Source: a bacterium
Lineage (GTDB): Bacteria; Armatimonadota; Zipacnadia; Zipacnadales; Zipacnadaceae
Direction of reading: 5' to 3'
NCBI GenBank assembly: GCA_030603495.1
Contig: JAUVXR010000007.1
Location: 18,672-82,671, forward strand
Length of the DNA stretch: 64,000 nt
How positions within the stretch are numbered: the first letter of the stretch is position 1; each line of letters opens with the position of its first letter. Under the pieces are notes generated by a model that was not told the origin of the DNA, did not search any database, and saw only the letters and a program-made list of their open reading frames with translations. This document shows, piece by piece, positions 1 through 64,000 of the stretch. Position numbers and translations under genes: made by a program.

Positions 1-297
1 GACCTCGCTGGCGTAGTAGGCTACTCCCGGGCTGCATACGTAGGGGAAGACAGCGTTGAAGTTGGCCTGGCGCAGGTTTTGCATCGCCGTCTCCCAATCG
101 GGCTCTACCCGATAGCCGCTCCAGACTCCACGCAGCTCACCGACCGACGCTGGCGTGGCCGCATCCGCCGCCGCGAGCTGAGCACTGGCGGTTCCCGGGC
201 GGGCGGCTAAAGACCAGGCCGCTGCGACTATCAGTCCGGCAACTCCGGCCAGAGCGCAAGCGACGCATACGGCTGGCTTACTGTGCCAATGAATCAT
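1..297 (-). CDS. Secreted glycosyl-hydrolase-like protein (GHL10/family-10-like), 5' part only, truncated by window edge
   Basis: Reverse frame from ATG at 297 stays open to base 1: signal-peptide-like N-terminus, then ELRGVWSGYRVEPDWETAMQNLRQANFNAVFPYVCSPGVAYYASEV, typical of GHL10 domains. Confidence 0.6.
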   Translation of the reverse strand, partial: MIHWHSKPAVCVACALAGVAGLIVAAAWSLAARPGTASAQLAAADAATPASVGELRGVWSGYRVEPDWETAMQNLRQANFNAVFPYVCSPGVAYYASEV

Positions 298-342
298 TAG
301 TCTTAGCATGTGGATGGCTGGAATTCCTGGTCTGACAAGATC

Positions 343-2142
343 TCAGGCTTCGGCCTCCTGCGTTGGCTCTCCGGGCTGTCGAAACTGCACCTTGCAGAGC
401 CTTTCGTAGATGCCTCCGGCTGCTCGTAGCTCCTCATGTGTGCCGCGCTCTGCTATCTTGCCGTCAGCAACAACCAGAATCAGATCGGCGTTAATGACCG
501 TAGACAGGCGGTGAGCGATGATGAAGGTCGTGCGGTTCTTCATTAGCTTGTCCAATGCATCCTGGATGAGGGCCTCGGATTCCGAGTCGAGGTCAGAGGT
601 GGCTTCGTCCAGAATGAGGATGCGCGGATTGGACAGAATGGCGCGGGCAATAGTGATGCGCTGGCGCTGGCCGCCGGAGAGGCGCGCACCCCGTTCCCCC
701 ACGCGCGTCTCGTAGCCATCGGGGAAGTCCATAATGAAATCGTGGGCGTTGGCAGCGATGGCAGCCTGAACCACCTCTTCGTCGGTCGCCTCGGGTCGGC
801 CATACTTGATGTTATCGCGCAGGGTCCCAGCGAACAAGAAGCTCTCCTGCATAACCATGCCGATGTTCTCCCGCAAGCTCCTGATAGAGACGTCGCGCAG
901 GTCGTGACCGTCAATGAGCATCTGGCCGGAAATCGGATCGTAGAAGCGGGGGATGAGATGAACCAGCGTCGTCTTACCGCCACCCGATGGCCCTACCAGC
1001 GCGATCATCTGGCCAGGCTCGACCTCGAAGTTGACATCGCGTAGTACTGTCTCATTGGGCTCGTAGGCGAAGGAGACGTGACGCATCTCGACGCGGCCGG
1101 CGACCTTGCCCAGCCGCAGGGGCTGCTCGGCCTCCTGGATATCCGGGACAGTGTCGAGTGTCTCGAAGATGCGCTCGATGGCGGCCGCAGCCCAGTTGAT
1201 GACATCGCTGATGTGGACCAGGGCAATTATGGGAGCATAGAGCATGGCCACATAGCCTCGGATGGCCGCCAGGTCACCGATGGTCAGGGTATTAAGATAG
1301 ATAATCTGATAGCACCCGACCAAAATGATGACAAGATTGGCTACCTGGGTGATGAGGTTGGCATTGATGCCCAGTACCGCTCGTCGGATGCCAAGGTTGA
1401 TATTGAGCGTGATGCTTTCGCGGATTTCCTTAACAAAGCGTCGGGCCTCCCCCTGTTCCCGGCCGAACGACTGAATGACCCGGATTCCTGAGATGGACTC
1501 GTCCAAAACACTGTAGATCTGGGAGTATTGATCACGGGCCTCCCGGGAGAGGCGACGGATACGCCGCTTCATTAGCATGAAGTTCAATACATATATGGGC
1601 AGAGCAACAGTGGCGATGAGCGCGAGTTGCCAGTTATAAGCGTAGAGGATCACCATAGCGACGACGACGGTGACGGCGTGACTGATGATATTCACAAGCT
1701 GGTCACTGAGCACGCTTTGTACAGCTTCAACATCGTAAAGCACGCGAGACATAATCCAGCCGTGGCGATGGGTCTCAAAATAGCGTAGGGAAAGTCGCTG
1801 GAGGTGGCGGAAGAGCTGCTGGCGGATGTCGAACACCACACGGTTGCCGACGGTCAGCAGCAGACGACCGCGGATATAACTGATGACATACCCGGCCAGA
1901 TAGATCCCGCCGAGTGCAACGCACATCAGGATGACGAAGTGCCAGATCTCATCGGGATCGCCCGCTGCTATTGCCGTGGTATCCGGCCCGCCGATCGGCG
2001 TGGCGAATTGGTTAATGATCTTGCCCCAGATAGCGGGCAGCAACATATTGGTGCCGGTGGCCACAAAGACGAGTGCCAAAGCCGACACTATTCTCCATTT
2101 GTAGCGGCGGGTGAATTGCAGCGCGCGTAGAAAAGTGGACAT
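343..2142 (-). CDS. ABC transporter, fused permease/ATP-binding protein (MsbA-like exporter)
   Basis: N-terminal TM domain; Walker A GPSGGGKTT, signature LSGGQRQR, Walker B ILILDEATSDLD. Confidence 0.95.
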   Translation of the reverse strand: MSTFLRALQFTRRYKWRIVSALALVFVATGTNMLLPAIWGKIINQFATPIGGPDTTAIAAGDPDEIWHFVILMCVALGGIYLAGYVISYIRGRLLLTVGNRVVFDIRQQLFRHLQRLSLRYFETHRHGWIMSRVLYDVEAVQSVLSDQLVNIISHAVTVVVAMVILYAYNWQLALIATVALPIYVLNFMLMKRRIRRLSREARDQYSQIYSVLDESISGIRVIQSFGREQGEARRFVKEIRESITLNINLGIRRAVLGINANLITQVANLVIILVGCYQIIYLNTLTIGDLAAIRGYVAMLYAPIIALVHISDVINWAAAAIERIFETLDTVPDIQEAEQPLRLGKVAGRVEMRHVSFAYEPNETVLRDVNFEVEPGQMIALVGPSGGGKTTLVHLIPRFYDPISGQMLIDGHDLRDVSIRSLRENIGMVMQESFLFAGTLRDNIKYGRPEATDEEVVQAAIAANAHDFIMDFPDGYETRVGERGARLSGGQRQRITIARAILSNPRILILDEATSDLDSESEALIQDALDKLMKNRTTFIIAHRLSTVINADLILVVADGKIAERGTHEELRAAGGIYERLCKVQFRQPGEPTQEAEA

Positions 2143-2184
2143 CGGTGTCGCTCAGGTCTCCGGGCGGAGGAAATCTAGCAAATC

Positions 2185-2209
2185 AGGGACGCCAGTCTCT
2201 AGCGTCCCT
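2185..2209 (-). terminator. Hairpin between response regulator and ABC transporter genes
   Basis: Inverted repeat AGGGACGC...GCGTCCCT, 8 bp stem; only weak T-tract. Confidence 0.35.
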
Positions 2210-2298
2210 GCGGGGCGGCTTCCGCCGCCAGTTGCGTCGTCTGACTAGCTGATGGTCAGCCATCAGCGCCTCCTCGGTACAACTTACCCAGAGGTTCT

Positions 2299-2715
2299 TT
2301 ACACCTCCCAGGTGGGTTCCGAGTCGTATTCGTCAGCGGGGTGCTCCAGGCTCTGGAAGATGCGCTCCACGAAGGCAAGTAGTTCACGGGGGTTAAAGGG
2401 CTTGGTAAGATATGAGTCAACACCCGATGACCAGCCCTTAAAGATATCGGCATCTTGGGCCTTAGCTGTGAGCATGATAACAGGAATATCTTTGGTCTCG
2501 GCATTGCCCCTCAGTTCCTTGAGCACCTCGAAGCCGTCCATACGGGGCATCATTACGTCAAGGATTATCATATTCGGCTTCTCCGCCTTGGTCTGCTCAA
2601 TCGCCTCGATGCCGTCATAAGCCGTAACCACATCGTACCCGGTGCGCTGCAGGTTGACCTCCACCAGGCGAACGATATGTCGTTCGTCGTCTACTACCAG
2701 AATCTTCTTGGCCAT
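2299..2715 (-). CDS. Response regulator receiver domain protein (CheY-like)
   Basis: MAKKILVVDDERHIVRLVEVNLQRTGYDVVTAYDG...ILDVMMPRMDGFEVL...MLTAKAQD; start placed at internal ATG. Confidence 0.93.
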   Translation of the reverse strand: MAKKILVVDDERHIVRLVEVNLQRTGYDVVTAYDGIEAIEQTKAEKPNMIILDVMMPRMDGFEVLKELRGNAETKDIPVIMLTAKAQDADIFKGWSSGVDSYLTKPFNPRELLAFVERIFQSLEHPADEYDSEPTWEV

Positions 2716-2788
2716 TTCTGCTAGGCCCTCCCTTGCTGGCTTGCCGTTGCTCGGGGGCAGATGGCACTGTCGTCCCAAGCCTGGTTGT

Positions 2789-2818
2789 ATTATAGCAGAC
2801 CCACCTTGCACTTGTCAA
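2789..2818 (-). promoter_or_regulatory. Sigma70-type promoter for response regulator
   Basis: Minus strand TTGACA-18 bp-TATAAT. Confidence 0.65.
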
Positions 2819-2822
2819 ACTG

Positions 2823-4364
2823 TTATACCAGGCTTGCTTCGATTAGCCGCTGGTCTGCGACGAAGCTGGACTTCAGTTGGCGGTACAACTGCTGATATAG
2901 ACAATAGTACGGCTTATAGAGTTCGCAGTGCTCGGGAAGTGGGGGCAATTCATCAACCACTCTAATCGTCGCGGCACAGGCTTCGGGCACACTCGACCAG
3001 ACACCAGTGCCTACGCCGGCCAGCAGGCCGACTCCGAAGGCGGGACCTTCGTCTACATTGATCGTACAGTGCGCCTGGCCGGTGACGTCGGCCTGGATCT
3101 GCCGCCACAGCTTGCTGCGTGCTCCTCCCCCCGAAGCGCGGACCTGCCTGGCCTCAACGCCCATTGTACGAATTATCTCGAAGGAATCGCGCATGGCGAA
3201 GGCAACTCCCTCCATCACTGCGCGGATTATGTGTGCCCTGGTATGCCGGATGGTCAAGCCGAACAGCACGCCCCTGGCGTTGGGATCCGCGTGCGGAGTG
3301 CGCTCGCCAGTGAGATAGGGCAGGAAAACAAGTCCTTCTGCGCCGGCTGGGACGGAGGCGGCGGCTTGTGTCATAAGCTCGTACGGATCGCGGTCCGCAC
3401 TCTCGGCGGCGGCAATCTCCTCGGCGCACAGCGTGTCACGCAGCCAGCGAAATGAGCCGCCTGCCGCCAGCACTACGCCCATAACGTGCCACTTGCCCGG
3501 CACGGCGTGGCAGAAGGTATGCGTGCGCAGCTGCTCGTCCCTCAGCGGCTCGTCGAGGTAGGCGAAGACTACGCCAGAAGTACCTACAGTGGACGAGATG
3601 ATACCAGTTTCTACGATGCCGTTGCCGACGGCGCCCGCCGCTTGGTCTCCGCCGCCGCCGACCACGGGCGTGCCCGCCGCGAGGCCCGTCGCTGCGGCTG
3701 CTGCCTCCGTAATCTGCCCGGTGACCTCGGGCGACTCGTAGACGTCGGGGAGCACCTCGCCGGGCAGGTCAATGCGTTCCAGGATCAGGTCGGACCAGCG
3801 CCGCTGGGGCACGTTGAACAGCGAGGTCCCGGAAGCGTCGCTGACTTCAGTGGCATACTCACCGGTGAGCCGGAAACGAACGTAGTCCTTGGGCAGCAAC
3901 ACCTTGCGCAGCCGGTCATAGTTCTCTGGCTCGTTCTGTCGCAGCCAGATGATCTTGGGCGCAGTGAAGCCGGTCAGAACGGGGTTACAGGTCTCGGCGA
4001 TAATATCGTCTTCACCAACCGCCTCCGTTATCCAGGCGCATTGCTCGGAAGTACGTTGATCGCACCACAGAATCGCCGGGCGGATGACCTCGTCGTCTTC
4101 GTCGAGGAAGACCGACCCGTGCATCTGGCCGGACAACCCAATGCCGGAGATTTCACCGCCGCTGATGTTAGTCTCGGCGAGCACGGCCCGAATCGTCTCG
4201 CAGGTCGCTCGCCACCAGTCGGCCGGGTCCTGCTCTGCCCAGTTCGGGCGGGGGGTAGCCAGGGGATACTCAGACAGTGCGCTCGCGACGATAGCGCCAG
4301 TCTCGTCAATGAGCAGAGCCTTCGTGCCCGTTGTCCCGACATCTAAGCCCAGCAGGTATGCCAC
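2823..4364 (-). CDS. xylB: Xylulokinase (FGGY family)
   Basis: AYLLGLDVGTTGTKALLID, LSGQMHGSVFLD, ILWCDQRTSEQC, FLPYLTGERTPHADPNARG; GTG start at 4364 likely. Confidence 0.9.
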   Translation of the reverse strand: MAYLLGLDVGTTGTKALLIDETGAIVASALSEYPLATPRPNWAEQDPADWWRATCETIRAVLAETNISGGEISGIGLSGQMHGSVFLDEDDEVIRPAILWCDQRTSEQCAWITEAVGEDDIIAETCNPVLTGFTAPKIIWLRQNEPENYDRLRKVLLPKDYVRFRLTGEYATEVSDASGTSLFNVPQRRWSDLILERIDLPGEVLPDVYESPEVTGQITEAAAAATGLAAGTPVVGGGGDQAAGAVGNGIVETGIISSTVGTSGVVFAYLDEPLRDEQLRTHTFCHAVPGKWHVMGVVLAAGGSFRWLRDTLCAEEIAAAESADRDPYELMTQAAASVPAGAEGLVFLPYLTGERTPHADPNARGVLFGLTIRHTRAHIIRAVMEGVAFAMRDSFEIIRTMGVEARQVRASGGGARSKLWRQIQADVTGQAHCTINVDEGPAFGVGLLAGVGTGVWSSVPEACAATIRVVDELPPLPEHCELYKPYYCLYQQLYRQLKSSFVADQRLIEASLV

Positions 4365-4455
4365 GGATTTGCCTCCCCTATGCCTGTCGTACCGCAACGG
4401 GACCTTTCTCTTGCACAAAATCTGAGCAACGCTATTGAGTCCACTTCTGGGGACA

Positions 4456-4830
4456 CTACTCAGCCTGGGAGACAACGATCTTTGCTCCGGCCGGAACCGA
4501 CTTGAACACTGTCGGGTCGCCCTCGAGCTTGCCCCAGACGGTTACCGGGCTGGCGGGGCGGATTTCGTCGCCCTGGCTCATCGGCGTCGGCCCGAAGAAG
4601 ATGCACATCGCCGAACCCGGCGGCCAGTAGCCCAGATCGCCCAGCTCGACGGTCTCCTGCGGGGCCTCGTTACCGGCTTTGATGGGGATTTCGAAGTAGA
4701 TTTCGCCCCCCCAGGTCGAGGCCGAGGCCTCGATGGGCAGCGCCTCCCAGATCGTCTGGGCCAGATTAGTGTCATTGAGCACTGCATACGCTGTTACGTC
4801 GCCAGCCGTTATCTCGATGCGTTTAGCCAT
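4456..4830 (-). CDS. Cyclophilin-like fold protein (TM1367-like)
   Basis: 124 aa; LAQTIWEALPIEASASTWGGEIYFEIP...LGDLGYWPPGSAMCIFFGPTPMSQGDEIRPASPVTVWGKL. Confidence 0.75.
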   Translation of the reverse strand: MAKRIEITAGDVTAYAVLNDTNLAQTIWEALPIEASASTWGGEIYFEIPIKAGNEAPQETVELGDLGYWPPGSAMCIFFGPTPMSQGDEIRPASPVTVWGKLEGDPTVFKSVPAGAKIVVSQAE

Positions 4831-4924
4831 TGGGTTAGTCTCCCGTATAGGATTGTGCTCAAGGGCTGCTATCGCGGCCTACCTGTTTTCACAGTGCATG
4901 GTATGTGTCGGTGCAAGCGGTGCG

Positions 4925-6262
4925 CTATGGTCGTAGGTCATAGATGGCGACTCCCGCAAGCGGTTTGGGATAGAAGTGTGTTCCCTTCTGCGGCATGTAA
5001 TCTCCGGCAGCAGCGACTTCCATCACATCCTGGATGCTGGGTGGGTTGATCAGGAAGGCAGCCGCTGACTCCCCTGTGTCCACTGAGGCGATGGCCGCTT
5101 CTGCGCTTCGCGTGAAGAAGATGTTCTTCTGGCTCTCAGCATACTGCCCACTGAGGCGCATCAGCCCCTGGATTATGGCATAGTGCAGCACAGCCACGTC
5201 GAGATTCCGCCAGGCCGGGCAGCTCTCTGGGGCGAGGTCACGTAGAGCGGCTGTGCCGTGGGGGGCCTTCAGCAGGCAAAGATCGTTGTCGCCGGTGTAC
5301 AGGCCGAACTGATGCTGGTTGGCGCCAGCCTCGTGCATCTTGGCCAGGAAGGCCCGTAGCGCGGTGTTCCGCTCGGCAGGAGCTGTAGGCAGTTCGCAGC
5401 GGCTGATGGCGAATACCCCTGCAGCCGGATCGCGCAGGTATTCGTATGCCGACGGTGGGAGTTCTCGGATTAATCGGTGCAAGGGAAGTATAGTCAAAGT
5501 CTCGGCATCTACGTTACACAGAAACATGGTTGTGTATTGCCATGGTGCACAGGCCTCGGCACCGTGCTCGGCGCGCATCTGGTCGCGGTAGGCCAAAGCC
5601 GCCGAATAGCGGTGATGGCCATCGGCGATGACGATTTGCTTGTCAGCCATCACTGTGCTGATGCCGTGAATGACCTCAGGGTCAACGACGCACCACATGC
5701 GATGGACTACACCCTCGTCGTCAGCGACTACGAAGAGCGGCTCGGATGGAAGCGCTGAGTATAGCAGCTCATCAACGGCCAGGCTAGGGTCACTGAACAG
5801 AGCAAAAATCTGGCTAAAGGCACACTGGCAGGCGCGCATCATCCCCAGCCGGTCGGTCTTGACTGCCGGTCGGATCTGCTCATGAGGCAGGATAACCTGC
5901 TCCTCGTAGTCGTGGAGCTTGACCGCTGCGATGTGGCCGCGGCGGCTGATTGGCCCGCGCAGTGGGTCCAGGTAGTCCTGTTCGTAGACGTAGAGGGCCG
6001 GGGTCTGTTCCTGGGTGAATATGCCCTGGTCACGCCAGTGGTGCCAGTAATCGGCGGCGCGCGGGTACCGCGACAAATATGGGTCGGGAGAAAAGGGGGC
6101 CCCGCCCAACGTCAGGTGGACGATATTGTAAGGGCTGCGGGCAGAATAATCGGCGTGGTGGGCCTCGCTGATGAGATCGTATGGAGGCGCCAGCACGCTG
6201 GACATGTTCTTTATCTTCTGCGGATTGTAGCGCCAACCGCGAAAAGCCTTAACCGTTGCCAT
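4925..6262 (-). CDS. DUF1015 family protein
   Basis: KAFRGWRYNP...APPYDLISEAH...YVYEQDY...IADGHHRYSAALAYRDQM. Confidence 0.88.
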   Translation of the reverse strand: MATVKAFRGWRYNPQKIKNMSSVLAPPYDLISEAHHADYSARSPYNIVHLTLGGAPFSPDPYLSRYPRAADYWHHWRDQGIFTQEQTPALYVYEQDYLDPLRGPISRRGHIAAVKLHDYEEQVILPHEQIRPAVKTDRLGMMRACQCAFSQIFALFSDPSLAVDELLYSALPSEPLFVVADDEGVVHRMWCVVDPEVIHGISTVMADKQIVIADGHHRYSAALAYRDQMRAEHGAEACAPWQYTTMFLCNVDAETLTILPLHRLIRELPPSAYEYLRDPAAGVFAISRCELPTAPAERNTALRAFLAKMHEAGANQHQFGLYTGDNDLCLLKAPHGTAALRDLAPESCPAWRNLDVAVLHYAIIQGLMRLSGQYAESQKNIFFTRSAEAAIASVDTGESAAAFLINPPSIQDVMEVAAAGDYMPQKGTHFYPKPLAGVAIYDLRP

Positions 6263-6289
6263 ATTGGATTACCTATCGCTTGCTCTGTT

Positions 6290-7110
6290 CTACACGAACT
6301 GCCTCAGGTGCTGGAGGCCCTTGATGAAACCTTCCTCGCGTCCCCAGGTTGAATCTTCGTGCTCGATGCTTAGCACGCCGTCGTAGCCGTGGTGGCGCAG
6401 GCGGCCGATGTAGGTGCCCCAGTCAATCTCGCCGAAGCCGGGAATGACGTACCGCCAGAACTCGTGGTTCTGGTTGCCGGTATAGGCCAGCTGGTTGTAG
6501 CGGATCTCGGTGTCCTTGGCGTGGGTATGGAAGATGCGGTCGGCGAACTTCTCGACCGCCGCCAGGTAATCAATATCCTGCCAGACGAGATGGGAGGGGT
6601 CGAAGTTCAGCCCAAAGTTGGCGTCGGGCACCAGGTCGAAGAGCAGGTCCCACTGACCCAGGTGCATTATGTTGGTGGCAGTCCAGTTTTCCAGTGCAAT
6701 CTTAACTCCGACGTCCGCTGCTTTCGCGCACAGTCCGGAGAAAAACGGCGCCGCGATCTGCTCTATCGCCTCCTCGCGACTCATGCCCTCAGGCGGCAGG
6801 CCGGCCATGCAGCAGAGCACATCTACGTCCGCCTCCCGGCAGATTTCGACCAGCCCCGTGAGCCATGCTTGATGATGAGCGCGCTCGGCGGGGTCAGTCG
6901 CCGTGACGTTGATATAGGCGGCCAGGCTGGAGATCTCCAGACCGGCGTTGCGCGCGATCACGGGCAGGTCCTCCGCTGAGTCGGGTTCAAAGTGCGCGAT
7001 GCCTCTTCGGCGCGGATTTCCAGGCAGTCGAAGCCCGCCTCTGCCGCGAACTCAACTACTGTTTCGATGTCGTCACTGCTGAACGGGAGGGTCAGCAATC
7101 CAACTTTCAT
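6290..7110 (-). pseudogene. Sugar phosphate isomerase/epimerase (TIM barrel), frameshifted
   Basis: N-terminal part MKVGLLTLPFSSDDIETVVEFAAEAGFDCLEIRAEEA (from 7110) and C-terminal part ...DLPVIARNAGLEISSLAAYINV...IEHEDSTWGREEGFIKG are in different frames; continuity restored by a 1-nt change near 7000-7004. Confidence 0.8.
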
Positions 7111-7111
7111 G

Positions 7112-8290
7112 TCAATGGCCTCCTTTGGGAGAATGAGTACAGTTGCAACGGCGCCCGGCGAGCCAAGTGCGGATGATCTGCTCAGCCGCAAAGCTGAGCA
7201 TCTCCCGGGCCGTGTCCGGACGCATCGCTTCCGCGAGACTCATTGGTGCCCTGAGACACGAGAACAGAGCAGTGAAGCCGTGCTGGATGAGTTGACCCGC
7301 GTCAGCAGCGACGCTGCCGCCGACGGCAATGACCGGTATACCCAGCTCCTGGCCGACGCGCAGCGGGCCGGTGGGCGCTTTGCCAAAAGGTGTCTGCGCA
7401 TCGAGCCGGCCTTCGCCGGTGATGATCAGGTCCGCGTCCTGCGCTTGTTCAGCCAAGTCAACTACCTCAAGCACTATCTCTATGCCCGACTCGAGCGTAG
7501 CGTCGCAGAAGGCCAGCAGCCCGGCGCCCAGCCCGCCGGCAGCGCCGGCACCCGGTACGTCCGCGACGGACTTGCCCACGTCTCGTTCCAGTACCTCGGC
7601 GTAATGAGCCAACCCCGCTTCGAGCTGCTCTACCTGCTCGGGTGTAGCACCTTTTTGCGGAGCATAGATCCGGGCCGCGCCGTGCGGACCCAGCAGCGGA
7701 TTGTCCACATCGCAGGCTACCCGCACCGTGCAGTCGGCCAGACGTTGATCTATAGCCGAGACGTCAATCGCGGCTATATCCTGGAGCCGTCCTCCGCTCA
7801 CCCGGGATATTTCCCGCCCCTGCCCATCGAGCATCCGGGCGCCCAGCGCCTGCGCCATAGCGGCCCCGCCGTCGGTAGTCGCGCTGCCCCCAACGCCGAT
7901 GATGAGGCTGCGGCAGCCGGCATCCAGAGCTGCACTGATGAGTTGCCCGGTGCCATACGTGGTGGTACGAGTCGGATCACGCTCGTCTTCGGGTACCAGC
8001 GGAAGGCCGGAGGCAGCGGCCATTTCGATAGCTGCGGTCTGCCCGTCGCCCAAGAGGCCAAACTGCGCCTCGACCGGTTGGCCCAGCGGCCCCTCCACCC
8101 TCTCAGCAGCGAAGTACCCACCGGTGGTGTGGACGAGTGCGTCCACGGTGCCTTCGCCGCCGTCGGCCAGGGGGACCTCAACCACCTCGATGTCCAGGTC
8201 GGCGTCGGAGATACCCTTATGCAACGCCCGGCATACCTCAGCCGCCGACAAACAGCCCTTGAATGAGTCTGGCGCAACTACGATCTTCAC
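7112..8290 (-). CDS. Glycerate kinase (GlxK/GarK family)
   Basis: MKIVVAPDSFKGCLSAAEVCRALHKGI...VPLADGGEGTVDAL...GVGGSATTDGGAAMAQALGA. Confidence 0.93.
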   Translation of the reverse strand: MKIVVAPDSFKGCLSAAEVCRALHKGISDADLDIEVVEVPLADGGEGTVDALVHTTGGYFAAERVEGPLGQPVEAQFGLLGDGQTAAIEMAAASGLPLVPEDERDPTRTTTYGTGQLISAALDAGCRSLIIGVGGSATTDGGAAMAQALGARMLDGQGREISRVSGGRLQDIAAIDVSAIDQRLADCTVRVACDVDNPLLGPHGAARIYAPQKGATPEQVEQLEAGLAHYAEVLERDVGKSVADVPGAGAAGGLGAGLLAFCDATLESGIEIVLEVVDLAEQAQDADLIITGEGRLDAQTPFGKAPTGPLRVGQELGIPVIAVGGSVAADAGQLIQHGFTALFSCLRAPMSLAEAMRPDTAREMLSFAAEQIIRTWLAGRRCNCTHSPKGGH

Positions 8291-8340
8291 GCTACCACTC
8301 TCAGCCCGTCAGCGCACAAGCCGTTGATCTGTTTGTGTCG

Positions 8341-9270
8341 TTAAAGCTCCGCCCACATCCGCCGCCAGGTGCGCTTAGTCTGGGCGACAATCAGGTCGGA
8401 GTCCTCGTCGCCGACCGGCTTGACCTCGAAGCTCAGCACCGGCTTGGCGGTGGGCACCTCGGCCTGGAAGTAGCCCGCATAGATGAGGCTCTCGACGTAC
8501 TCCTTGAGCTCGGAAACACCATTCTCACCGCCGGAATAGCCGAAGCGCGGGTGCAGATCGCCGTAGGCCGGATCACTGTTGTCGGCCATTACGCAGTTAC
8601 CTGCGTGCGTGTGGATGACGTAGTCCGCGAGGTGACTGAGACATTCACCAGGCGACTCCCACAGTAGCGGCAGATGCGAGAGGTCAATGGTAATGCCGAA
8701 GTTGTCCGCCAGCTCGCGGACTCGGGCCGCCAGCTCCGCTGCCCGCTCGCTGGGGCCAATAAGACACGCCTTGTCTATCTTCTCGTCGAAGGCCTCCAGC
8801 GATATCCAGCAGACGTAGTCGGTGGCCTTGCTCTCGGCGTACTGGCACAACTCCACGCACGAGTCCACCAGCAGGTCCATCTGCTGGGCGCGGTCGGCGT
8901 CACCCGGGTCCTTGCCGCTGAGTACGGCGGTGATTTTGGCGTTGAGCTCGTACGCTGCGTCAATGGACTTTTTTACCTCGTCAATCGCTGCCTGACGGCC
9001 CGCCTCGTCGGGATCGTTGAGGTTGAGTTGGCCGCCGAGCAGGTTGGGCTGCGCGGCCATGCCGTAGCTGATGCCGCTCTGCTCGGCAATTGCCCGCAGT
9101 TCATCGTGAACGCCGGGCACATCTACGCGCTTGATCTCCAGCACATCCCAGAAATCGTCCCGCGCCAGCTTGCGGACGGTCTCCTGCACCGCCGGCGGCT
9201 CGGTCGCCTCCGGGTATGCCATGAAGTGAATCAACCCCAGGTCCATCAGTTGTCGCCATGATTCGACCAT
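8341..9270 (-). CDS. Sugar phosphate isomerase/epimerase (xylose isomerase-like TIM barrel)
   Basis: 309 aa; ITIDLSHLPLLWESPGECLSHLADYVIHTHAGNC, LSFEVKP. Confidence 0.75.
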   Translation of the reverse strand: MVESWRQLMDLGLIHFMAYPEATEPPAVQETVRKLARDDFWDVLEIKRVDVPGVHDELRAIAEQSGISYGMAAQPNLLGGQLNLNDPDEAGRQAAIDEVKKSIDAAYELNAKITAVLSGKDPGDADRAQQMDLLVDSCVELCQYAESKATDYVCWISLEAFDEKIDKACLIGPSERAAELAARVRELADNFGITIDLSHLPLLWESPGECLSHLADYVIHTHAGNCVMADNSDPAYGDLHPRFGYSGGENGVSELKEYVESLIYAGYFQAEVPTAKPVLSFEVKPVGDEDSDLIVAQTKRTWRRMWAEL

Positions 9271-9313
9271 TTCAATCTCCTCTCATACAGTTTGGAAGTA
9301 GTGACGCTTGTTT

Positions 9314-9371
9314 GGCGGAACGGGCATCCTGTCTGTTGACATTGTGGGCAGGCGAGACGCCTGTCCTACCG
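9314..9371. repeat. Palindromic intergenic repeat (ACAGGCGAGACGCCTGT type)
   Basis: ggcggaacgggcatcctgtctgttgacattgtgggcaggcgagacgcctgtcctaccg; related to copies near 31.4, 34.0 and 37.8 kb. Confidence 0.7.
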
Positions 9372-9382
9372 TTGACAAACAG

Positions 9383-10210
9383 TTAGAATCCCATATCTGC
9401 GGCCATTGTGCCGACGGCCTTCACCCAGGCATGAGTGGGATCGTCCATGGGAGCCATGCGCCGGTCGGTCACGCCCGCCATCATCCACAGGTAGTAGAGC
9501 TGATAGCCCGGTGCCGCGACCACCGGGTGATAGCCGCGCGGGAGAATAGTGTTGTCGTTGTTCCGGACGATGTAAGCTTGGTCAATGTCCAGATCATCGG
9601 TGTACATCACCTGGACACCGAAGCCCTGCGGCGGATTCACTCGGAAGTGGTAGATCTCCTGCATATTGACCTGGTGGGGGTAGTCGTCTTCCTCGTGCTT
9701 ATGCGGCGGGTAGCCGGACCAGTTGCCCGGCGGGTTGAAGGTCTCGCCGATGAGTAAGCGCTGGGCCTGGGGCACGTTCGTGCCGATGACATTGTGCACG
9801 TCGCGCCGCCAGTTCCAATTTCCGGCGTGGTTGACCTGGACGTCGTCAGGCATAATGACCTGCGCCGGGCCGGAGCTTTCCGAGGGGCTGGAGCATACCG
9901 CCAACTCGACGGCGCTGTCCGCCTGCACGCGCCAGGCAGTGCCCGGCGGCAGGTACGCGCCGGTGGCCTTGCCGGCGAAGACGGAGGTGCGGCCCCCCAG
10001 GCCGGGATGCTGCTCGCCGGCGATGTCCAGCGACAGGACACCGCTGAGTATTATCAGGCCGTATTCCCCGTCGCCGGTTTCGCTGCTATAGCTTTCACCG
10101 GCGGCTAAACTGATGATGGAGAAGCTGAGCAAGTCCAGCGGCCCGTCGCCTGCCTCGTATATTACGTTCTCGCCGCTGGTCAACTCTTTCGAGATTAGAT
10201 AGTCTGCCAT
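9383..10210 (-). CDS. iolB: 5-deoxy-glucuronate isomerase-like protein (IolB/KduI family)
   Basis: GETFNPPGNWSGYPPHKHEEDDYPHQVNMQEIYHFRVNPPQGFGVQVMYTDDLDIDQAYIVRNNDNTILPRGYHPVVAAPGYQLYYLWMMAG. Confidence 0.85.
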   Translation of the reverse strand: MADYLISKELTSGENVIYEAGDGPLDLLSFSIISLAAGESYSSETGDGEYGLIILSGVLSLDIAGEQHPGLGGRTSVFAGKATGAYLPPGTAWRVQADSAVELAVCSSPSESSGPAQVIMPDDVQVNHAGNWNWRRDVHNVIGTNVPQAQRLLIGETFNPPGNWSGYPPHKHEEDDYPHQVNMQEIYHFRVNPPQGFGVQVMYTDDLDIDQAYIVRNNDNTILPRGYHPVVAAPGYQLYYLWMMAGVTDRRMAPMDDPTHAWVKAVGTMAADMGF

Positions 10211-10402
10211 CTAGAGTCTCCTTCGTGAAATTGTACGGATGACTATTCGCCTTCGATTGGGCTATTCCTCCTTACTGTTACCCAACGGCGTAGCAACTTG
10301 TGCAGGTCTGTACTGGCTGGCTGGCGAAATGACACGTGCATGACCAAACAAACGGCTCATAGGATAGCACGCCACCAGCTATTGGGCAAGGAGGACTGAG
10401 CG

Positions 10403-11080
10403 ATGAAACGGTCGGAGATTAATCAGGCAATTGACGGCGGCATAGCCTTTTGCAAGCGGATGAACTTCCACCTGCCGCCTTTTGCGTACTGGTCGCTGGC
10501 AGAGTGGACGACCAAAGGACATGAGTACGACGAGATTCGGGACAATATGCTGGGGTGGGACGCGACCGATTTCGGCCTGGGCAAGTTCGACGAGATGGGT
10601 GGCCTGCTCTTTACCATTCGTAACGGCAACCATAAGTCAGACAAGTACGTAAAGCCGTACTGCGAGAAGCTGCTGCTTATCGGCCAGGACCAAGTCACGC
10701 CTTACCACTTCCATTTCGCCAAGATGGAAGACATCATCAACCGCGGTGGAGGAGAGCTGATGATCCAAGTCTACAATGCTGATGGGGACGAGCAGCTTGC
10801 GGATACGCCGGTGCAGGTCAACACCGACGGGCACATCTACACTGTCGAAGCCGGCGCGATCATCCGGCTCACTCCGGGCGAGAGCATCACGCTGCCGCCG
10901 TATCTTTATCACAAGTTCTGGGCGGAGAGTGAGGCGGTGCTGTGCGGCGAGGTCTCGATGGTCAACGACGATACCGTTGACAACCGCTTCTTGGAAGAGG
11001 TGGGCCGCTATCCGGACATAGAAGACGACGAGCCAGCGCGTTACCTGCTGTGCCATGAGTATCCGCCGGCGCTTGAATAA
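10403..11080 (+). CDS. D-lyxose ketol-isomerase family protein
   Basis: MKRSEINQAIDGGIAFCKRMNFHLPPFAYWSLAEW...EKLLLIGQDQVTPYHFHFAKMEDIINRGGG...CGEVSMVNDD. Confidence 0.82.
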   Translation: MKRSEINQAIDGGIAFCKRMNFHLPPFAYWSLAEWTTKGHEYDEIRDNMLGWDATDFGLGKFDEMGGLLFTIRNGNHKSDKYVKPYCEKLLLIGQDQVTPYHFHFAKMEDIINRGGGELMIQVYNADGDEQLADTPVQVNTDGHIYTVEAGAIIRLTPGESITLPPYLYHKFWAESEAVLCGEVSMVNDDTVDNRFLEEVGRYPDIEDDEPARYLLCHEYPPALE

Positions 11081-11171
11081 TCCGGTGGGGGGGAGACCTG
11101 TGGCCCGGTTCCGGGCGGCGGAGTCCTTTTGTGGCGGCAAGGGTGCCCCTCGCGCAGCTTCATTGCGGTAT

Positions 11172-11207
11172 AGAAAGGGGGAAGGCTGCTGGGCCTTCCC
11201 CCTTTCT
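11172..11207. terminator. Strong hairpin, probable terminator
   Basis: Perfect 15-bp inverted repeat AGAAAGGGGGAAGGC-6 nt-GCCTTCCCCCTTTCT. Confidence 0.75.
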
Positions 11208-11255
11208 CCACAGCAGGAGAGCCTGGGCTGTTGTCATGGGACTGGCGAGCCTTCC

Positions 11256-11283
11256 TTGACGATACCTGTCGGTGTAGTATAAT
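11256..11283 (+). promoter_or_regulatory. Sigma70-type promoter for PBP operon
   Basis: TTGACG-16 bp-TATAAT, 12 bp upstream of ATG at 11295. Confidence 0.55.
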
Positions 11284-11294
11284 CACATTGCGTC

Positions 11295-13748
11295 ATGAAC
11301 CGAAGAAGCAGCCGAAAAAGTCGGCGCAAAAGCCCCCGAAAGAGTTCCTACGCACATATTGCGCGCTGGTTTCGCTACGTGAATGCTCTTCTGCTGTTAG
11401 GAGCGACGGTGTTCATAGCGGCGTGGGCGGGGGGGCTAGTGGGACTGCGCGGTGCCTTCCAGGGCGAGCGGCAACTAGTGGACTATCGGCCGCGCCTGAC
11501 CACTCAGATCTACTCCACTGAGCGCCATCCCGACGGCGAGCCCACGCATACACTCATTGGGCAGGTCTACAAGGAGAACCGCCAGCTTGTGCGCCTGCGT
11601 GACATACCCAGGGAACTGCAGCAGGCGACCATTGCCATCGAAGATCACCGCTTCTGGAAACACCGGGGGATCAGCCCGCGGGATATGCTGCGGGCCGCCT
11701 GGGTCAACCTGCGCGGCGGTACGATGAGGCAGGGCGCCAGCACCCTCACCCAGCAGCTCGTGCGCAATATCTGGCTCAGCCACGAGCGCACCTGGGACCG
11801 CAAGCTCAAGGAGATACTGCTATCTATCGAAGTGGAGCGGCGCTTCTCCAAGCAGGAGATCCTCGAGATGTACCTCAACGAGGTCTACTATGGTCATGGC
11901 GCCTACGGCATCGGCACCGCGGCGCGTACTCTCTTTGGCAAGCAACCGGCCGAACTGACACTCGGCGAAGTCACGCTATTGGCCGGCTTGCCTCGAGCGC
12001 CGGCGTATTATTCTCCGTTTAACTATCCCGACCACGCCAAGAAGCGGCGGCAGGAAGTGCTGGCAGCGATGCAGCGCGAGGGATATATCACCAGCCGCCA
12101 GGCAGAAGCGGCGGCTGACGAGCAGATCCAAAGCCGCCTCCAGCCCGAGGCGCAAGCGGTGGGAATCGTTGCCCGTCACGCACCGTACTTCACTCACCTG
12201 GTGATTCGGGTGTTGTGTCAGCAGTACGGTGTGGATCGGGTGTACGAGGGCGGCTGGCGTGTCTACACGACTTTGGATAAGCGCATCCAGGAGATCGCCG
12301 AAGATGAACTGACGGGGCAAGTCGAGGAACTCCGCAAGCAGCGGCGCATCAAAGGCAACCTCGTTGGGCAGGGGGCGCTGGCTTGCGTGGATGTGCATAC
12401 CGGTGACGTGCTGGCCATGGTCGGTGGCGTGGGGCCCTACGAAGAGATCCAGTACAACCGCGCCCATCCCGGGCCGCCTGGCTACGGGCGGCAGCCGGGC
12501 TCATCATTTAAACCCTATGTCTGGGCGGCTGGCCTGGAGTCGGGCTATGGGCCGAATTCGGTCTTCAGCGCCGATCCCCTCGCCATCCGAGTGGGGCGGG
12601 ACATTTGGCAACCCAAAAACTACTCGGCGGGCCAAAGCGGCAACTACACGCTGCGTCGGGCACTGGCCGATTCGGTAAACCTCGTAGCAGTCCGGCTGCT
12701 GCAAAAGATTGGCGCGAAGAAGGTCGTCGGGTATGCTGCACGGATGCTGGATATCCCGGAGCAGCGACTAGCCGAAGTCCCGGCGCTGGCGCTGGGTGTG
12801 TCAAATCTCTCGCCGCTGGAACAGGCCTCGGGGTATGCCTGCTTCGCCAGCGGTGGCCTACGTGCCAGGCGCCGTTTCTTCACCCGCATTGAAAACCACC
12901 GGGGCGAGGTGATTGTAGACAATCCACTGCAAGTGACCCGGGTCCTGCGTCCGGCCACCGCCCTAAGTATGATTTCTATGCTGAAAACGGTGGTTACGTC
13001 TGGTACCGGTACCACAGCGCAGATAAGGGGCGTGGCAGCGGGCGGCAAGACGGGAACAACCCAGGATGGACGCGATGCCTGGTGGGTGGGCTTCACTCCG
13101 GACCTGTCCGCGGCGGTCTGGGTCGGGAACAACGATAACAAGCCGATGCGAAGCTCAAGCGGCCGCCGTTTCTGCGCGCCGGTCTGGCAGAAGTTTATGA
13201 AACGCGTCACTGAGATGCTGCAATGTGGCGGGGAGTTTCCCAAAGGTAAGGGGGTTGTTGCTACCAGGCCCGACGAAGTCGGAGAAGAGGAAGAAGAGGA
13301 GGACGAAGGGGTCGTTAGGCCCATTTGTACGGCTAGCGGGCGGCGAGCGACTGCCTATTGCCCGCAGACTACAGACGAGTTCTTCGCGGCTGGCGAGGAC
13401 CTGCCGGGTCCGTGCACTATGCATCGGAAGGTGGCCACCCCGGCTGGCAGTCGGCCGGGTGACTCCGGCGAGCAGCCGGGCCCACCGGCGGAGCGGACGA
13501 TTCGGGTGACGATCTGCCAGGATTCCGGGAAGCTGGCGACGCCTTTTTGCCCGCAGACACGGGAGATCGAGGTTCCGGTTGGGTCGGCTCCCACTGGCTC
13601 ATGCGACCTGCACACGCCGCCAGCACCTCCGCCCCAGCCAACTGCGCCGAGTGATGCTGGTCCTGGGGAGCGGCAGGAGGCGGAGCCAGGGGACCAGCCG
13701 GTCATTGAGCCAACCCGCCGCGACGAATCCGTCAACGAATTGCCCTGA
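11295..13748 (+). CDS. Penicillin-binding protein 1A-type transglycosylase/transpeptidase
   Basis: ATIAIEDHRFWKHRGISPRDMLRAAWVNLRGG...QGASTLTQQLVRN; PGSSFKPYVW; GKTGTTQD; two C-terminal Cys-rich repeats. Confidence 0.95.
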   Translation: MNRRSSRKSRRKSPRKSSYAHIARWFRYVNALLLLGATVFIAAWAGGLVGLRGAFQGERQLVDYRPRLTTQIYSTERHPDGEPTHTLIGQVYKENRQLVRLRDIPRELQQATIAIEDHRFWKHRGISPRDMLRAAWVNLRGGTMRQGASTLTQQLVRNIWLSHERTWDRKLKEILLSIEVERRFSKQEILEMYLNEVYYGHGAYGIGTAARTLFGKQPAELTLGEVTLLAGLPRAPAYYSPFNYPDHAKKRRQEVLAAMQREGYITSRQAEAAADEQIQSRLQPEAQAVGIVARHAPYFTHLVIRVLCQQYGVDRVYEGGWRVYTTLDKRIQEIAEDELTGQVEELRKQRRIKGNLVGQGALACVDVHTGDVLAMVGGVGPYEEIQYNRAHPGPPGYGRQPGSSFKPYVWAAGLESGYGPNSVFSADPLAIRVGRDIWQPKNYSAGQSGNYTLRRALADSVNLVAVRLLQKIGAKKVVGYAARMLDIPEQRLAEVPALALGVSNLSPLEQASGYACFASGGLRARRRFFTRIENHRGEVIVDNPLQVTRVLRPATALSMISMLKTVVTSGTGTTAQIRGVAAGGKTGTTQDGRDAWWVGFTPDLSAAVWVGNNDNKPMRSSSGRRFCAPVWQKFMKRVTEMLQCGGEFPKGKGVVATRPDEVGEEEEEEDEGVVRPICTASGRRATAYCPQTTDEFFAAGEDLPGPCTMHRKVATPAGSRPGDSGEQPGPPAERTIRVTICQDSGKLATPFCPQTREIEVPVGSAPTGSCDLHTPPAPPPQPTAPSDAGPGERQEAEPGDQPVIEPTRRDESVNELP

Positions 13749-15724
13749 TGGACAGCTTCACAGATCAAAAGGCTGTGTTTTCGATTCGGCTGCGTGCTAT
13801 AGCCATCGCTATCGCAGTGGTCTTTGCAGTGTTTGCTGGGCGGCTGTGGCTACTGCAGCTTACGCACTGGACGGCCTATGCTGAGCGGGCCGTCGGCAAT
13901 CGCACTAAGATAGTCTGGGAAGAGGCGGCGCGGGGGTTGATCTACGACCGCAGCGGGCGAGTTCTCGCAGAAAACGAGCCTGGTTGGAACGTTGAGATCG
14001 TGCCGGCGGACTTGCCCCGCGATCCCGAGCGAGTCGAGGAGATCATCGCCCAACTGGCCAGCATTCTGGGGCCGGAAAAGGGCACTTCAACGGTCGAAAT
14101 CCGCGAGCGGATTGAAAAGATCTGTGCGCAGACCATTGTGGAGGCGATGCCGCTGGAGGAGATCGGGGAAAATGTCTCGCTTCGCGTAGTGCAGGCGATC
14201 GAGGCCCGGCAGTATGAGATGCCCGGCGTGGTGATCAAGGAGGTCCTCAGACGCCGCTATCCAGGTGGGGAGTTGGCAGCGCACGTAATCGGCTTTGTGC
14301 GTGGGATCACTGACCTGCAGCTTGAGCGTGTTAGGGACTACCGTTGGCCCCAGTCAGGGCAAACAGCTAACAGGCTGCTGGATATTCCCGAGTTATCCGA
14401 GGAGCGCATATACACGGCCAGTTCTCAATTTGGACAGGAGGGGGTTGAAGCTTCGTACGAATGGCGGGAGCGCAACGGGAAGGTGCTGCCCATCTTACAG
14501 GGCCGTAGAGGCTATCACCTGTACGAGGTCAATGCCGCCGGCCACCCCGTGCGAGAGATCGAATCCCGGTCGGCTGAGCCGGGAGCAGCCATATACTTGA
14601 GTATTGATAGCAATGTGCAAAGGGTGGCGGAAAAGGCTTTGGAGGAAGCGATTGGCAGCCGGCTCAGCGGTGCAGCGGTGATGATTGACGTGCAGACTGG
14701 TGAGATAATCGCCCTGGCGAGTAAGCCAAGTCTGGACGCCAACATCTGGACCGAGCCGATTCCACCCGACAGGTGGCAGCGTATTGAGAGCGACGAGCGT
14801 CATCCTCTCCAGAACAAGGCGATCGCCGGCGAGTATCAGCCGGCCTCCGTCTTCAAGCTGATTTCAGCAACCGCGGCTTTGCAGGCTACCTCTCTCACTA
14901 CCGCCACCGGATTCCATTGCGACGGGTCCATCACCGTGGGGCGCCACCATCAACTGTTCAAGTGTTGGAAGAGCCGTCCTGGGCACGGCTCGGTGAGCTT
15001 CTACAAGGGCATAGCCGAGTCCTGTGACGTCTACTTCTACGAGCTGGTGCGCAAAGCGGGCTTGACCAGCCGTAACCTGGCGCGTTACGCTCGATTATTT
15101 GGGCTGGGCAGCGTAACTGGCATTGACATCCCCGGCGAGGAAGAGGGGCTGGTGCCGGACCGTGAGTGGAAGGACACAGTAGAGCGTGCGCCGTGGTCCA
15201 CCGGTGATACGCTTAATATGGTCATTGGCCAGGGGTGGCTCCAGGCGACGCCCCTGCAGATGGCAGTGGTAACGGCGGCGGTAGCCAATGGGGGAAAGGT
15301 GCTTACCCCGCGGGTGGTGCGCAAGATTCAGTGGCCCCGCTGGCTTGATGGGCGGACGGAGATGCTGCAGCAACCGCCAGCCCGCCAGCTTGACCTTGAT
15401 GAGAAGACCTTGGCCAGGGTACGTGCCGGCATGCGGCGCGCGGTCACTGACGCACACGGTACGGCCCGTGCTGTCGGCAACTTAGGAGTGTCCGTCGCTG
15501 GGAAGACCGGTTCCGCTCAGCATATTCCGAATCGTCCGACTCATGCCTGGTTCGTCTGCTTTGCTCCTTATGAGCAGCCCAAGTATGCGGTAGCAGTCTT
15601 TGTATGGGAAGGCGGTGGCGGAGGCAAAACGGCTGCGCCCATCGCTCGCCGCATTCTGGCTGCAGCCTTCGGCACAGCGGGAGCGGGCCGCGGGCTGGCC
15701 ACGCTTCCTGTCGCCTCGGACTGA
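13748..15724 (+). CDS. mrdA: Penicillin-binding protein 2
   Basis: Overlapping TGATG start; GLIYDRSGRVLAENEPGWNVEIVP; QPASVFKL; GKTGSAQH; IGQGWLQATPLQMA. Confidence 0.92.
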   Translation: MDSFTDQKAVFSIRLRAIAIAIAVVFAVFAGRLWLLQLTHWTAYAERAVGNRTKIVWEEAARGLIYDRSGRVLAENEPGWNVEIVPADLPRDPERVEEIIAQLASILGPEKGTSTVEIRERIEKICAQTIVEAMPLEEIGENVSLRVVQAIEARQYEMPGVVIKEVLRRRYPGGELAAHVIGFVRGITDLQLERVRDYRWPQSGQTANRLLDIPELSEERIYTASSQFGQEGVEASYEWRERNGKVLPILQGRRGYHLYEVNAAGHPVREIESRSAEPGAAIYLSIDSNVQRVAEKALEEAIGSRLSGAAVMIDVQTGEIIALASKPSLDANIWTEPIPPDRWQRIESDERHPLQNKAIAGEYQPASVFKLISATAALQATSLTTATGFHCDGSITVGRHHQLFKCWKSRPGHGSVSFYKGIAESCDVYFYELVRKAGLTSRNLARYARLFGLGSVTGIDIPGEEEGLVPDREWKDTVERAPWSTGDTLNMVIGQGWLQATPLQMAVVTAAVANGGKVLTPRVVRKIQWPRWLDGRTEMLQQPPARQLDLDEKTLARVRAGMRRAVTDAHGTARAVGNLGVSVAGKTGSAQHIPNRPTHAWFVCFAPYEQPKYAVAVFVWEGGGGGKTAAPIARRILAAAFGTAGAGRGLATLPVASD

Positions 15725-15741
15725 GGCCGGCGCTGCCGGCG

Positions 15742-15770
15742 TTGGCACGGACCTGGCGCCGTGATATGAT
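15742..15770 (+). promoter_or_regulatory. Promoter upstream of ECF sigma gene
   Basis: TTGGCA-17 bp-TATGAT. Confidence 0.45.
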
Positions 15771-15793
15771 ATAGAGCCCTGCACCGCGTTATC

Positions 15794-16540
15794 ATGACTG
15801 GTATCGGCCGTGTTGCGGGTGAGAATATGCGGGTCCGGGACTCTGACAACCGAACAATTTTGCCTCCTCAGGTGTTTATAGTAACAAGCGAGGAGCCAAA
15901 TAGTGCTGAGTGCGAGCCGGCGGCAGCCGGCATGGATGATAATGCCGTAGTAGACGCAGTGCAGCGGGGCGATAGTGAGGCGTTTGGGACACTGGTGGAT
16001 CGCTATCATACCGAGGTATACGGACTAGCCGCACGGATGTGTGGCCTGGAGGCGGCTGAGGATTTGACCCAGGATATCTTTCTCAAGGTGCTCACGGCGC
16101 TGCGTCAGTTCCGGTTCCGGCGCGAGGCGAGTTTCCGCACTTGGCTCTATCGGATTGCTATGAATGGTGCGATAAACGAGTTGCGGCGGCGCAAACGACG
16201 TCAGCAGTTTAAGGGCCCGTCTCTGGACGAGCCGGTGCCGACCGAGGACGGGTACCGGAGCCGACAACTGGCTGATAGCACTGATGAACCATACCAACGT
16301 GTCGTGCGGAGCGAGCTGGAACAGGCCGTGCACGACGTGCTGGAGCTGCTTACGCCCAAGCAGCGGGCGGCGCTGGTTCTGATAGACCTAGAAGGACTCA
16401 ATTACGAAGAGGCAGCGAATGTGCTGGGTTGCCCACTGGGCACCTTAAAGTCGCGTCTGGTGCGTGCCCGGAGTGCCTTCGCTCAGAAGTTCCAGCAGTA
16501 CTGGCCGCAGTGGGCGCCGACCAGCGCCGCGAGCAGCTAG
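15794..16540 (+). CDS. ECF-type RNA polymerase sigma factor
   Basis: DSEAFGTLVDRYHTEVYGLAARMCG...AEDLTQDIFLKV...FRTWLYRIAMNGAINELRRRKRR...LTPKQRAALVLIDLEGLNYEEAANVLGCPLGTLKSRLVRAR; true start may be internal (e.g. MDDNAVVDAVQRGD). Confidence 0.93.
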   Translation: MTGIGRVAGENMRVRDSDNRTILPPQVFIVTSEEPNSAECEPAAAGMDDNAVVDAVQRGDSEAFGTLVDRYHTEVYGLAARMCGLEAAEDLTQDIFLKVLTALRQFRFRREASFRTWLYRIAMNGAINELRRRKRRQQFKGPSLDEPVPTEDGYRSRQLADSTDEPYQRVVRSELEQAVHDVLELLTPKQRAALVLIDLEGLNYEEAANVLGCPLGTLKSRLVRARSAFAQKFQQYWPQWAPTSAASS

Positions 16541-16595
16541 GAGAGACTGAAGCGGCATAGTCAGTAGCCGACTTCACTGGGATGAGGTAGACAGT

Positions 16596-17582
16596 ATGCA
16601 ATGCCGAGAATGCCGCAAGTGGATGCAACCGTACCTGGCGGAGACGTTGCCGGGGAAACGGAGGGAGGATTTCGACCGCCATCTCTCCGAGTGCGCCCAC
16701 TGCGCCCGGGAACTTGCCGCCAAGCAGGAGATTATTGAGCTGCTCCACGAGTTGCCGGCGCCCACGCCTCCTGCCGACCTGTCCGTCCGCATCAAGCTCA
16801 TGGCCGATGCGGCGTTGAGCCCGTCGGCGCAGGTTACTCGGAGACCGGTGGCGGCGTATCTCAAGCTTGCCGGTGCTGGGGCTGCCGCGTTGCTCTTGGC
16901 GATGGCAACGGTGGTGCTCCTGGGGCCGCCTGGGCCGCAACGGGCCCAACCGGTCGTTGCGGTAGCGCCGGTTGCCCATAGGGATGCGACTATTTCGGAA
17001 CAAGTAGACACGACTCCTCCATCAGTGGTGGTAGTGGAGCGCACCCGTCCGTCACTATCGCGTCCATCTCGGCTTAGGCCGGCGCCCCGTGCCCGGGTGG
17101 TACCTGATCACGCGGCGCCGAAGAGTTCCGCGTCGGTTGCCGAACGGCTGGTAGAGGAGAATCCCGGCGGGCGCACTGCCAGCATAATGCCAGCGGTCGT
17201 GCCGCCTCCGGCGGAGCACTCGGGGCCAACTGTGGTCAACGTGCTCGATAAGGCGCCCAGTGCTCGAATGGTGCAGACGGCCGACGAGCGAGATGCCTGT
17301 GTCCCGGTGATCTTGGCAGAGGCTGCGCCTCGCACCGGCCCTTCCCGGGGGGGAGGACCGGCTCCCACGGCGACGACAGGCCGCGGTGCAGCGGACGAAG
17401 CCGCCGGAACACTGGTGGGCACGCTGGTGGCCAATGCCGTGGTCAACCGCTACGTCCGGGAAGCGGTTATCGAGAGCGATGCGACGATAATGTTGCTGGC
17501 AACATCGGCGCCGGCCTCACTGAGCGATGTGGGTTTCCTGGTCAGAGAGGCCGAGGACGAAGAGGCTAACAATGGGTGGTAG
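16596..17582 (+). CDS. Anti-sigma factor with N-terminal zf-HC2 zinc finger and one TM helix
   Basis: MQCRECRKWMQPYLAETLPGKRREDFDRHLSECAHCARELA; TM LKLAGAGAAALLLAMATVVLLG; adjacent to sigma factor. Confidence 0.8.
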   Translation: MQCRECRKWMQPYLAETLPGKRREDFDRHLSECAHCARELAAKQEIIELLHELPAPTPPADLSVRIKLMADAALSPSAQVTRRPVAAYLKLAGAGAAALLLAMATVVLLGPPGPQRAQPVVAVAPVAHRDATISEQVDTTPPSVVVVERTRPSLSRPSRLRPAPRARVVPDHAAPKSSASVAERLVEENPGGRTASIMPAVVPPPAEHSGPTVVNVLDKAPSARMVQTADERDACVPVILAEAAPRTGPSRGGGPAPTATTGRGAADEAAGTLVGTLVANAVVNRYVREAVIESDATIMLLATSAPASLSDVGFLVREAEDEEANNGW

Positions 17583-17588
17583 CAGCTT

Positions 17589-18428
17589 ATGAGTAAGGCA
17601 GCTCTTGTAGCGCTGGCCATTGGATTGCTCAGCGCGTTATCCGGGGGCCAACTGCGCGGTGACGAGGTAGGCGTGAACGAGACATCAACCGCGGCCGGGG
17701 CAGCGGTGGCGCCACCAGTTCTGGACATCTTTTCGATGATCGAGCGGGCGAGCGTCGAGCAGCGGGCAAGGATGAGTCGCTTCCTGGTCAACAAGCACCC
17801 CACGCTCGCTACCGACCTGTTTGAGGTCTTCGCCGCTCAGGCGCCTGAGGCGCTCGGCGAGGTATCCGGCTACATTGACCATCTGGTCAAGACCAAGTAT
17901 CCGCAGATCCCCACGCTGATTTCCGCGGAGTTGCAGATGGTGCCGGCAGTTCGGTCCACTGTCGTGCAGGTTATCAGCGAAAAGTACCCTGAATTGGTAG
18001 CAGACCTCCGGGAGGTGCCCGCGGGGGAGAATGTGCAGACTCGCGCCGCACAGCTAATCAACGAGAAATACCCGGAACTGCTGAAGGATGTGCTAGGAAC
18101 GATCACCCTTAAGTTTTCCGGCTTGCTGGTAAGCCTTCAGCACAAGGTCATTAGTAATCATCCGGAGATCGTAATTGATGTGGCGCGGATGGTACAGGAG
18201 AAATACCCAGGGCTGACCAACGAAGTGCTGATTCTACTCCTGACCAAGTACCCGGACGTGCTGCCGGGCCTGATAGCGGTACTCACTGGCCCACCTGCGG
18301 CGGATTCCGCAGAAGCGCAGCCCGATGGTGCGGGGGCGTTGGATCCAGGGGCGAGGGAGACTCCGGCTGTACCGGCGGCCCCTCGCGTACCGTCAGAGGC
18401 CATTGGGGAATCGGCTGAGGGAGAATAG
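17589..18428 (+). CDS. Secreted/periplasmic KYP-repeat protein of unknown function
   Basis: N-terminal hydrophobic segment; about eight (E/T/N)K(Y/H)P-x-(L/I/V) repeats. Confidence 0.7.
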   Translation: MSKAALVALAIGLLSALSGGQLRGDEVGVNETSTAAGAAVAPPVLDIFSMIERASVEQRARMSRFLVNKHPTLATDLFEVFAAQAPEALGEVSGYIDHLVKTKYPQIPTLISAELQMVPAVRSTVVQVISEKYPELVADLREVPAGENVQTRAAQLINEKYPELLKDVLGTITLKFSGLLVSLQHKVISNHPEIVIDVARMVQEKYPGLTNEVLILLLTKYPDVLPGLIAVLTGPPAADSAEAQPDGAGALDPGARETPAVPAAPRVPSEAIGESAEGE

Positions 18429-18460
18429 TGGCGACGGGCTCTCTATCGCGAGCAATAATG

Positions 18461-18487
18461 CAGCCCAGGCTTCGGTAGCCGGGGCTG
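18461..18487. terminator. Terminator hairpin between convergent genes
   Basis: CAGCCC-A-GGCT-TCGGT-AGCC-G-GGGCTG followed by TTTCGTTT. Confidence 0.65.
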
Positions 18488-18540
18488 TTTCGTTTCATTA
18501 GCTGGTCCGCGTCGAAAATAGGCCGGCGTCGAGGCTGCTG

Positions 18541-18828
18541 CTATCGCGATTCGTTCTTTGGTGCTTCGGTGGAGGTATCTGATTTCTCGGAGGGACCCTC
18601 GGTAGTGGCCGATTTCGGCTGCTCCGATTTCGGCCGGTCGTTGCCTCGGCCGTAGTCCGTCACGTAAAAGCCGCTGCCCTTGAAGATAATCGCAGGCGGC
18701 GAAAAGACCTGGTACACGGGCCCGCGGCAGCCGTCGTTTTGACACTCAGTTAGGCGGTCGTCGTCGAAGCTTTGGCGAACTTCAAAGCGGTATCCGCATT
18801 TTTGGCACTGATACTCGTAAATCGGCAC
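18541..18828 (-). CDS. FmdB-family zinc ribbon protein
   Basis: GTG start; VPIYEYQCQKCGYRFEVRQSFDDDRLTECQNDGCRGPVYQVFSPPAIIFKGSGFYVTDYG. Confidence 0.9.
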   Translation of the reverse strand: MPIYEYQCQKCGYRFEVRQSFDDDRLTECQNDGCRGPVYQVFSPPAIIFKGSGFYVTDYGRGNDRPKSEQPKSATTEGPSEKSDTSTEAPKNESR

Positions 18829-19017
18829 ACTGATTAGCCCCTGATTCCTGGGGAGGTAGTCAACGCCCAGACGACGAAACTTCCCTGGTGATACTTGAGC
18901 GACCACAGCCCGCACGGGTCAGACAGAAACCCCGGGAAGCGGGTTGAGCCATTACCGGCTAGATTGTCGCTGGTATTATACGTGGCAATCAGTCCTGTGT
19001 CAATAACCGTGAGTCAA

Positions 19018-19044
19018 CTGGCACTCGCGTTGATAGAGTGCTAA
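19018..19044 (+). promoter_or_regulatory. CIRCE-like element (HrcA operator)
   Basis: CTGGCACTC-N9-GAGTGCTAA versus consensus TTAGCACTC-N9-GAGTGCTAA: right half perfect, left half 7/9. Confidence 0.65.
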
Positions 19045-19080
19045 ATAGACACACAGCGCGCTCGGCGAGGAGAGACGCAT

Positions 19081-19800
19081 ATGAAGGAAAAATTGGCGCT
19101 CCTGCACAAGCTGCAGCAGACCGATAGCCAGATCAGTGCAGATCAGGCGGAATTGGCTGGTCTCGACGAGGGGGCCGAATTAACGGCGCAGCTAGAACAC
19201 GAGCGAGCGGAGGTGGAAGAACATCAAGAGAACGTGGCGGCGACGCAGGCCCAACTCCACGACCAGCAGCTTCAGTTGCAGGGCGCTGAGGACGACCGCC
19301 AGCGCAAGTGGGATCAAACCTACGGGGGAACGGTTTCCGATCCCAAAGAGCTCAGCGCCCTGGAGCAGAAGATCGAGGAGCTTGACCGGCGCAAAGATAA
19401 GCTGGAAGAAGATATCATAATGCTGCTAGACGATGTGGAGAACATGCAGGCCGTGGCTGCAGAGAAGCAGACGGAATTGGATGGGCTCAGCGGCAGCCTG
19501 GCCCGAACGCAACAACATTTCGCCCAGCGCTCGGCGGAGCTCGAGGCCGAACTGGAACATCTAGCGCGGCAACGACAGGAACTGATTGAGCAGATTGCCC
19601 CCTCGCTGCTCGTCGAGTACGACCGGTTTCGCAGGCGCATTAGTGACCTTGCCGTGTCGGTCGTGGAGGGTAAGACGTGCAGTGCCTGTCATACCGCGGT
19701 CGCCGGCAGTCTGCTGGGGGAGCTGGAGGCACCTTTGCGAGTTGTCAAGTGCGAGAGCTGTCGGCGGATTCTGGTGCTCGACAGGTGGGTGGAGGGTTAA
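19081..19800 (+). CDS. Coiled-coil protein with C-terminal C4-type zinc ribbon
   Basis: Long heptad-rich helices, then CSACHTAVAGSLLGELEAPLRVVKCESCRRILVL. Confidence 0.88.
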   Translation: MKEKLALLHKLQQTDSQISADQAELAGLDEGAELTAQLEHERAEVEEHQENVAATQAQLHDQQLQLQGAEDDRQRKWDQTYGGTVSDPKELSALEQKIEELDRRKDKLEEDIIMLLDDVENMQAVAAEKQTELDGLSGSLARTQQHFAQRSAELEAELEHLARQRQELIEQIAPSLLVEYDRFRRRISDLAVSVVEGKTCSACHTAVAGSLLGELEAPLRVVKCESCRRILVLDRWVEG

Positions 19801-20411
19801 CCACCGCAGCGGGCCTTAACCCGAGCGACAATTCTCTCCCACGGGACACCGGCGCCAGGGCATTCGGTGGCACCCAGGTCTCCATGCCGGTAGAGTCGGG
19901 CTAGCGGGAGGCTGTGTTTTTTCAGTTGCTGGCAGAGCAGTGCCACCAGCGCATCAATCTGGGCCTGCGTGGGAGGGGCTGTGCCGTCTACACGCTGGCT
20001 AAAGTCACCCACCAGACAGATGCCCAGACAGTTGTTATGGCCCACGGTGTGGGCTCCGGGCATCCATTCGGGGCGACCGACTTCCACGGTGCCATCGGGC
20101 AGGATAATGTAGTGATAACCGATGTGGTAGACGCGATCGCCGTGCCGGATTCCCCAGCCCTGGCTGGCGTGGACCTCGTCCAGGAAGGCAGCATCAACAC
20201 GTCGGCCCTCGACATAGGTCGGAGTAGCACTGTGGTGGACGACGATCCCACGGGGGCACAGGGGCAGCAACCGGTAATACCACGCTGGGCCCAGGCGCAC
20301 GCTGAGCCCGCCCGCGAGCACCGTGGCGGTCGCAGCAAGCACCAGCACGGCGCTGACAGGGCGCAGACGTGCTCCTGACGGTTGGGTTTTTCTGTGCCGG
20401 GCGGTTGGCAT
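19797..20411 (-). CDS. N-acetylmuramoyl-L-alanine amidase / PGRP-type
   Basis: GIVVHHSATPTYVEGRRVDAAFLDEVHASQGWGIRHGDRVYHIGYHYIILPDGTVEVGRPEWMPGAHTVGHNNCLGICLVGDF; N-terminal TM. Confidence 0.88.
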   Translation of the reverse strand: MPTARHRKTQPSGARLRPVSAVLVLAATATVLAGGLSVRLGPAWYYRLLPLCPRGIVVHHSATPTYVEGRRVDAAFLDEVHASQGWGIRHGDRVYHIGYHYIILPDGTVEVGRPEWMPGAHTVGHNNCLGICLVGDFSQRVDGTAPPTQAQIDALVALLCQQLKKHSLPLARLYRHGDLGATECPGAGVPWERIVARVKARCGG

Positions 20412-20476
20412 AGTGGATGGCGAAGTCTACCCTGTCCCTTGATGACAACTTCGCCAGGGGCAGTTCCAGACCTGCC

Positions 20477-20505
20477 TTGACAGTGGGGGAGGTAGTTGGT
20501 AAGAA
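20477..20505 (+). promoter_or_regulatory. Candidate promoter for nfn-like operon
   Basis: TTGACA-17 bp-TAAGAA. Confidence 0.4.
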
Positions 20506-20590
20506 TATCACGCGAATCGGTCTGCCACCTGTGAAAGTGGCGGTTTTTGTCTGAGCAACGTCAACACGATTGGGGAGTCAGGCCCAAGTA

Positions 20591-21448
20591 ATGTTCAAGA
20601 TTCTAGACAAGCAGGAACTAGCAGAGAGTATCATCGAGTATACCATTGAAGCCCGCGATATCGCCCGCCACCACCACGCCGGGCAGTTCTGCATTATCCG
20701 GGTGCACAGTCACTGCGAGCGCATCCCGCTGTCCATCGCCGAGACCAACTCGCAGGCAGGCACAATAACTCTCGTTGTGCAGATCGCGGGACACTCCACC
20801 CAGGAACTAGCGCAGCTCGAGGCAGGCGACAGCATCCTGGATGTAGTTGGCCCACTTGGGCAGCCCACCAAAATCGGCAGCCCCAGGCGAGGTATCTTCG
20901 TGGGCGGTGGGGTGGGTGTGCCGGCGGGCAGCTCGATGGTCCGGCAGATGAAGCAGGCGGGCGCACAGGTTTTGGCGATCATCGGCTTCCGCAGTAAGGA
21001 CTTGATCATCTACGAGGAGAAGATGAGGGCCGTAGCTGATGAACTTGTTGTTACCACCGACGACGGCTCGTACGGCTATCATGGGCTCGTCACCGAGCCG
21101 CTACAGGAGCGCCTGGCGGCCGGGGAGAAATATGACGTAGTCATCACGGTCGGACCGGTGGTAATGATGCGGGCAGTGGCCGAGGTGACGCGGCCGTACG
21201 GCACGCATACCATCGCCAGCCTCAATCCGATAATGGTGGACGGGACGGGGATGTGCGGCGCTTGCCGGGTCACCGTCGGCGGCGAGACGAAGTTCGCCTG
21301 CGTGGACGGCCCGGAGTTTGACGCCCACCAGGTGGACTTTGCCGAGCTAGCCCAGCGCCTGGAGATCTATCGGGATGAGGAACTCCGCGCGCACGAGGCC
21401 GGCCCGCACGAGTGCCGCCTCGAACAGGCCCTGAAGGAATTGGGATAA
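20591..21448 (+). CDS. Sulfide/dihydroorotate dehydrogenase-like FAD/NAD-binding protein (NfnA-like)
   Basis: MFKILDKQELAESIIEYTIEARDIARHHHAGQFCIIR...GIFVGGGVGVP...MCGACRVTVGGETKFACVDGPEFDAHQVDF. Confidence 0.9.
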   Translation: MFKILDKQELAESIIEYTIEARDIARHHHAGQFCIIRVHSHCERIPLSIAETNSQAGTITLVVQIAGHSTQELAQLEAGDSILDVVGPLGQPTKIGSPRRGIFVGGGVGVPAGSSMVRQMKQAGAQVLAIIGFRSKDLIIYEEKMRAVADELVVTTDDGSYGYHGLVTEPLQERLAAGEKYDVVITVGPVVMMRAVAEVTRPYGTHTIASLNPIMVDGTGMCGACRVTVGGETKFACVDGPEFDAHQVDFAELAQRLEIYRDEELRAHEAGPHECRLEQALKELG

Positions 21449-21451
21449 CTG

Positions 21452-22846
21452 ATGGATGCCAAGGAGCGAATGAAACTCGAGCCGGTGCCGATGCGCGAGC
21501 GAGATGTGAGCGAACGTGTGGCCGGCTTTGAGGAAGTGAACCGGGGTTACTCGGAGCAGGAGGCCCGGGCTGAGGCGGAGCGCTGCCTGCAATGCAAGAA
21601 GGCCCCTTGTCGTGAGGGCTGTCCGGTGGACGTGGACATACCCGGATTCATCTGTCTGGTCTGTGAGGGCAGGTATGCCGAGGCAGGCCTGAAAATCAAG
21701 GAGAGCAATGCTTTTCCGGCGATCTGCGGGCGAGTCTGTCCGCAGGAGCGCCAGTGCCAGGCGACGTGCGTACTCTCCAAGCAGGGCAAACCGATCAATA
21801 TTGGTTACCTCGAGCGCTTCGTGGGCGACTATTTGATAGAATATCCCCCAGAACAGGTCGGCTCGACCGCGCCCACGGGCAAGAAGGTCGCCGTGGTCGG
21901 CTCAGGTCCGGCCGGACTGGCGGCAGCGGGTGACTTGGCTAAAGCGGGCCACCAGGTGACGGTCTTCGAGGCGCTGCATGAGCCTGGTGGTGTGCTGATA
22001 TACGGCATCCCCGAGTTCCGCCTGCCCAATCTTACCGTCGGCCACGAAATTCAGGCTCTGCTCGAGATGGGAGTGCAGGTCAGGACTAATACGATCATTG
22101 GCCGCACACTGACCGTGCCAGAGCTCCTGGGAGTCATTGGCTTTAAGGCGGTCTTCCTGGCCCTGGGTGCCGGAGCGCCGATCTTCCTGGGTATTGAGGG
22201 GGAGAACCTCCCGGGTGTCTTTTCGGCTAACGAGTTTCTGACGCGCGTGAACCTGATGCGTGCCTTCCGGGATGATTACGATACGCCCGTTCAGCGGGGG
22301 CGGAACGTCGTGGTCATCGGCGGCGGGAACGTGGCGATGGACTCCTGCCGCAGCGCACTGCGCCTGGGAGCCGATAGCGTTACGCTGCTCTACCGGCGCA
22401 CACGCGCGGAGATGCCTGCGCGGATCGAAGAAGTACGCCATGCAGAGGAAGAAGGGGTTGATTTTCAGTTGTTGGTAGCGCCCACCCGCTTCCTGGGAAG
22501 GGACGGCCGCCTCGCCGCCGTGGAGTGCCTGCGGATGGAACTGGGGGAGCCGGACGAGTCGGGCCGGCGTCGGCCGGTCCCACTCGAGGGCTCCGAGTTC
22601 ACCGTCGAGATCGACCAGGCAATTGTGGCGGTCGGTGCGCGGGTGAATCCCTCTGCCCGACTGGTAATGCCCGGTATGAGTCAGGACGAGCGGGGTCACA
22701 TTATTGTTGACCCCGAGACGCTGATGACCAGCGTTGAGGGTGTGTTTGCCGGTGGGGACGTCATCGGCGGGGAGGAGACGGTCATCGAGGCCCTCAGCCA
22801 CGGCCGCCGAGCCGCCCGGGCGATAGACGAATACCTAAATTCCTGA
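21452..22846 (+). CDS. NADPH-dependent glutamate synthase small-subunit-like / NfnB
   Basis: EAERCLQCKKAPCREGCPVDVDIPGFI...CGRVCPQERQCQATC...VAVVGSGPAGLAAAGDLAKAGHQVTVFEA...VIGGGNVAMDSCRSALRLGA. Confidence 0.93.
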   Translation: MDAKERMKLEPVPMRERDVSERVAGFEEVNRGYSEQEARAEAERCLQCKKAPCREGCPVDVDIPGFICLVCEGRYAEAGLKIKESNAFPAICGRVCPQERQCQATCVLSKQGKPINIGYLERFVGDYLIEYPPEQVGSTAPTGKKVAVVGSGPAGLAAAGDLAKAGHQVTVFEALHEPGGVLIYGIPEFRLPNLTVGHEIQALLEMGVQVRTNTIIGRTLTVPELLGVIGFKAVFLALGAGAPIFLGIEGENLPGVFSANEFLTRVNLMRAFRDDYDTPVQRGRNVVVIGGGNVAMDSCRSALRLGADSVTLLYRRTRAEMPARIEEVRHAEEEGVDFQLLVAPTRFLGRDGRLAAVECLRMELGEPDESGRRRPVPLEGSEFTVEIDQAIVAVGARVNPSARLVMPGMSQDERGHIIVDPETLMTSVEGVFAGGDVIGGEETVIEALSHGRRAARAIDEYLNS

Positions 22847-22903
22847 AGACCAAGTCGCCGACGTTCCAGGCTGTGGAGTTTGAGCTTGTGCCAGAAGGAC
22901 ACT

Positions 22904-23836
22904 ATGCTTAGCCCCAAAGTCGGGGTCATTATTCTCAACTGGAATGGCGCCGATAACACTATAGAATGCTTGGCCTCCCTCGCCGACAGCTCCTATACCA
23001 ATCTAGAGATCATTGTATTGGATAATGGTTCGGTTGATGATTCCGTGCCACGCCTCCGCGCAACATTCCCCGAGGTTACTCTCCTTTGTTCCCCTACCAA
23101 CATTGGCTGTGCCGCCGGTAACAACTGGGGCACCAGAGCTGCCTTGGCCCGAGGGTGCCAGTACGTCCTACTGCTCAATAGCGACACAGTTGTCGAGCCA
23201 GACATGGTTGCTAAGATGGTAGCGGCCTACCCGACTGTCCTCGACATCGGCTTCCTCGGGGTCAAGGAGTGCCGCTACGATGACCGCCACATCCTCCACG
23301 GAATTGGGATATGCTGGTCGCCCGTCACGTGTAAGGCGTACTCGCCGTGTGAAGGGCGAAACGAAAGGGAGTGTGCTCATTCGCAGCCTGTACAGGTGGA
23401 GGCTGTGTCCGCATGTGCGATGATGTTTTCTGCTGAAGTGCCAAGAAAGATTGGCCTTATCGACGAATTCTTCTTTGCATATTATGAAGAGCTTGACTGG
23501 TGCCTGCGCGCGCGCGACGCGGGCCTGCGCAACTACTGCTTGACCAATACCAGAGTATTCCACAAGGGAAGCAGGAGTACACGGGATAATTCACCCCGGG
23601 GCAAGAAAGCTGCTTACCTGATCTATCGGGGTTGGGGACTGATTGCACGCAAACATGGGCAAGGGCCATATCGTTGGTTTGCCTTCTTGCAGGCGCTCCG
23701 CAAAGTCTCTCAGAGTCTGCTGTGGGGTGCTCTTACGCGTGATAGGGAATATCGTGACTACGCACGGGCAAAGCTGGCCGGCTTCAGAGACGGTTGGCTG
23801 CACCGGCCGTGCGATACGCGCAGATTATCGAGTTGA
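22904..23836 (+). CDS. Glycosyltransferase family 2
   Basis: VGVIILNWNGADNTIECLASLADSSYTNLEIIVLDNGSVDDSV...LLLNSDTVVEPD...DEFFFAYYEELDWCLRARDAG. Confidence 0.93.
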   Translation: MLSPKVGVIILNWNGADNTIECLASLADSSYTNLEIIVLDNGSVDDSVPRLRATFPEVTLLCSPTNIGCAAGNNWGTRAALARGCQYVLLLNSDTVVEPDMVAKMVAAYPTVLDIGFLGVKECRYDDRHILHGIGICWSPVTCKAYSPCEGRNERECAHSQPVQVEAVSACAMMFSAEVPRKIGLIDEFFFAYYEELDWCLRARDAGLRNYCLTNTRVFHKGSRSTRDNSPRGKKAAYLIYRGWGLIARKHGQGPYRWFAFLQALRKVSQSLLWGALTRDREYRDYARAKLAGFRDGWLHRPCDTRRLSS

Positions 23837-24005
23837 GCTAAGGTAGGGAGTCTGCCGGCCGTGTGCGGGTAGCTACTGGGCCCGGACGCTGCTTACTGCA
23901 CGAAGGTATTCCCTGCTTGTCGGGGAACTCTCTCCACCAATTTGAGTGGCAAAGACCACTTGCGATGACCAATCCTACTGTGCAACTCCACTGGGAGGAC
24001 ATGTT

Positions 24006-25007
24006 ATGACCGTCAAATGGGGCATCATCGGCTGTGGAGGTGTTGCTGAGCACAAGGGTGGGCCCGCCCTGTACAAGGCTGAGGATTCTGAGCTGGTCGC
24101 GGTGATGCGCCGCGACCAGCAGCTTGCTGCCGAGTTCGCCGAGCGCCACGGCGCACAACGGCATTACTCGACGGTCGAGCAGATCCTGGCCGACGACCAG
24201 GTCAACGCCGTCTATGTTGCCACGCCCCCGCACGTTCATGCCGAACAGACCATCGCTGCCGCTCAGGCCGGCAAGCACGTACTCTGCGAAAAGCCGATGG
24301 CGATGAGTGTCGCCGAGTGCCGGGATATGATTGCGGCGTGTGAAGGCAACGGCGTGCAGCTTATGATCGCCTACTATCGTCGCTTCTGGCCGGTTGCCCA
24401 GAAGATGAAGCAGCTTATTGCCGACGGCGCAGTCGGGGAGCCGACAATGGCCCGCGCCCACTGCACGTCCCTGTGGCATCCACCCACGGACGGCTCAGTA
24501 CCCTGGCGCATCCGCCCCGAAATAGCCGGAGGAGGCTTCCTGTGGGACATCGGGGCTCACCGCCTCGACCTGTTGCTCCAGATGATGGGCGATGTAGAAT
24601 CCGCGGCTGCTCTGGTAGACGCAATACACTTCGATATCGAGGTGGACGATTCCAGTTCACTGGTGATGCAGTTTGCCAGTGGCGCACAGGGTGTGGGCAT
24701 GTTTTACTGGACGGTCGGGGCGAATGTGGACGAACTGGAAGTGGCCGGGCCGGGTGGGCGGTTGATTGCTACCAACGTTGACACAGGTGATATCACGCTG
24801 ACCCAGGGAGGTAAGGCCGAACAGTTCCATCTCCCGTGGCCCAACCCTACCCACCTGTTGCTCGTTGAGCACTACGTGCAGTGCCTCATCTCCGGCGAGC
24901 CCAATGCCCTACCCGGGGAAGAAGGCATGAAGACAACCGCCATCATCGAAGCTGCTGGACAGTCAGCCAAGACCGGCAGCTTTGTCGCGCTCGACACTCT
25001 CGGTTAG
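24006..25007 (+). CDS. Gfo/Idh/MocA family oxidoreductase
   Basis: VKWGIIGCGGVAEHKGGPAL...VYVATPPHVHAEQTIAAAQAGKHVLCEKPMAMSVAEC. Confidence 0.93.
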   Translation: MTVKWGIIGCGGVAEHKGGPALYKAEDSELVAVMRRDQQLAAEFAERHGAQRHYSTVEQILADDQVNAVYVATPPHVHAEQTIAAAQAGKHVLCEKPMAMSVAECRDMIAACEGNGVQLMIAYYRRFWPVAQKMKQLIADGAVGEPTMARAHCTSLWHPPTDGSVPWRIRPEIAGGGFLWDIGAHRLDLLLQMMGDVESAAALVDAIHFDIEVDDSSSLVMQFASGAQGVGMFYWTVGANVDELEVAGPGGRLIATNVDTGDITLTQGGKAEQFHLPWPNPTHLLLVEHYVQCLISGEPNALPGEEGMKTTAIIEAAGQSAKTGSFVALDTLG

Positions 25008-25255
25008 CGGGGAGCATCTCGCATGCGCAAGATCATCATGATTACAATTGATTGCGATCTGTGCACCAAGGATATGGCACTGCGTCGGGCGGCGTTGGAG
25101 GAATTGTTTGATGCTTTCGTGGCAGGCGGGGCAACCGGTCATCGGCGGCATTGACCACAACATGGTGGATGCGCTGGCAGGAATCATAGGGCCAGTGTGG
25201 TTGGGCTACGACGTTGAACTTGCGAACATTGACGAATGTCGGGAGGCAATTGAGA

Positions 25256-26482
25256 ATGGCTAAGCTGGCAATAAATGGCGGCACGCCAGTGCGCAGCGAA
25301 CCGTTTGCGGTCTGGCCGCAGTACACTGAAGAAGAGGCCCAGGCGGCGGCCGATGTAGTCCGCGGCGGCTGGTTAGTTGCTCACCACGGCGGACCCAGGC
25401 ACGTCGAGGGATTCCAGGAGGCCTACGCGGAATATCACGGCGCAGCACATGCCATCGCCACCAGCAACGGGACAACCGCACTGCACGTTGCGCTGATGGC
25501 GGCGGGTATCGGCCCGGCTGACGAGGTGATCGTTCCGCCGATGACCTTCCTGGCCACCGCGAGCAGCGTGCTGATGGCCAATGCCATACCGGTATTTGCC
25601 GACATCGAGCCGCAAACGCTGGGCCTTGACCCGGAGGCCGTCCGGGCCAGGCTTACGCCGCGCACCAAGGCGATGATCGTAGTCCATCTCAACGGCTTCC
25701 CCGCCGATATGGATGGGCTGATGGCGGTTGCCGATGAGCATGACCTGGTGGTGATCGAAGACTGCGCCCACGCTCACGGCGCTGAGCATAACGGCCGCAA
25801 GGTCGGCACCATCGGCGACCTGGGCTGCTTCAGCTTCCAGCACAAGAAGCTTCTGTCGCTCGGCGAGGGCGGGATGGTTACCACCAACAGCGACGAACTG
25901 GCCGAGCGGGCTGCCGGGTTAAGAACCTTCAGTGGCCTACCCCTCTCGTACAACCTACGCATGACCGGGATCCACGCCGCCATCGGCAATATCCGCCTGG
26001 GCCGGCTCGACGCCGAGAATGACCAGCGCCGCCGCAATGCCGCCTACCTGGATGAGCGTTTTAGTCAGCTGCCGGGAATTACTCCCCAGCAGGCGCACGA
26101 GAACAGCACGGTCGCTTACTATAACTATGTGCTCCATTGCAGCAGAGCCGGGTTTGGCGTCAGTCATGAGAAGCTGCAGGAGGCCTTGCTCGCTGAGGGG
26201 CTGCCCGGAGCCTACGGCTACTCCCCGCTCCAGCGCCATGTCACTTTCCAGATGTGCGATGGCTACGGCCGGGGCTGTCCGTTTAAGTGCCCCTTCTATA
26301 CTGAGATTACAACGCCTGAGCAGCGCCCGGTCTACGATGAAGCAGACACGCCCGTCGCGGTGGACATGTATGATAATGTAGTTGTTCAGTTTACCATCCA
26401 CCCGCCCAACGGCGAAGCGGAGATGAAAGATATCGCCGATATCTTCGAGAAGGTGATTACCAACATTGATGAGCTGAGGTAG
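25256..26482 (+). CDS. DegT/DnrJ/EryC1/StrS family aminotransferase
   Basis: MAKLAINGGTPVRSEPF...ATSNGTTALHVALMAAGIGPADEVIVPPMTFLATASSVL...IEDCAHAHGAEHNGRKVGTIGDLGCFSFQHKKLLSLGEGGMV. Confidence 0.93.
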   Translation: MAKLAINGGTPVRSEPFAVWPQYTEEEAQAAADVVRGGWLVAHHGGPRHVEGFQEAYAEYHGAAHAIATSNGTTALHVALMAAGIGPADEVIVPPMTFLATASSVLMANAIPVFADIEPQTLGLDPEAVRARLTPRTKAMIVVHLNGFPADMDGLMAVADEHDLVVIEDCAHAHGAEHNGRKVGTIGDLGCFSFQHKKLLSLGEGGMVTTNSDELAERAAGLRTFSGLPLSYNLRMTGIHAAIGNIRLGRLDAENDQRRRNAAYLDERFSQLPGITPQQAHENSTVAYYNYVLHCSRAGFGVSHEKLQEALLAEGLPGAYGYSPLQRHVTFQMCDGYGRGCPFKCPFYTEITTPEQRPVYDEADTPVAVDMYDNVVVQFTIHPPNGEAEMKDIADIFEKVITNIDELR

Positions 26483-26574
26483 GAGTATGTTCTGGCACAG
26501 TCGGGGGGGGGGGGGAATGACCGACAAGGAGTTACATCGCGGGTAGCGGTTGGGGTCGCTGCCGGTTGCGGTCA

Positions 26575-26770
26575 TGGGGATGGGACTGCCCCATATCAAC
26601 ACCCGACTGCGTAAGTTCCTGTTTCGCCTGGCCGGCCTGAAGGTAGGCAAGGGCGGCTTCATCGGCATGCGCGGCTGGATTAACGGCTTTTGCACCACCG
26701 CATCGCCATCTGAGGCGATGTGGTGATGCCCTTCCCGGTCACGTTGGTTGCCCACGGCCCCAGGCTCACA
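26575..26770 (+). pseudogene. Decayed hexapeptide-repeat acyltransferase fragment
   Basis: Broken frames reading GLPHINTRLRKFLFRLAGLKVGKGGFIGMRGWIN ... DVVMPFPVTLVAHGPR. Confidence 0.5.
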
Positions 26771-26860
26771 GTGCTCCCCACAACGCTCCGGGGAAGGCCC
26801 AGAAAACGGCCGGTCCCAAGGCGGGGAGTTCAGGTCCACCCAGCAGGCGGCCAGCTGGCA

Positions 26861-27008
26861 ACGGCCGCGGCGGGTAGTGGCCAAGGTGGAGTGGCACTGC
26901 GGGGAGTTGTTCCCGCGAGTAGGCTTTGTGGTGACGAACCTGCGGGCCACACCGCAAGCGGTAGTGGCATTCAAAAGCCAAATGGTAAATCTCGGATACA
27001 GGCTGTAG
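26861..27008 (+). pseudogene. IS1380-family transposase fragment
   Basis: RPRRVVAKVEWHCGELFPRVGFVVTNLRATPQAVVAF resembles IS1380 transposase core; no flanking IS body. Confidence 0.6.
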
Positions 27009-27228
27009 GACTGACATAGCAACTGGTACAACAAATTGTGGCAATTCATCTCTGAAGAACGATGAGAATGTGCTCGTCACCGAGGATGGCTACGAGTGGC
27101 TGCCCCCGCTTACCAATGACCTATGGGTTAGTCGAGAAGTGAGACCATCGGTGCACAAAGGTGCCGGCCTGGCTGTCGTCGAAAACCAGATCAGCAATAC
27201 AACAGCGAACGTTAGGAGAACTGAGAAG

Positions 27229-28326
27229 ATGAACGCCAAAGAACGAGTCCGTATAGCTATGAGTGGAGGCACGCCGGATCGGGTGCCGGTAGTACCCCAA
27301 ATCTGCCCACCGCATGCCATCCGAGTTGCCGGTCTGCCCTTCAAGGAGACGATTGTAGATCGGCTGCGCAACCCCCGCAAGTACGACCTACTTGAACCCG
27401 AGTGTGCCCTGGGCTACGGTGTTGATGGTGTGCGGGTCTGGATAGGAGCCAGTCCCCGCAATATTGAGTGGCAGGGCGAGAACGCTTACGAGGTGGATGT
27501 AGAGACTGGCGAGCGGATTGGCATGGTAGATTTTATGGGTGGTGGAGAGGTGTTGCGCCTACCCTCGCAGCGCCGGCAACTCACCGACGAGGACATAGAG
27601 GCGATTGAGGTTGTCCCAGCAGAAGACCTATTGGAGAGCGAAGCGCTCATACCAATGAAAAAAGTGGTAGCAGAATACGGCGACAAGCTCTTCATCATTG
27701 GCCCGCCGGGCGGATTCAACCTTGAGACGCTCAGCGTCACCCAGGGCATCGAGCCGACTCTGATCGACATAATTGAGCGTCCTGACTTTATCAAGCGGCA
27801 TAGCGAGAAAATGCTGGCGGTTACGATCCAGAGAGCTATTGCCATGGCAAAAGCTGGGGCCGAAGCATTCTACATTGGCCAGACCTTCGGCCAATTCATG
27901 AGCCCAGATCAGTTCAAGGAGCTTTTCCTACCGTACTTCCAGCAGTTTGTGCAGACCTTGCGGCCTTACGGTCCGCTCATCTACTTGCACATGTGTGGAC
28001 AGGTGACGCACCTACTCGATCTGATGGTCGAGACCGGGGTGGACTGCGTGGAACCAATGGATGAGGTGGGCGGGACTTCGGTTGCGCAGACAAAGCAGCG
28101 CATTGGTGACCAGGTGGCACTGATGGGCGGCGTTAATACCGTGGTTCTGGCCCACGGCACGCTCGAGGAAGTCAGGGAGGACTGCATCCGCTGCATTGGC
28201 GAGGCGGGCGCTGATGGTGGCTACATCCTGGCGGCTGGTGACATGCTGCCCACGGAGACCGATCCCGAAAAGGTGAAAGTGATGCTCGAGTGCGCGAAAG
28301 AGGTCGGACGGTACGACTGTGGCTAA
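27229..28326 (+). CDS. Uroporphyrinogen decarboxylase (URO-D) family protein, possibly MtaA/MtbA-like methyltransferase
   Basis: MNAKERVRIAMSGGTPDRVPVVPQ...PYFQQFVQTLRPYGPLIYLHMCGQVTHLLDLMVETGVDCVEPMD...LMGGVNTVVLAHGTLEEVREDC. Confidence 0.85.
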   Translation: MNAKERVRIAMSGGTPDRVPVVPQICPPHAIRVAGLPFKETIVDRLRNPRKYDLLEPECALGYGVDGVRVWIGASPRNIEWQGENAYEVDVETGERIGMVDFMGGGEVLRLPSQRRQLTDEDIEAIEVVPAEDLLESEALIPMKKVVAEYGDKLFIIGPPGGFNLETLSVTQGIEPTLIDIIERPDFIKRHSEKMLAVTIQRAIAMAKAGAEAFYIGQTFGQFMSPDQFKELFLPYFQQFVQTLRPYGPLIYLHMCGQVTHLLDLMVETGVDCVEPMDEVGGTSVAQTKQRIGDQVALMGGVNTVVLAHGTLEEVREDCIRCIGEAGADGGYILAAGDMLPTETDPEKVKVMLECAKEVGRYDCG

Positions 28327-28329
28327 CCA

Positions 28330-28548
28330 GGGGCCCCCAATAATCCAAACTCTTGCCGCTGTATTGAACGTAATATTACACCTGCGAGACCGTGGCTGAT
28401 CTGGATGATACAGGCCAGGCAGGCGCCCGCCGCCAGTGCGCGCCGGCACACCGCTGCCCAGCAGACCAGACAGAATGCGCACGGCCACCCCGTCGGCGAG
28501 TTGTTGATACGCAGGAATACCACACTTGTAGTCAATCTCTATTATCAT
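28330..28548 (-). pseudogene. Decayed GntR-family (YtrA-like) regulator
   Basis: MIIEIDYKCGIPAYQQLADGVAVRILSGLLGSG in frame, then IQISHGLAGVILRSIQRQEFGLL in another frame. Confidence 0.5.
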
Positions 28549-28609
28549 CGCCCACCGGTGTGTAGTTCGACGGTGCACCTGCTTTGTCCTTGTGCTGCCG
28601 GAAAGACTC

Positions 28610-28638
28610 TTGACAACGGCGCATAATACTGGTACACT
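28610..28638 (+). promoter_or_regulatory. Promoter upstream of nuo cluster
   Basis: TTGACA-17 bp-TACACT. Confidence 0.5.
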
Positions 28639-28788
28639 CTGTTTGTTGCTTGGCCGACAATCTCCTCAGAGTGAATTCTCGCCCCTACGCATAGTCAGGG
28701 GCATCTGAGTGTTGAGTAATGGTAGCTTCGTCGGCCTCGATTCTCATCGTCTCCGAATTTGGACGTTAACGTAAGGTCTGAACGAACA

Positions 28789-29163
28789 ATGGCACTTGAG
28801 TACGGACCAGTCGGCCTGTTTGTTATAGGCGGCTTTGTCTTTGCCATTGTGGCTCTGGGCATTGCCTACCTTATTCGCCCGGCTGATACCTACGACCGCA
28901 AGCTGATCACCTACGAATGTGGCATAGTCCCGCTCACCCCGGCGTGGCACCGCTTCCGCATCAGCTACTACATCATCGCTCTGCTGTTCTTGATATTCGA
29001 AGTCGAGGCAGCCTTCCTGTTTCCCTGGGCGGTGGTGCTGCGCGATCTGAGTGGTCCGCAAGCGTGGGGATTGTTGCCGCTGGCCGAGATGGGCATATTC
29101 CTGGGGATTCTGCTGCTGGGGCTGGTTTACGCGTGGCGCAAGGGTGATTTGCAGTGGAACTGA
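28789..29163 (+). CDS. nuoA: NADH-quinone oxidoreductase subunit A
   Basis: [56 protein letters not shown]. Confidence 0.95.
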
Positions 29164-29732
29164 GCATGATGGACGAACCGCTGCGCCGCCTTGCCCGCAA
29201 ATACCGGGAAACACCGGCGGCGCGGGCGCTTATTAAGGTGGTGGACAAGATCCTCAACACTGGTCGGGCCTGCTCGGTCTGGCCGCTGGGCTTTGGTCTG
29301 GCCTGCTGCGCCATCGAGATGATGGCCTCGGCAGCGTCCCGCTACGACCTCGACCGGTTCGGCATGATCCTGCGCCCGTCGCCACGTCAGGCGGATCTGA
29401 TGATCGTGGCGGGTACCGTCACGATGAAGATGGCGCCCATCCTGGAGCGGCTCTACCACCAGATGCCCGAGCCCAAGTACGTTATGGCGCTGGGCAACTG
29501 TGCGATAAGTGGCGGGCGGTTCTACCGGGATGCCTACAGTGTTGTCAATGGCGTAGACCGGATCATGCCAGTTGATGTCTACGTGCCGGGCTGTCCGCCT
29601 CGTCCCGAAGGGCTAATCAACGGACTGCTGGAGATCCATGATATCATTCGCCGGGACTCGCTCGCGGACGGGCCTTATGTCGAAGGCCGTCGGCCCGAGT
29701 ACCGGCAGTACCCTAGAATAGAAGATGAGTGA
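29154..29732 (+). CDS. nuoB: NADH-quinone oxidoreductase subunit B
   Basis: [18 protein letters not shown]...[40 protein letters not shown]; start may be ATG at 29166. Confidence 0.95.
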
Positions 29733-30270
29733 TAGCCGGAACAATCTGGGCATTGCCACCGAATTGCGTAGGCGGTTCGGCGAGGGGCTCCTTCGGGCGG
29801 AGGAGGATGAGCCTGGTACGCTGCACGTGGAGGTTGATGCGGGCGTCATTGTCGAGGTCTGCCGCTTCCTGTCCGAGCAAGCGCAGCCGCCGTATCCGTA
29901 TCTGTCCGATGCTTTCGGCGCTGACTACGAGGATCACTTGCAGGTGGTCTACCACCTGTTCCGACCCGAGACCGGTGAAGGTGCACTGGTGCGCGCCAAT
30001 ATGGCGCGTGACGAAGCCGTACTGCCTACGCTGGCAGGTCTGTACAACACGGCGAACTGGGCCGAGCGTGAGATTGCCGAGATGTTTGGGGTTACCTTTG
30101 ACGGTCATCCTGATCCCCGTAAATTGTTGCTGCCAGATGATTGGGTCGGCTATCCGCTGCGCAAGGACTATAACCTCCCGGACCACGTGTATCTGAGGCC
30201 CGAGCCGCTGCACGAGGATCCGCAGGCCTTCCTCGCAGGGGAAGCTGAACCCGAAGTGACCGACGAATGA
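29725..30270 (+). CDS. nuoC: NADH-quinone oxidoreductase subunit C
   Basis: [39 protein letters not shown]. Confidence 0.94.
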
Positions 30271-31385
30271 GCGAGACCACGGTAGCCGGCCTGACAACCG
30301 AAGAGATGATCGTTAACGTGGGGCCGCAGCATCCCAGCACTCACGGTGTGCTGCGCTTTGTTGTGACCCTGGACGGCGAGAGAGTCAACGAGTGCGTCTC
30401 TCATATCGGCTACCTGCACAGCTCGTTGGAGAAGATTGCCGAGACGCTGCGCTATGAGCAATATATCACCAACACCGACCGCTTCGATTATCTCAACGGC
30501 CTGGGCAACGAACTGTGCTACGTCCAGGCCGTGGAGAAGCTGCTGGGCATTGAGCCGCCGCTCCGCACCAGGTTCATCCGCACGGTGATGGCCGAGCTTA
30601 AGCGCATATCCAGCCATCTGGTCTATCTGGGCTGTTACGGTAATGACATCGGCGCCGTCACCATATTCCTGCACGCCTTCCGCGAGCGTGAACTGCTGAT
30701 GGATATATTCGAGGCAGTGACCGGGGGGCGGCTGCTGTATAACTACTTGCGCATCGGCGGGCTCCGCAACGACCTGCCCACCGGCTTTGGGGATCAGGTG
30801 CACAGGTTCCTAGACCACTTCCCCCGGCGCCTGACAGAGATGACCGACCTGCTTACCGAGAACCGTATCTTCATCGGCCGGACGCGGGGTGTGGGCATGC
30901 TCACCGCCGAACAGGCGCTCAGCTATGGCGTGACCGGCCCGTCACTACGGGGCTGCGGCGTGCCCTATGATCTGCGCAAGTTGCGACCGTATGCTGCCTA
31001 TGACCAGGTCGAATTCGACATTCCCACATTTCCTGAGGGCGATTGCCTGTCGCGGCATCTGGTACGCATGGAGGAGATGCGCCAGAGTCTGCGAATAGTG
31101 CGCCAGCTTCTGGACAAGATGCCCGACGGCGAAATACAGGCGGAGGTGCCGCGGCGCCTCAGGCCGGAGGCGGGCGAAGTTTACGAGCGGGTCGAGTCGC
31201 CGCGCGGCGAACTCGGTTGTTATCTGGTTAGCGATGGTAGTGACAAGCCCTACCGAATGCACTGGCGGGGCCCGTCATTCTATAACCTGCAGGTGCTGCC
31301 GGAAATGGTACGCGGGGGCCTGGTCGCTGACTTCATTGCCACGCTCGGTAGCCTGGACCCAGTGGCCCCGGATATAGATCGGTAG
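30267..31385 (+). CDS. nuoD: NADH-quinone oxidoreductase subunit D
   Basis: VNVGPQHPSTHGVLRFVVTLDGE...GYLHSSLEKIAE...YRMHWRGPSFYNLQVLPEMVRGGLVADFIATLGSLDPVAPDIDR. Confidence 0.96.
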   Translation: MSETTVAGLTTEEMIVNVGPQHPSTHGVLRFVVTLDGERVNECVSHIGYLHSSLEKIAETLRYEQYITNTDRFDYLNGLGNELCYVQAVEKLLGIEPPLRTRFIRTVMAELKRISSHLVYLGCYGNDIGAVTIFLHAFRERELLMDIFEAVTGGRLLYNYLRIGGLRNDLPTGFGDQVHRFLDHFPRRLTEMTDLLTENRIFIGRTRGVGMLTAEQALSYGVTGPSLRGCGVPYDLRKLRPYAAYDQVEFDIPTFPEGDCLSRHLVRMEEMRQSLRIVRQLLDKMPDGEIQAEVPRRLRPEAGEVYERVESPRGELGCYLVSDGSDKPYRMHWRGPSFYNLQVLPEMVRGGLVADFIATLGSLDPVAPDIDR

Positions 31386-31402
31386 GACAGGCACATAAGG
31401 GC

Positions 31403-31474
31403 GGTAGGACAGGCGTCTCGCCTGTCCACCTTAAACCTTAAACCTTTGGCGACAGGCGCGACGCCTGTCGTACC
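31403..31474. repeat. Two palindromic ACAGGCG-type repeats between nuoD and nuoH
   Basis: ggtaggacaggcgtctcgcctgtcc (31403-31427) and gacaggcgcgacgcctgtcgtacc (31451-31474). Confidence 0.8.
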
Positions 31475-31481
31475 GAAACAA

Positions 31482-32582
31482 ATGGCAAACACAGTGGTGA
31501 AGACAATTCTGGATGTGATTCGCGTCTGGGCGGAAAACCTCGCCCGGCACTGGGGCATACCCCCTGTGTTTGTGAGCATCCTGGCGTGGATTGCCGCTTT
31601 TGTGTTCGTGATTGTACTGGTCCTGCTGATGGTCCTGCTGGCCGTGTACCTGGAGCGCAAGGTCAGCGGCTATATCCAGTCGCGGCTGGGGCCGATGCGG
31701 GTGGGGCCGATCGGTCTGTTCCAGACACCGATGGACGCGCTGAAGATTCTGACCAAGGAAGACATTGTCCCCCGCGACGCCGACAAGATTATGCACACCA
31801 TTGGGCCGGTCTTCTTCTTCGTCGTTGCGGTGGCAGGTTACGTGGTGATTCCGTGGGACCGAGGTGCGATCGCTGCCCGGGTAGTTGACCTGAACATCGG
31901 CGTCCTGTTGGTTATGGCTCTGTCTTCGTTGGGTCTGCTGGGGATTATGGTCGGCGGCTGGGGCTCGAATAACAAGTGGTCGCTGCTCGGCGCGATGCGC
32001 GCTGTGGCCCAGATGATCAGCTATGAAGTTGCCCTGCTGCTAGCGATTGTCTGCGTAGTTATGCAAGCCGGCTCGCTGTCACTGGCGGCGATAACTGCCG
32101 ACCAGGGCGGCAGCCTCCTCCAGTGGAATATCCTGCGCTGGTGGATGTGGCCGGCGCTACTCCTGTATGTGATTGCATCCGCCGCTGAGTCTAAGCGCAT
32201 TCCCTTTGACATCCCGGAGGCGGAAAGCGAGCTGGTCTCTGGATACCACACCGAATACTCGGGGATGAAGTTCGGCTTCTTCTTCCTGGGCGAGTACGCA
32301 CATCTGTTTGTCATCGCACTCATCGGTACGATACTGTTCTTGGGCGGCTGGCAGTCACCACTGCCCGGGTCCATCGCCGACTTTGTCCCTGGTTTCATCT
32401 GGCTGATGGCCAAGGCTCTTGCCATCATCATCATAACGATGTGGGTTCGCTGGACGCTGCCCCGGTTGCGGGTTGACCAGCTTATGCAATTTGCCTGGAA
32501 GGGGCTCGTCCCGCTGGGCTTTGTCGCGATTCTGGTAACTGGGCTGGCCGTTGCTCTGGGACTGGGTGGAGGGGGAATATAG
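31482..32582 (+). CDS. nuoH: NADH-quinone oxidoreductase subunit H
   Basis: LAVYLERKVSGYIQSRLGPMRVGPIGLFQTPMDALKILTKED...PFDIPEAESELVSGYHTEYSGMKFGFFFLGEYAH. Confidence 0.96.
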   Translation: MANTVVKTILDVIRVWAENLARHWGIPPVFVSILAWIAAFVFVIVLVLLMVLLAVYLERKVSGYIQSRLGPMRVGPIGLFQTPMDALKILTKEDIVPRDADKIMHTIGPVFFFVVAVAGYVVIPWDRGAIAARVVDLNIGVLLVMALSSLGLLGIMVGGWGSNNKWSLLGAMRAVAQMISYEVALLLAIVCVVMQAGSLSLAAITADQGGSLLQWNILRWWMWPALLLYVIASAAESKRIPFDIPEAESELVSGYHTEYSGMKFGFFFLGEYAHLFVIALIGTILFLGGWQSPLPGSIADFVPGFIWLMAKALAIIIITMWVRWTLPRLRVDQLMQFAWKGLVPLGFVAILVTGLAVALGLGGGGI

Positions 32583-32585
32583 CGG

Positions 32586-33062
32586 ATGTGGGGCTACGTG
32601 CGCGATATCTGGCAGGGCGCCAAGAGCATCGTCGTGGGTCATATTGTGACTTTTCGCAACTTCTGGCGACCGAAGATCACCGACCGCTACCCCCACAGCG
32701 ATGCAGGCAAGAATTGGCGGCCAGGGCCGGGTTACCGCGGTGGCTTTGCCCTGCTGAAAAGTGATGAAGAAGACCGAGAACTGCGCTGCACGGCTTGCAT
32801 GAGCTGCGCGCGGGCCTGCCCGGTGGGTTGCATTCACATTGAGGGCGAAGGTAAGGGCAAAGAGCGCCATCCCGTGTCGTTTTACATAGACATGGGCTTG
32901 TGTGTCTATTGCCATCAGTGCGTAGAGGCCTGCCCCAAGGATGCGCTGACGATGACCGACGAGTACGAAATCTCCGGGACGAGCCGCGCAGTGCTGGTCC
33001 GTAATCTGGAGGAGCTTGTGGCTGCCGGTGAGGGCCGAACGGAGGTCTCACGAGTAGTATGA
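32586..33062 (+). CDS. nuoI: NADH-quinone oxidoreductase subunit I
   Basis: Two 4Fe-4S motifs CTACMSCARACPVGC and CVYCHQCVEACPKDAL. Confidence 0.95.
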   Translation: MWGYVRDIWQGAKSIVVGHIVTFRNFWRPKITDRYPHSDAGKNWRPGPGYRGGFALLKSDEEDRELRCTACMSCARACPVGCIHIEGEGKGKERHPVSFYIDMGLCVYCHQCVEACPKDALTMTDEYEISGTSRAVLVRNLEELVAAGEGRTEVSRVV

Positions 33063-33643
33063 CTTGGGCGGACTGGTTTGACCAATTGGCCTTCTTCGTG
33101 GTAGCCGGGATTACTATTGTTGCCGCCGCCGGTGTGGTCTTTGTTCCCCGGATTATCCACGCCTGCCTTTGTCTACTGGTAGCGTTGATCGGCATCGCGG
33201 GACTATATGGGTTGATGGCGGCGCATCTGCTCCTGGCGATCCAGTTACTCGTCTACGCCGGCGGTATTGCCGTTCTGATTCTGTTTGCGATTATGCTGCT
33301 CCATCGGCGCAGCGATGGGGGAATTCTCGGCGGCACGCGCAACCTGATTATCGGGCTGCCTGCGACGGTCATCGTCTGGTTTGTGGTCGCAGCGGCGGTG
33401 ATATTCAGCAAGTGGCACTATCTGCCGGGCGGCGGCACCGTCTCACCGCAAGCGGACAGTAACGTGCGCATCATTGGCGAATTGCTGCTCAGTCGGCATC
33501 TGCTGGCGTTTGAGCTGGTATCAGTGGTGATGCTGATGGCACTGGTCGGTGCGATAATCATTGCTCGGGAGGATAGGTCAACAGACAGTGGCCAGCAAGT
33601 GGCTGGGCAGCAGACTGGGGAATCAGGAGGTAATGCGCAATGA
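33059..33643 (+). CDS. nuoJ: NADH-quinone oxidoreductase subunit J
   Basis: Multi-TM; HLLLAIQLLVYAGGIAVLILFAIMLLHR; position between I and K. Confidence 0.93.
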   Translation: MTWADWFDQLAFFVVAGITIVAAAGVVFVPRIIHACLCLLVALIGIAGLYGLMAAHLLLAIQLLVYAGGIAVLILFAIMLLHRRSDGGILGGTRNLIIGLPATVIVWFVVAAAVIFSKWHYLPGGGTVSPQADSNVRIIGELLLSRHLLAFELVSVVMLMALVGAIIIAREDRSTDSGQQVAGQQTGESGGNAQ

Positions 33644-33966
33644 TTCTCCCCCCGGTCGGCCTGCTGCATTATCTGATACTGTCGGTCTGCCTGTTTTGCT
33701 TCGGGCTATTGGCGGTGATTACTCGTCGCCATGCGATCGGCATTCTCCTGGGCATCGAACTGATGCTCAATTCTGCCAACATCAACCTGGTCGCCTTCAG
33801 CCATTTCCTGAGTCCGCCCCATCCCGTGCTGGATGGTCAGGTCTTTGCCTTGATGGTCATCGCGCTGGCCGCCTGTGAAGCCGCGGTAGGGCTGGCGATT
33901 ATTCTGCGCTTCTACCGCCAGACTACTGTGACCGATGTTGCCGATGCTAAGTTGCTCAAGTGGTAG
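33640..33966 (+). CDS. nuoK: NADH-quinone oxidoreductase subunit K
   Basis: GILLGIELMLNSANINLVAFSHF...VFALMVIALAACEAAVGLAIIL. Confidence 0.95.
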   Translation: MILPPVGLLHYLILSVCLFCFGLLAVITRRHAIGILLGIELMLNSANINLVAFSHFLSPPHPVLDGQVFALMVIALAACEAAVGLAIILRFYRQTTVTDVADAKLLKW

Positions 33967-33972
33967 CCGGCG

Positions 33973-33998
33973 TGGTAGGACAGGCGTCTCGCCTGTCC
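33973..33998. repeat. Palindromic ACAGGCG-type repeat between nuoK and nuoL
   Basis: ggtaggacaggcgtctcgcctgtccc. Confidence 0.8.
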
Positions 33999-34044
33999 CG
34001 GACCCGGTGGACGTAACGCCCATCGCACCGAAAGACAAACTGTT

Positions 34045-36111
34045 ATGCTAGAGCTTGCCTGGATCATACCGTTGCTGTCCTTCGCGGCCTGCGCGGTGCT
34101 GCTGTTCTTCGGCAGTACCCTGCAGCGGCGTATGGGTGAAGCCGTAGGGTGGATCAGCGTGGCCGGAATCGCCGCGGGAATCCCGCTGGCAGTTGGTAGT
34201 CTGGTCGAGTTGGCGCGCGGTGCTACTCCGGTGCACTATTCCTTCCTGTGGGCTCCGCTGGGCGTACGGCTGGGCGGAGCATCGTCGAATCTGCACTTCG
34301 GCTTGGCCGTAGACGCCCTGGCCGCCGTGATGCTGGTGATGGTTACGGTGGTAGCTAGTTGCATTGTCGTGTACTCGATCGGCTACATGCACGGTGACAA
34401 GCGCTACAGCCGCTTCTTCGCGTATATGTCGCTCTTCACGGGCTCAATGCTGCTGCTAGTGCTGGCTGACAACTTCCTGGTCCTGTACGTGGGCTGGGAG
34501 CTGGTCGGGCTGTGCTCGTACCTGCTTATCGGCTTCTGGTTCGAACGACGCTCAGCGGCCAATGCCGCCAAGAAGGCGTTCATCACGACGCGGATAGCCG
34601 ATGTCGGCTTCGCTGTCGGCATATTGATGCTCTTCTCCTACGTGCCCAGTCTGAATTTCGCGGAAGTCTTTGCCGCGGCGAGAGCAGGATTGATTCCGGT
34701 CACCATCGTCGGAGTGGCGGCGGCATTCCTGTTTATCGGGGCGATGGGGAAGAGCGCCCAGTTTCCCCTGCACACCTGGCTGCCCGACGCCATGGAGGGC
34801 CCGACTCCGGTCAGCGCGCTCATTCACGCCGCCACAATGGTCGCCGCCGGCGTCTATATGGTCGCGCGGTTGTTCCCGCTCTTCATCATTTCGTTCGGTA
34901 GCGCGGTGCTTTGGGGGGTGCCGGCACTGCTCATTGTCGGCATAATCGGCCTGATAACGGCGCTAGTGGCCGCTACGCTGGGGCTAGTGCAGAGTGACAT
35001 CAAGCGTGTGCTGGCCTACTCGACGATCTCTCAGCTTGGCTACATGATGGCAGCGTTGGGCATGGGCGTCGTTGGCTTTGCCGCCGCAGTTCTCCATCTA
35101 ATTGTGCATGCCTTCTTCAAGGCTCTGCTGTTTATGTGTTCGGGGAGTGTCATTCACGGGTGCAACGGCGAGCAGGATATGAGGAATATGGGTGGGTTGG
35201 CCAAGCGGATGCCGGTGACCTACTGGACGACGTGGGCGGGAGCATTGGCGCTGGCGGGGATCTTCCCGCTGGCCGGCTTCTGGAGCAAGGATCACATGAT
35301 GGCGGCGGTCTGGGACCAGTCGCTCGCCCAGCCGGTCTACTGGATATTCTTCCTGGGCCTGGAGCTGGCGGCAATAATGACTGCCGCATACATCGGCCGG
35401 ATGTGCTTCTTGACATTCGCGGGCACGGCCCGCAGCGAAGCAGCAGGAGAAGCGCACGAAAGCCCGGCCGTGATGACCGTGCCGCTGGTCATTCTGGCCA
35501 CATTCACAGTGCTGCTGGGGATTGTGGGAATGCAGTTCATCGGCGGGAACCTGTTCAACAGCTTCGTCAGCACGGAGATGCCTGGCAGCATGGCCGTGGC
35601 CGGGTTGCACGGACTGGCGCATGGCGAGCACGGGTTCAACTGGGCAGTTGCAGGCATCTCAACTCTGATGGCGCTGAGTGGCCTGCTGATTTCCGCGGTC
35701 ATCTACAAGTATCGCCTGGTTGACACCGGGTTGCTCAAGCGCTATCTCGCGCCGTGGTATAGAGCGGCGCTAAATCGCTATTATATTGATGATTTTTTCC
35801 AGGCCACGGTGGTGCGCGGTACGCTGGCACTTGCCGAGGTCACCCGCATTTGCGATAAGTACATCATTGACGGTACAGTCAACGCTGTCGGCTGGGGCAC
35901 GCGGGTCGTGGTTGCTACCGTTATCCGCCTGTTCGACGATTTCGTGATAGATGGTGCCATAAATGTGGGGGCTTGGGTCACCGGCTTTGTGGGTCGGACC
36001 AGCGCTCGCGCCGTTCATAATGGCGAGGTCCAGGAATACATCGCTGGCTTCGTCGTAATCGCAGCGGGGCTCGCGGGAATGGTCTACCTGGTGGTTATGT
36101 TGGGCTGGTAA
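34045..36111 (+). CDS. nuoL: NADH-quinone oxidoreductase subunit L
   Basis: MGKSAQFPLHTWLPDAMEGPTPVSALIHAATMVAAGVYMVARL...DIKRVLAYSTISQLGYM. Confidence 0.96.
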   Translation: MLELAWIIPLLSFAACAVLLFFGSTLQRRMGEAVGWISVAGIAAGIPLAVGSLVELARGATPVHYSFLWAPLGVRLGGASSNLHFGLAVDALAAVMLVMVTVVASCIVVYSIGYMHGDKRYSRFFAYMSLFTGSMLLLVLADNFLVLYVGWELVGLCSYLLIGFWFERRSAANAAKKAFITTRIADVGFAVGILMLFSYVPSLNFAEVFAAARAGLIPVTIVGVAAAFLFIGAMGKSAQFPLHTWLPDAMEGPTPVSALIHAATMVAAGVYMVARLFPLFIISFGSAVLWGVPALLIVGIIGLITALVAATLGLVQSDIKRVLAYSTISQLGYMMAALGMGVVGFAAAVLHLIVHAFFKALLFMCSGSVIHGCNGEQDMRNMGGLAKRMPVTYWTTWAGALALAGIFPLAGFWSKDHMMAAVWDQSLAQPVYWIFFLGLELAAIMTAAYIGRMCFLTFAGTARSEAAGEAHESPAVMTVPLVILATFTVLLGIVGMQFIGGNLFNSFVSTEMPGSMAVAGLHGLAHGEHGFNWAVAGISTLMALSGLLISAVIYKYRLVDTGLLKRYLAPWYRAALNRYYIDDFFQATVVRGTLALAEVTRICDKYIIDGTVNAVGWGTRVVVATVIRLFDDFVIDGAINVGAWVTGFVGRTSARAVHNGEVQEYIAGFVVIAAGLAGMVYLVVMLGW

Positions 36112-36169
36112 GCTTGATGATGATATGTCGCACAACTGATAGCTCTGACCAAATGTTAAAGGATGGGCT

Positions 36170-37732
36170 GTGCTGATGCCTATACTTACTTTTCTCATCT
36201 TTGTACCGCTCGTCGGGGCGATTCTGATCCTCTTCATGGATAGGGCGAGGCACGGCTACGCGATTCGGTGGACCGCTACCGTCGCTTCGGCTGTGGCTTT
36301 CGTGTTGTCCCTGGGGGTCTGGGTGCTATTTGAGCCGGCTATCTCCGGCCTGCAACTCAAAGAGTACGCCCGGTGGATTGACGCGCTGAATATTTTCTAT
36401 CATCTGGGTATTGACGGCCTGAGTCTGCCGCTGATTGTGCTGACCACACTGCTTTCCCTGCTTTCGATAATCTACTCCTGGCGCATCACCGACCGGATCA
36501 AGGAGTATATGTTCTTCTTCCTGCTGCTGGAGACGGGGATGCTCGGCGTTTTCTGCGCGCTGGACTTCTTCCTATTCTACATATTCTGGGAGATCAGCCT
36601 GGTGCCCATGTTTTTCCTCATCGGCATCTGGGGCGGCCCCAACCGCCAGTACGCAGCCATCAAGTTCTTTATATATACCTTGATCGGCAGTCTGGCGATG
36701 CTGCTGGCCATCCTGGCTCTATACTTCGCCTCGACACCCCATACTTTCGACATGATTGAGTTGGCGAGGCAGCACCCGATGGCCGGTGCCGGCCTCCCCG
36801 CAGTGCTAGTTTTCTGGGGCTTGTTCCTGGGCTTCGCCATCAAGGTGCCGCTATTCCCGTTTCATACGTGGTTGCCTGATGCGCACGTCGAGGCCCCTAC
36901 CGCCGGCAGTGTCATCCTGGCGGGCGTACTGCTGAAGATGGGTACCTACGGCTTCATCCGCGTGAGCCTGCCCATTCTGCCCGAGGCCAGTCGTCAGTTT
37001 GCGTTATGGATCGCGATCCTGGCGCTGATAAGCATCATCTACGGGGCGCTCTGCGCGATGGCGCAGAAGGACCTCAAGCGAATGATCGCCTACTCCAGCG
37101 TCAACCATATGGGCTACGTAATGCTGGGTATCGCGGTATCGGTGGCGGCTGTGGGGCCCGGGGCGATCAGTGAGGCGGTTCACCACAGCCGTATCACCGC
37201 GCTCAACGGCGCGGTGCTTCAGATGGTGGCCCACGGGATCATCACCGGCGCGCTCTTCTTCCTGGTCGGTGTTATCTACGAGCGCACGCACCTACGCGAC
37301 ATTGATGCCTTTGGTGGACTGGCCCAGCGGATGCCGATATATGCCGGGCTGATGATGATGGCCTCGTTCGCCTCGCTGGGGCTGCCAGGATTGGCCGGAT
37401 TCGTCGCCGAGTTCCTGGTCTTCCTGGGGGCATTCGGCATCTACAAGCTGATTACCGGGTTGGCCTTGCTCGGTGTAGCCGTAACCGCAGCATACTTCCT
37501 GTGGATGATCCAGCGCATCTTCCTGGGTGAGCTGCGGGAGCGCTGGCAGAATCTCCGCGATATGGATACCGGCGAACTGATCGCCGTTGTGCCCCTGGCC
37601 GCGCTGATGTTGGCAATTGGTCTCTATCCGTCGCCGATTCTGGCTATCATTGGTAGCGCCAGCACGGTACTGATAAACAACCTGGAGCAGTTCTATCAGA
37701 TGACCGATGTGATCACCTTCTTCGGCGGATAG
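36170..37732 (+). CDS. nuoM: NADH-quinone oxidoreductase subunit M
   Basis: GIDGLSLPLIVLTTLL...VPLFPFHTWLPDAHVEAPTAGSVILAGVLLKMGTYGFIR; start may be ATG at 36176. Confidence 0.95.
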   Translation: MLMPILTFLIFVPLVGAILILFMDRARHGYAIRWTATVASAVAFVLSLGVWVLFEPAISGLQLKEYARWIDALNIFYHLGIDGLSLPLIVLTTLLSLLSIIYSWRITDRIKEYMFFFLLLETGMLGVFCALDFFLFYIFWEISLVPMFFLIGIWGGPNRQYAAIKFFIYTLIGSLAMLLAILALYFASTPHTFDMIELARQHPMAGAGLPAVLVFWGLFLGFAIKVPLFPFHTWLPDAHVEAPTAGSVILAGVLLKMGTYGFIRVSLPILPEASRQFALWIAILALISIIYGALCAMAQKDLKRMIAYSSVNHMGYVMLGIAVSVAAVGPGAISEAVHHSRITALNGAVLQMVAHGIITGALFFLVGVIYERTHLRDIDAFGGLAQRMPIYAGLMMMASFASLGLPGLAGFVAEFLVFLGAFGIYKLITGLALLGVAVTAAYFLWMIQRIFLGELRERWQNLRDMDTGELIAVVPLAALMLAIGLYPSPILAIIGSASTVLINNLEQFYQMTDVITFFGG

Positions 37733-37741
37733 GTAGGAGAC

Positions 37742-37767
37742 GGTACGACGGGCGTCCCGCCCGTCGC
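37742..37767. repeat. Palindromic repeat variant (ACGGGCGTCCCGCCCGT)
   Basis: ggtacgacgggcgtcccgcccgtcgcttccc, downstream of nuoM. Confidence 0.65.
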
Positions 37768-37811
37768 TTCCCGCCTTCGCGAGCCGTAGCCTGCTAGGGC
37801 AGGCGAGGGCT

Positions 37812-37837
37812 GGGACAGGCGAGACGCCTGTCCTACC
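37812..37837. repeat. Palindromic ACAGGCG-type repeat between nuoM and nuoN
   Basis: gggacaggcgagacgcctgtcctacc. Confidence 0.8.
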
Positions 37838-37861
37838 GGAGATTGATGGCAGGAAACAGTT

Positions 37862-39379
37862 ATGCCTTATAGTAACCTGAGCGTATTTGCGCCTGAACTG
37901 AGCTTGTGTGGCCTGGCGATATTGGTGCTTGTGGCCGATCTGATCGTGCCGCGTGCGTGGCGGCGATTGCCTGCCGGGCTGGCGGCAGTGGGTCTGGTGG
38001 TACCGCTGTATTTCGTGGCCCGGCTCTGGCAGAAGGCGCCTCAGTCGGAGTTCATGGGTGCTTATGCGATTGACGGCTTGTCTGGCGCTTTCAAGATATT
38101 GCTGCTGGTGACCGGCTTCCTCGTTATCCTATTATCATTTGACTACCTGCGCAAGCTGCAGCGCGGTTACGGGGAGTACTTTGCCCTGCTGCTGTTCTCA
38201 TTGACGGGTATGATGCTGCTTACCGGCGCGGCGGACCTAATTGTCATCTACCTGGCCTTTGAGATGATTAGCCTATCCTGCTACGTGCTAACCGGCTACA
38301 TGAAGCGGGATCCCCGGTCCAACGAGGCAGCGCTGAAGTACTTCCTATACGGCGCTGCTGCCTCGGGTGTGATGCTCTACGGTATTTCGCTGCTGTATGG
38401 CCTGGGCGGCTCAACGCGTATTATAGACATTGCCGCTCGATTCATGGCCTCTGGGCCGGCCGCGGCTGTCGCTGTGCAGCCAGCCTTCTTGCAGAGCGCG
38501 CTGGTCCAGGCGGGCGTGCCTGAGCTATACGTGATGCGGCTGGCCGGGCTGATGATGCCGCTGGCGGTGGTGCTGGTCACGGTGGGATTGGGCTTTAAGA
38601 TCGCGATGGTGCCGTTCCACGCGTGGGCGCCGGATGCGTACGAGGGTGCGCCCACACCCATCACCGCGTTCTTGTCGGTGGCGCCTAAAGTTGCCGGCTT
38701 TGCGCTGATTCTCCGCCTGCTGCTGGTGTGGTATCCGGAGCTGATGGGGCATTGGCCAGCGCTGCTGGCTTCGCTGGCGACGATTACCATGTTCGGCGGC
38801 AATCTGTGGGCGATCCGGCAGACCAACATCAAGCGAATGTTAGCGTACTCGTCAATTGCCCATGCTGGCTACCTGCTCATTGGTGTGGTAGTGGCGGCCA
38901 CGAATTCGATGGGTCTGCACGGAATTATCGTTTATCTTGTAGCCTACCTGTTTATGAACCTGGGCGCTTTTGCGATCGTTCTCCTGGTAGCGCGCAATAT
39001 GGATGGCGAGGAAATCTCTGATTTCTCCGGACTGTACCACACGGCACCAGCGCTGGCAGCGGTGATGATCATCTTCCTGCTGTCGCTCACCGGGATTCCG
39101 CCCACCGCTGGCTTCCTGGGCAAGCTGTTCATTTTCGGGGCGGCTATTGGCAGCGGAGAGTGGGCGTGGCTGGCGGTAGTGGGTATCATAAACAGTGCGA
39201 TCTCGCTCTATTACTATATGAACGTCGCCCGGGTGATGTACTTCGGTAAACCCGGCGAGCAGGTACTGACGGTGTGCCCGGCGGGTGTGGTGGTGGTGGC
39301 GGTGGTCTGTCTGCTGGGGACGCTGGGTCTCGGCTTGTTCCCCGGGCTCATCATCAAGCTCATCCAGCAATGCGTGTAG
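37862..39379 (+). CDS. nuoN: NADH-quinone oxidoreductase subunit N
   Basis: LIVIYLAFEMISLSCYVLTGYMKRDPRSNEAALKYFLYGA...MVPFHAWAPDAYEGAPTPITAFLSVAPKVAGFA. Confidence 0.95.
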   Translation: MPYSNLSVFAPELSLCGLAILVLVADLIVPRAWRRLPAGLAAVGLVVPLYFVARLWQKAPQSEFMGAYAIDGLSGAFKILLLVTGFLVILLSFDYLRKLQRGYGEYFALLLFSLTGMMLLTGAADLIVIYLAFEMISLSCYVLTGYMKRDPRSNEAALKYFLYGAAASGVMLYGISLLYGLGGSTRIIDIAARFMASGPAAAVAVQPAFLQSALVQAGVPELYVMRLAGLMMPLAVVLVTVGLGFKIAMVPFHAWAPDAYEGAPTPITAFLSVAPKVAGFALILRLLLVWYPELMGHWPALLASLATITMFGGNLWAIRQTNIKRMLAYSSIAHAGYLLIGVVVAATNSMGLHGIIVYLVAYLFMNLGAFAIVLLVARNMDGEEISDFSGLYHTAPALAAVMIIFLLSLTGIPPTAGFLGKLFIFGAAIGSGEWAWLAVVGIINSAISLYYYMNVARVMYFGKPGEQVLTVCPAGVVVVAVVCLLGTLGLGLFPGLIIKLIQQCV

Positions 39380-39404
39380 CAGAGCGTGACGCTGCGAACA
39401 TTCT

Positions 39405-40421
39405 ATGACTAACCAAAGCGCGCCAACAGAGAGGGTCTGTCCGGCAGCGGAGAGTCCGTGGCAGGAGTTGTTCGTGCCTGTAGAGCAACAGCTTGCTCAG
39501 GCCGAGCGGGTGCTGGCGGAGATGGTGGAGAGTCGCTCGCCCGCGGCCCGAGATGTGATCAATTCCACCATCGGCTCCGGCGGCAAGCGGCTGCGGCCAG
39601 CGCTGGTGCTGCTGTGTGCGGACGCGTGCGGGGAGTGCGCTGAGCAGGCGGTGCACCTGGCGGCGACGGTGGAGCTGTTGCACTCCGGCTCGCTGCTCCA
39701 TGACGATGTCTTTGACAGCTCCCCAACCCAGCGGGGCAACGAGTCGGCGGGGCGCAGATGGGGGACCCCGGCGGCAGTTCTGGTGGGCGACTTCATGGCT
39801 GCCGCGGTCTACCAACACCTGTCGGTTCACGGTGACAATGGCGCAATGGGGATTTTAGCTGAGACGGTAATTGAGATGTGCCAGGCAGAACTGCTCAACC
39901 CGGAGTGGGGCAGCGAGATTGATGAAGCCACCTATCTGGAGACCATCTCTGGGAAGACTGCCGCACTATTCTCGGCAAGCTGCCGCCTGGGTGCTGTGGC
40001 CGCTGGTGCATCGGCCGACGTTCAGTCTGCGCTGACCGCGTACGGGCAGAATCTGGGCATGGCCTTCCAGATTACCGATGATTTGCTCGATCTGTACGGC
40101 GACCCCGAGAAGTTGGGGAAGTCGGTCGGCCAGGACCAGGCCCGGGGCCTGCTGACTCTAGCGGTCATTCGTGGGTTGGAAGTTGATGATAGCGGGGAGA
40201 TCGCCGGAATGACGGCTAGCCTCGCGGATGGCACGGGGGATGGGCGGGTGGCAGCTCGGCTGGCCGAGCGGGTCGCGGAGGTAGGGGGGCGTCGCTACGC
40301 CGCCGACCGTGCCCGGGCCTTTGCAGCAGCAGCGACGCAGTACCTGGAAAGCCTGGCCGCTTCGCCCAGCAAGGACTCGCTCCTGGCGATGCCTGAGCAG
40401 ATCCTGGGCCGCATTATGTAG
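39405..40421 (+). CDS. Polyprenyl synthetase family protein
   Basis: GSGGKRLRPALVLL...ELLHSGSLLHDDVFDSSPTQRGNES...FQITDDLLDLYGDPEKLGKSVGQD. Confidence 0.93.
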   Translation: MTNQSAPTERVCPAAESPWQELFVPVEQQLAQAERVLAEMVESRSPAARDVINSTIGSGGKRLRPALVLLCADACGECAEQAVHLAATVELLHSGSLLHDDVFDSSPTQRGNESAGRRWGTPAAVLVGDFMAAAVYQHLSVHGDNGAMGILAETVIEMCQAELLNPEWGSEIDEATYLETISGKTAALFSASCRLGAVAAGASADVQSALTAYGQNLGMAFQITDDLLDLYGDPEKLGKSVGQDQARGLLTLAVIRGLEVDDSGEIAGMTASLADGTGDGRVAARLAERVAEVGGRRYAADRARAFAAAATQYLESLAASPSKDSLLAMPEQILGRIM

Positions 40422-40666
40422 GCAGCCTGTGGAGTTAGCGCAACTCCGGTCGCGAGCGGTGCCTGTCGGTGTATTGTCGAAGAAAACCTGGCAGCAAGAG
40501 AAGGTTGCCTCGCCAGCAAAACAGAATACGAATCCGAGGGAGGGGCTGGCGCGACCGGTCTGGTGCAGGGCAGGAGAGCGGATGATTGCTCCTGTGGGCC
40601 ATGCATTTCCGCTGGAGTCGTTTGCAGAGATCGTCTATTCCGTGGATGGAGGTTATCGCCACTACC

Positions 40667-41335
40667 ATGATCATCAGCGAAAGCAAGCCTCTTGAAGAAG
40701 TACTGGAAATGCTGGCGGGGTACGATAGCGTGTTTGTCGTCGGTTGCGGGGAATGTGCTACCGAGTGTCAGACCGGAGGCGAGTACGAGGTCAACGAGAT
40801 TGGCAAAATGCTTACTGAGGCGGGCAAGACCGTCACTGGGAGCCTGGTACCGGATGTCACGTGCCAGGTTCTCGACACTGGCCGTCTACTGCGTAAGAGC
40901 AAAGAAGCCGTCAGTCGCGCCGATGTTATCCTTGTGATAGCGTGTGGTGGGGGCGCCCAAGCTGTGGCGGCATCCGTGGACAAACCCGTTGTCTCCGGTG
41001 TGGACACTTTATTCTTGGGTGACACCGTTCGCCACGGCCAGTTCTACGAGTGGTGTTCCGCCTGCGGTAGTTGCGTTCTTCACGAGTACGGCGGAATCTG
41101 TCCGGTCACGCGTTGTCCTAAGGGCCAGGTTCACGGACCGTGCGGTGGCACCACTGACGAGGGCAAGTGCGAGGTCAACTCGGAGAATGACTGTGTTTGG
41201 GTGCTTATCTGGGAGCGTCTGGATGAGATCGGCGCCAACAAGGATGCGGTTGCCTCTGCTGCGCACGAACCCCGGGATTATAGTGTCCACCAACGGCCAG
41301 CCTCCCGCATCTTCGAGCCGCGGCGAACCAAGTAG
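40667..41335 (+). CDS. metV: MetV-like methylenetetrahydrofolate reductase C-terminal domain (zinc-binding) protein
   Basis: VFVVGCGECATECQTGGEYEVNEIGKML...CSACGSCVLHEYGGICPVTRCPKGQVHGPCGGTTDEGKCEVN. Confidence 0.85.
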   Translation: MIISESKPLEEVLEMLAGYDSVFVVGCGECATECQTGGEYEVNEIGKMLTEAGKTVTGSLVPDVTCQVLDTGRLLRKSKEAVSRADVILVIACGGGAQAVAASVDKPVVSGVDTLFLGDTVRHGQFYEWCSACGSCVLHEYGGICPVTRCPKGQVHGPCGGTTDEGKCEVNSENDCVWVLIWERLDEIGANKDAVASAAHEPRDYSVHQRPASRIFEPRRTK

Positions 41336-41395
41336 CGATCGCATAGCCACCCTGGCCAGGCTGGCGCAAGGCTCCCATTGAGCACAATTTGTTGC

Positions 41396-41424
41396 TTGAC
41401 AGAGGCCCGAGTTCAACATATAAT
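41396..41424 (+). promoter_or_regulatory. Perfect consensus sigma70 promoter upstream of cooS/acs cluster
   Basis: TTGACA (41396-41401), exactly 17 bp spacer, TATAAT (41419-41424). Confidence 0.85.
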
Positions 41425-41430
41425 GTGCTA

Positions 41431-41583
41431 GCAGCCTTGCTATATGATTGACTCGGTCTACCAAGGACGACGTGGAGCGCTGTGTGGCTCTGATTCTGTA
41501 CGGATAATGCCATAATATATGTAGCCTGGCTGGATTGTGTGGCTCAGATAGCAGCTTGGGAGCAATCTCGCTCCCCCTTTTTT
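41431..41583 (+). ncRNA. Candidate structured leader RNA or sRNA between promoter and cooS
   Basis: About 150 nt from predicted TSS to terminator; long-range pairing TGCTATaTGA (41438-41447) with TCAgATAGCA (41544-41553) just before the terminator. Confidence 0.5.
41558..41583 (+). terminator. Rho-independent terminator upstream of cooS
   Basis: GGGAGC-AATCTC-GCTCCC followed by CCTTTTTT. Confidence 0.8.
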
Positions 41584-41798
41584 GTCTGCGGGTTTACGAC
41601 AGAGCGATGCTGTCTGCCTGACGCTACGCGATGACCGGCAGCCACAGGAAGAGCCCAATGCTATGCAGCTACGTGAACGTGTCCACGAGATAGTGAAGAA
41701 CAATCAGGGCGGAGGGCTCGTCATAACAAGGAGACTGCTAACGATGGTGTGCCTTGCACGTGGGTGCCATCACTGTTCGGCGCTATAACCACCCTCGC

Positions 41799-43757
41799 AT
41801 GACCAATAAGAAGGATTATGATACGATGAAGGAACCCAGCAGGCGTTCAGTTGATTCAGCTGCTCAACAGATGATTGCCCGGGCTGCGGAGGACCAAGTG
41901 GATCTGGTTTGGGACCGGTACGAGGCGATGCAGCCGCAGTGCGGTTTCGGCCAATTGGGGATATGCTGCCGCATCTGCCATATGGGTCCATGTCGGGTTG
42001 ATCCGTTCGGTGATGGCCCCCAGGAGGGTGTCTGCGGGGCGGACGCCAATGCTATCGCCGCTCGTAACCTGGTGCGGATGATTGCCGCCGGAGCCGCCGC
42101 TCATTCCGACCACGGCCGGGATGTCGCCCTGGCACTGCTGGAGGCCGCGCGTAACCCCGATAGCGGTTACAAAATCCGGGATCCACAGAAGCTGGCGGTG
42201 ATCGCCCAGGAATACGGACTGGACACGGAGGGCAAATCGGTGCCCGAAATCGCCGAGGCAGTGGCACAACAAGCGCTGGCCGAGTTTGGGCAGCAGGAGG
42301 GCGAGTTGAAGTTCGCACTTCGTGCCCCCGCGTCTCGGGTCAAGGTGTGGCGTGAGCGGGGGCTCATGCCCCGGGGGATAGACCGCGAAATTGTGGAGTT
42401 GATGCATCAGACTGCCATGGGTGTGGATGCTGACTACAGAAACATAATCAAGCAGGGCATGCGTGCAGCGCTGGCCGATGGTTGGGGCGGCTCGATGATT
42501 GCCACTGACTTGCAGGACGTTTTGTTCGGCTCGCCGCAGCCGATCCGTGCCAAGACCAACCTGGGCGTGTTGAAAGAGGATCATGTCAACATCGTGGTTC
42601 ACGGTCATGAACCTGTCCTATCCGAGATGATAGTCGAGGCGGCGCGGGATTCTGAGCTGCTTGCGCGCGCCCGAGAGCTGGGTGCAGATGGCATAAACCT
42701 GGCGGGCCAGTGTTGCACGGGCAACGAGCTGCTTATGCGCAAGGGCATTCCTTCCGCCGGGACTTTCCTGCATCAGGAGCTGGCCATAATGACCGGTGCA
42801 GTTGATGCCATGGTGGTGGATGTCCAGTGTGTTATGCCACGGCTTGCCGAGCTGACCCAGCGGTTTCACACGCAACTGTTGACCACTTCACGCAAGGCCA
42901 AGATTCCCCATGTGCAGCACCTGGAATTCCGGGAGGGTCAGGCGCTGACGACTGCGAAGGAAATCGTGTCAGTGGGCGTCGAGAACTTTGCCAACCGCAA
43001 CGGTCAACGCGTCCAAATCCCGGCGGAACAGATGGACCTGATCGCCGGCTTCACGGCAGAATATGTCAATACGCTGCTCGGTGGCCGCTTCCGGCCGTCT
43101 TATCGCCCGCTGAACGATGCGATTATGACGGGGCGGATACGAGGAGTTGCCGGGGTAGTCGGCTGCGAGAATCCGCAGGTCCCGCAGGGCTCTGGCCACA
43201 TCGCCATGAGCAAAGAACTTATCAAGAATGATGTGCTGGTCGTCGTCACCGGCTGCTCGGCCCTGGCTGATGCCCGAGCGGGACTACTGTGCCCCGAGGC
43301 AGCGCTGGAATGGGCGGGCGAGGGTCTCAAGGAGGTCTGTGAAGCTATCGGGATGCCACCGGTCTTGCACGTTGGCTCCTGCGTGGATAACAGTCGCATT
43401 TTGATTGCCTGCACCAACATGGTGACGGAGGGCGGGCTGGGCGAGGACATAAGTGACTTGCCCGTGGCCGGCGCGGCGCCGGAGTGGATGTCAGAGAAGG
43501 CGATCACTATCGGATACTATGTGGTAGCATCGGGCATCTACACGGTTTTTGGAACGCCACACAATGTGCTTGGGGCACCAGATTTGCACAAGCTGGTGGT
43601 GGACGAGCTTGAAGAGATGGTCGGGGCCCGCTTTGACTTCGAGCCCGACCCAATCAAGGCAGCGCACATGATGATTGCTCACATGGACAAAAAACGCGCT
43701 GCGCTGGGTCTGGACGAGATGATGTACGAGCAGGCAGCGCCGGTGGCCACCAGCTAG
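41799..43757 (+). CDS. cooS: Anaerobic carbon monoxide dehydrogenase catalytic subunit
   Basis: CGFGQLGICCRICHMGPCRVDPFGDGPQEGVCGADANAIAARN...GINLAGQCCTGNELLMRKGIP...LHVGSCVDNSRI. Confidence 0.96.
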   Translation: MTNKKDYDTMKEPSRRSVDSAAQQMIARAAEDQVDLVWDRYEAMQPQCGFGQLGICCRICHMGPCRVDPFGDGPQEGVCGADANAIAARNLVRMIAAGAAAHSDHGRDVALALLEAARNPDSGYKIRDPQKLAVIAQEYGLDTEGKSVPEIAEAVAQQALAEFGQQEGELKFALRAPASRVKVWRERGLMPRGIDREIVELMHQTAMGVDADYRNIIKQGMRAALADGWGGSMIATDLQDVLFGSPQPIRAKTNLGVLKEDHVNIVVHGHEPVLSEMIVEAARDSELLARARELGADGINLAGQCCTGNELLMRKGIPSAGTFLHQELAIMTGAVDAMVVDVQCVMPRLAELTQRFHTQLLTTSRKAKIPHVQHLEFREGQALTTAKEIVSVGVENFANRNGQRVQIPAEQMDLIAGFTAEYVNTLLGGRFRPSYRPLNDAIMTGRIRGVAGVVGCENPQVPQGSGHIAMSKELIKNDVLVVVTGCSALADARAGLLCPEAALEWAGEGLKEVCEAIGMPPVLHVGSCVDNSRILIACTNMVTEGGLGEDISDLPVAGAAPEWMSEKAITIGYYVVASGIYTVFGTPHNVLGAPDLHKLVVDELEEMVGARFDFEPDPIKAAHMMIAHMDKKRAALGLDEMMYEQAAPVATS

Positions 43758-43806
43758 TCTCGAGCGAGCTTCTAATTAGTCCTCCCAGGCAAAAAGAGGC
43801 AAGGCA

Positions 43807-44556
43807 ATGCCGCGAGTCATCATCGTAGATGTCGAAAAATGTGTGGGCTGTCACAGTTGTGAGGTGGCTTGTGCTATAGCCCATTCGACAGCAAAGACGC
43901 TGGTCGAGGCGATGCAAGAGCAGCCACCGCCCCAGCCGAGTGTCGCGGTGGTGGCGGTTGGCGAGGCAGCGGTGCCGCTACAGTGTCGCCACTGCGAAGA
44001 TGCGCCGTGCGTGCAGGTATGCCCAAGAGATGCCTTGCAGCGCCCGGACCCTGAGGGGCCCGTACTAGTGGACCACGAGCTGTGCACGGGTTGCCAGGCG
44101 TGCGTCATTGTCTGTCCGTTCGGCATGATTACAATGAGTAGTGACGGTAAGTCGGTAATCAAGTGCGATCTGTGCATCGAGCGGCTGGGTCGAGGTGAGC
44201 AGCCGGCATGTGTGGAGGCGTGCCCGACAGGGTCTCTACAATTGCTGGACACTGCCGACCCAGCGGCCCAGGAGCAGCGCCAAGCCGTCGAGGTCATTAT
44301 GACAGCACCGGTGCAACAAGACACGCCGGGGGCTGGCGACCTGTCGGCAGGCGATACGGGGGGCGCAGACGGCCAGTGCAAGTTCTGTGGGGAGCTCGTC
44401 GCCCGCCCGGCGCGGATCAAGCGCCTGGCCGACGACCTGGGAATTGATGCTCAGGAGCTTTGCATCTGTCAGAAGTGCCGGCGAGCGAGATATTCCCAGC
44501 TTTTGTGCAAGTCAGAAGCCATGGGCAATCCTGCCGACGGGCGGGGCGAGGCTTGA
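43807..44556 (+). CDS. 4Fe-4S dicluster ferredoxin-like protein (CooF-like)
   Basis: VDVEKCVGCHSCEVACAIAHS...CRHCEDAPCVQVCPRDAL...LCTGCQACVIVCPFGMI...CDLCIERLGRGEQPACVEACPTGSL. Confidence 0.88.
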   Translation: MPRVIIVDVEKCVGCHSCEVACAIAHSTAKTLVEAMQEQPPPQPSVAVVAVGEAAVPLQCRHCEDAPCVQVCPRDALQRPDPEGPVLVDHELCTGCQACVIVCPFGMITMSSDGKSVIKCDLCIERLGRGEQPACVEACPTGSLQLLDTADPAAQEQRQAVEVIMTAPVQQDTPGAGDLSAGDTGGADGQCKFCGELVARPARIKRLADDLGIDAQELCICQKCRRARYSQLLCKSEAMGNPADGRGEA

Positions 44557-44636
44557 CTGGCAGCAGATGCGCGAGAGGGACTAATGCAGTTGATATCGGA
44601 CACGAGCGTATGCGCTCTTGAGGAGGTCCGCCCGAG

Positions 44637-46841
44637 ATGTCCAAGCTGGTAGCAGCAGCCGCAGTACGAGGATCGCATGACGTAGTGAGCCGAGTTGATA
44701 AGCGGCTTACGCAGGCTCTGGAGAAGTTCGGTGAAGACCAGGAGGTCGGCTTCCCGGGAACTGCCTTTTACCTGCCGATGGCTTATGCGTTGCTCGGCGC
44801 CGAGGTGGAAACGCTCGGCGGGATACGCGAGGTGCTGGAGGAAACCAAGACCTTCCTGCATGAAGAGCCTACCGAGAAGCTCTGGCTGCCCTATTTGAGC
44901 AGTGCGCTAGACTCGGGGATCGCGACTCTGCTGGGGGAGGAGATGCTGGCCGCGCTGCGCTACTTGTACGGCGAGGAGCCCCGCGAGGGCTGGCACGGCT
45001 TCATCTCCGACACGATACTGCGTAGCCTGGGGATTCAGTTGGTAGACGGCCGCCTGCCCGGCTTCGCGGCGATAGTCGGCGCTGCCCCTGACGTCGAAAC
45101 GGCCGAATACATCATCCGGGAGCTGCAAAAGCGCAGCATTCTCACCTTCCTGATTGGCAACCACGAAGGCCAGACCATGCGCGACCAGCTCATCGAGGCG
45201 AACGTCCTGCCCGATGACATCATTGAGAATCCGGCCAGTGGCTGGGATATATACATTGTGCCCCTGGGCCCGGATACCGAATCCATAATCTATGCCCTCA
45301 ATTGGGCGATGCGCGGCGCGCTGACCTTTGGCGGTCTGGTCAAGGGTGACTGGAAGGGCTGTCTGGACTACACCCGCGCTCATATCTTTGCCTTCGGGCT
45401 GGGGTTGGGCACCATTGATGATCTGAAATATGCCAGCGGCGCTGGCGCAATCAATATGGGCTTCCCGGTCATCTGTGATACCGAAATCCCCGAGATCCGT
45501 CCGACCGGAGTCTGCACCTACGAAGAATTGGTGCGCGAGTTGGATCACGACAAGATGGTCCAGACGTGCGTGGACGTGCGAGGGGTTAAGGTTACCGTCC
45601 GGGAAGTGGACGTGCCCGTGCCGGTGGCCGCGGCTTTCGAGGGCGAGACCGTCCGGCGTCCGGATATGCATGTGGAGTTTGGCGGCAAATACTCAACCTG
45701 TTTCGAATACCTGACAATGCGCGATATGGACGAGGTCACCGACGGTAAGGTAGAGGTGATTGGCCCGGACATTGATACCGCGGAGGTAGGCTCGGCGATG
45801 CCGCTCGCTATCTATCTGGAAGTGGCTGGCCGCAAGATGCAGAAGGACTTCGAAGGTCTGCTGGAGCGTCGGATCCACAGTACCGCTAACTACGCTCATG
45901 GGATCTTCCACATGGGCCAGCGCGACATGGCCTGGCTCCGGGTGAGCAAGGATGCCTTTGCCGCGGGCTGGCGGCTACGCCATTTTGGCGACGTCATCAT
46001 TGCTGAGCTTAAAGAGGAAATGGGCGCCATTATTGACAAAGTTCAGGCCACCGTCATAACTGACGAGGATAGGATCAACGAGATACTTCCTCAGGCGGAG
46101 GCGGCCTATCGCGAGCGCGATGAGCGCATGGGCGAGATGACCGACGAGAGCGTGGACATCTTCTACTCGTGCGCCCTGTGTCAATCCTATGCGCCCGACC
46201 ACATCTGCGTCATCAGCCCCGAGCGGCTGGGACTGTGCGGCGCGTACAACTGGCTGGACGGCAAGGCTGCTTACGAGATCAGTCCGCACGGAGCCAACCA
46301 GCCGGTCGAGAAAGGCCGCTGCATTGACGCGACAATTGGTGAGTGGGAGAAGATCAATGAATTCGTCAGACGGGAATCGCACGGGACCGTTGACCGGGTT
46401 AGCCTTTATTCGATCATGGACGCCCCCATGACCTCATGTGGCTGCTTCGAGTGCATCTTGGCGATGCTGCCCGAGGCCAATGGTTTTATGATCGTCAACC
46501 GGGAGTACACCGGCATGACGCCGTTGGGCATGGAGTTCAGCACGCTGGCGGGGACGGTCGGCGGCGGTCATCAGACCCCCGGCTTCCTGGGCGTGGGCCG
46601 CCGGTATGTCATCAGCCGCAAGTTCATAAGCGCCGATGGTGGGCTACCCCGGCTGGTCTGGATGCCCAAGGAGCTCAAAGAAGACCTCGCCGAGGGTTTG
46701 CAGGAGCAGGCGGCAGAACTGAGTATGCCCGAACTACCCGACCAGATTGCCACGGAAGAGGATGCCGAGGCGATAAACGACTTGGTGGAGCATCTCCAGA
46801 AGGTAGGACACCCCGCTCTGCAGATGGAATCTCTGCTCTAG
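44637..46841 (+). CDS. acsB: CO dehydrogenase/acetyl-CoA synthase, acetyl-CoA synthase subunit
   Basis: 734 aa with N-terminal CODH-interacting domain; A-cluster region DIFYSCALCQSYAPDHICVISPERLGLCGAYNWLDGKAAYEISPHGANQPV...APMTSCGCFECI. Confidence 0.96.
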   Translation: MSKLVAAAAVRGSHDVVSRVDKRLTQALEKFGEDQEVGFPGTAFYLPMAYALLGAEVETLGGIREVLEETKTFLHEEPTEKLWLPYLSSALDSGIATLLGEEMLAALRYLYGEEPREGWHGFISDTILRSLGIQLVDGRLPGFAAIVGAAPDVETAEYIIRELQKRSILTFLIGNHEGQTMRDQLIEANVLPDDIIENPASGWDIYIVPLGPDTESIIYALNWAMRGALTFGGLVKGDWKGCLDYTRAHIFAFGLGLGTIDDLKYASGAGAINMGFPVICDTEIPEIRPTGVCTYEELVRELDHDKMVQTCVDVRGVKVTVREVDVPVPVAAAFEGETVRRPDMHVEFGGKYSTCFEYLTMRDMDEVTDGKVEVIGPDIDTAEVGSAMPLAIYLEVAGRKMQKDFEGLLERRIHSTANYAHGIFHMGQRDMAWLRVSKDAFAAGWRLRHFGDVIIAELKEEMGAIIDKVQATVITDEDRINEILPQAEAAYRERDERMGEMTDESVDIFYSCALCQSYAPDHICVISPERLGLCGAYNWLDGKAAYEISPHGANQPVEKGRCIDATIGEWEKINEFVRRESHGTVDRVSLYSIMDAPMTSCGCFECILAMLPEANGFMIVNREYTGMTPLGMEFSTLAGTVGGGHQTPGFLGVGRRYVISRKFISADGGLPRLVWMPKELKEDLAEGLQEQAAELSMPELPDQIATEEDAEAINDLVEHLQKVGHPALQMESLL

Positions 46842-46914
46842 TGCGGTAAGTTCACGGCGCAGGCCAATAGCCTGCGGCTATTTCGAGCAAGCTCTCAATG
46901 ATGGAGGAATCACC

Positions 46915-48255
46915 GTGGCACTGACGGCAATGGACATCTATAAGGTTCTGCCGCAGACCAACTGCGGCGACTGTGGCGTACCGACTTGCCTGGCCTTTGC
47001 TATGAAGTTGGCGCAAGGCCAGGCTTCGCTGGACGCGTGTCCCCACGTCACCGACGAAGCTGCCCAGGCCCTATCGGGCAGCGCTGCCCCGCCGATGAAG
47101 ACCGTTACCATCGGTACAGGAGAGAAGGCCCTGGAAATCGGCGGCCAGACCGTGCTGTTCCGTCACGAAGAGACGTTCTATCACCCCTGCGGCATTGCCA
47201 TCCAGGTCAATACCAGCCTGCCCCAAGACGAAATGACAGAGCGAATTGCTACGGCCTGCGCAATGGCGTTCGATCGGGTGGGGATGACCTTTGGATTGGA
47301 CCTGATCGCGTTATGTGACGACGATGGTAGCCTCGCTCAGAAGGCTGCGGTAGCAGCCGAGGTCTCGTCGCTGCCTCTAGTGCTAATGAGCGACGACGTG
47401 GCGGCGATGAAGGGCGCACTGGAAGTCTGTGCCGGGGGCCGTCCGCTTATCTGCGCGGCCACCGCCGCCAATTTCGAGGAGATGACCAGTCTAGCGAAGC
47501 AGTTCAACTGCCCGCTGGTCATTCGTGGTGAGAACCTGGAGCAGCTTTACGAATTGAGTGAACAGGCGATAGATGCGGGTCTGGAGGACCTGGTCATGGA
47601 CAGTTCAGCGCGGGATATCTCCTCTGCGCTGCAGGACCAGACGATCATCCGCCGCGCAGCTATAAAGGACAAGGTCAAAGCCTTCGGCTTTCCTACCCTC
47701 GGCTTTGCGGTCGGCGATGATGAGATTGGCAAAATCACCTCGGGCTGTGAGCTTATCGCCAAATATGCGGGCATCCTGGTAACCGATCTTATCACGCGCG
47801 ATGCCCTGCTTTCGCTGGTGACGGCGCGCCTGAATATCTACACCGACCCGCAGAAGCCGATCCAAGTAGAGAGTGGTGTCTACGAGGTGGGCGAGCCGGA
47901 TGCCAGCTCTCCCGTGCTCATCACCACCAACTTCTCGCTGACCTACTACACCGTGGAGGCCGACACATCGGCCAGTGACCGGGCCGCGTGGATAGTAGTC
48001 GTAGATACGGAGGGCACCTCCGTGCTCACGGCCTGGGCTGCGGAGGACTTCACCACCGAGACCATCGCTAAGACCATCAGGGAATGCGGCATTGAGGACA
48101 AGGTGGAGCACCGCAATGCGGTCATCCCCGGCGGAGTGGCGGTCCTCAGCGGCGAACTGGAAGAGGAGTCGGGCTGGCACATTGTGGTTGGGCCGCGCGA
48201 GTCGGCAGGTATTCCTGCCTTCTTCAAGACCAAATATGCCGAGCGTATCGCCTAG
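46915..48255 (+). CDS. acsC: Corrinoid iron-sulfur protein large subunit
   Basis: GTG start; YKVLPQTNCGDCGVPTCLAFAMKLAQGQASLDACPHV. Confidence 0.95.
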   Translation: MALTAMDIYKVLPQTNCGDCGVPTCLAFAMKLAQGQASLDACPHVTDEAAQALSGSAAPPMKTVTIGTGEKALEIGGQTVLFRHEETFYHPCGIAIQVNTSLPQDEMTERIATACAMAFDRVGMTFGLDLIALCDDDGSLAQKAAVAAEVSSLPLVLMSDDVAAMKGALEVCAGGRPLICAATAANFEEMTSLAKQFNCPLVIRGENLEQLYELSEQAIDAGLEDLVMDSSARDISSALQDQTIIRRAAIKDKVKAFGFPTLGFAVGDDEIGKITSGCELIAKYAGILVTDLITRDALLSLVTARLNIYTDPQKPIQVESGVYEVGEPDASSPVLITTNFSLTYYTVEADTSASDRAAWIVVVDTEGTSVLTAWAAEDFTTETIAKTIRECGIEDKVEHRNAVIPGGVAVLSGELEEESGWHIVVGPRESAGIPAFFKTKYAERIA

Positions 48256-48330
48256 GCGCCGCCTGCTGCGGTGGCCGGGCTTGCCTTGCTCAACTCGAGT
48301 AGCTTTGCCGCCTGGCGGGAAGACCGAGCC

Positions 48331-50235
48331 ATGCCTACTGTGAACATCACCTTCGAGGATTACGAGATCGTGGCGCCAGCCGAAACTGGCGAGACGATTC
48401 TCGAGGTTGCCAACCGCGCGGGTGTGCGGCTGGCCAGCTATTGTGGTGGACGCGGCGTGTGTCGGCAGTGTGAAGTAGTGATAACGTCGGGCGCGGTGCA
48501 GCCCAGAGACCGCGCGCACGGATATCAGCAACCCGGCCCGGATGCGCAGGGCATGTCTGTTCTGGCCTGTCAATCGGTAGTCACCGAGGATGTCACGGTT
48601 CAGATCCCGCTGCGTAGCCGCGCTGAAGACTTCACTATCCGAGATACCGAGCCGCTCCCCAGCGGGTTAGTGGATTTGGCCAGATTTCTGCCTATTAGTG
48701 CCCTCACACGGCAGTTCGTGCTCACGCTGCCGCAGCCTTCACGAGAGGACACAGTCAGCGACCTGGGCCGGCTGAAAAGGGGCCTGCTGGCGGAAGACCC
48801 CGAGGTCGAACCGGTGACCATTGAGCTTCCCGTGCTCCGCGAACTGCCCCTATCGTTGCGCGAAAACGACTTCAAGGTAGCTGTGGCGGTGACTGATAGC
48901 GGACCGATCCGCAAGATAAGTGCCGTACGGCCCGCCCGGGCGGGCCAGTCGTCTCTGGGACTGGCCATTGATGTTGGCACCAGCAACGTCGCTGTGCAGC
49001 TCGTAGACCTTGCCACCGGCGAGACTCGCGGCGGCGGAATGCGCCGCAACGGGCAAATTGCCTACGGCGAAGACGTCATCAGCCGCATAATCTGGACCCA
49101 GCAGGCCGCCGGTCGGCTGGACCAGATGGGTCAGGCCATCAGAGCCACTCTTAGCGAAATCCTCAGCTATCTATACAACAGATATGAAGTCGCGGCGGAA
49201 GACGTTATTGCTGTGGCTGTGGCCGGAAACGCCACGATGATCAACTTCTTGCTGGGCATTGACTCGACACCGATCCGTCGCAGCCCGCACACTCCTCCGG
49301 CGAGTGCCCTGCCTGTGCTAGAGGGGGGGAAACTCGGGCTAGACGTTCACCCCCAGGCCGCGGTGTTCTGTCAGCCGGCGGTTAGCGGCTTCGTAGGTGG
49401 TGATATAACCGCTGGTGTGCTGGCGACCGGTATGTATGAGTCCGAGGAGCTTTCCTTACTGGTGGACGTGGGGACCAATGGTGAGATTGTTGTCGGCAAC
49501 AATGACTGGTTGATGGCTGCGTCCACTTCTGCAGGACCGGCTTTTGAGGGAGTTGGGGTAGAAGCTGCCATGCCGGCGGCGGCTGGTGCTGTTACCAATC
49601 TGTACTACAATCCGGATAAGGACGTCGTTGAGTACGAGACTATTGATAACCAGCCTCCCCGGGGTATCTGCGGCACCGGTCTGGTCGAGATGCTGGCTTC
49701 ATTGGCCGCAACCGGTGTCATTGACCGCAGCGGCAACATTGATGCAGACTTTGACTCCCCGCGGGCCCGCCAGGCAGACTATGAGCCTGAGTTCGTCCTA
49801 TTCTGGCCGGACGAGGCCGCCATCGCTGAACCCATTAGCATCCGCCAGCATGACATTGACAATCTCCTGCGTTCGAAGGCTGCGGTGCTGGCGGGTATCA
49901 CTGTGCTGCTGGCCAACCTGGATCTGGCAGCAGCGGAGATAGAGCGAATGTACCTGGCAGGGGCCTTTGGCGCCAGTCTCGATGTGGACAAGGCCGTAGC
50001 CATCGGCCTGCTGCCTGACGTCCCCCGCCAGCGGATCCAGGTAGTCGGCAACAGCGCTCTAGCGGGGGCTTATCTCGCTCTGATGTGCCGAGCGGGGCGG
50101 CGGGAGGCCAATGCAATCGCTTCCTCGATAACGTACGTGGATTTGAGCACTGATGTCCGCTTCATGGACGAATTCGTCGCCAGCAATTTTATTCCTCATA
50201 CCGACCTGTCGCGATTTCCGTCGGTAGACGTGTAA
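48331..50235 (+). CDS. RACo-like reductive activator of corrinoid protein (2Fe-2S plus ASKHA/DUF4445)
   Basis: YCGGRGVCRQCEVVITSG; GLAIDVGTSNVAVQLVDLATGE; LLVDVGTNGEIVVGNNDWLMAASTSAGPAFEG. Confidence 0.9.
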   Translation: MPTVNITFEDYEIVAPAETGETILEVANRAGVRLASYCGGRGVCRQCEVVITSGAVQPRDRAHGYQQPGPDAQGMSVLACQSVVTEDVTVQIPLRSRAEDFTIRDTEPLPSGLVDLARFLPISALTRQFVLTLPQPSREDTVSDLGRLKRGLLAEDPEVEPVTIELPVLRELPLSLRENDFKVAVAVTDSGPIRKISAVRPARAGQSSLGLAIDVGTSNVAVQLVDLATGETRGGGMRRNGQIAYGEDVISRIIWTQQAAGRLDQMGQAIRATLSEILSYLYNRYEVAAEDVIAVAVAGNATMINFLLGIDSTPIRRSPHTPPASALPVLEGGKLGLDVHPQAAVFCQPAVSGFVGGDITAGVLATGMYESEELSLLVDVGTNGEIVVGNNDWLMAASTSAGPAFEGVGVEAAMPAAAGAVTNLYYNPDKDVVEYETIDNQPPRGICGTGLVEMLASLAATGVIDRSGNIDADFDSPRARQADYEPEFVLFWPDEAAIAEPISIRQHDIDNLLRSKAAVLAGITVLLANLDLAAAEIERMYLAGAFGASLDVDKAVAIGLLPDVPRQRIQVVGNSALAGAYLALMCRAGRREANAIASSITYVDLSTDVRFMDEFVASNFIPHTDLSRFPSVDV

Positions 50236-50251
50236 GAAGGAGCGAATATCT

Positions 50252-51217
50252 ATGCCGTTCACAGTGCCCAAAGAACGTTGGACCGCTGAAGTCCAGACCG
50301 TCACCATCGGAGCCACTGAGGCCGAAGGCGGTACGCGCACTTCTACTGTCACCATCGGTGGCGATCAGAGCCTGCCCTTTCTACACTTCGAGGGCGACAC
50401 GCCCTACGGGCCAGTCATCGCGGTGGAGATACTCGACGAAGCGCCCCAGGGTTGGCCCGAGCCGCTGGCCGAGCACTACCGGGACGTTTGGGGCGACCCG
50501 GCTGCCTGGGCCCAGAAGGCCGTCGAGGAATTCGGTGCCGATATGATCTGTCTGCGGCTGGCCAGTGCTGACCCGGAGGGCACCGACGCCTCCGCTGATG
50601 ACTGCGCTACCACCATCCGCTCGGTCGTCGAGGCGGTGGGCGTACCGCTGATAATCTGGGGCTGCGGCAACGATGACAAGGATAACGAGATAATGCCGTT
50701 CTGCAGCGAGGCAGCAGCTAGGGAGCGCTGTATCCTGGGTTCGGCTACTGAGGGCAACTACAAGACTATCTGCGCCTCGGCTCTGGCCGACGGCCACCTG
50801 GTAATCAATGAATCGCCGCTGGACATCAACATCCAAAAGCAGGTCAACATCCTGGTTACTGATATGGGTATGAAGCCCGAGGACATCATTATGTACCAGG
50901 TTACCGGCGGGTTGGGTTACGGCGTCGAATATGCCTATTCCATCCTCGAACGCACCCGGCTGGCGGCTCTGGGCGGAGACAGGATGCTCCAGATGCCGAT
51001 GCTATCCATTGTGGGCTCGGAGGCCTGGCGGGTGAAGGAAGCCTGGCAATCCGAGGACGAGGCACCCGAGTGGGGGCCACTGGAGCGGCGCGGCATAATA
51101 TGGGAGGCCGCTACCGCAACTCTGTTCTTGCACGCCGGCACTAACATATTGGTAATGTGGCACCCCCAGGCGGTTAGTCACGTACGCCATCACGTAGCTG
51201 GGCTGCTGTCTGGTTAG
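50252..51217 (+). CDS. acsD: Corrinoid iron-sulfur protein small subunit
   Basis: RTSTVTIGGDQSLPFLHFEGDTPYGPVIAVEILDE...VPLIIWGCGNDDKDNEIM...ILVTDMGMKPEDIIMYQVTGGLGYGVEYAYSILERTR. Confidence 0.95.
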   Translation: MPFTVPKERWTAEVQTVTIGATEAEGGTRTSTVTIGGDQSLPFLHFEGDTPYGPVIAVEILDEAPQGWPEPLAEHYRDVWGDPAAWAQKAVEEFGADMICLRLASADPEGTDASADDCATTIRSVVEAVGVPLIIWGCGNDDKDNEIMPFCSEAAARERCILGSATEGNYKTICASALADGHLVINESPLDINIQKQVNILVTDMGMKPEDIIMYQVTGGLGYGVEYAYSILERTRLAALGGDRMLQMPMLSIVGSEAWRVKEAWQSEDEAPEWGPLERRGIIWEAATATLFLHAGTNILVMWHPQAVSHVRHHVAGLLSG

Positions 51218-51274
51218 CCAGGCCAGTCGCGAGTTGCGCCGGGCAGCTTTACGAACAATTAAGGAGAGTTTCCC

Positions 51275-52060
51275 ATGTTTGTTATCGGCGAGCGTATCAA
51301 CGGCATGTTCACCGACGTCAAGAAGGCCATCCAGGCTGAAGATCCCGCCCCCATCCAGGAGCTGGCCAAGCGTCAGATAGCCGCGGGCGCCAACGCCTTG
51401 GACATCAATGTTGGGCCGGCCACTACCGACAAGGTAGGGGCTATGAAGTGGCTGGTGGAGGTCGCTCGGGAAGCGGTGGACGTGCCCTTGTGCATAGATA
51501 CCCCCAATGCCCAGGTTATGCGCGTGGGTCTGGAAGCCGCCGGGGGGAATGCCATCATCAACTCAACGACCGGCGAAGAGGAGCGGATGGCCGAAGTTTT
51601 ACCGCTGGCGGCGGAGTTCAACTGCCCGGTGATTGGTTTGACCATTGACGCCGAAGGTGTACCTCGCGACGCCAATGGCCGGATGGAGATAGCCCTGCGT
51701 CTAGCTGCGGCGTGCATGGAGCAGGGCATAGCCATGACCGACTTGTATATTGATCCGGTCATTCTGCCTGTAAATGCGATGCAGGCGGTGCCCGAGGAGG
51801 TGCTAAAGTCCCTGGGTATGTGCAAGGCGCTCTCGGACCCCCCTCCTCAGACTATCCTAGGCCTTAGCAACGTCTCCCAGGGCACACTCTATCGCGAACT
51901 GATTAACCGTACCTACCTGGTCATGGCTGTGGCTAACAGCCTCGACGCAGCCATCATGGACCCCTTTGACGACGACCTGATGGAAGCGATGATTACCACC
52001 GAAGTGCTCTTGAACCGCAACGTTTACTGCGACGACTTTATCAAAGCCTACCGCAGGTAG
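51275..52060 (+). CDS. acsE: Methyltetrahydrofolate:corrinoid/iron-sulfur protein methyltransferase
   Basis: MFVIGERINGMFTDVKKAI...GANALDINVGPATTDKVGAMKWLVEVAREAVDVPLCIDTPN...LGLSNVSQGT. Confidence 0.95.
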   Translation: MFVIGERINGMFTDVKKAIQAEDPAPIQELAKRQIAAGANALDINVGPATTDKVGAMKWLVEVAREAVDVPLCIDTPNAQVMRVGLEAAGGNAIINSTTGEEERMAEVLPLAAEFNCPVIGLTIDAEGVPRDANGRMEIALRLAAACMEQGIAMTDLYIDPVILPVNAMQAVPEEVLKSLGMCKALSDPPPQTILGLSNVSQGTLYRELINRTYLVMAVANSLDAAIMDPFDDDLMEAMITTEVLLNRNVYCDDFIKAYRR

Positions 52061-52096
52061 GCAGTCGGGGATGCGTCTGGTGGGTGACAGCGGAGC

Positions 52097-52816
52097 ATGA
52101 CCTCGGTCGAGATCCTCCACATTGAAGGCCACTTCTGGCAGCGCCTATTTGAGCATCTTTACACGATGAGTGAAGAGGTAACAGCAACTCAGGTTCCCAG
52201 CCAACTACCAATGATCGTAGACAATCCTCGTGACTTCCTGCCAGCGTCGGTCGGAGCAGCCGATGTTACGATTGCGGTCAATATTCACCACGACTTGCTT
52301 GCGGAGCTGCCGTCATTCGTGTCGGAACGAGGCGGACAAGCGCTCATTGCCCCCCGGGAAGACCCAACTTGGATAAGACCCGGGCTGATGAACCAAGTCA
52401 CTCAGGATTGCGTGAAGCTAGGGATAGAATGTGCCTTTCCTGAGCCGTTCTGCGCCCTGCAGCCAAATACGCCCATAGTTGAGCAGTTTTGCCGAGAGTA
52501 CCAGGTCGGCTGCCCGCAGCTTGAGTTCGTTGTCACGAACGGGCGGATTAGCACGGCACGTTGCCTGCGTAGCGCACCGTGCGGTTTGACCGTATGGGTG
52601 GCTGAGCGGTTGGAGGGCATCGAGGCCGGAGAAGCTCTGGTCGAGCAGGCCAAGGTCCTCCACCACAGCCGGCCCTGCTTGGCCAGCATGGTGATGCTGC
52701 CGGGTATGGATGATACGCTGATGCACAAGTCACTGGACATATTCGAAGACACTGTCCGCGAAGCTCTCCGGGCCGCGCTGGCTGATGTCGGATCTGGGGA
52801 AGGTGGAAGGCCATGA
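52097..52816 (+). CDS. DUF166-like protein
   Basis: Family recalled from sequence character (IDDAVNIHHDLLAEL-type core VTIAVNIHHDLLAELP, CLRSAPCGLT); position between acsE and cooC. Confidence 0.55.
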   Translation: MTSVEILHIEGHFWQRLFEHLYTMSEEVTATQVPSQLPMIVDNPRDFLPASVGAADVTIAVNIHHDLLAELPSFVSERGGQALIAPREDPTWIRPGLMNQVTQDCVKLGIECAFPEPFCALQPNTPIVEQFCREYQVGCPQLEFVVTNGRISTARCLRSAPCGLTVWVAERLEGIEAGEALVEQAKVLHHSRPCLASMVMLPGMDDTLMHKSLDIFEDTVREALRAALADVGSGEGGRP

Positions 52817-53574
52817 GAATCGCGATAGCCGGTAAGGGCGGAGTTGGGAAGACTACTGTGTCCGCAGGGTTGTGTCGGCTGTTAGCAGAGCGGGGTCGAA
52901 ATCCCCGGGCAGTGGATGCTGATCCCAACAACTGTCTCGGATATGCGCTGGGTTTTCCGGCACAGCTACTGGTCGACATCAGGCCGTTGTCCGAAATGCG
53001 GGAGCTGCTCGCCGAACGTGCGGGAGCCGCTCCCGGGCAAGGCGGGATGTTCGCGCTCGCCCCACCCGTGACTGACCTGATCGCCGAATACGAGATCAAT
53101 TATGGCGGTATGAGTCTATTGGTGATGGGCACTGTTGATGAGGGTGGTAGGGGCTGCATGTGCCCAGAGAATGCGACGCTGCAGGCGATCCTGCGTGAAT
53201 TAGTCGCCGAGGAGCGGGATCTGTTGGTGGATATGGTAGCGGGCCTGGAACACCTGGGGCGAGGTACCGCGCAGTACGTTGATGAACTTCTGATAGTAGC
53301 TCAGCCGGCGAGCGCCGCCCTGCGCACAGTCAGGCGGATGATTGATCTGGCTGAGGACATCGGCCTGGACCGGATTTCGATACTGGGTAATAACGCTGTC
53401 AACGAGCAAGACGTTCAAATGATTCGGGACAGCTTGCCTGATCTGCCGGTGGTGGATGTTCTGCCCCATTATCCTGGCCTACAGGATGATGACGTCTTTG
53501 CCGGGGCGGACGGTCAGCGCTTGAAGGTGGACCTAACCAGAGTTCTGGAGCACCTGGCAGGGCAGGAGGAATGA
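52813..53574 (+). CDS. cooC: CooC-like nickel-insertion P-loop ATPase
   Basis: IAIAGKGGVGKTTVSAGLCRLLAERG...VDADPNNCLGYALG...GGRGCMCPENATLQAILREL (CxC). Confidence 0.9.
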   Translation: MRIAIAGKGGVGKTTVSAGLCRLLAERGRNPRAVDADPNNCLGYALGFPAQLLVDIRPLSEMRELLAERAGAAPGQGGMFALAPPVTDLIAEYEINYGGMSLLVMGTVDEGGRGCMCPENATLQAILRELVAEERDLLVDMVAGLEHLGRGTAQYVDELLIVAQPASAALRTVRRMIDLAEDIGLDRISILGNNAVNEQDVQMIRDSLPDLPVVDVLPHYPGLQDDDVFAGADGQRLKVDLTRVLEHLAGQEE

Positions 53575-53589
53575 GGACGCAACCACGCT

Positions 53590-54351
53590 ATGGGTAAAGT
53601 AATAGTCGTTACAGGACGGGGGGGGAGTGGCAAGACCAGCTTCGTGGCGCTGGCCGCCAAGCACCTGCCCGCGCCGCAACTGCTGATTGATGCCGACTCC
53701 GACCAGAATCTGGCAGCGATGCTCGGGATTGATCTCCAGGAGGCCGGCGTCCGGACGATTTCGGACATCTTGCATGACATCCAGGTGTCGCGGCGTACCG
53801 AATCGCCGGAGTTGGGTTCGATGCCCTTGGCCCAGCAGATTGAATACCTGCTGCATATGAATTGCCTGTACGAATCCGAGGATTTTGACCTCATCTCAGT
53901 GGGGGTAAAGTGGACGCAGGGATGTTACTGCCACGCCAACGACATTCTCCGGCGGGTATTGCCCGAATTGGCTCGCAGCTACACCTGCACTGTGATTGAT
54001 TCGCCCGGCGGCCTGGAGCACTTGAACAGAAGGATCACCAGCGAGATTGACGACATCTTCGTTGTCATGGATCCCTCGGCGAAGTCGCTGCGCAATGTGG
54101 CGAGAATAAAGACCATCGCGGAGGACCTAACAATCCGCTATTCTCATCTGTATCTGGTAGCAAACTATCGGTTTGACGACGAGAAGACTGAGATTCTGCA
54201 GGACATCCCTGGCACCACTTATCTGGGGAGAATACCCTCTGATCCTGAGGTCGAAGAACACGATTGGAGCAATCAGTCTTTGCTGGAGCTACCCGATTCG
54301 GGGCCGGCGCCCTCGGCGGTCGCGGAGATATTGAGCAACGCCGGCTATTGA
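53590..54351 (+). CDS. Second CooC/AcsF-like P-loop ATPase
   Basis: VIVVTGRGGSGKTSFVALAAKHL...IDADSDQNLAAMLGIDL...VKWTQGCYCHANDILRRVLPEL (CxC). Confidence 0.88.
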   Translation: MGKVIVVTGRGGSGKTSFVALAAKHLPAPQLLIDADSDQNLAAMLGIDLQEAGVRTISDILHDIQVSRRTESPELGSMPLAQQIEYLLHMNCLYESEDFDLISVGVKWTQGCYCHANDILRRVLPELARSYTCTVIDSPGGLEHLNRRITSEIDDIFVVMDPSAKSLRNVARIKTIAEDLTIRYSHLYLVANYRFDDEKTEILQDIPGTTYLGRIPSDPEVEEHDWSNQSLLELPDSGPAPSAVAEILSNAGY

Positions 54352-54554
54352 ACCGCGGCTGTATCCGGCGGCGCCAAAGACGAAGTCAGATGGCAGTGGA
54401 GATATTCGTAACGAGTATGCGACAGATCACGGGCAAGACGCAGGCACTCATCGCTTCCCAAGCAGTTCCGATAATCGTTCCGTAGAGGAAGCCAAGTCCT
54501 TCATTTTCCGAAGTCTCATATGACAAATGTCCGCTCGATACTGGAGGTGTGACT

Positions 54555-55976
54555 ATGGCTCAACTCTTTGCTGATGCCGATCTTGACCGTCTCATCGAAG
54601 ATATCTACCATCTGCTCTCCGAGGTGGGGCTCAGAGTAGACCACAGTAAAGTAGCAGAGGAGATGAGATCAGCAGGCTGCCAGCCCAGGGCTGATGGTCG
54701 CCTTCGCATACCCAAGGGACTATTAGACGAACTGATAGAGCGCCAACGCGTGCGCCAACGCCAACAAAAGTGTTTGGTCAGACCGGTTGATTCGGATATG
54801 GCACAGCTAATGGACCGTGCCTTCAGCCCCGGCCCCACGAAGTACTATGACTACGAGCAGCGCAAGACTATGCGTGTTGATACACCTACGTTTACTCGTA
54901 TGATTCAGTTTGCTGAAGCCACACCCGAAATCGCAATGGTATCCCCGTGGGTTCGACAAGATACAGCACCTGCAATCGAGCCAATTGAGAGCGTGGTCTT
55001 AGGCTTGAAGCTATCGCGCAAGATGTTGGGCATAGACGCGCTCGTACCTGCACAGGTCAAATACTTGGTGGAGATTAGTGAAATAGTAACGGGACGGTCC
55101 GGTGACACCACCTACCTGAGAGGATCGCAGTGCATGACTTCTCCGCTTATCTTGGGCCATCGGTCCGCAGAAGAGATCGCGGAGCGAGCTCGCTGCGGTG
55201 TAGAGCATTATTTCATCGCTAGCATGGCGATGGTGGGAGTCAATACTCCTATAACCTTAGCTGGAGCAGTTGTCGTAGCCGCTGCTGAGATTCTTGGAGG
55301 AATAGTCGCTGCGTATCTCATGAACCCGGCAGCTGCCTTGACTGGTGGAGTAGTGACCACGGTGATGGATATGCACAGTGGTGGTGCCACGCTGGCCGCG
55401 CCGGAGAATTGTCTTCTCCAGGCGGGGGTGTGCGAGTTGTTTGAACGGCGGCTTGGTGGACATATTATCGAAGATATGCAGTATGCCCCTTGCTCCCCGG
55501 TGCCCGGGCTACAGGTTGTATATGAGAATTTCCTGACAGCTATGGCCGAGACCCATTTAATGGGCCAGCGAAGAAGATATGTCGGTCGGGGTCTGTTAGC
55601 CAATGGTGGGGTAGGTTCGCCGGTACAAGCGATGTTAGACATTGAAGTGATGAAATCCTTGGCTCATGTGGATCTTGGCATTCCAGTTGCCGATGCGACA
55701 CTGCAAAGCAGCGAGATCATCGAGCGCATACGCGATGGCAAGGACTTTCTGACCAGCGAGTATACTCTGAGCCACTTCCGTGACCTGTGGATACCGCGTT
55801 TCTTTGTGCGACAGACCACGGATTTACGAGCCAGCAGCGAGGCAGCCATCCTGGAACGGTGCAATAGTGCGTGGCGGGAGAATGTCAAGCAGTACCACGC
55901 GCCTAACTGGCCGGAAGATACCTTATGTGCCCTCGACGATGTCGTGCGTCGTGCTCGGGCTGAACTGTGTGTCTAG
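54555..55976 (+). CDS. MttB-family (trimethylamine methyltransferase-like, COG5598) protein without pyrrolysine codon
   Basis: RLIEDIYHLLSEVGLRVDHSKVAEEMRSAGC...LRGSQCMTSPLILGHRSAEEIAERARCGVEHYFIASMAMVGVNTPITLAGAVVVAAAEILGG; no internal stop. Confidence 0.87.
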   Translation: MAQLFADADLDRLIEDIYHLLSEVGLRVDHSKVAEEMRSAGCQPRADGRLRIPKGLLDELIERQRVRQRQQKCLVRPVDSDMAQLMDRAFSPGPTKYYDYEQRKTMRVDTPTFTRMIQFAEATPEIAMVSPWVRQDTAPAIEPIESVVLGLKLSRKMLGIDALVPAQVKYLVEISEIVTGRSGDTTYLRGSQCMTSPLILGHRSAEEIAERARCGVEHYFIASMAMVGVNTPITLAGAVVVAAAEILGGIVAAYLMNPAAALTGGVVTTVMDMHSGGATLAAPENCLLQAGVCELFERRLGGHIIEDMQYAPCSPVPGLQVVYENFLTAMAETHLMGQRRRYVGRGLLANGGVGSPVQAMLDIEVMKSLAHVDLGIPVADATLQSSEIIERIRDGKDFLTSEYTLSHFRDLWIPRFFVRQTTDLRASSEAAILERCNSAWRENVKQYHAPNWPEDTLCALDDVVRRARAELCV

Positions 55977-56090
55977 AGGCCTGTCGGAATACTCCTGAAA
56001 CGGCTACAAATCCGCGTGTTGTGTGGAGGTTTCGGACTATAAACTCGCACAGTCTTCTGGCGGCGACTGTGCCGTCAGGAGGGGCTCAAA

Positions 56091-56615
56091 GTGCCCCAAA
56101 AACAGCCCAAGCGGCGGCGCTTGTGGTTAAATGATGGGTCCTGTGTGCGGCTGCGTGCGGCCTACCGGGATCACGTATGGAGCTATGACTTCATGCATGG
56201 ACGCACGCATGACGGCAAAGCGTTTCGTTTGCTGACTACTATCGGTGAATATAGCCGGGAGTGTCTGGCCATTAAGGTAGCCTGCCGGCTGACTAGTGAA
56301 GAGGGGTTAGACCAACTGACCCAGTTGTTCATCCAACGGCACATCCTTGACCATATCCGGCATCCGACGTACGCTGCACACTGGCTATGGGCAATCGCTC
56401 AAGCGTTGTTACTCCAGAACTGGATCGCAGGCTTGGCCATGCTGGCGTCTTTCCTTTCCCTGTACCTGCTGCGGGTTCCGCGTGAGGAAGAAATGATGCT
56501 TGAGCACTTTGGAGAAGAGTACGGTTCCTACATGAACCGAACCGGCCGAGTCATTCCGCATCTTTGGGGACAGTGTCCGCCCCCAGCTAAATCTGGCGAA
56601 GAAGCGTGCAGTTGA
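56091..56615 (+). pseudogene. Chimeric ORF: IS3-family OrfB fragment fused in frame to C-terminus of an isoprenylcysteine carboxyl methyltransferase-like protein
   Basis: Residues 1-90 PQKQPKRRRLWLNDGSCVRLRAAYRDHVWSYDFMHGRTHDGKAFRLLTTIGEYSRECLAIKVACRLT (IS3 rve domain); residues about 88-165 IRHPTYAAHWLWAIAQALLLQNW...LYLLRVPREEEMMLEHFGEEYGSYMNRTGRVIPHL (ICMT). Confidence 0.8.
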
Positions 56616-56695
56616 TTTAGGCATGTGGATTTGATATAATGGTAGCAGTCACGCCATAGAATGCCAGGCAGCAACTGAACTTGGTCATTATGGGT

Positions 56696-56770
56696 TCCCC
56701 GGTAGCTCAACGGTAGAGCAACTGGCTGTTAACCAGTAGGTTGGTGGTTCGAATCCGCCCCGGGGAGCCA
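56696..56770 (+). tRNA. tRNA-Asn (anticodon GTT), CCA encoded
   Basis: TCCCCGG...CTGTTAA anticodon loop...GGTTCGAATCC T-arm...CCGGGGA-G-CCA; acceptor and anticodon stems pair. Confidence 0.96.
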
Positions 56771-58360
56771 TGATAGGTCAATTGTGGGAACTGCTACTAA
56801 CTGGTTAACAGTTCCCGTTTCGTTGGGAGCCAAGCCGAGGCTGCACAGAGCAGCTATATCGCCCGCCAGGCGCACCTCGTGGCCCTCAATCTCTATCTTC
56901 TCCAGCAGCAAGTTCAGGTATCGCTTAGACAGCCCATGGTCATCCGACATGAATACATCGCGCAAGGTCCGCTGGATATTGCGCAAACTGTCCGTCTTGA
57001 AGAGGTAGGGGGGAATCTGCCGCGGGCCCTGCGCCCGCTCAACCTGCTCCAGCAGTTCTGACTCTTCTGCCTTGAGTTCGCCCAGCCTGTCACCGACCAG
57101 CTCCAAGTCCACAGCGCCCGTTTCGATGACCTCGTAATGCCTCCGTATCCGGGTGCGGGCATCTTCTACTCGGCGCTTTACGGCCCGGATATTGCCATCA
57201 TTTCGTCGCTTGAATTTCGCTAATTCCCTCGCCAGTTGTCGCACAATCTCGCGGATCCGGTCGATGGTAAACAGCTTATCAGCCAGGTGCTCAAGAATCT
57301 GCTGCTCCAGCTCTTCTTGTGGTGTTCGGTTGCCCTCACACGCCGACTTCCCCTTGCGACTGTAATTCGAACAGTTGTAATAGCGATAAGCTCCTCCTTT
57401 TGCTGTTTCAATCCCCATCCGTGCCCCGCACCTGCCGCACATGAGCAGCCCGGCCAGCAGGGCAGGTGATCCCGTGACAGACGGTGGTGTCTTCACAGAG
57501 GGGCGGCGCTTTCTTCTCAGGCTTGTCGCCTCGTCGAATACCTCCCGGCTCAGGATCGGCTCCACCGGGACTAAGACCCAGTCCTCTCGTGGCTTCGTCT
57601 CTCCGGTTTTCCCGTTCCTTTTGTTGTAGTAGTACTCGCCCACGTACACGGGATCGCGCAGCCGCTCCTGCACACGCTGTTTGGACCACTCTTTGTCCCC
57701 TCGGAACAGGCACCCTTCCCGGTTCAGGACCCCCGTCAAACGCTTCGCCCCGATTTGTCTACCGTTCAGGCCGTTGACGTACAGATCGAACATCCTTCGA
57801 ACGACGGCGGCCTCATCCTCATCCGGCACAAGCTTGCTCTTAATGTTGCCTCGCGCATCCTCCCCCTTCTCTACCTTGTACCCGAAGGGAGGCGTCGAGC
57901 CGTTGAAATACCCCTGCCTTGCATTCTCTTTCATTCCGCGCAGAGTGTGGAATGCGTTGATATCACTTTCGTACTGGTCTTGCAGTTCGAAGATGCCTTC
58001 GATGAAGTTGCCCGTTGGGTGATCTGAAACTTCCTGCGTAATGCTGACAACGCGGACGCCCTCTCTCTTCAAGCGGCGCTTGTAGACCTTCGCCCCCAGG
58101 GCGTCACGGAAGAACCGCGATGTAGTGAGGACAAGGATAGCCTCCACCCCTGACGTCTTGTCCAGCACAAGCTGCATCATCTCCCGGAACACGGGACGGT
58201 TGTCGTCAGTGGCCGACGCGCCCTCCTCCCGAAACTCATCTACTACTTCGTGACTGTTCCGCCGGCAGTAGTCCCGCAGTTGCTCGAGCTGATCAGGGAT
58301 GGAAAGGTCGTGCTCGGCCTGACGTGCTGTCGATACTCTGGCGTACAGAACCACCTTCAA
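56729..58360 (-). CDS. Large serine recombinase (integrase/resolvase family)
   Basis: VVLYARVSTARQAEHDLSIPDQLEQLRDYC...LTTSRFFRDALGAKVYKRRLKREGVRVVSITQ; zinc ribbon LLMCGRCGARMGIE...YYNCSNYSRKGKSACEGN; C-terminus runs antisense into tRNA-Asn. Confidence 0.94.
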   Translation of the reverse strand: MKVVLYARVSTARQAEHDLSIPDQLEQLRDYCRRNSHEVVDEFREEGASATDDNRPVFREMMQLVLDKTSGVEAILVLTTSRFFRDALGAKVYKRRLKREGVRVVSITQEVSDHPTGNFIEGIFELQDQYESDINAFHTLRGMKENARQGYFNGSTPPFGYKVEKGEDARGNIKSKLVPDEDEAAVVRRMFDLYVNGLNGRQIGAKRLTGVLNREGCLFRGDKEWSKQRVQERLRDPVYVGEYYYNKRNGKTGETKPREDWVLVPVEPILSREVFDEATSLRRKRRPSVKTPPSVTGSPALLAGLLMCGRCGARMGIETAKGGAYRYYNCSNYSRKGKSACEGNRTPQEELEQQILEHLADKLFTIDRIREIVRQLARELAKFKRRNDGNIRAVKRRVEDARTRIRRHYEVIETGAVDLELVGDRLGELKAEESELLEQVERAQGPRQIPPYLFKTDSLRNIQRTLRDVFMSDDHGLSKRYLNLLLEKIEIEGHEVRLAGDIAALCSLGLAPNETGTVNQLVAVPTIDLSWLPGADSNHQPTG

Positions 58361-58517
58361 TGGTATTCACCTCGCTCACGAGCAAGTCTCCGTCTTCGTC
58401 GTCCTCTGCCATTTCGGGTAGAAGCAGCGGAGCGACGCCCAGAAGCAGCCGGATCTCCTCTGTGCATACCCGGTCACCCAGGTCACCCAGATTGTCCGTG
58501 ATGTGGAACTTCCTCAC
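58293..58517 (-). CDS. Small hypothetical protein
   Basis: 74-aa ORF MRKFHITDNLGDLGDRVCTEEIRLLLGVAPLLLPEMAEDDEDGDLLVSEV overlapping recombinase start. Confidence 0.4.
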   Translation of the reverse strand: MRKFHITDNLGDLGDRVCTEEIRLLLGVAPLLLPEMAEDDEDGDLLVSEVNTIEGGSVRQSIDSTSGRARPFHP

Positions 58518-58625
58518 TGGCCCTCTATGCTCCTTCTATGCTCGCTTCGCGCATGGCTCGCCGTAGCTGCGCACTGTAGCCATTCGGTCACCAGGTCCGC
58601 GAGAAGATCCCTATTCCGTGGCTCC

Positions 58626-59369
58626 TCAGTCCCTTGCTAAGGCTCGGGCTAGGGCTTCTCGCTGCTCTTCGGACAGCTTCGCCAGCGTCTCGGCAAGCCG
58701 CCGCACTTGGGCCGACTCTGGGCCTTGCTCTTCCGTGTCATACAGCCTGCGGATCGCCTCGTCCGCATCCCGCTGATTCAGGTTGCCGTATATATCAACG
58801 GTCGTCTTTATGCTGCTATGCCTCATGGCCTTCTGTACGACCGCCATGTTTTCCCCGCGCCTGAGTAGCCGATTGGCAAAGGTGTGGCGCAGTGTGTGAG
58901 GACTTATGCGCCGCTCTATGGCCGCCTTGCTTGCCAGTCGATTCACTAGCTGCCTGACGTACCGAGCGCTGATCGGCTTGCCTGGGTGAAGCTGCTGGCC
59001 ATCCCGGGCGAAATGGCCGGCTGCCTTGCCCCTGCTTATGGTGCAAAATACCGCTCCCCTGCCCAGGCCCAGTCTATCCCGCTCCTGCAGCCACACGCTC
59101 AGCTTTGCCGCAGCTGGGCACGTTAGGGCTATCTTGCCGGGCTTGCCGCCCTTGCCGTCGCGGATGTGCACATGAGTGAGTTGGCCGGCCTCCCGGAGCA
59201 GATCCCGGGTCTCCAGAGCCACGGCCTCGCTCACCCGCAGGCCAGTGTCTGCCATTACCTGCAGCAGCGCGATATTGCGTTTGCCGGTGGGATAGCGGGG
59301 GCTGATCTGCCCAAGCAGTGCGGCCAGCTCCTCGTCGTTCAGGGCGTCTTCGGCAGTAGGTCTCTTCAT
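58626..59369 (-). CDS. Tyrosine recombinase (XerC/D-like integrase)
   Basis: NIALLQVMADTGLRVSEAVALETRDLL...RRISPHTLRHTFANRLLRRGENMAVVQKAMRHSSIKTTVDIYGNLN; RBS aaggagg upstream. Confidence 0.94.
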   Translation of the reverse strand: MKRPTAEDALNDEELAALLGQISPRYPTGKRNIALLQVMADTGLRVSEAVALETRDLLREAGQLTHVHIRDGKGGKPGKIALTCPAAAKLSVWLQERDRLGLGRGAVFCTISRGKAAGHFARDGQQLHPGKPISARYVRQLVNRLASKAAIERRISPHTLRHTFANRLLRRGENMAVVQKAMRHSSIKTTVDIYGNLNQRDADEAIRRLYDTEEQGPESAQVRRLAETLAKLSEEQREALARALARD

Positions 59370-59387
59370 CAGGTGCTCCTCCTTGAT

Positions 59388-59418
59388 TGATACCTACTAT
59401 GTGTAATTCTAGGTATCA
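59388..59418. promoter_or_regulatory. Inverted-repeat operator or recombination site upstream of tyrosine recombinase
   Basis: Perfect 9-bp inverted repeat TGATACCTA-13 nt-TAGGTATCA, 18 bp upstream of the start codon. Confidence 0.6.
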
Positions 59419-59581
59419 CAGCACAACGGCCCCGCAAGAGAAATACCCGCTGGGGGTTCGCGGTATCATATCCCCACGCGGAGGGGGGTAAATGACTGCG
59501 CCGAGATCCAACAGGGTGTGGGAAGAGCCCCCGGAGGTCACTCCTACCCCCCCTATTTGTTTTACCGTTCAACGCGTTCAC

Positions 59582-59902
59582 TCAGCCTCGCCCGCTCTCT
59601 CTCCACCTGGTCACGCTTAAGAATATATCTACTGGCCTTCGCGTCTTCGGCCCGGTTAGCTGCCAGTACCAGCACAGTACCCTACCGTTGCGGCGTTTGC
59701 CCATCGCAACGCTTATGGGCAGCCCCCGCTTCGCTCTCCGGAGCGTCTTATGCGAAATGCCCCGACTCCTGGCCTCCTCGATGATCTCAGCCGACGGATG
59801 CCAGCCGCCATCGGCCAGGAGGGACAGGAGCAGTGCTCTGGCTTGCTCCCGCTTGTATCCCTTTTTATGGATGCGATCGTTTTCTTCGTTCTCGCCCATC
59901 AT
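59582..59902 (-). CDS. Small protein with probable winged-helix DNA-binding fold
   Basis: REQARALLLSLLADGGWHPSAEIIEEARSRGISHKTLRRAKRGL...WYWQL. Confidence 0.5.
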   Translation of the reverse strand: MMGENEENDRIHKKGYKREQARALLLSLLADGGWHPSAEIIEEARSRGISHKTLRRAKRGLPISVAMGKRRNGRVLCWYWQLTGPKTRRPVDIFLSVTRWRESGRG

Positions 59903-59942
59903 GCGCTCCCTACTTCCAGGTGGCCGCCAATCGGTACCGCCG

Positions 59943-60194
59943 TACCGTCCTGGTACCGCCCCGGCGAAAGGCTATGCGGGGCATGGTCTCAGTACGGCAG
60001 GACGGTACGGACGATATGTTGTCTTAGCCTTACCCCTCTATCCCTTCTCTCTTCTTTCTTCTCTATTCTTTATTCGTGCGTGAACGTTCATAAGGTAAAG
60101 GCAAGTTACCGTCCTACCGTCCGTACTGTCCTGTCCCCTTGTGGCGTATGGTCTTCTGCCGGGACGGTATTTCTGGCTACCGTCCGTACCGTCC
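59943..60194. repeat. Iteron-like array of TACCGTCC/GGACGGTA octamers, candidate replication origin
   Basis: Exact octamer at 59943, 60107, 60115, 60178, 60187 and inverted at 60000, 60162; variant TACTGTCC at 60124. Confidence 0.65.
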
Positions 60195-62662
60195 TATGAT
60201 TCTTCAGGGTTGCTTGGGAGAATAATGCGTATCTTCCCATCATCCGGCGCCTCCTCGTCGCTGTCCGTCAGCTGCTCATTCGGTGGTTGATCTGCGTCGC
60301 CACGCCATATGCGTATAATCTTATCTTCCCCTATCTTCTTTCCGGTCTGGATGTGGAGACCGATGTCTTCCAGGTTGGCTTCAGCCTGGTCCAGTCGCTT
60401 CCGTGCCCAGGCTGCGCTCCCTGGCCATCCCTTGCCCTCGGTGGAGATGCCCGTAACCGTTGCCATGGACCGCGCCTGTTTGAGCAACCGCTCAGCGGTG
60501 CCTTGCCACGTGCCTTCATGCACTCCTACAAGCTCTATAACCGCCCGCGTGAATGCCTGGCCCTCCAACGCAACCCAGGTTAGCTCCTCCAGGTTGGCCT
60601 TGTATGCCACGAGGAACTGCCCCCGTTCGTAACCTAGTGCTACGGAAATAGCCTCTCCCCACTGGGCGAAGTCGGTCATCCGGTAGTCCCTTGGCGTGGC
60701 GATGCTCGGGTAGACGCCCAATGCGCCGACTAGGGCTTCCAGGCAGGCCCCCAAGATACCAGGCAGCGCCTGCTTGAACGCTTCCGTCAACTCTCGCTCC
60801 GATTGCCAGCGCCCGGTGAGCCTGTCCAGGTTTATGATTAGGCATCGATCCAGAAAGTCAGGGCTGTATGCGGTATTCACGACGCCATTCATACCAATAA
60901 CTCGTCGATAGTGGTACGTGATGGTGTCGCTGTCCGTAAACAACTTGCGCTTGGAGTACCCCGCTCCCGTGATGGCACGACAGAAAGTATCCGACCTCCA
61001 CTGAGCGAAGGAACTAATGTTGTCAAATAGGGCCATCCAATTGTTGTTGAGTTGGAGTACCAGCTGGTCATCATCGCGCGGCGGGGCCAGCGTGGGCGTG
61101 CTGGACGGATCGACTATGGCGCGCAGCACCCCAAAGCTGTAGGACTTGGCTGACCCCTGGGATCCTGTGAGGTTCAGGATTGGATGGGCGATGCCTGGGA
61201 TAAAGCAGGATACCAACCAAACCAGCACGAGCAGCCTGGTATCCTCGTCGTCCGGTACGTTGAGGAACTGGAATATAGCTTGGAGTGCCTTCCGCGCATC
61301 GGCAGGGCGGGTGGGTTCCATCTGTGGCTGCTGGTGTTGGTAGCGGCGGAAGAGGATGGGATAATCGCCGGTGACCTGCCAGCCTTGGGCTGTTATCTTC
61401 ACCACGCGGTAGTCGTCGTCGGTCAGGTCATAGTAAAGTACTGTCCTATCCTCAGCCCACGCCACACGATTGTGAAGCTCACGGGTGGGCCCCTCGGCGC
61501 ATATAGCTTCAATTCCCAGGCAGGCATCGGTCATCGACTGGGCGCTGGGTGGCTTGCCCTCGATAGCACGGAACAACCTGGTCAGCCAGCGCTTGATCTG
61601 CATCTGGCGGGGACCTACGGGCCAGACCTCCTGATGATTACCCACGGGCATTTGCACGAAGGGTTCGCCGTACACATCCACGAAGAATTCCGTGGCATGC
61701 CGCTCAGCCAGACGTAGCAGCCGCTCGCTCTCCTTGGGCTGCTCGGCCTTCGTATCCTTAGCCGGTGGCGTATAGAACTCGGTGCGGCCTGCCAGGGCCT
61801 TGGCTATCTGCTGCTGGCCCCAGGTCGTATTGCCGCGCTTGCTATCCCATTTCTCGCGCATCAGTCCGCTGCGGCGGAAGAGCCGGTCCATCTGTTGGCG
61901 ATCACCGGCGCACCAGAAGGTCAGGTGATCAAGCAGGGCCAAGGTTGCCTCACTCGGCGATGCGTAGCTGTGCTCACCCGTCCATAGTCCCTCTATGGCA
62001 GCCCAGTTCTTCGCCCGTTGCATGGCTGCGAGCACATCCTCATCGGAGAGGGCACTGTGGCGCTCCGGTTGCTCTGCCGGAGCCTCTTCCTCCGGGGGCG
62101 TGAAGATCCGGGCGTGAAGTGCAGCTAACTGCTTGGCCCGCTTCTCGATCGTGGTAGCGGTGCCTGTCAGATGATTGCCCGTGACGGTGAAGTAGCGACC
62201 GCTGTCATATAGCTCGACGCCCTGCCCGGTGGCTTTGCGACCACCAGGTGGCAGAGCGCCGAGGCAGATGACATGGATACCCTTACCCGAGGGGGAGATC
62301 TCCGTGTAACTATCAAGCCCGTCCACGATTTGTTGGGCCTGAGGCGTCATCTCGCCGGTCTCTGGATCACGGCACCCATCCAGGTCCACACCCACGAACC
62401 CGCCCCCGAGCACGAAGCCGATGCCGTCGTAGTCGGCCGAGCGCTGGCAGGCAGTATCGTAGGAGGCCCACGTCTCGGGGTCGGTAGTGGAAGCGCGTTT
62501 GCCCGTGGCGGGATTGTAGGGGACCTTCGTGCGCTTGTCGCCGCGCCCCTCGTACCGCCAGTTCACCCAGCGGGACTGTCCCTTCAGATCGGAAGGGATA
62601 TCGTCGAGGTCTGGCCTGGGTTGGCCGGTTAGCCTTTTGCCTGTCGGGTCATTGTGCATCAT
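60194..62662 (-). CDS. Mobile-element replication protein: AEP/PrimPol-like domain fused to P-loop helicase-like ATPase (NrS-1 polymerase-like architecture)
   Basis: DLKGQSRWVNWRYEGRGDKRTKVPYNPATGKRAST...GGGFVGVDLDGC...EISPSGKGIHVICLG...GVELYDSGRYFTVTGNHL; Walker A-like NLTGSQGSAKSYSFG; start placed at internal ATG 62662. Confidence 0.8.
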   Translation of the reverse strand: MMHNDPTGKRLTGQPRPDLDDIPSDLKGQSRWVNWRYEGRGDKRTKVPYNPATGKRASTTDPETWASYDTACQRSADYDGIGFVLGGGFVGVDLDGCRDPETGEMTPQAQQIVDGLDSYTEISPSGKGIHVICLGALPPGGRKATGQGVELYDSGRYFTVTGNHLTGTATTIEKRAKQLAALHARIFTPPEEEAPAEQPERHSALSDEDVLAAMQRAKNWAAIEGLWTGEHSYASPSEATLALLDHLTFWCAGDRQQMDRLFRRSGLMREKWDSKRGNTTWGQQQIAKALAGRTEFYTPPAKDTKAEQPKESERLLRLAERHATEFFVDVYGEPFVQMPVGNHQEVWPVGPRQMQIKRWLTRLFRAIEGKPPSAQSMTDACLGIEAICAEGPTRELHNRVAWAEDRTVLYYDLTDDDYRVVKITAQGWQVTGDYPILFRRYQHQQPQMEPTRPADARKALQAIFQFLNVPDDEDTRLLVLVWLVSCFIPGIAHPILNLTGSQGSAKSYSFGVLRAIVDPSSTPTLAPPRDDDQLVLQLNNNWMALFDNISSFAQWRSDTFCRAITGAGYSKRKLFTDSDTITYHYRRVIGMNGVVNTAYSPDFLDRCLIINLDRLTGRWQSERELTEAFKQALPGILGACLEALVGALGVYPSIATPRDYRMTDFAQWGEAISVALGYERGQFLVAYKANLEELTWVALEGQAFTRAVIELVGVHEGTWQGTAERLLKQARSMATVTGISTEGKGWPGSAAWARKRLDQAEANLEDIGLHIQTGKKIGEDKIIRIWRGDADQPPNEQLTDSDEEAPDDGKIRIILPSNPEES

Positions 62663-62790
62663 TATCCCCACGTTCAGGCGGCGGGCTGGGGGACAGGTAG
62701 GGACCGTGATGATCGGTTCCGCCCCCCAGCTCCCACCACATCGCCGACGCTTAGATTCTTCCACGCCAGCGGGGGCTCTGTAAATACCCC

Positions 62791-63138
62791 TTACCCGGCT
62801 TGCGCTGGCTGCTCCTGCGGAGTAGCCTCCGCACAGACCAGGCGTGACTCCCACGCCATTGGATCTTCCTGTTCATCTCGTTTAGAGGCTAACAGGATAT
62901 CGGACAAGATCTCCAGGAGTCCCTTCTGGTAGGCCAGGAAATCCTGCACGGCACAGCACAGATGGTACTTCAAGTCTGCGTCGGCCATGGAGCCTGACTC
63001 CCAGCCATTTAGGAGTCGGTTTACCGTCCGCTCAACATCCTGGCCACCATCCAATCCCCGAGCCATCCTCCCCAAGTGCTGGATATGCTCACGTCGTTTG
63101 TCCTCTTTCAGTGATTCCCATACGATGTTTTCGGTCAT
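62791..63138 (-). CDS. Hypothetical protein of mobile element
   Basis: MTENIVWESLKEDKRREHIQHLGRMARGLDGGQDVERTVNRLLNGWESG; good RBS aaaggaggtgacgaaATG. Confidence 0.6.
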   Translation of the reverse strand: MTENIVWESLKEDKRREHIQHLGRMARGLDGGQDVERTVNRLLNGWESGSMADADLKYHLCCAVQDFLAYQKGLLEILSDILLASKRDEQEDPMAWESRLVCAEATPQEQPAQAG

Positions 63139-63298
63139 TTCGTCACCTCCTTTCCGTGTTAATGTGGTACTATATGAAACAAGCCCACCGATCCCAGCCG
63201 GACAGGCTGGGGGCAGCGGGCTTGATATTGTCATCGGATTATGATAAAATGACACCGTCTGAAGCCTCCTATTAGCGGGAGCTCTCAGATACTATGTG

Positions 63299-63326
63299 GG
63301 AGCCCGGCGTGTCCGCGCCGGGCTCC
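63299..63326. terminator. Strong GC hairpin, probable terminator
   Basis: Perfect 11-bp stem GGAGCCCGGCG-6 nt-CGCCGGGCTCC. Confidence 0.6.
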
Positions 63327-63376
63327 TCTATTTGCTGTATTCTACAGAAGATCCGTGACCATTACCAGTGTCATTT

Positions 63377-63847
63377 TCAAGCGTTCTTGTCCACTATCGC
63401 CCACAGGCTGTCTGAATGCTTCTCTAACAGCGTCTCCCCATCTTCCAGAGGTTCACACAGCAATCCGAACAGTCTAGCCCGGTAGTGTGACCCCGGGTAG
63501 CTCTTCCCGCGAATCCAGCGGAAAATGATACTGGGCGCTGGCTCCTGTGTCTGCCTGTCACGCTGCATCATCCCCAGCTTTCTGCACAGCTCTCGCTCTC
63601 GGTGATGTTCTTTTAGTACGCGTGTTACTTCATTCCAGTGCAGAGGGAGGTTTCCCACTGCCACTCCGTGAAGCGCCTGACCAAGTCCCGAAAGTGAGCC
63701 TGGCGGGGATAGCCAGTTCCAATACACTACATACCTGTTCCGAGCCCTCTCCGTGATGACTTCTCCTGGTATCTTCCCGGCCTTGATCCATCGCTTGACT
63801 GTCCGCGCCGATACTCCTAAGAGTGGAGCAGCTTGTTTGGGGGGCAT
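63377..63847 (-). CDS. HTH (MerR/excisionase-like) DNA-binding protein
   Basis: MPPKQAAPLLGVSARTVKRWIKAGKIPGEVITERARNRYVVYWNWL; start assignment uncertain. Confidence 0.65.
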   Translation of the reverse strand: MPPKQAAPLLGVSARTVKRWIKAGKIPGEVITERARNRYVVYWNWLSPPGSLSGLGQALHGVAVGNLPLHWNEVTRVLKEHHRERELCRKLGMMQRDRQTQEPAPSIIFRWIRGKSYPGSHYRARLFGLLCEPLEDGETLLEKHSDSLWAIVDKNA

Positions 63848-64000
63848 GGGGTAGGCTAGGACCTGGCCCAGGCCCTCGGCCAGGTCGTGCCCACCACATG
63901 AAACATCCCTTAGGAGAACAAGTATCACACACCAGACCTCCGGAGTGGTCGCCTATAAGACTCGGTGAAGCGCCTATACAGACAGTGGGCGTAGTTCATC

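Follow-up and report, generated by a model that had tools for sequence, protein, structure and literature searches.

An array of octamer repeats reaching into the stop codon of a gene for a fused primase-helicase is very probably the replication origin of an integrated element beside a tRNA-Asn gene, and sequence comparisons suggest that the encoded Rep protein would bind, melt and prime the DNA there. The array lies in a 64-kb window, the whole stretch of 64,000 nucleotides analysed, from a bacterium of the Armatimonadota. On its anatomy it is classed as a predicted Rep-adjacent iteron-type origin that is organised like the origins of PICI and SaPI; the element itself is not classed as a PICI. 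Read from left to right, the order is tRNA-Asn, serine recombinase, tyrosine integrase, a 106-aa open reading frame, the array, the Rep gene and an HTH_17-type protein. The features are as follows.

56696-56770, + strand: tRNA-Asn, possible integration site
56729-58360, - strand: large serine recombinase, whose reading overlaps the tRNA
58626-59369, - strand: tyrosine integrase of the element (PF00589, 5.7e-29)
59582-59902, - strand: 106-aa open reading frame, no Pfam family, rival candidate binder
59934-60194, no strand: octamer (iteron) array, proposed replication origin
59943-59950, + strand: TACCGTCC, exact
59954-59961, + strand: TACCGCCC, one mismatch
60000-60007, - strand: TACCGTCC, exact
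60009-60016, - strand: TATCGTCC, one mismatch
60017-60106, no strand: AT-rich spacer between two repeat blocks, candidate melting site
60107-60114, + strand: TACCGTCC, exact
60115-60122, + strand: TACCGTCC, exact
60124-60131, + strand: TACTGTCC, one mismatch
60162-60169, - strand: TACCGTCC, exact
60178-60185, + strand: TACCGTCC, exact
60187-60194, + strand: TACCGTCC, exact, one base in common with the rep stop codon
60194-62854, - strand: fused primase-polymerase/helicase (Rep) gene, longest reading
60194-61747, - strand: C-terminal half of Rep, with a P-loop ATPase and a conserved C-terminal segment, proposed to bind the octamers
61766-61954, - strand: NrS-1-type helix-bundle domain (HBD, PF22763; 3.2e-27)
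63377-63928: HTH_17-type protein

An earlier note on this DNA had described seven exact copies of the octamer in about 250 bp, and both the number and the coordinates are right. TACCGTCC, or its complement GGACGGTA, is found in seven exact copies and three one-mismatch copies within 59943-60194 (252 bp). At least one variant had been claimed, and there are three, at 59954, 60009 and 60124. Tandem copies had been placed at 60107/60115/60124 and 60178/60187; these positions hold, but the copy at 60124 is the variant TACTGTCC and not an exact one. The array does reach the stop codon of the PrimPol-like gene, as the note had it, with the copy at 60187-60194 overlapping the stop by one base, and from there it extends towards the integrase.

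The whole window contains 10 exact copies of TACCGTCC against 1.48 expected, with a maximum of five in 100 shuffles. A genome-wide count of the octamer had been set beforehand as a check, and it gave 63 copies in 2,666,162 bases; seven in 252 bp is thus roughly 1000 times the background, so that the word is not equally common across the genome. Its tandem form, TACCGTCC N0-2 TACCGTCC, has this array as its sole site in the genome. When the octamer repeated most often near the stop of the gene was sought blindly, the result was again TACCGTCC, and none of 100 dinucleotide shuffles reached seven copies. The spacer between the two repeat blocks (60017-60106, 90 bp) is 59% AT compared with 40% AT in the window, and the best 40-mer in it ranks among the top 0.1% of all 40-mers in the window. 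The bipolar arrangement of the copies is imperfect. Features of iteron origins found at this locus are repeats clustered above chance, an array touching the stop codon of a primase-helicase gene and an AT-rich region.

At its end the serine recombinase reading runs into the tRNA-Asn (56696-58360), and the element carries a tyrosine integrase too. A second tRNA-Asn 3′ end, as an attachment repeat, was sought in the assembly and none was found; the tRNA was the sole match in the Rfam scan.

The primase-polymerase part of Rep matches the phrog_1829 primase in PHROGs (4.9e-86) and is followed by the HBD, as in NrS-1-type PrimPols. The head (PF22761), DUF5906 and tail (PF22762) domains present in the NrS-1 protein are absent from the window Rep, which by its domains is NrS-1-like in the N-terminal half only. 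The C-terminal half has a P-loop sequence and no Pfam family above the cut-off. As to homology with SaPI Rep, it gives a weak VapE-like match (E 0.04, below the Pfam cut-off), and a PDB profile search showed just generic P-loop matches among the 60 listed. Structure prediction without an alignment gave no confident fold for the C-terminal half or for its last part (mean pLDDT 38 and 43), and the predicted structures were therefore not used. As primase similarity begins only at Rep residue 83, the real start may be an ATG near 62662; the reading upstream of it (62662-62854) is without similarity to primases, and this ATG is probably the true start.

Homologues were collected from genomes of the phylum, plasmids and phages, and their flanking DNA was compared; collection scans with a single protein yielded one distant relative apiece. 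At least five copies of some octamer are present at 16 of 54 Rep 3′ ends, compared with one of 54 Rep 5′ ends and two of 209 control open-frame ends. With a threshold of at least four copies the numbers are 26, 3 and 13, respectively. About half of the related genes are without an array under the strict test. The octamer word differs from element to element, but its position and layout recur in plasmids, phages and integrated elements. Rep 3′ ends carry GTGACGCT 12 times in a Chlorohelix plasmid, GGTGACGC 12 times in two Streptomycetaceae plasmids, and, among others, TGTAGGGT eight times, AGTACGAC seven times and TTGACCGA six times in genome contigs. The plasmid pFP11 has nine copies of AGGGACGC. 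In some relatives the array is inside the last 300 bases of the Rep gene. Copies on the two sides are oppositely oriented in many arrays, and the largest gap is AT-richer than the locus mean in 20 of 26.

Several other loci were noted. A second Rep relative in the same genome (L041:6853-8565, contig C24) is 46% identical in its C-terminal half; 85-192 bases past its stop another octamer, GCAGCTAA, is present three times, too few for certainty. The Methanothrix plasmid pH6Ac (L117:812-1010) displays seven copies of AACTTTGC upstream of the rep gene, which places the array on the 5′ side there, and the arrays at L078:8875-9021 (CTGTGTAA, seven copies) and L064:16783-16973 (ACCTTCCC, seven copies) are away from the 3′ end of a primase gene. 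A 17-mer scan of 2.9 million viral contigs, from the window word alone, led to L004 and L007; in both (in L004 at 3385-3726), 13 GGACGGT copies in both orientations directly follow a Prim-Pol/D5 gene. TACCGTCCGTACCGTCC is found in six viral contigs; L006 and L008 resemble coding repeats, and for L005 and L009 no link to a primase was established. GC skew, as a test for an origin, gave no support in the Chlorohelix plasmid, pFP11 and NrS-1. Nothing clear was seen in pFP11 and NrS-1, and in the 375-kb Chlorohelix plasmid the skew is lowest at 197.9 kb, close to a second replication gene (CyRepA1) and away from the array. This plasmid (NZ_CP128401; L172, L174-L180) looks composite, with three par loci in addition to CyRepA1.

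Phage NrS-1 resembles the window locus in that the two PrimPols have the HBD family in common and an array directly follows the gene; its C-terminal domains and its octamer are different. All 11 copies of GTTACACT in the 37-kb NrS-1 genome are within 17062-17377, directly after the PrimPol gene. NrS-1 PrimPol requires an initiation word of 8 nt in the template (PMC7102993), namely TTTGGTTA (PMC8718748). A single occurrence of it was counted on both strands of the NrS-1 record, at 17198, at the junction of two repeats within the array; a 2020 paper reports two for the genome (PMC7102993). The overlap of TTTGGTTA with the repeated word GTTACACT is incomplete. No description of the array was found in the NrS-1 literature covered, which excludes the 2017 word-mapping paper. 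In the deposited record (AB746912; L171:17055-17456), a hypothetical CDS, NRS1_29, spans the whole GTTACACT array and may be a spurious gene over the origin.

The deposited record of Lactobacillus phage A2 has a rep_origin feature at 32208-32717, which takes in ACGGGAGGA repeats and starts where the primase gene (29923-32235) has its 3′ end. Here an annotated origin coincides with an array, and the gene beside it encodes a primase related to that of NrS-1; the repeat unit is different, however, and only the N-terminal half of the primase is related to the window protein. Phages phi105 (AGTAACA, seven copies) and PSA (CTATCCACC, five copies) have the same layout as A2. The Streptomyces plasmid pFP11 is related through the other half of the protein: the C-terminal half is homologous (32.6% identity, 5e-45) and its nine downstream octamers contain GACG. 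It differs from the window in that primase and helicase are separate genes, the array is about 550 bases from the stop, and pFP11 is a theta plasmid and not an integrated element. The pFP11 RepA is reported to bind its iterons (PMC3583192), which may or may not be these octamers.

The array is taken to work like a PICI/SaPI origin (PMC6092414) and like the rep/iteron locus of pFP11 (PMC3583192). In SaPI Rep and SCC Cch2 the C-terminal domain binds iterons directly downstream of the protein's own gene, perhaps as two hexamers, and the SCC primase-polymerase prefers iteron sequences as start sites (PMC7581432). PICI/SaPI origins are immediately 3′ of rep, with primase and initiator sometimes fused and an integrase gene alongside (PMC6092414; PMC7581432), and, as in the window array, two iteron sets are located around an AT-rich region. 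The window protein differs in that its C-terminal half belongs to a family without a Pfam model and its primase half is NrS-1-like. From the PICI gene set the element has the integrase, an HTH protein and pri-rep; no packaging, interference or helper-phage gene was seen up to position 64000, where contig C39, and with it the window, ends. The SCCmec Cch2/CCPol-MP system is similar in the binding of direct repeats downstream by the helicase C-terminal domain and in the preference of the primase for starting there, but it has three 5-nt iterons, different protein families and separate genes.

Which part of Rep reads the octamer is suggested by the distribution of a GACG core. Arrays beside proteins with the window-type C-terminal half contain GACG in 15 of 17 cases, and arrays beside other C-terminal halves, all of them joined to an NrS-1-type primase part, in none of nine (Fisher p 1.8e-5, an optimistic value because the sequences compared are related to one another). 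This association indicates that the C-terminal half of Rep probably binds the octamers. GGACGGT can also accompany a D5-type helicase, as in L004. In L156, one of the two exceptions among the 17, five same-strand copies of ATTGAAAC are found 488-789 bases past the Rep stop, each preceded by GGTGAGG; this looks like a CRISPR repeat end beside the Rep gene. A candidate natural specificity pair, which is not proof, is provided by plasmid pFP12 (L162) and a plasmid of Streptomyces cellulosae NBC_01680 (L169). Their Rep proteins are 71% identical, with a segment that diverges after the invariant stretch WPTTGKVLSDRLKRLQPTLAARG, and their consensus words, GGGGACGCAG and GGTGACGCAG, are one base apart when aligned. 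Residues separating TGACG from GGACG words were searched for among the Reps, with nothing found beyond relatedness.

The earlier note had proposed an origin or an array bound by Rep or a regulator. The homologous loci and the A2 rep_origin favour the origin and Rep part; the 59582-59902 protein as regulator is disfavoured, as no relative of this open reading frame was found at other arrays. That the octamers are operators through which the 106-aa protein regulates transcription in the element is quite improbable. Its open reading frame starts about 40 bases from the array and resembles an HTH family faintly in PHROGs (E 0.09), and short sites in clusters can serve as operators. However, no small gene family common to the regions downstream of arrays was found, promoter-like sites around the array are no commoner than chance, and the octamer core tracks the C-terminal half of Rep. 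An explanation by chance or low complexity, a coding repeat or a terminator structure is hardly credible: pairing between some of the inverted copies is conceivable and one terminator-like site coincides in part with the array, but such sites are at chance level (two found, 1.1 expected), seven copies were never reached in shuffles, and many relatives carry arrays of other words at the same position. As a sufficient explanation it is refuted by the shuffles and by the control comparison of gene ends.

Also unlikely is a reading in which the octamers serve the primase half, through the HBD, as single-strand template words instead of serving the helicase half as duplex sites. The location of the required NrS-1 template word inside the NrS-1 array and the start-site preference of the SCC enzyme are both in keeping with such a role. 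On the other hand, NrS-1-type HBDs with other C-terminal halves go with unrelated words, members of the C-terminal family with other or separate primases have the GACG core in common, and the overlap between the repeated and start words of NrS-1 is partial. The two roles are not mutually exclusive.

The preferred reading is thus an origin served by Rep. The mechanism proposed for it draws on what was observed, namely the array, where it lies and how it is laid out, the arrays of other words in relatives and the GACG association, and on SaPI Rep and SCC Cch2 (PMC7581432). Rep would bind the octamers, most likely through its C-terminal half, and would form one ring at either repeat block. The AT-rich stretch between the blocks would then melt and each ring would unwind outward, with the N-terminal primase-polymerase initiating DNA de novo at the repeats or next to them.

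This kind of origin is already known; what is of interest is the connection to NrS-1 and how widely the layout occurs. The layout has been said to be limited to phage-inducible islands (PMC6092414), and the present arrays extend it to phages, to Streptomyces and Chloroflexota plasmids and to integrated elements. Tentatively, element-specific 3′ octamer arrays might represent a general origin class of phages, plasmids and integrated elements with NrS-1-type PrimPols, in which the same repeats serve both to load the helicase half and to position the primase half for its first DNA start; this possibility is put forward at somewhat less than even confidence. If it is true, the known NrS-1 initiation word would be part of an unrecognised iteron origin. 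As the mapped word is inside an 11-copy array, how a polymerase that primes itself locates its starting point on double-stranded DNA can be tested directly, and the pFP12/NBC_01680 plasmid pair offers a test of specificity. For finding origins in a large group of mobile elements that has been little studied, the locus supplies a sequence rule, namely to search for repeated octamers where the primase-helicase gene ends.
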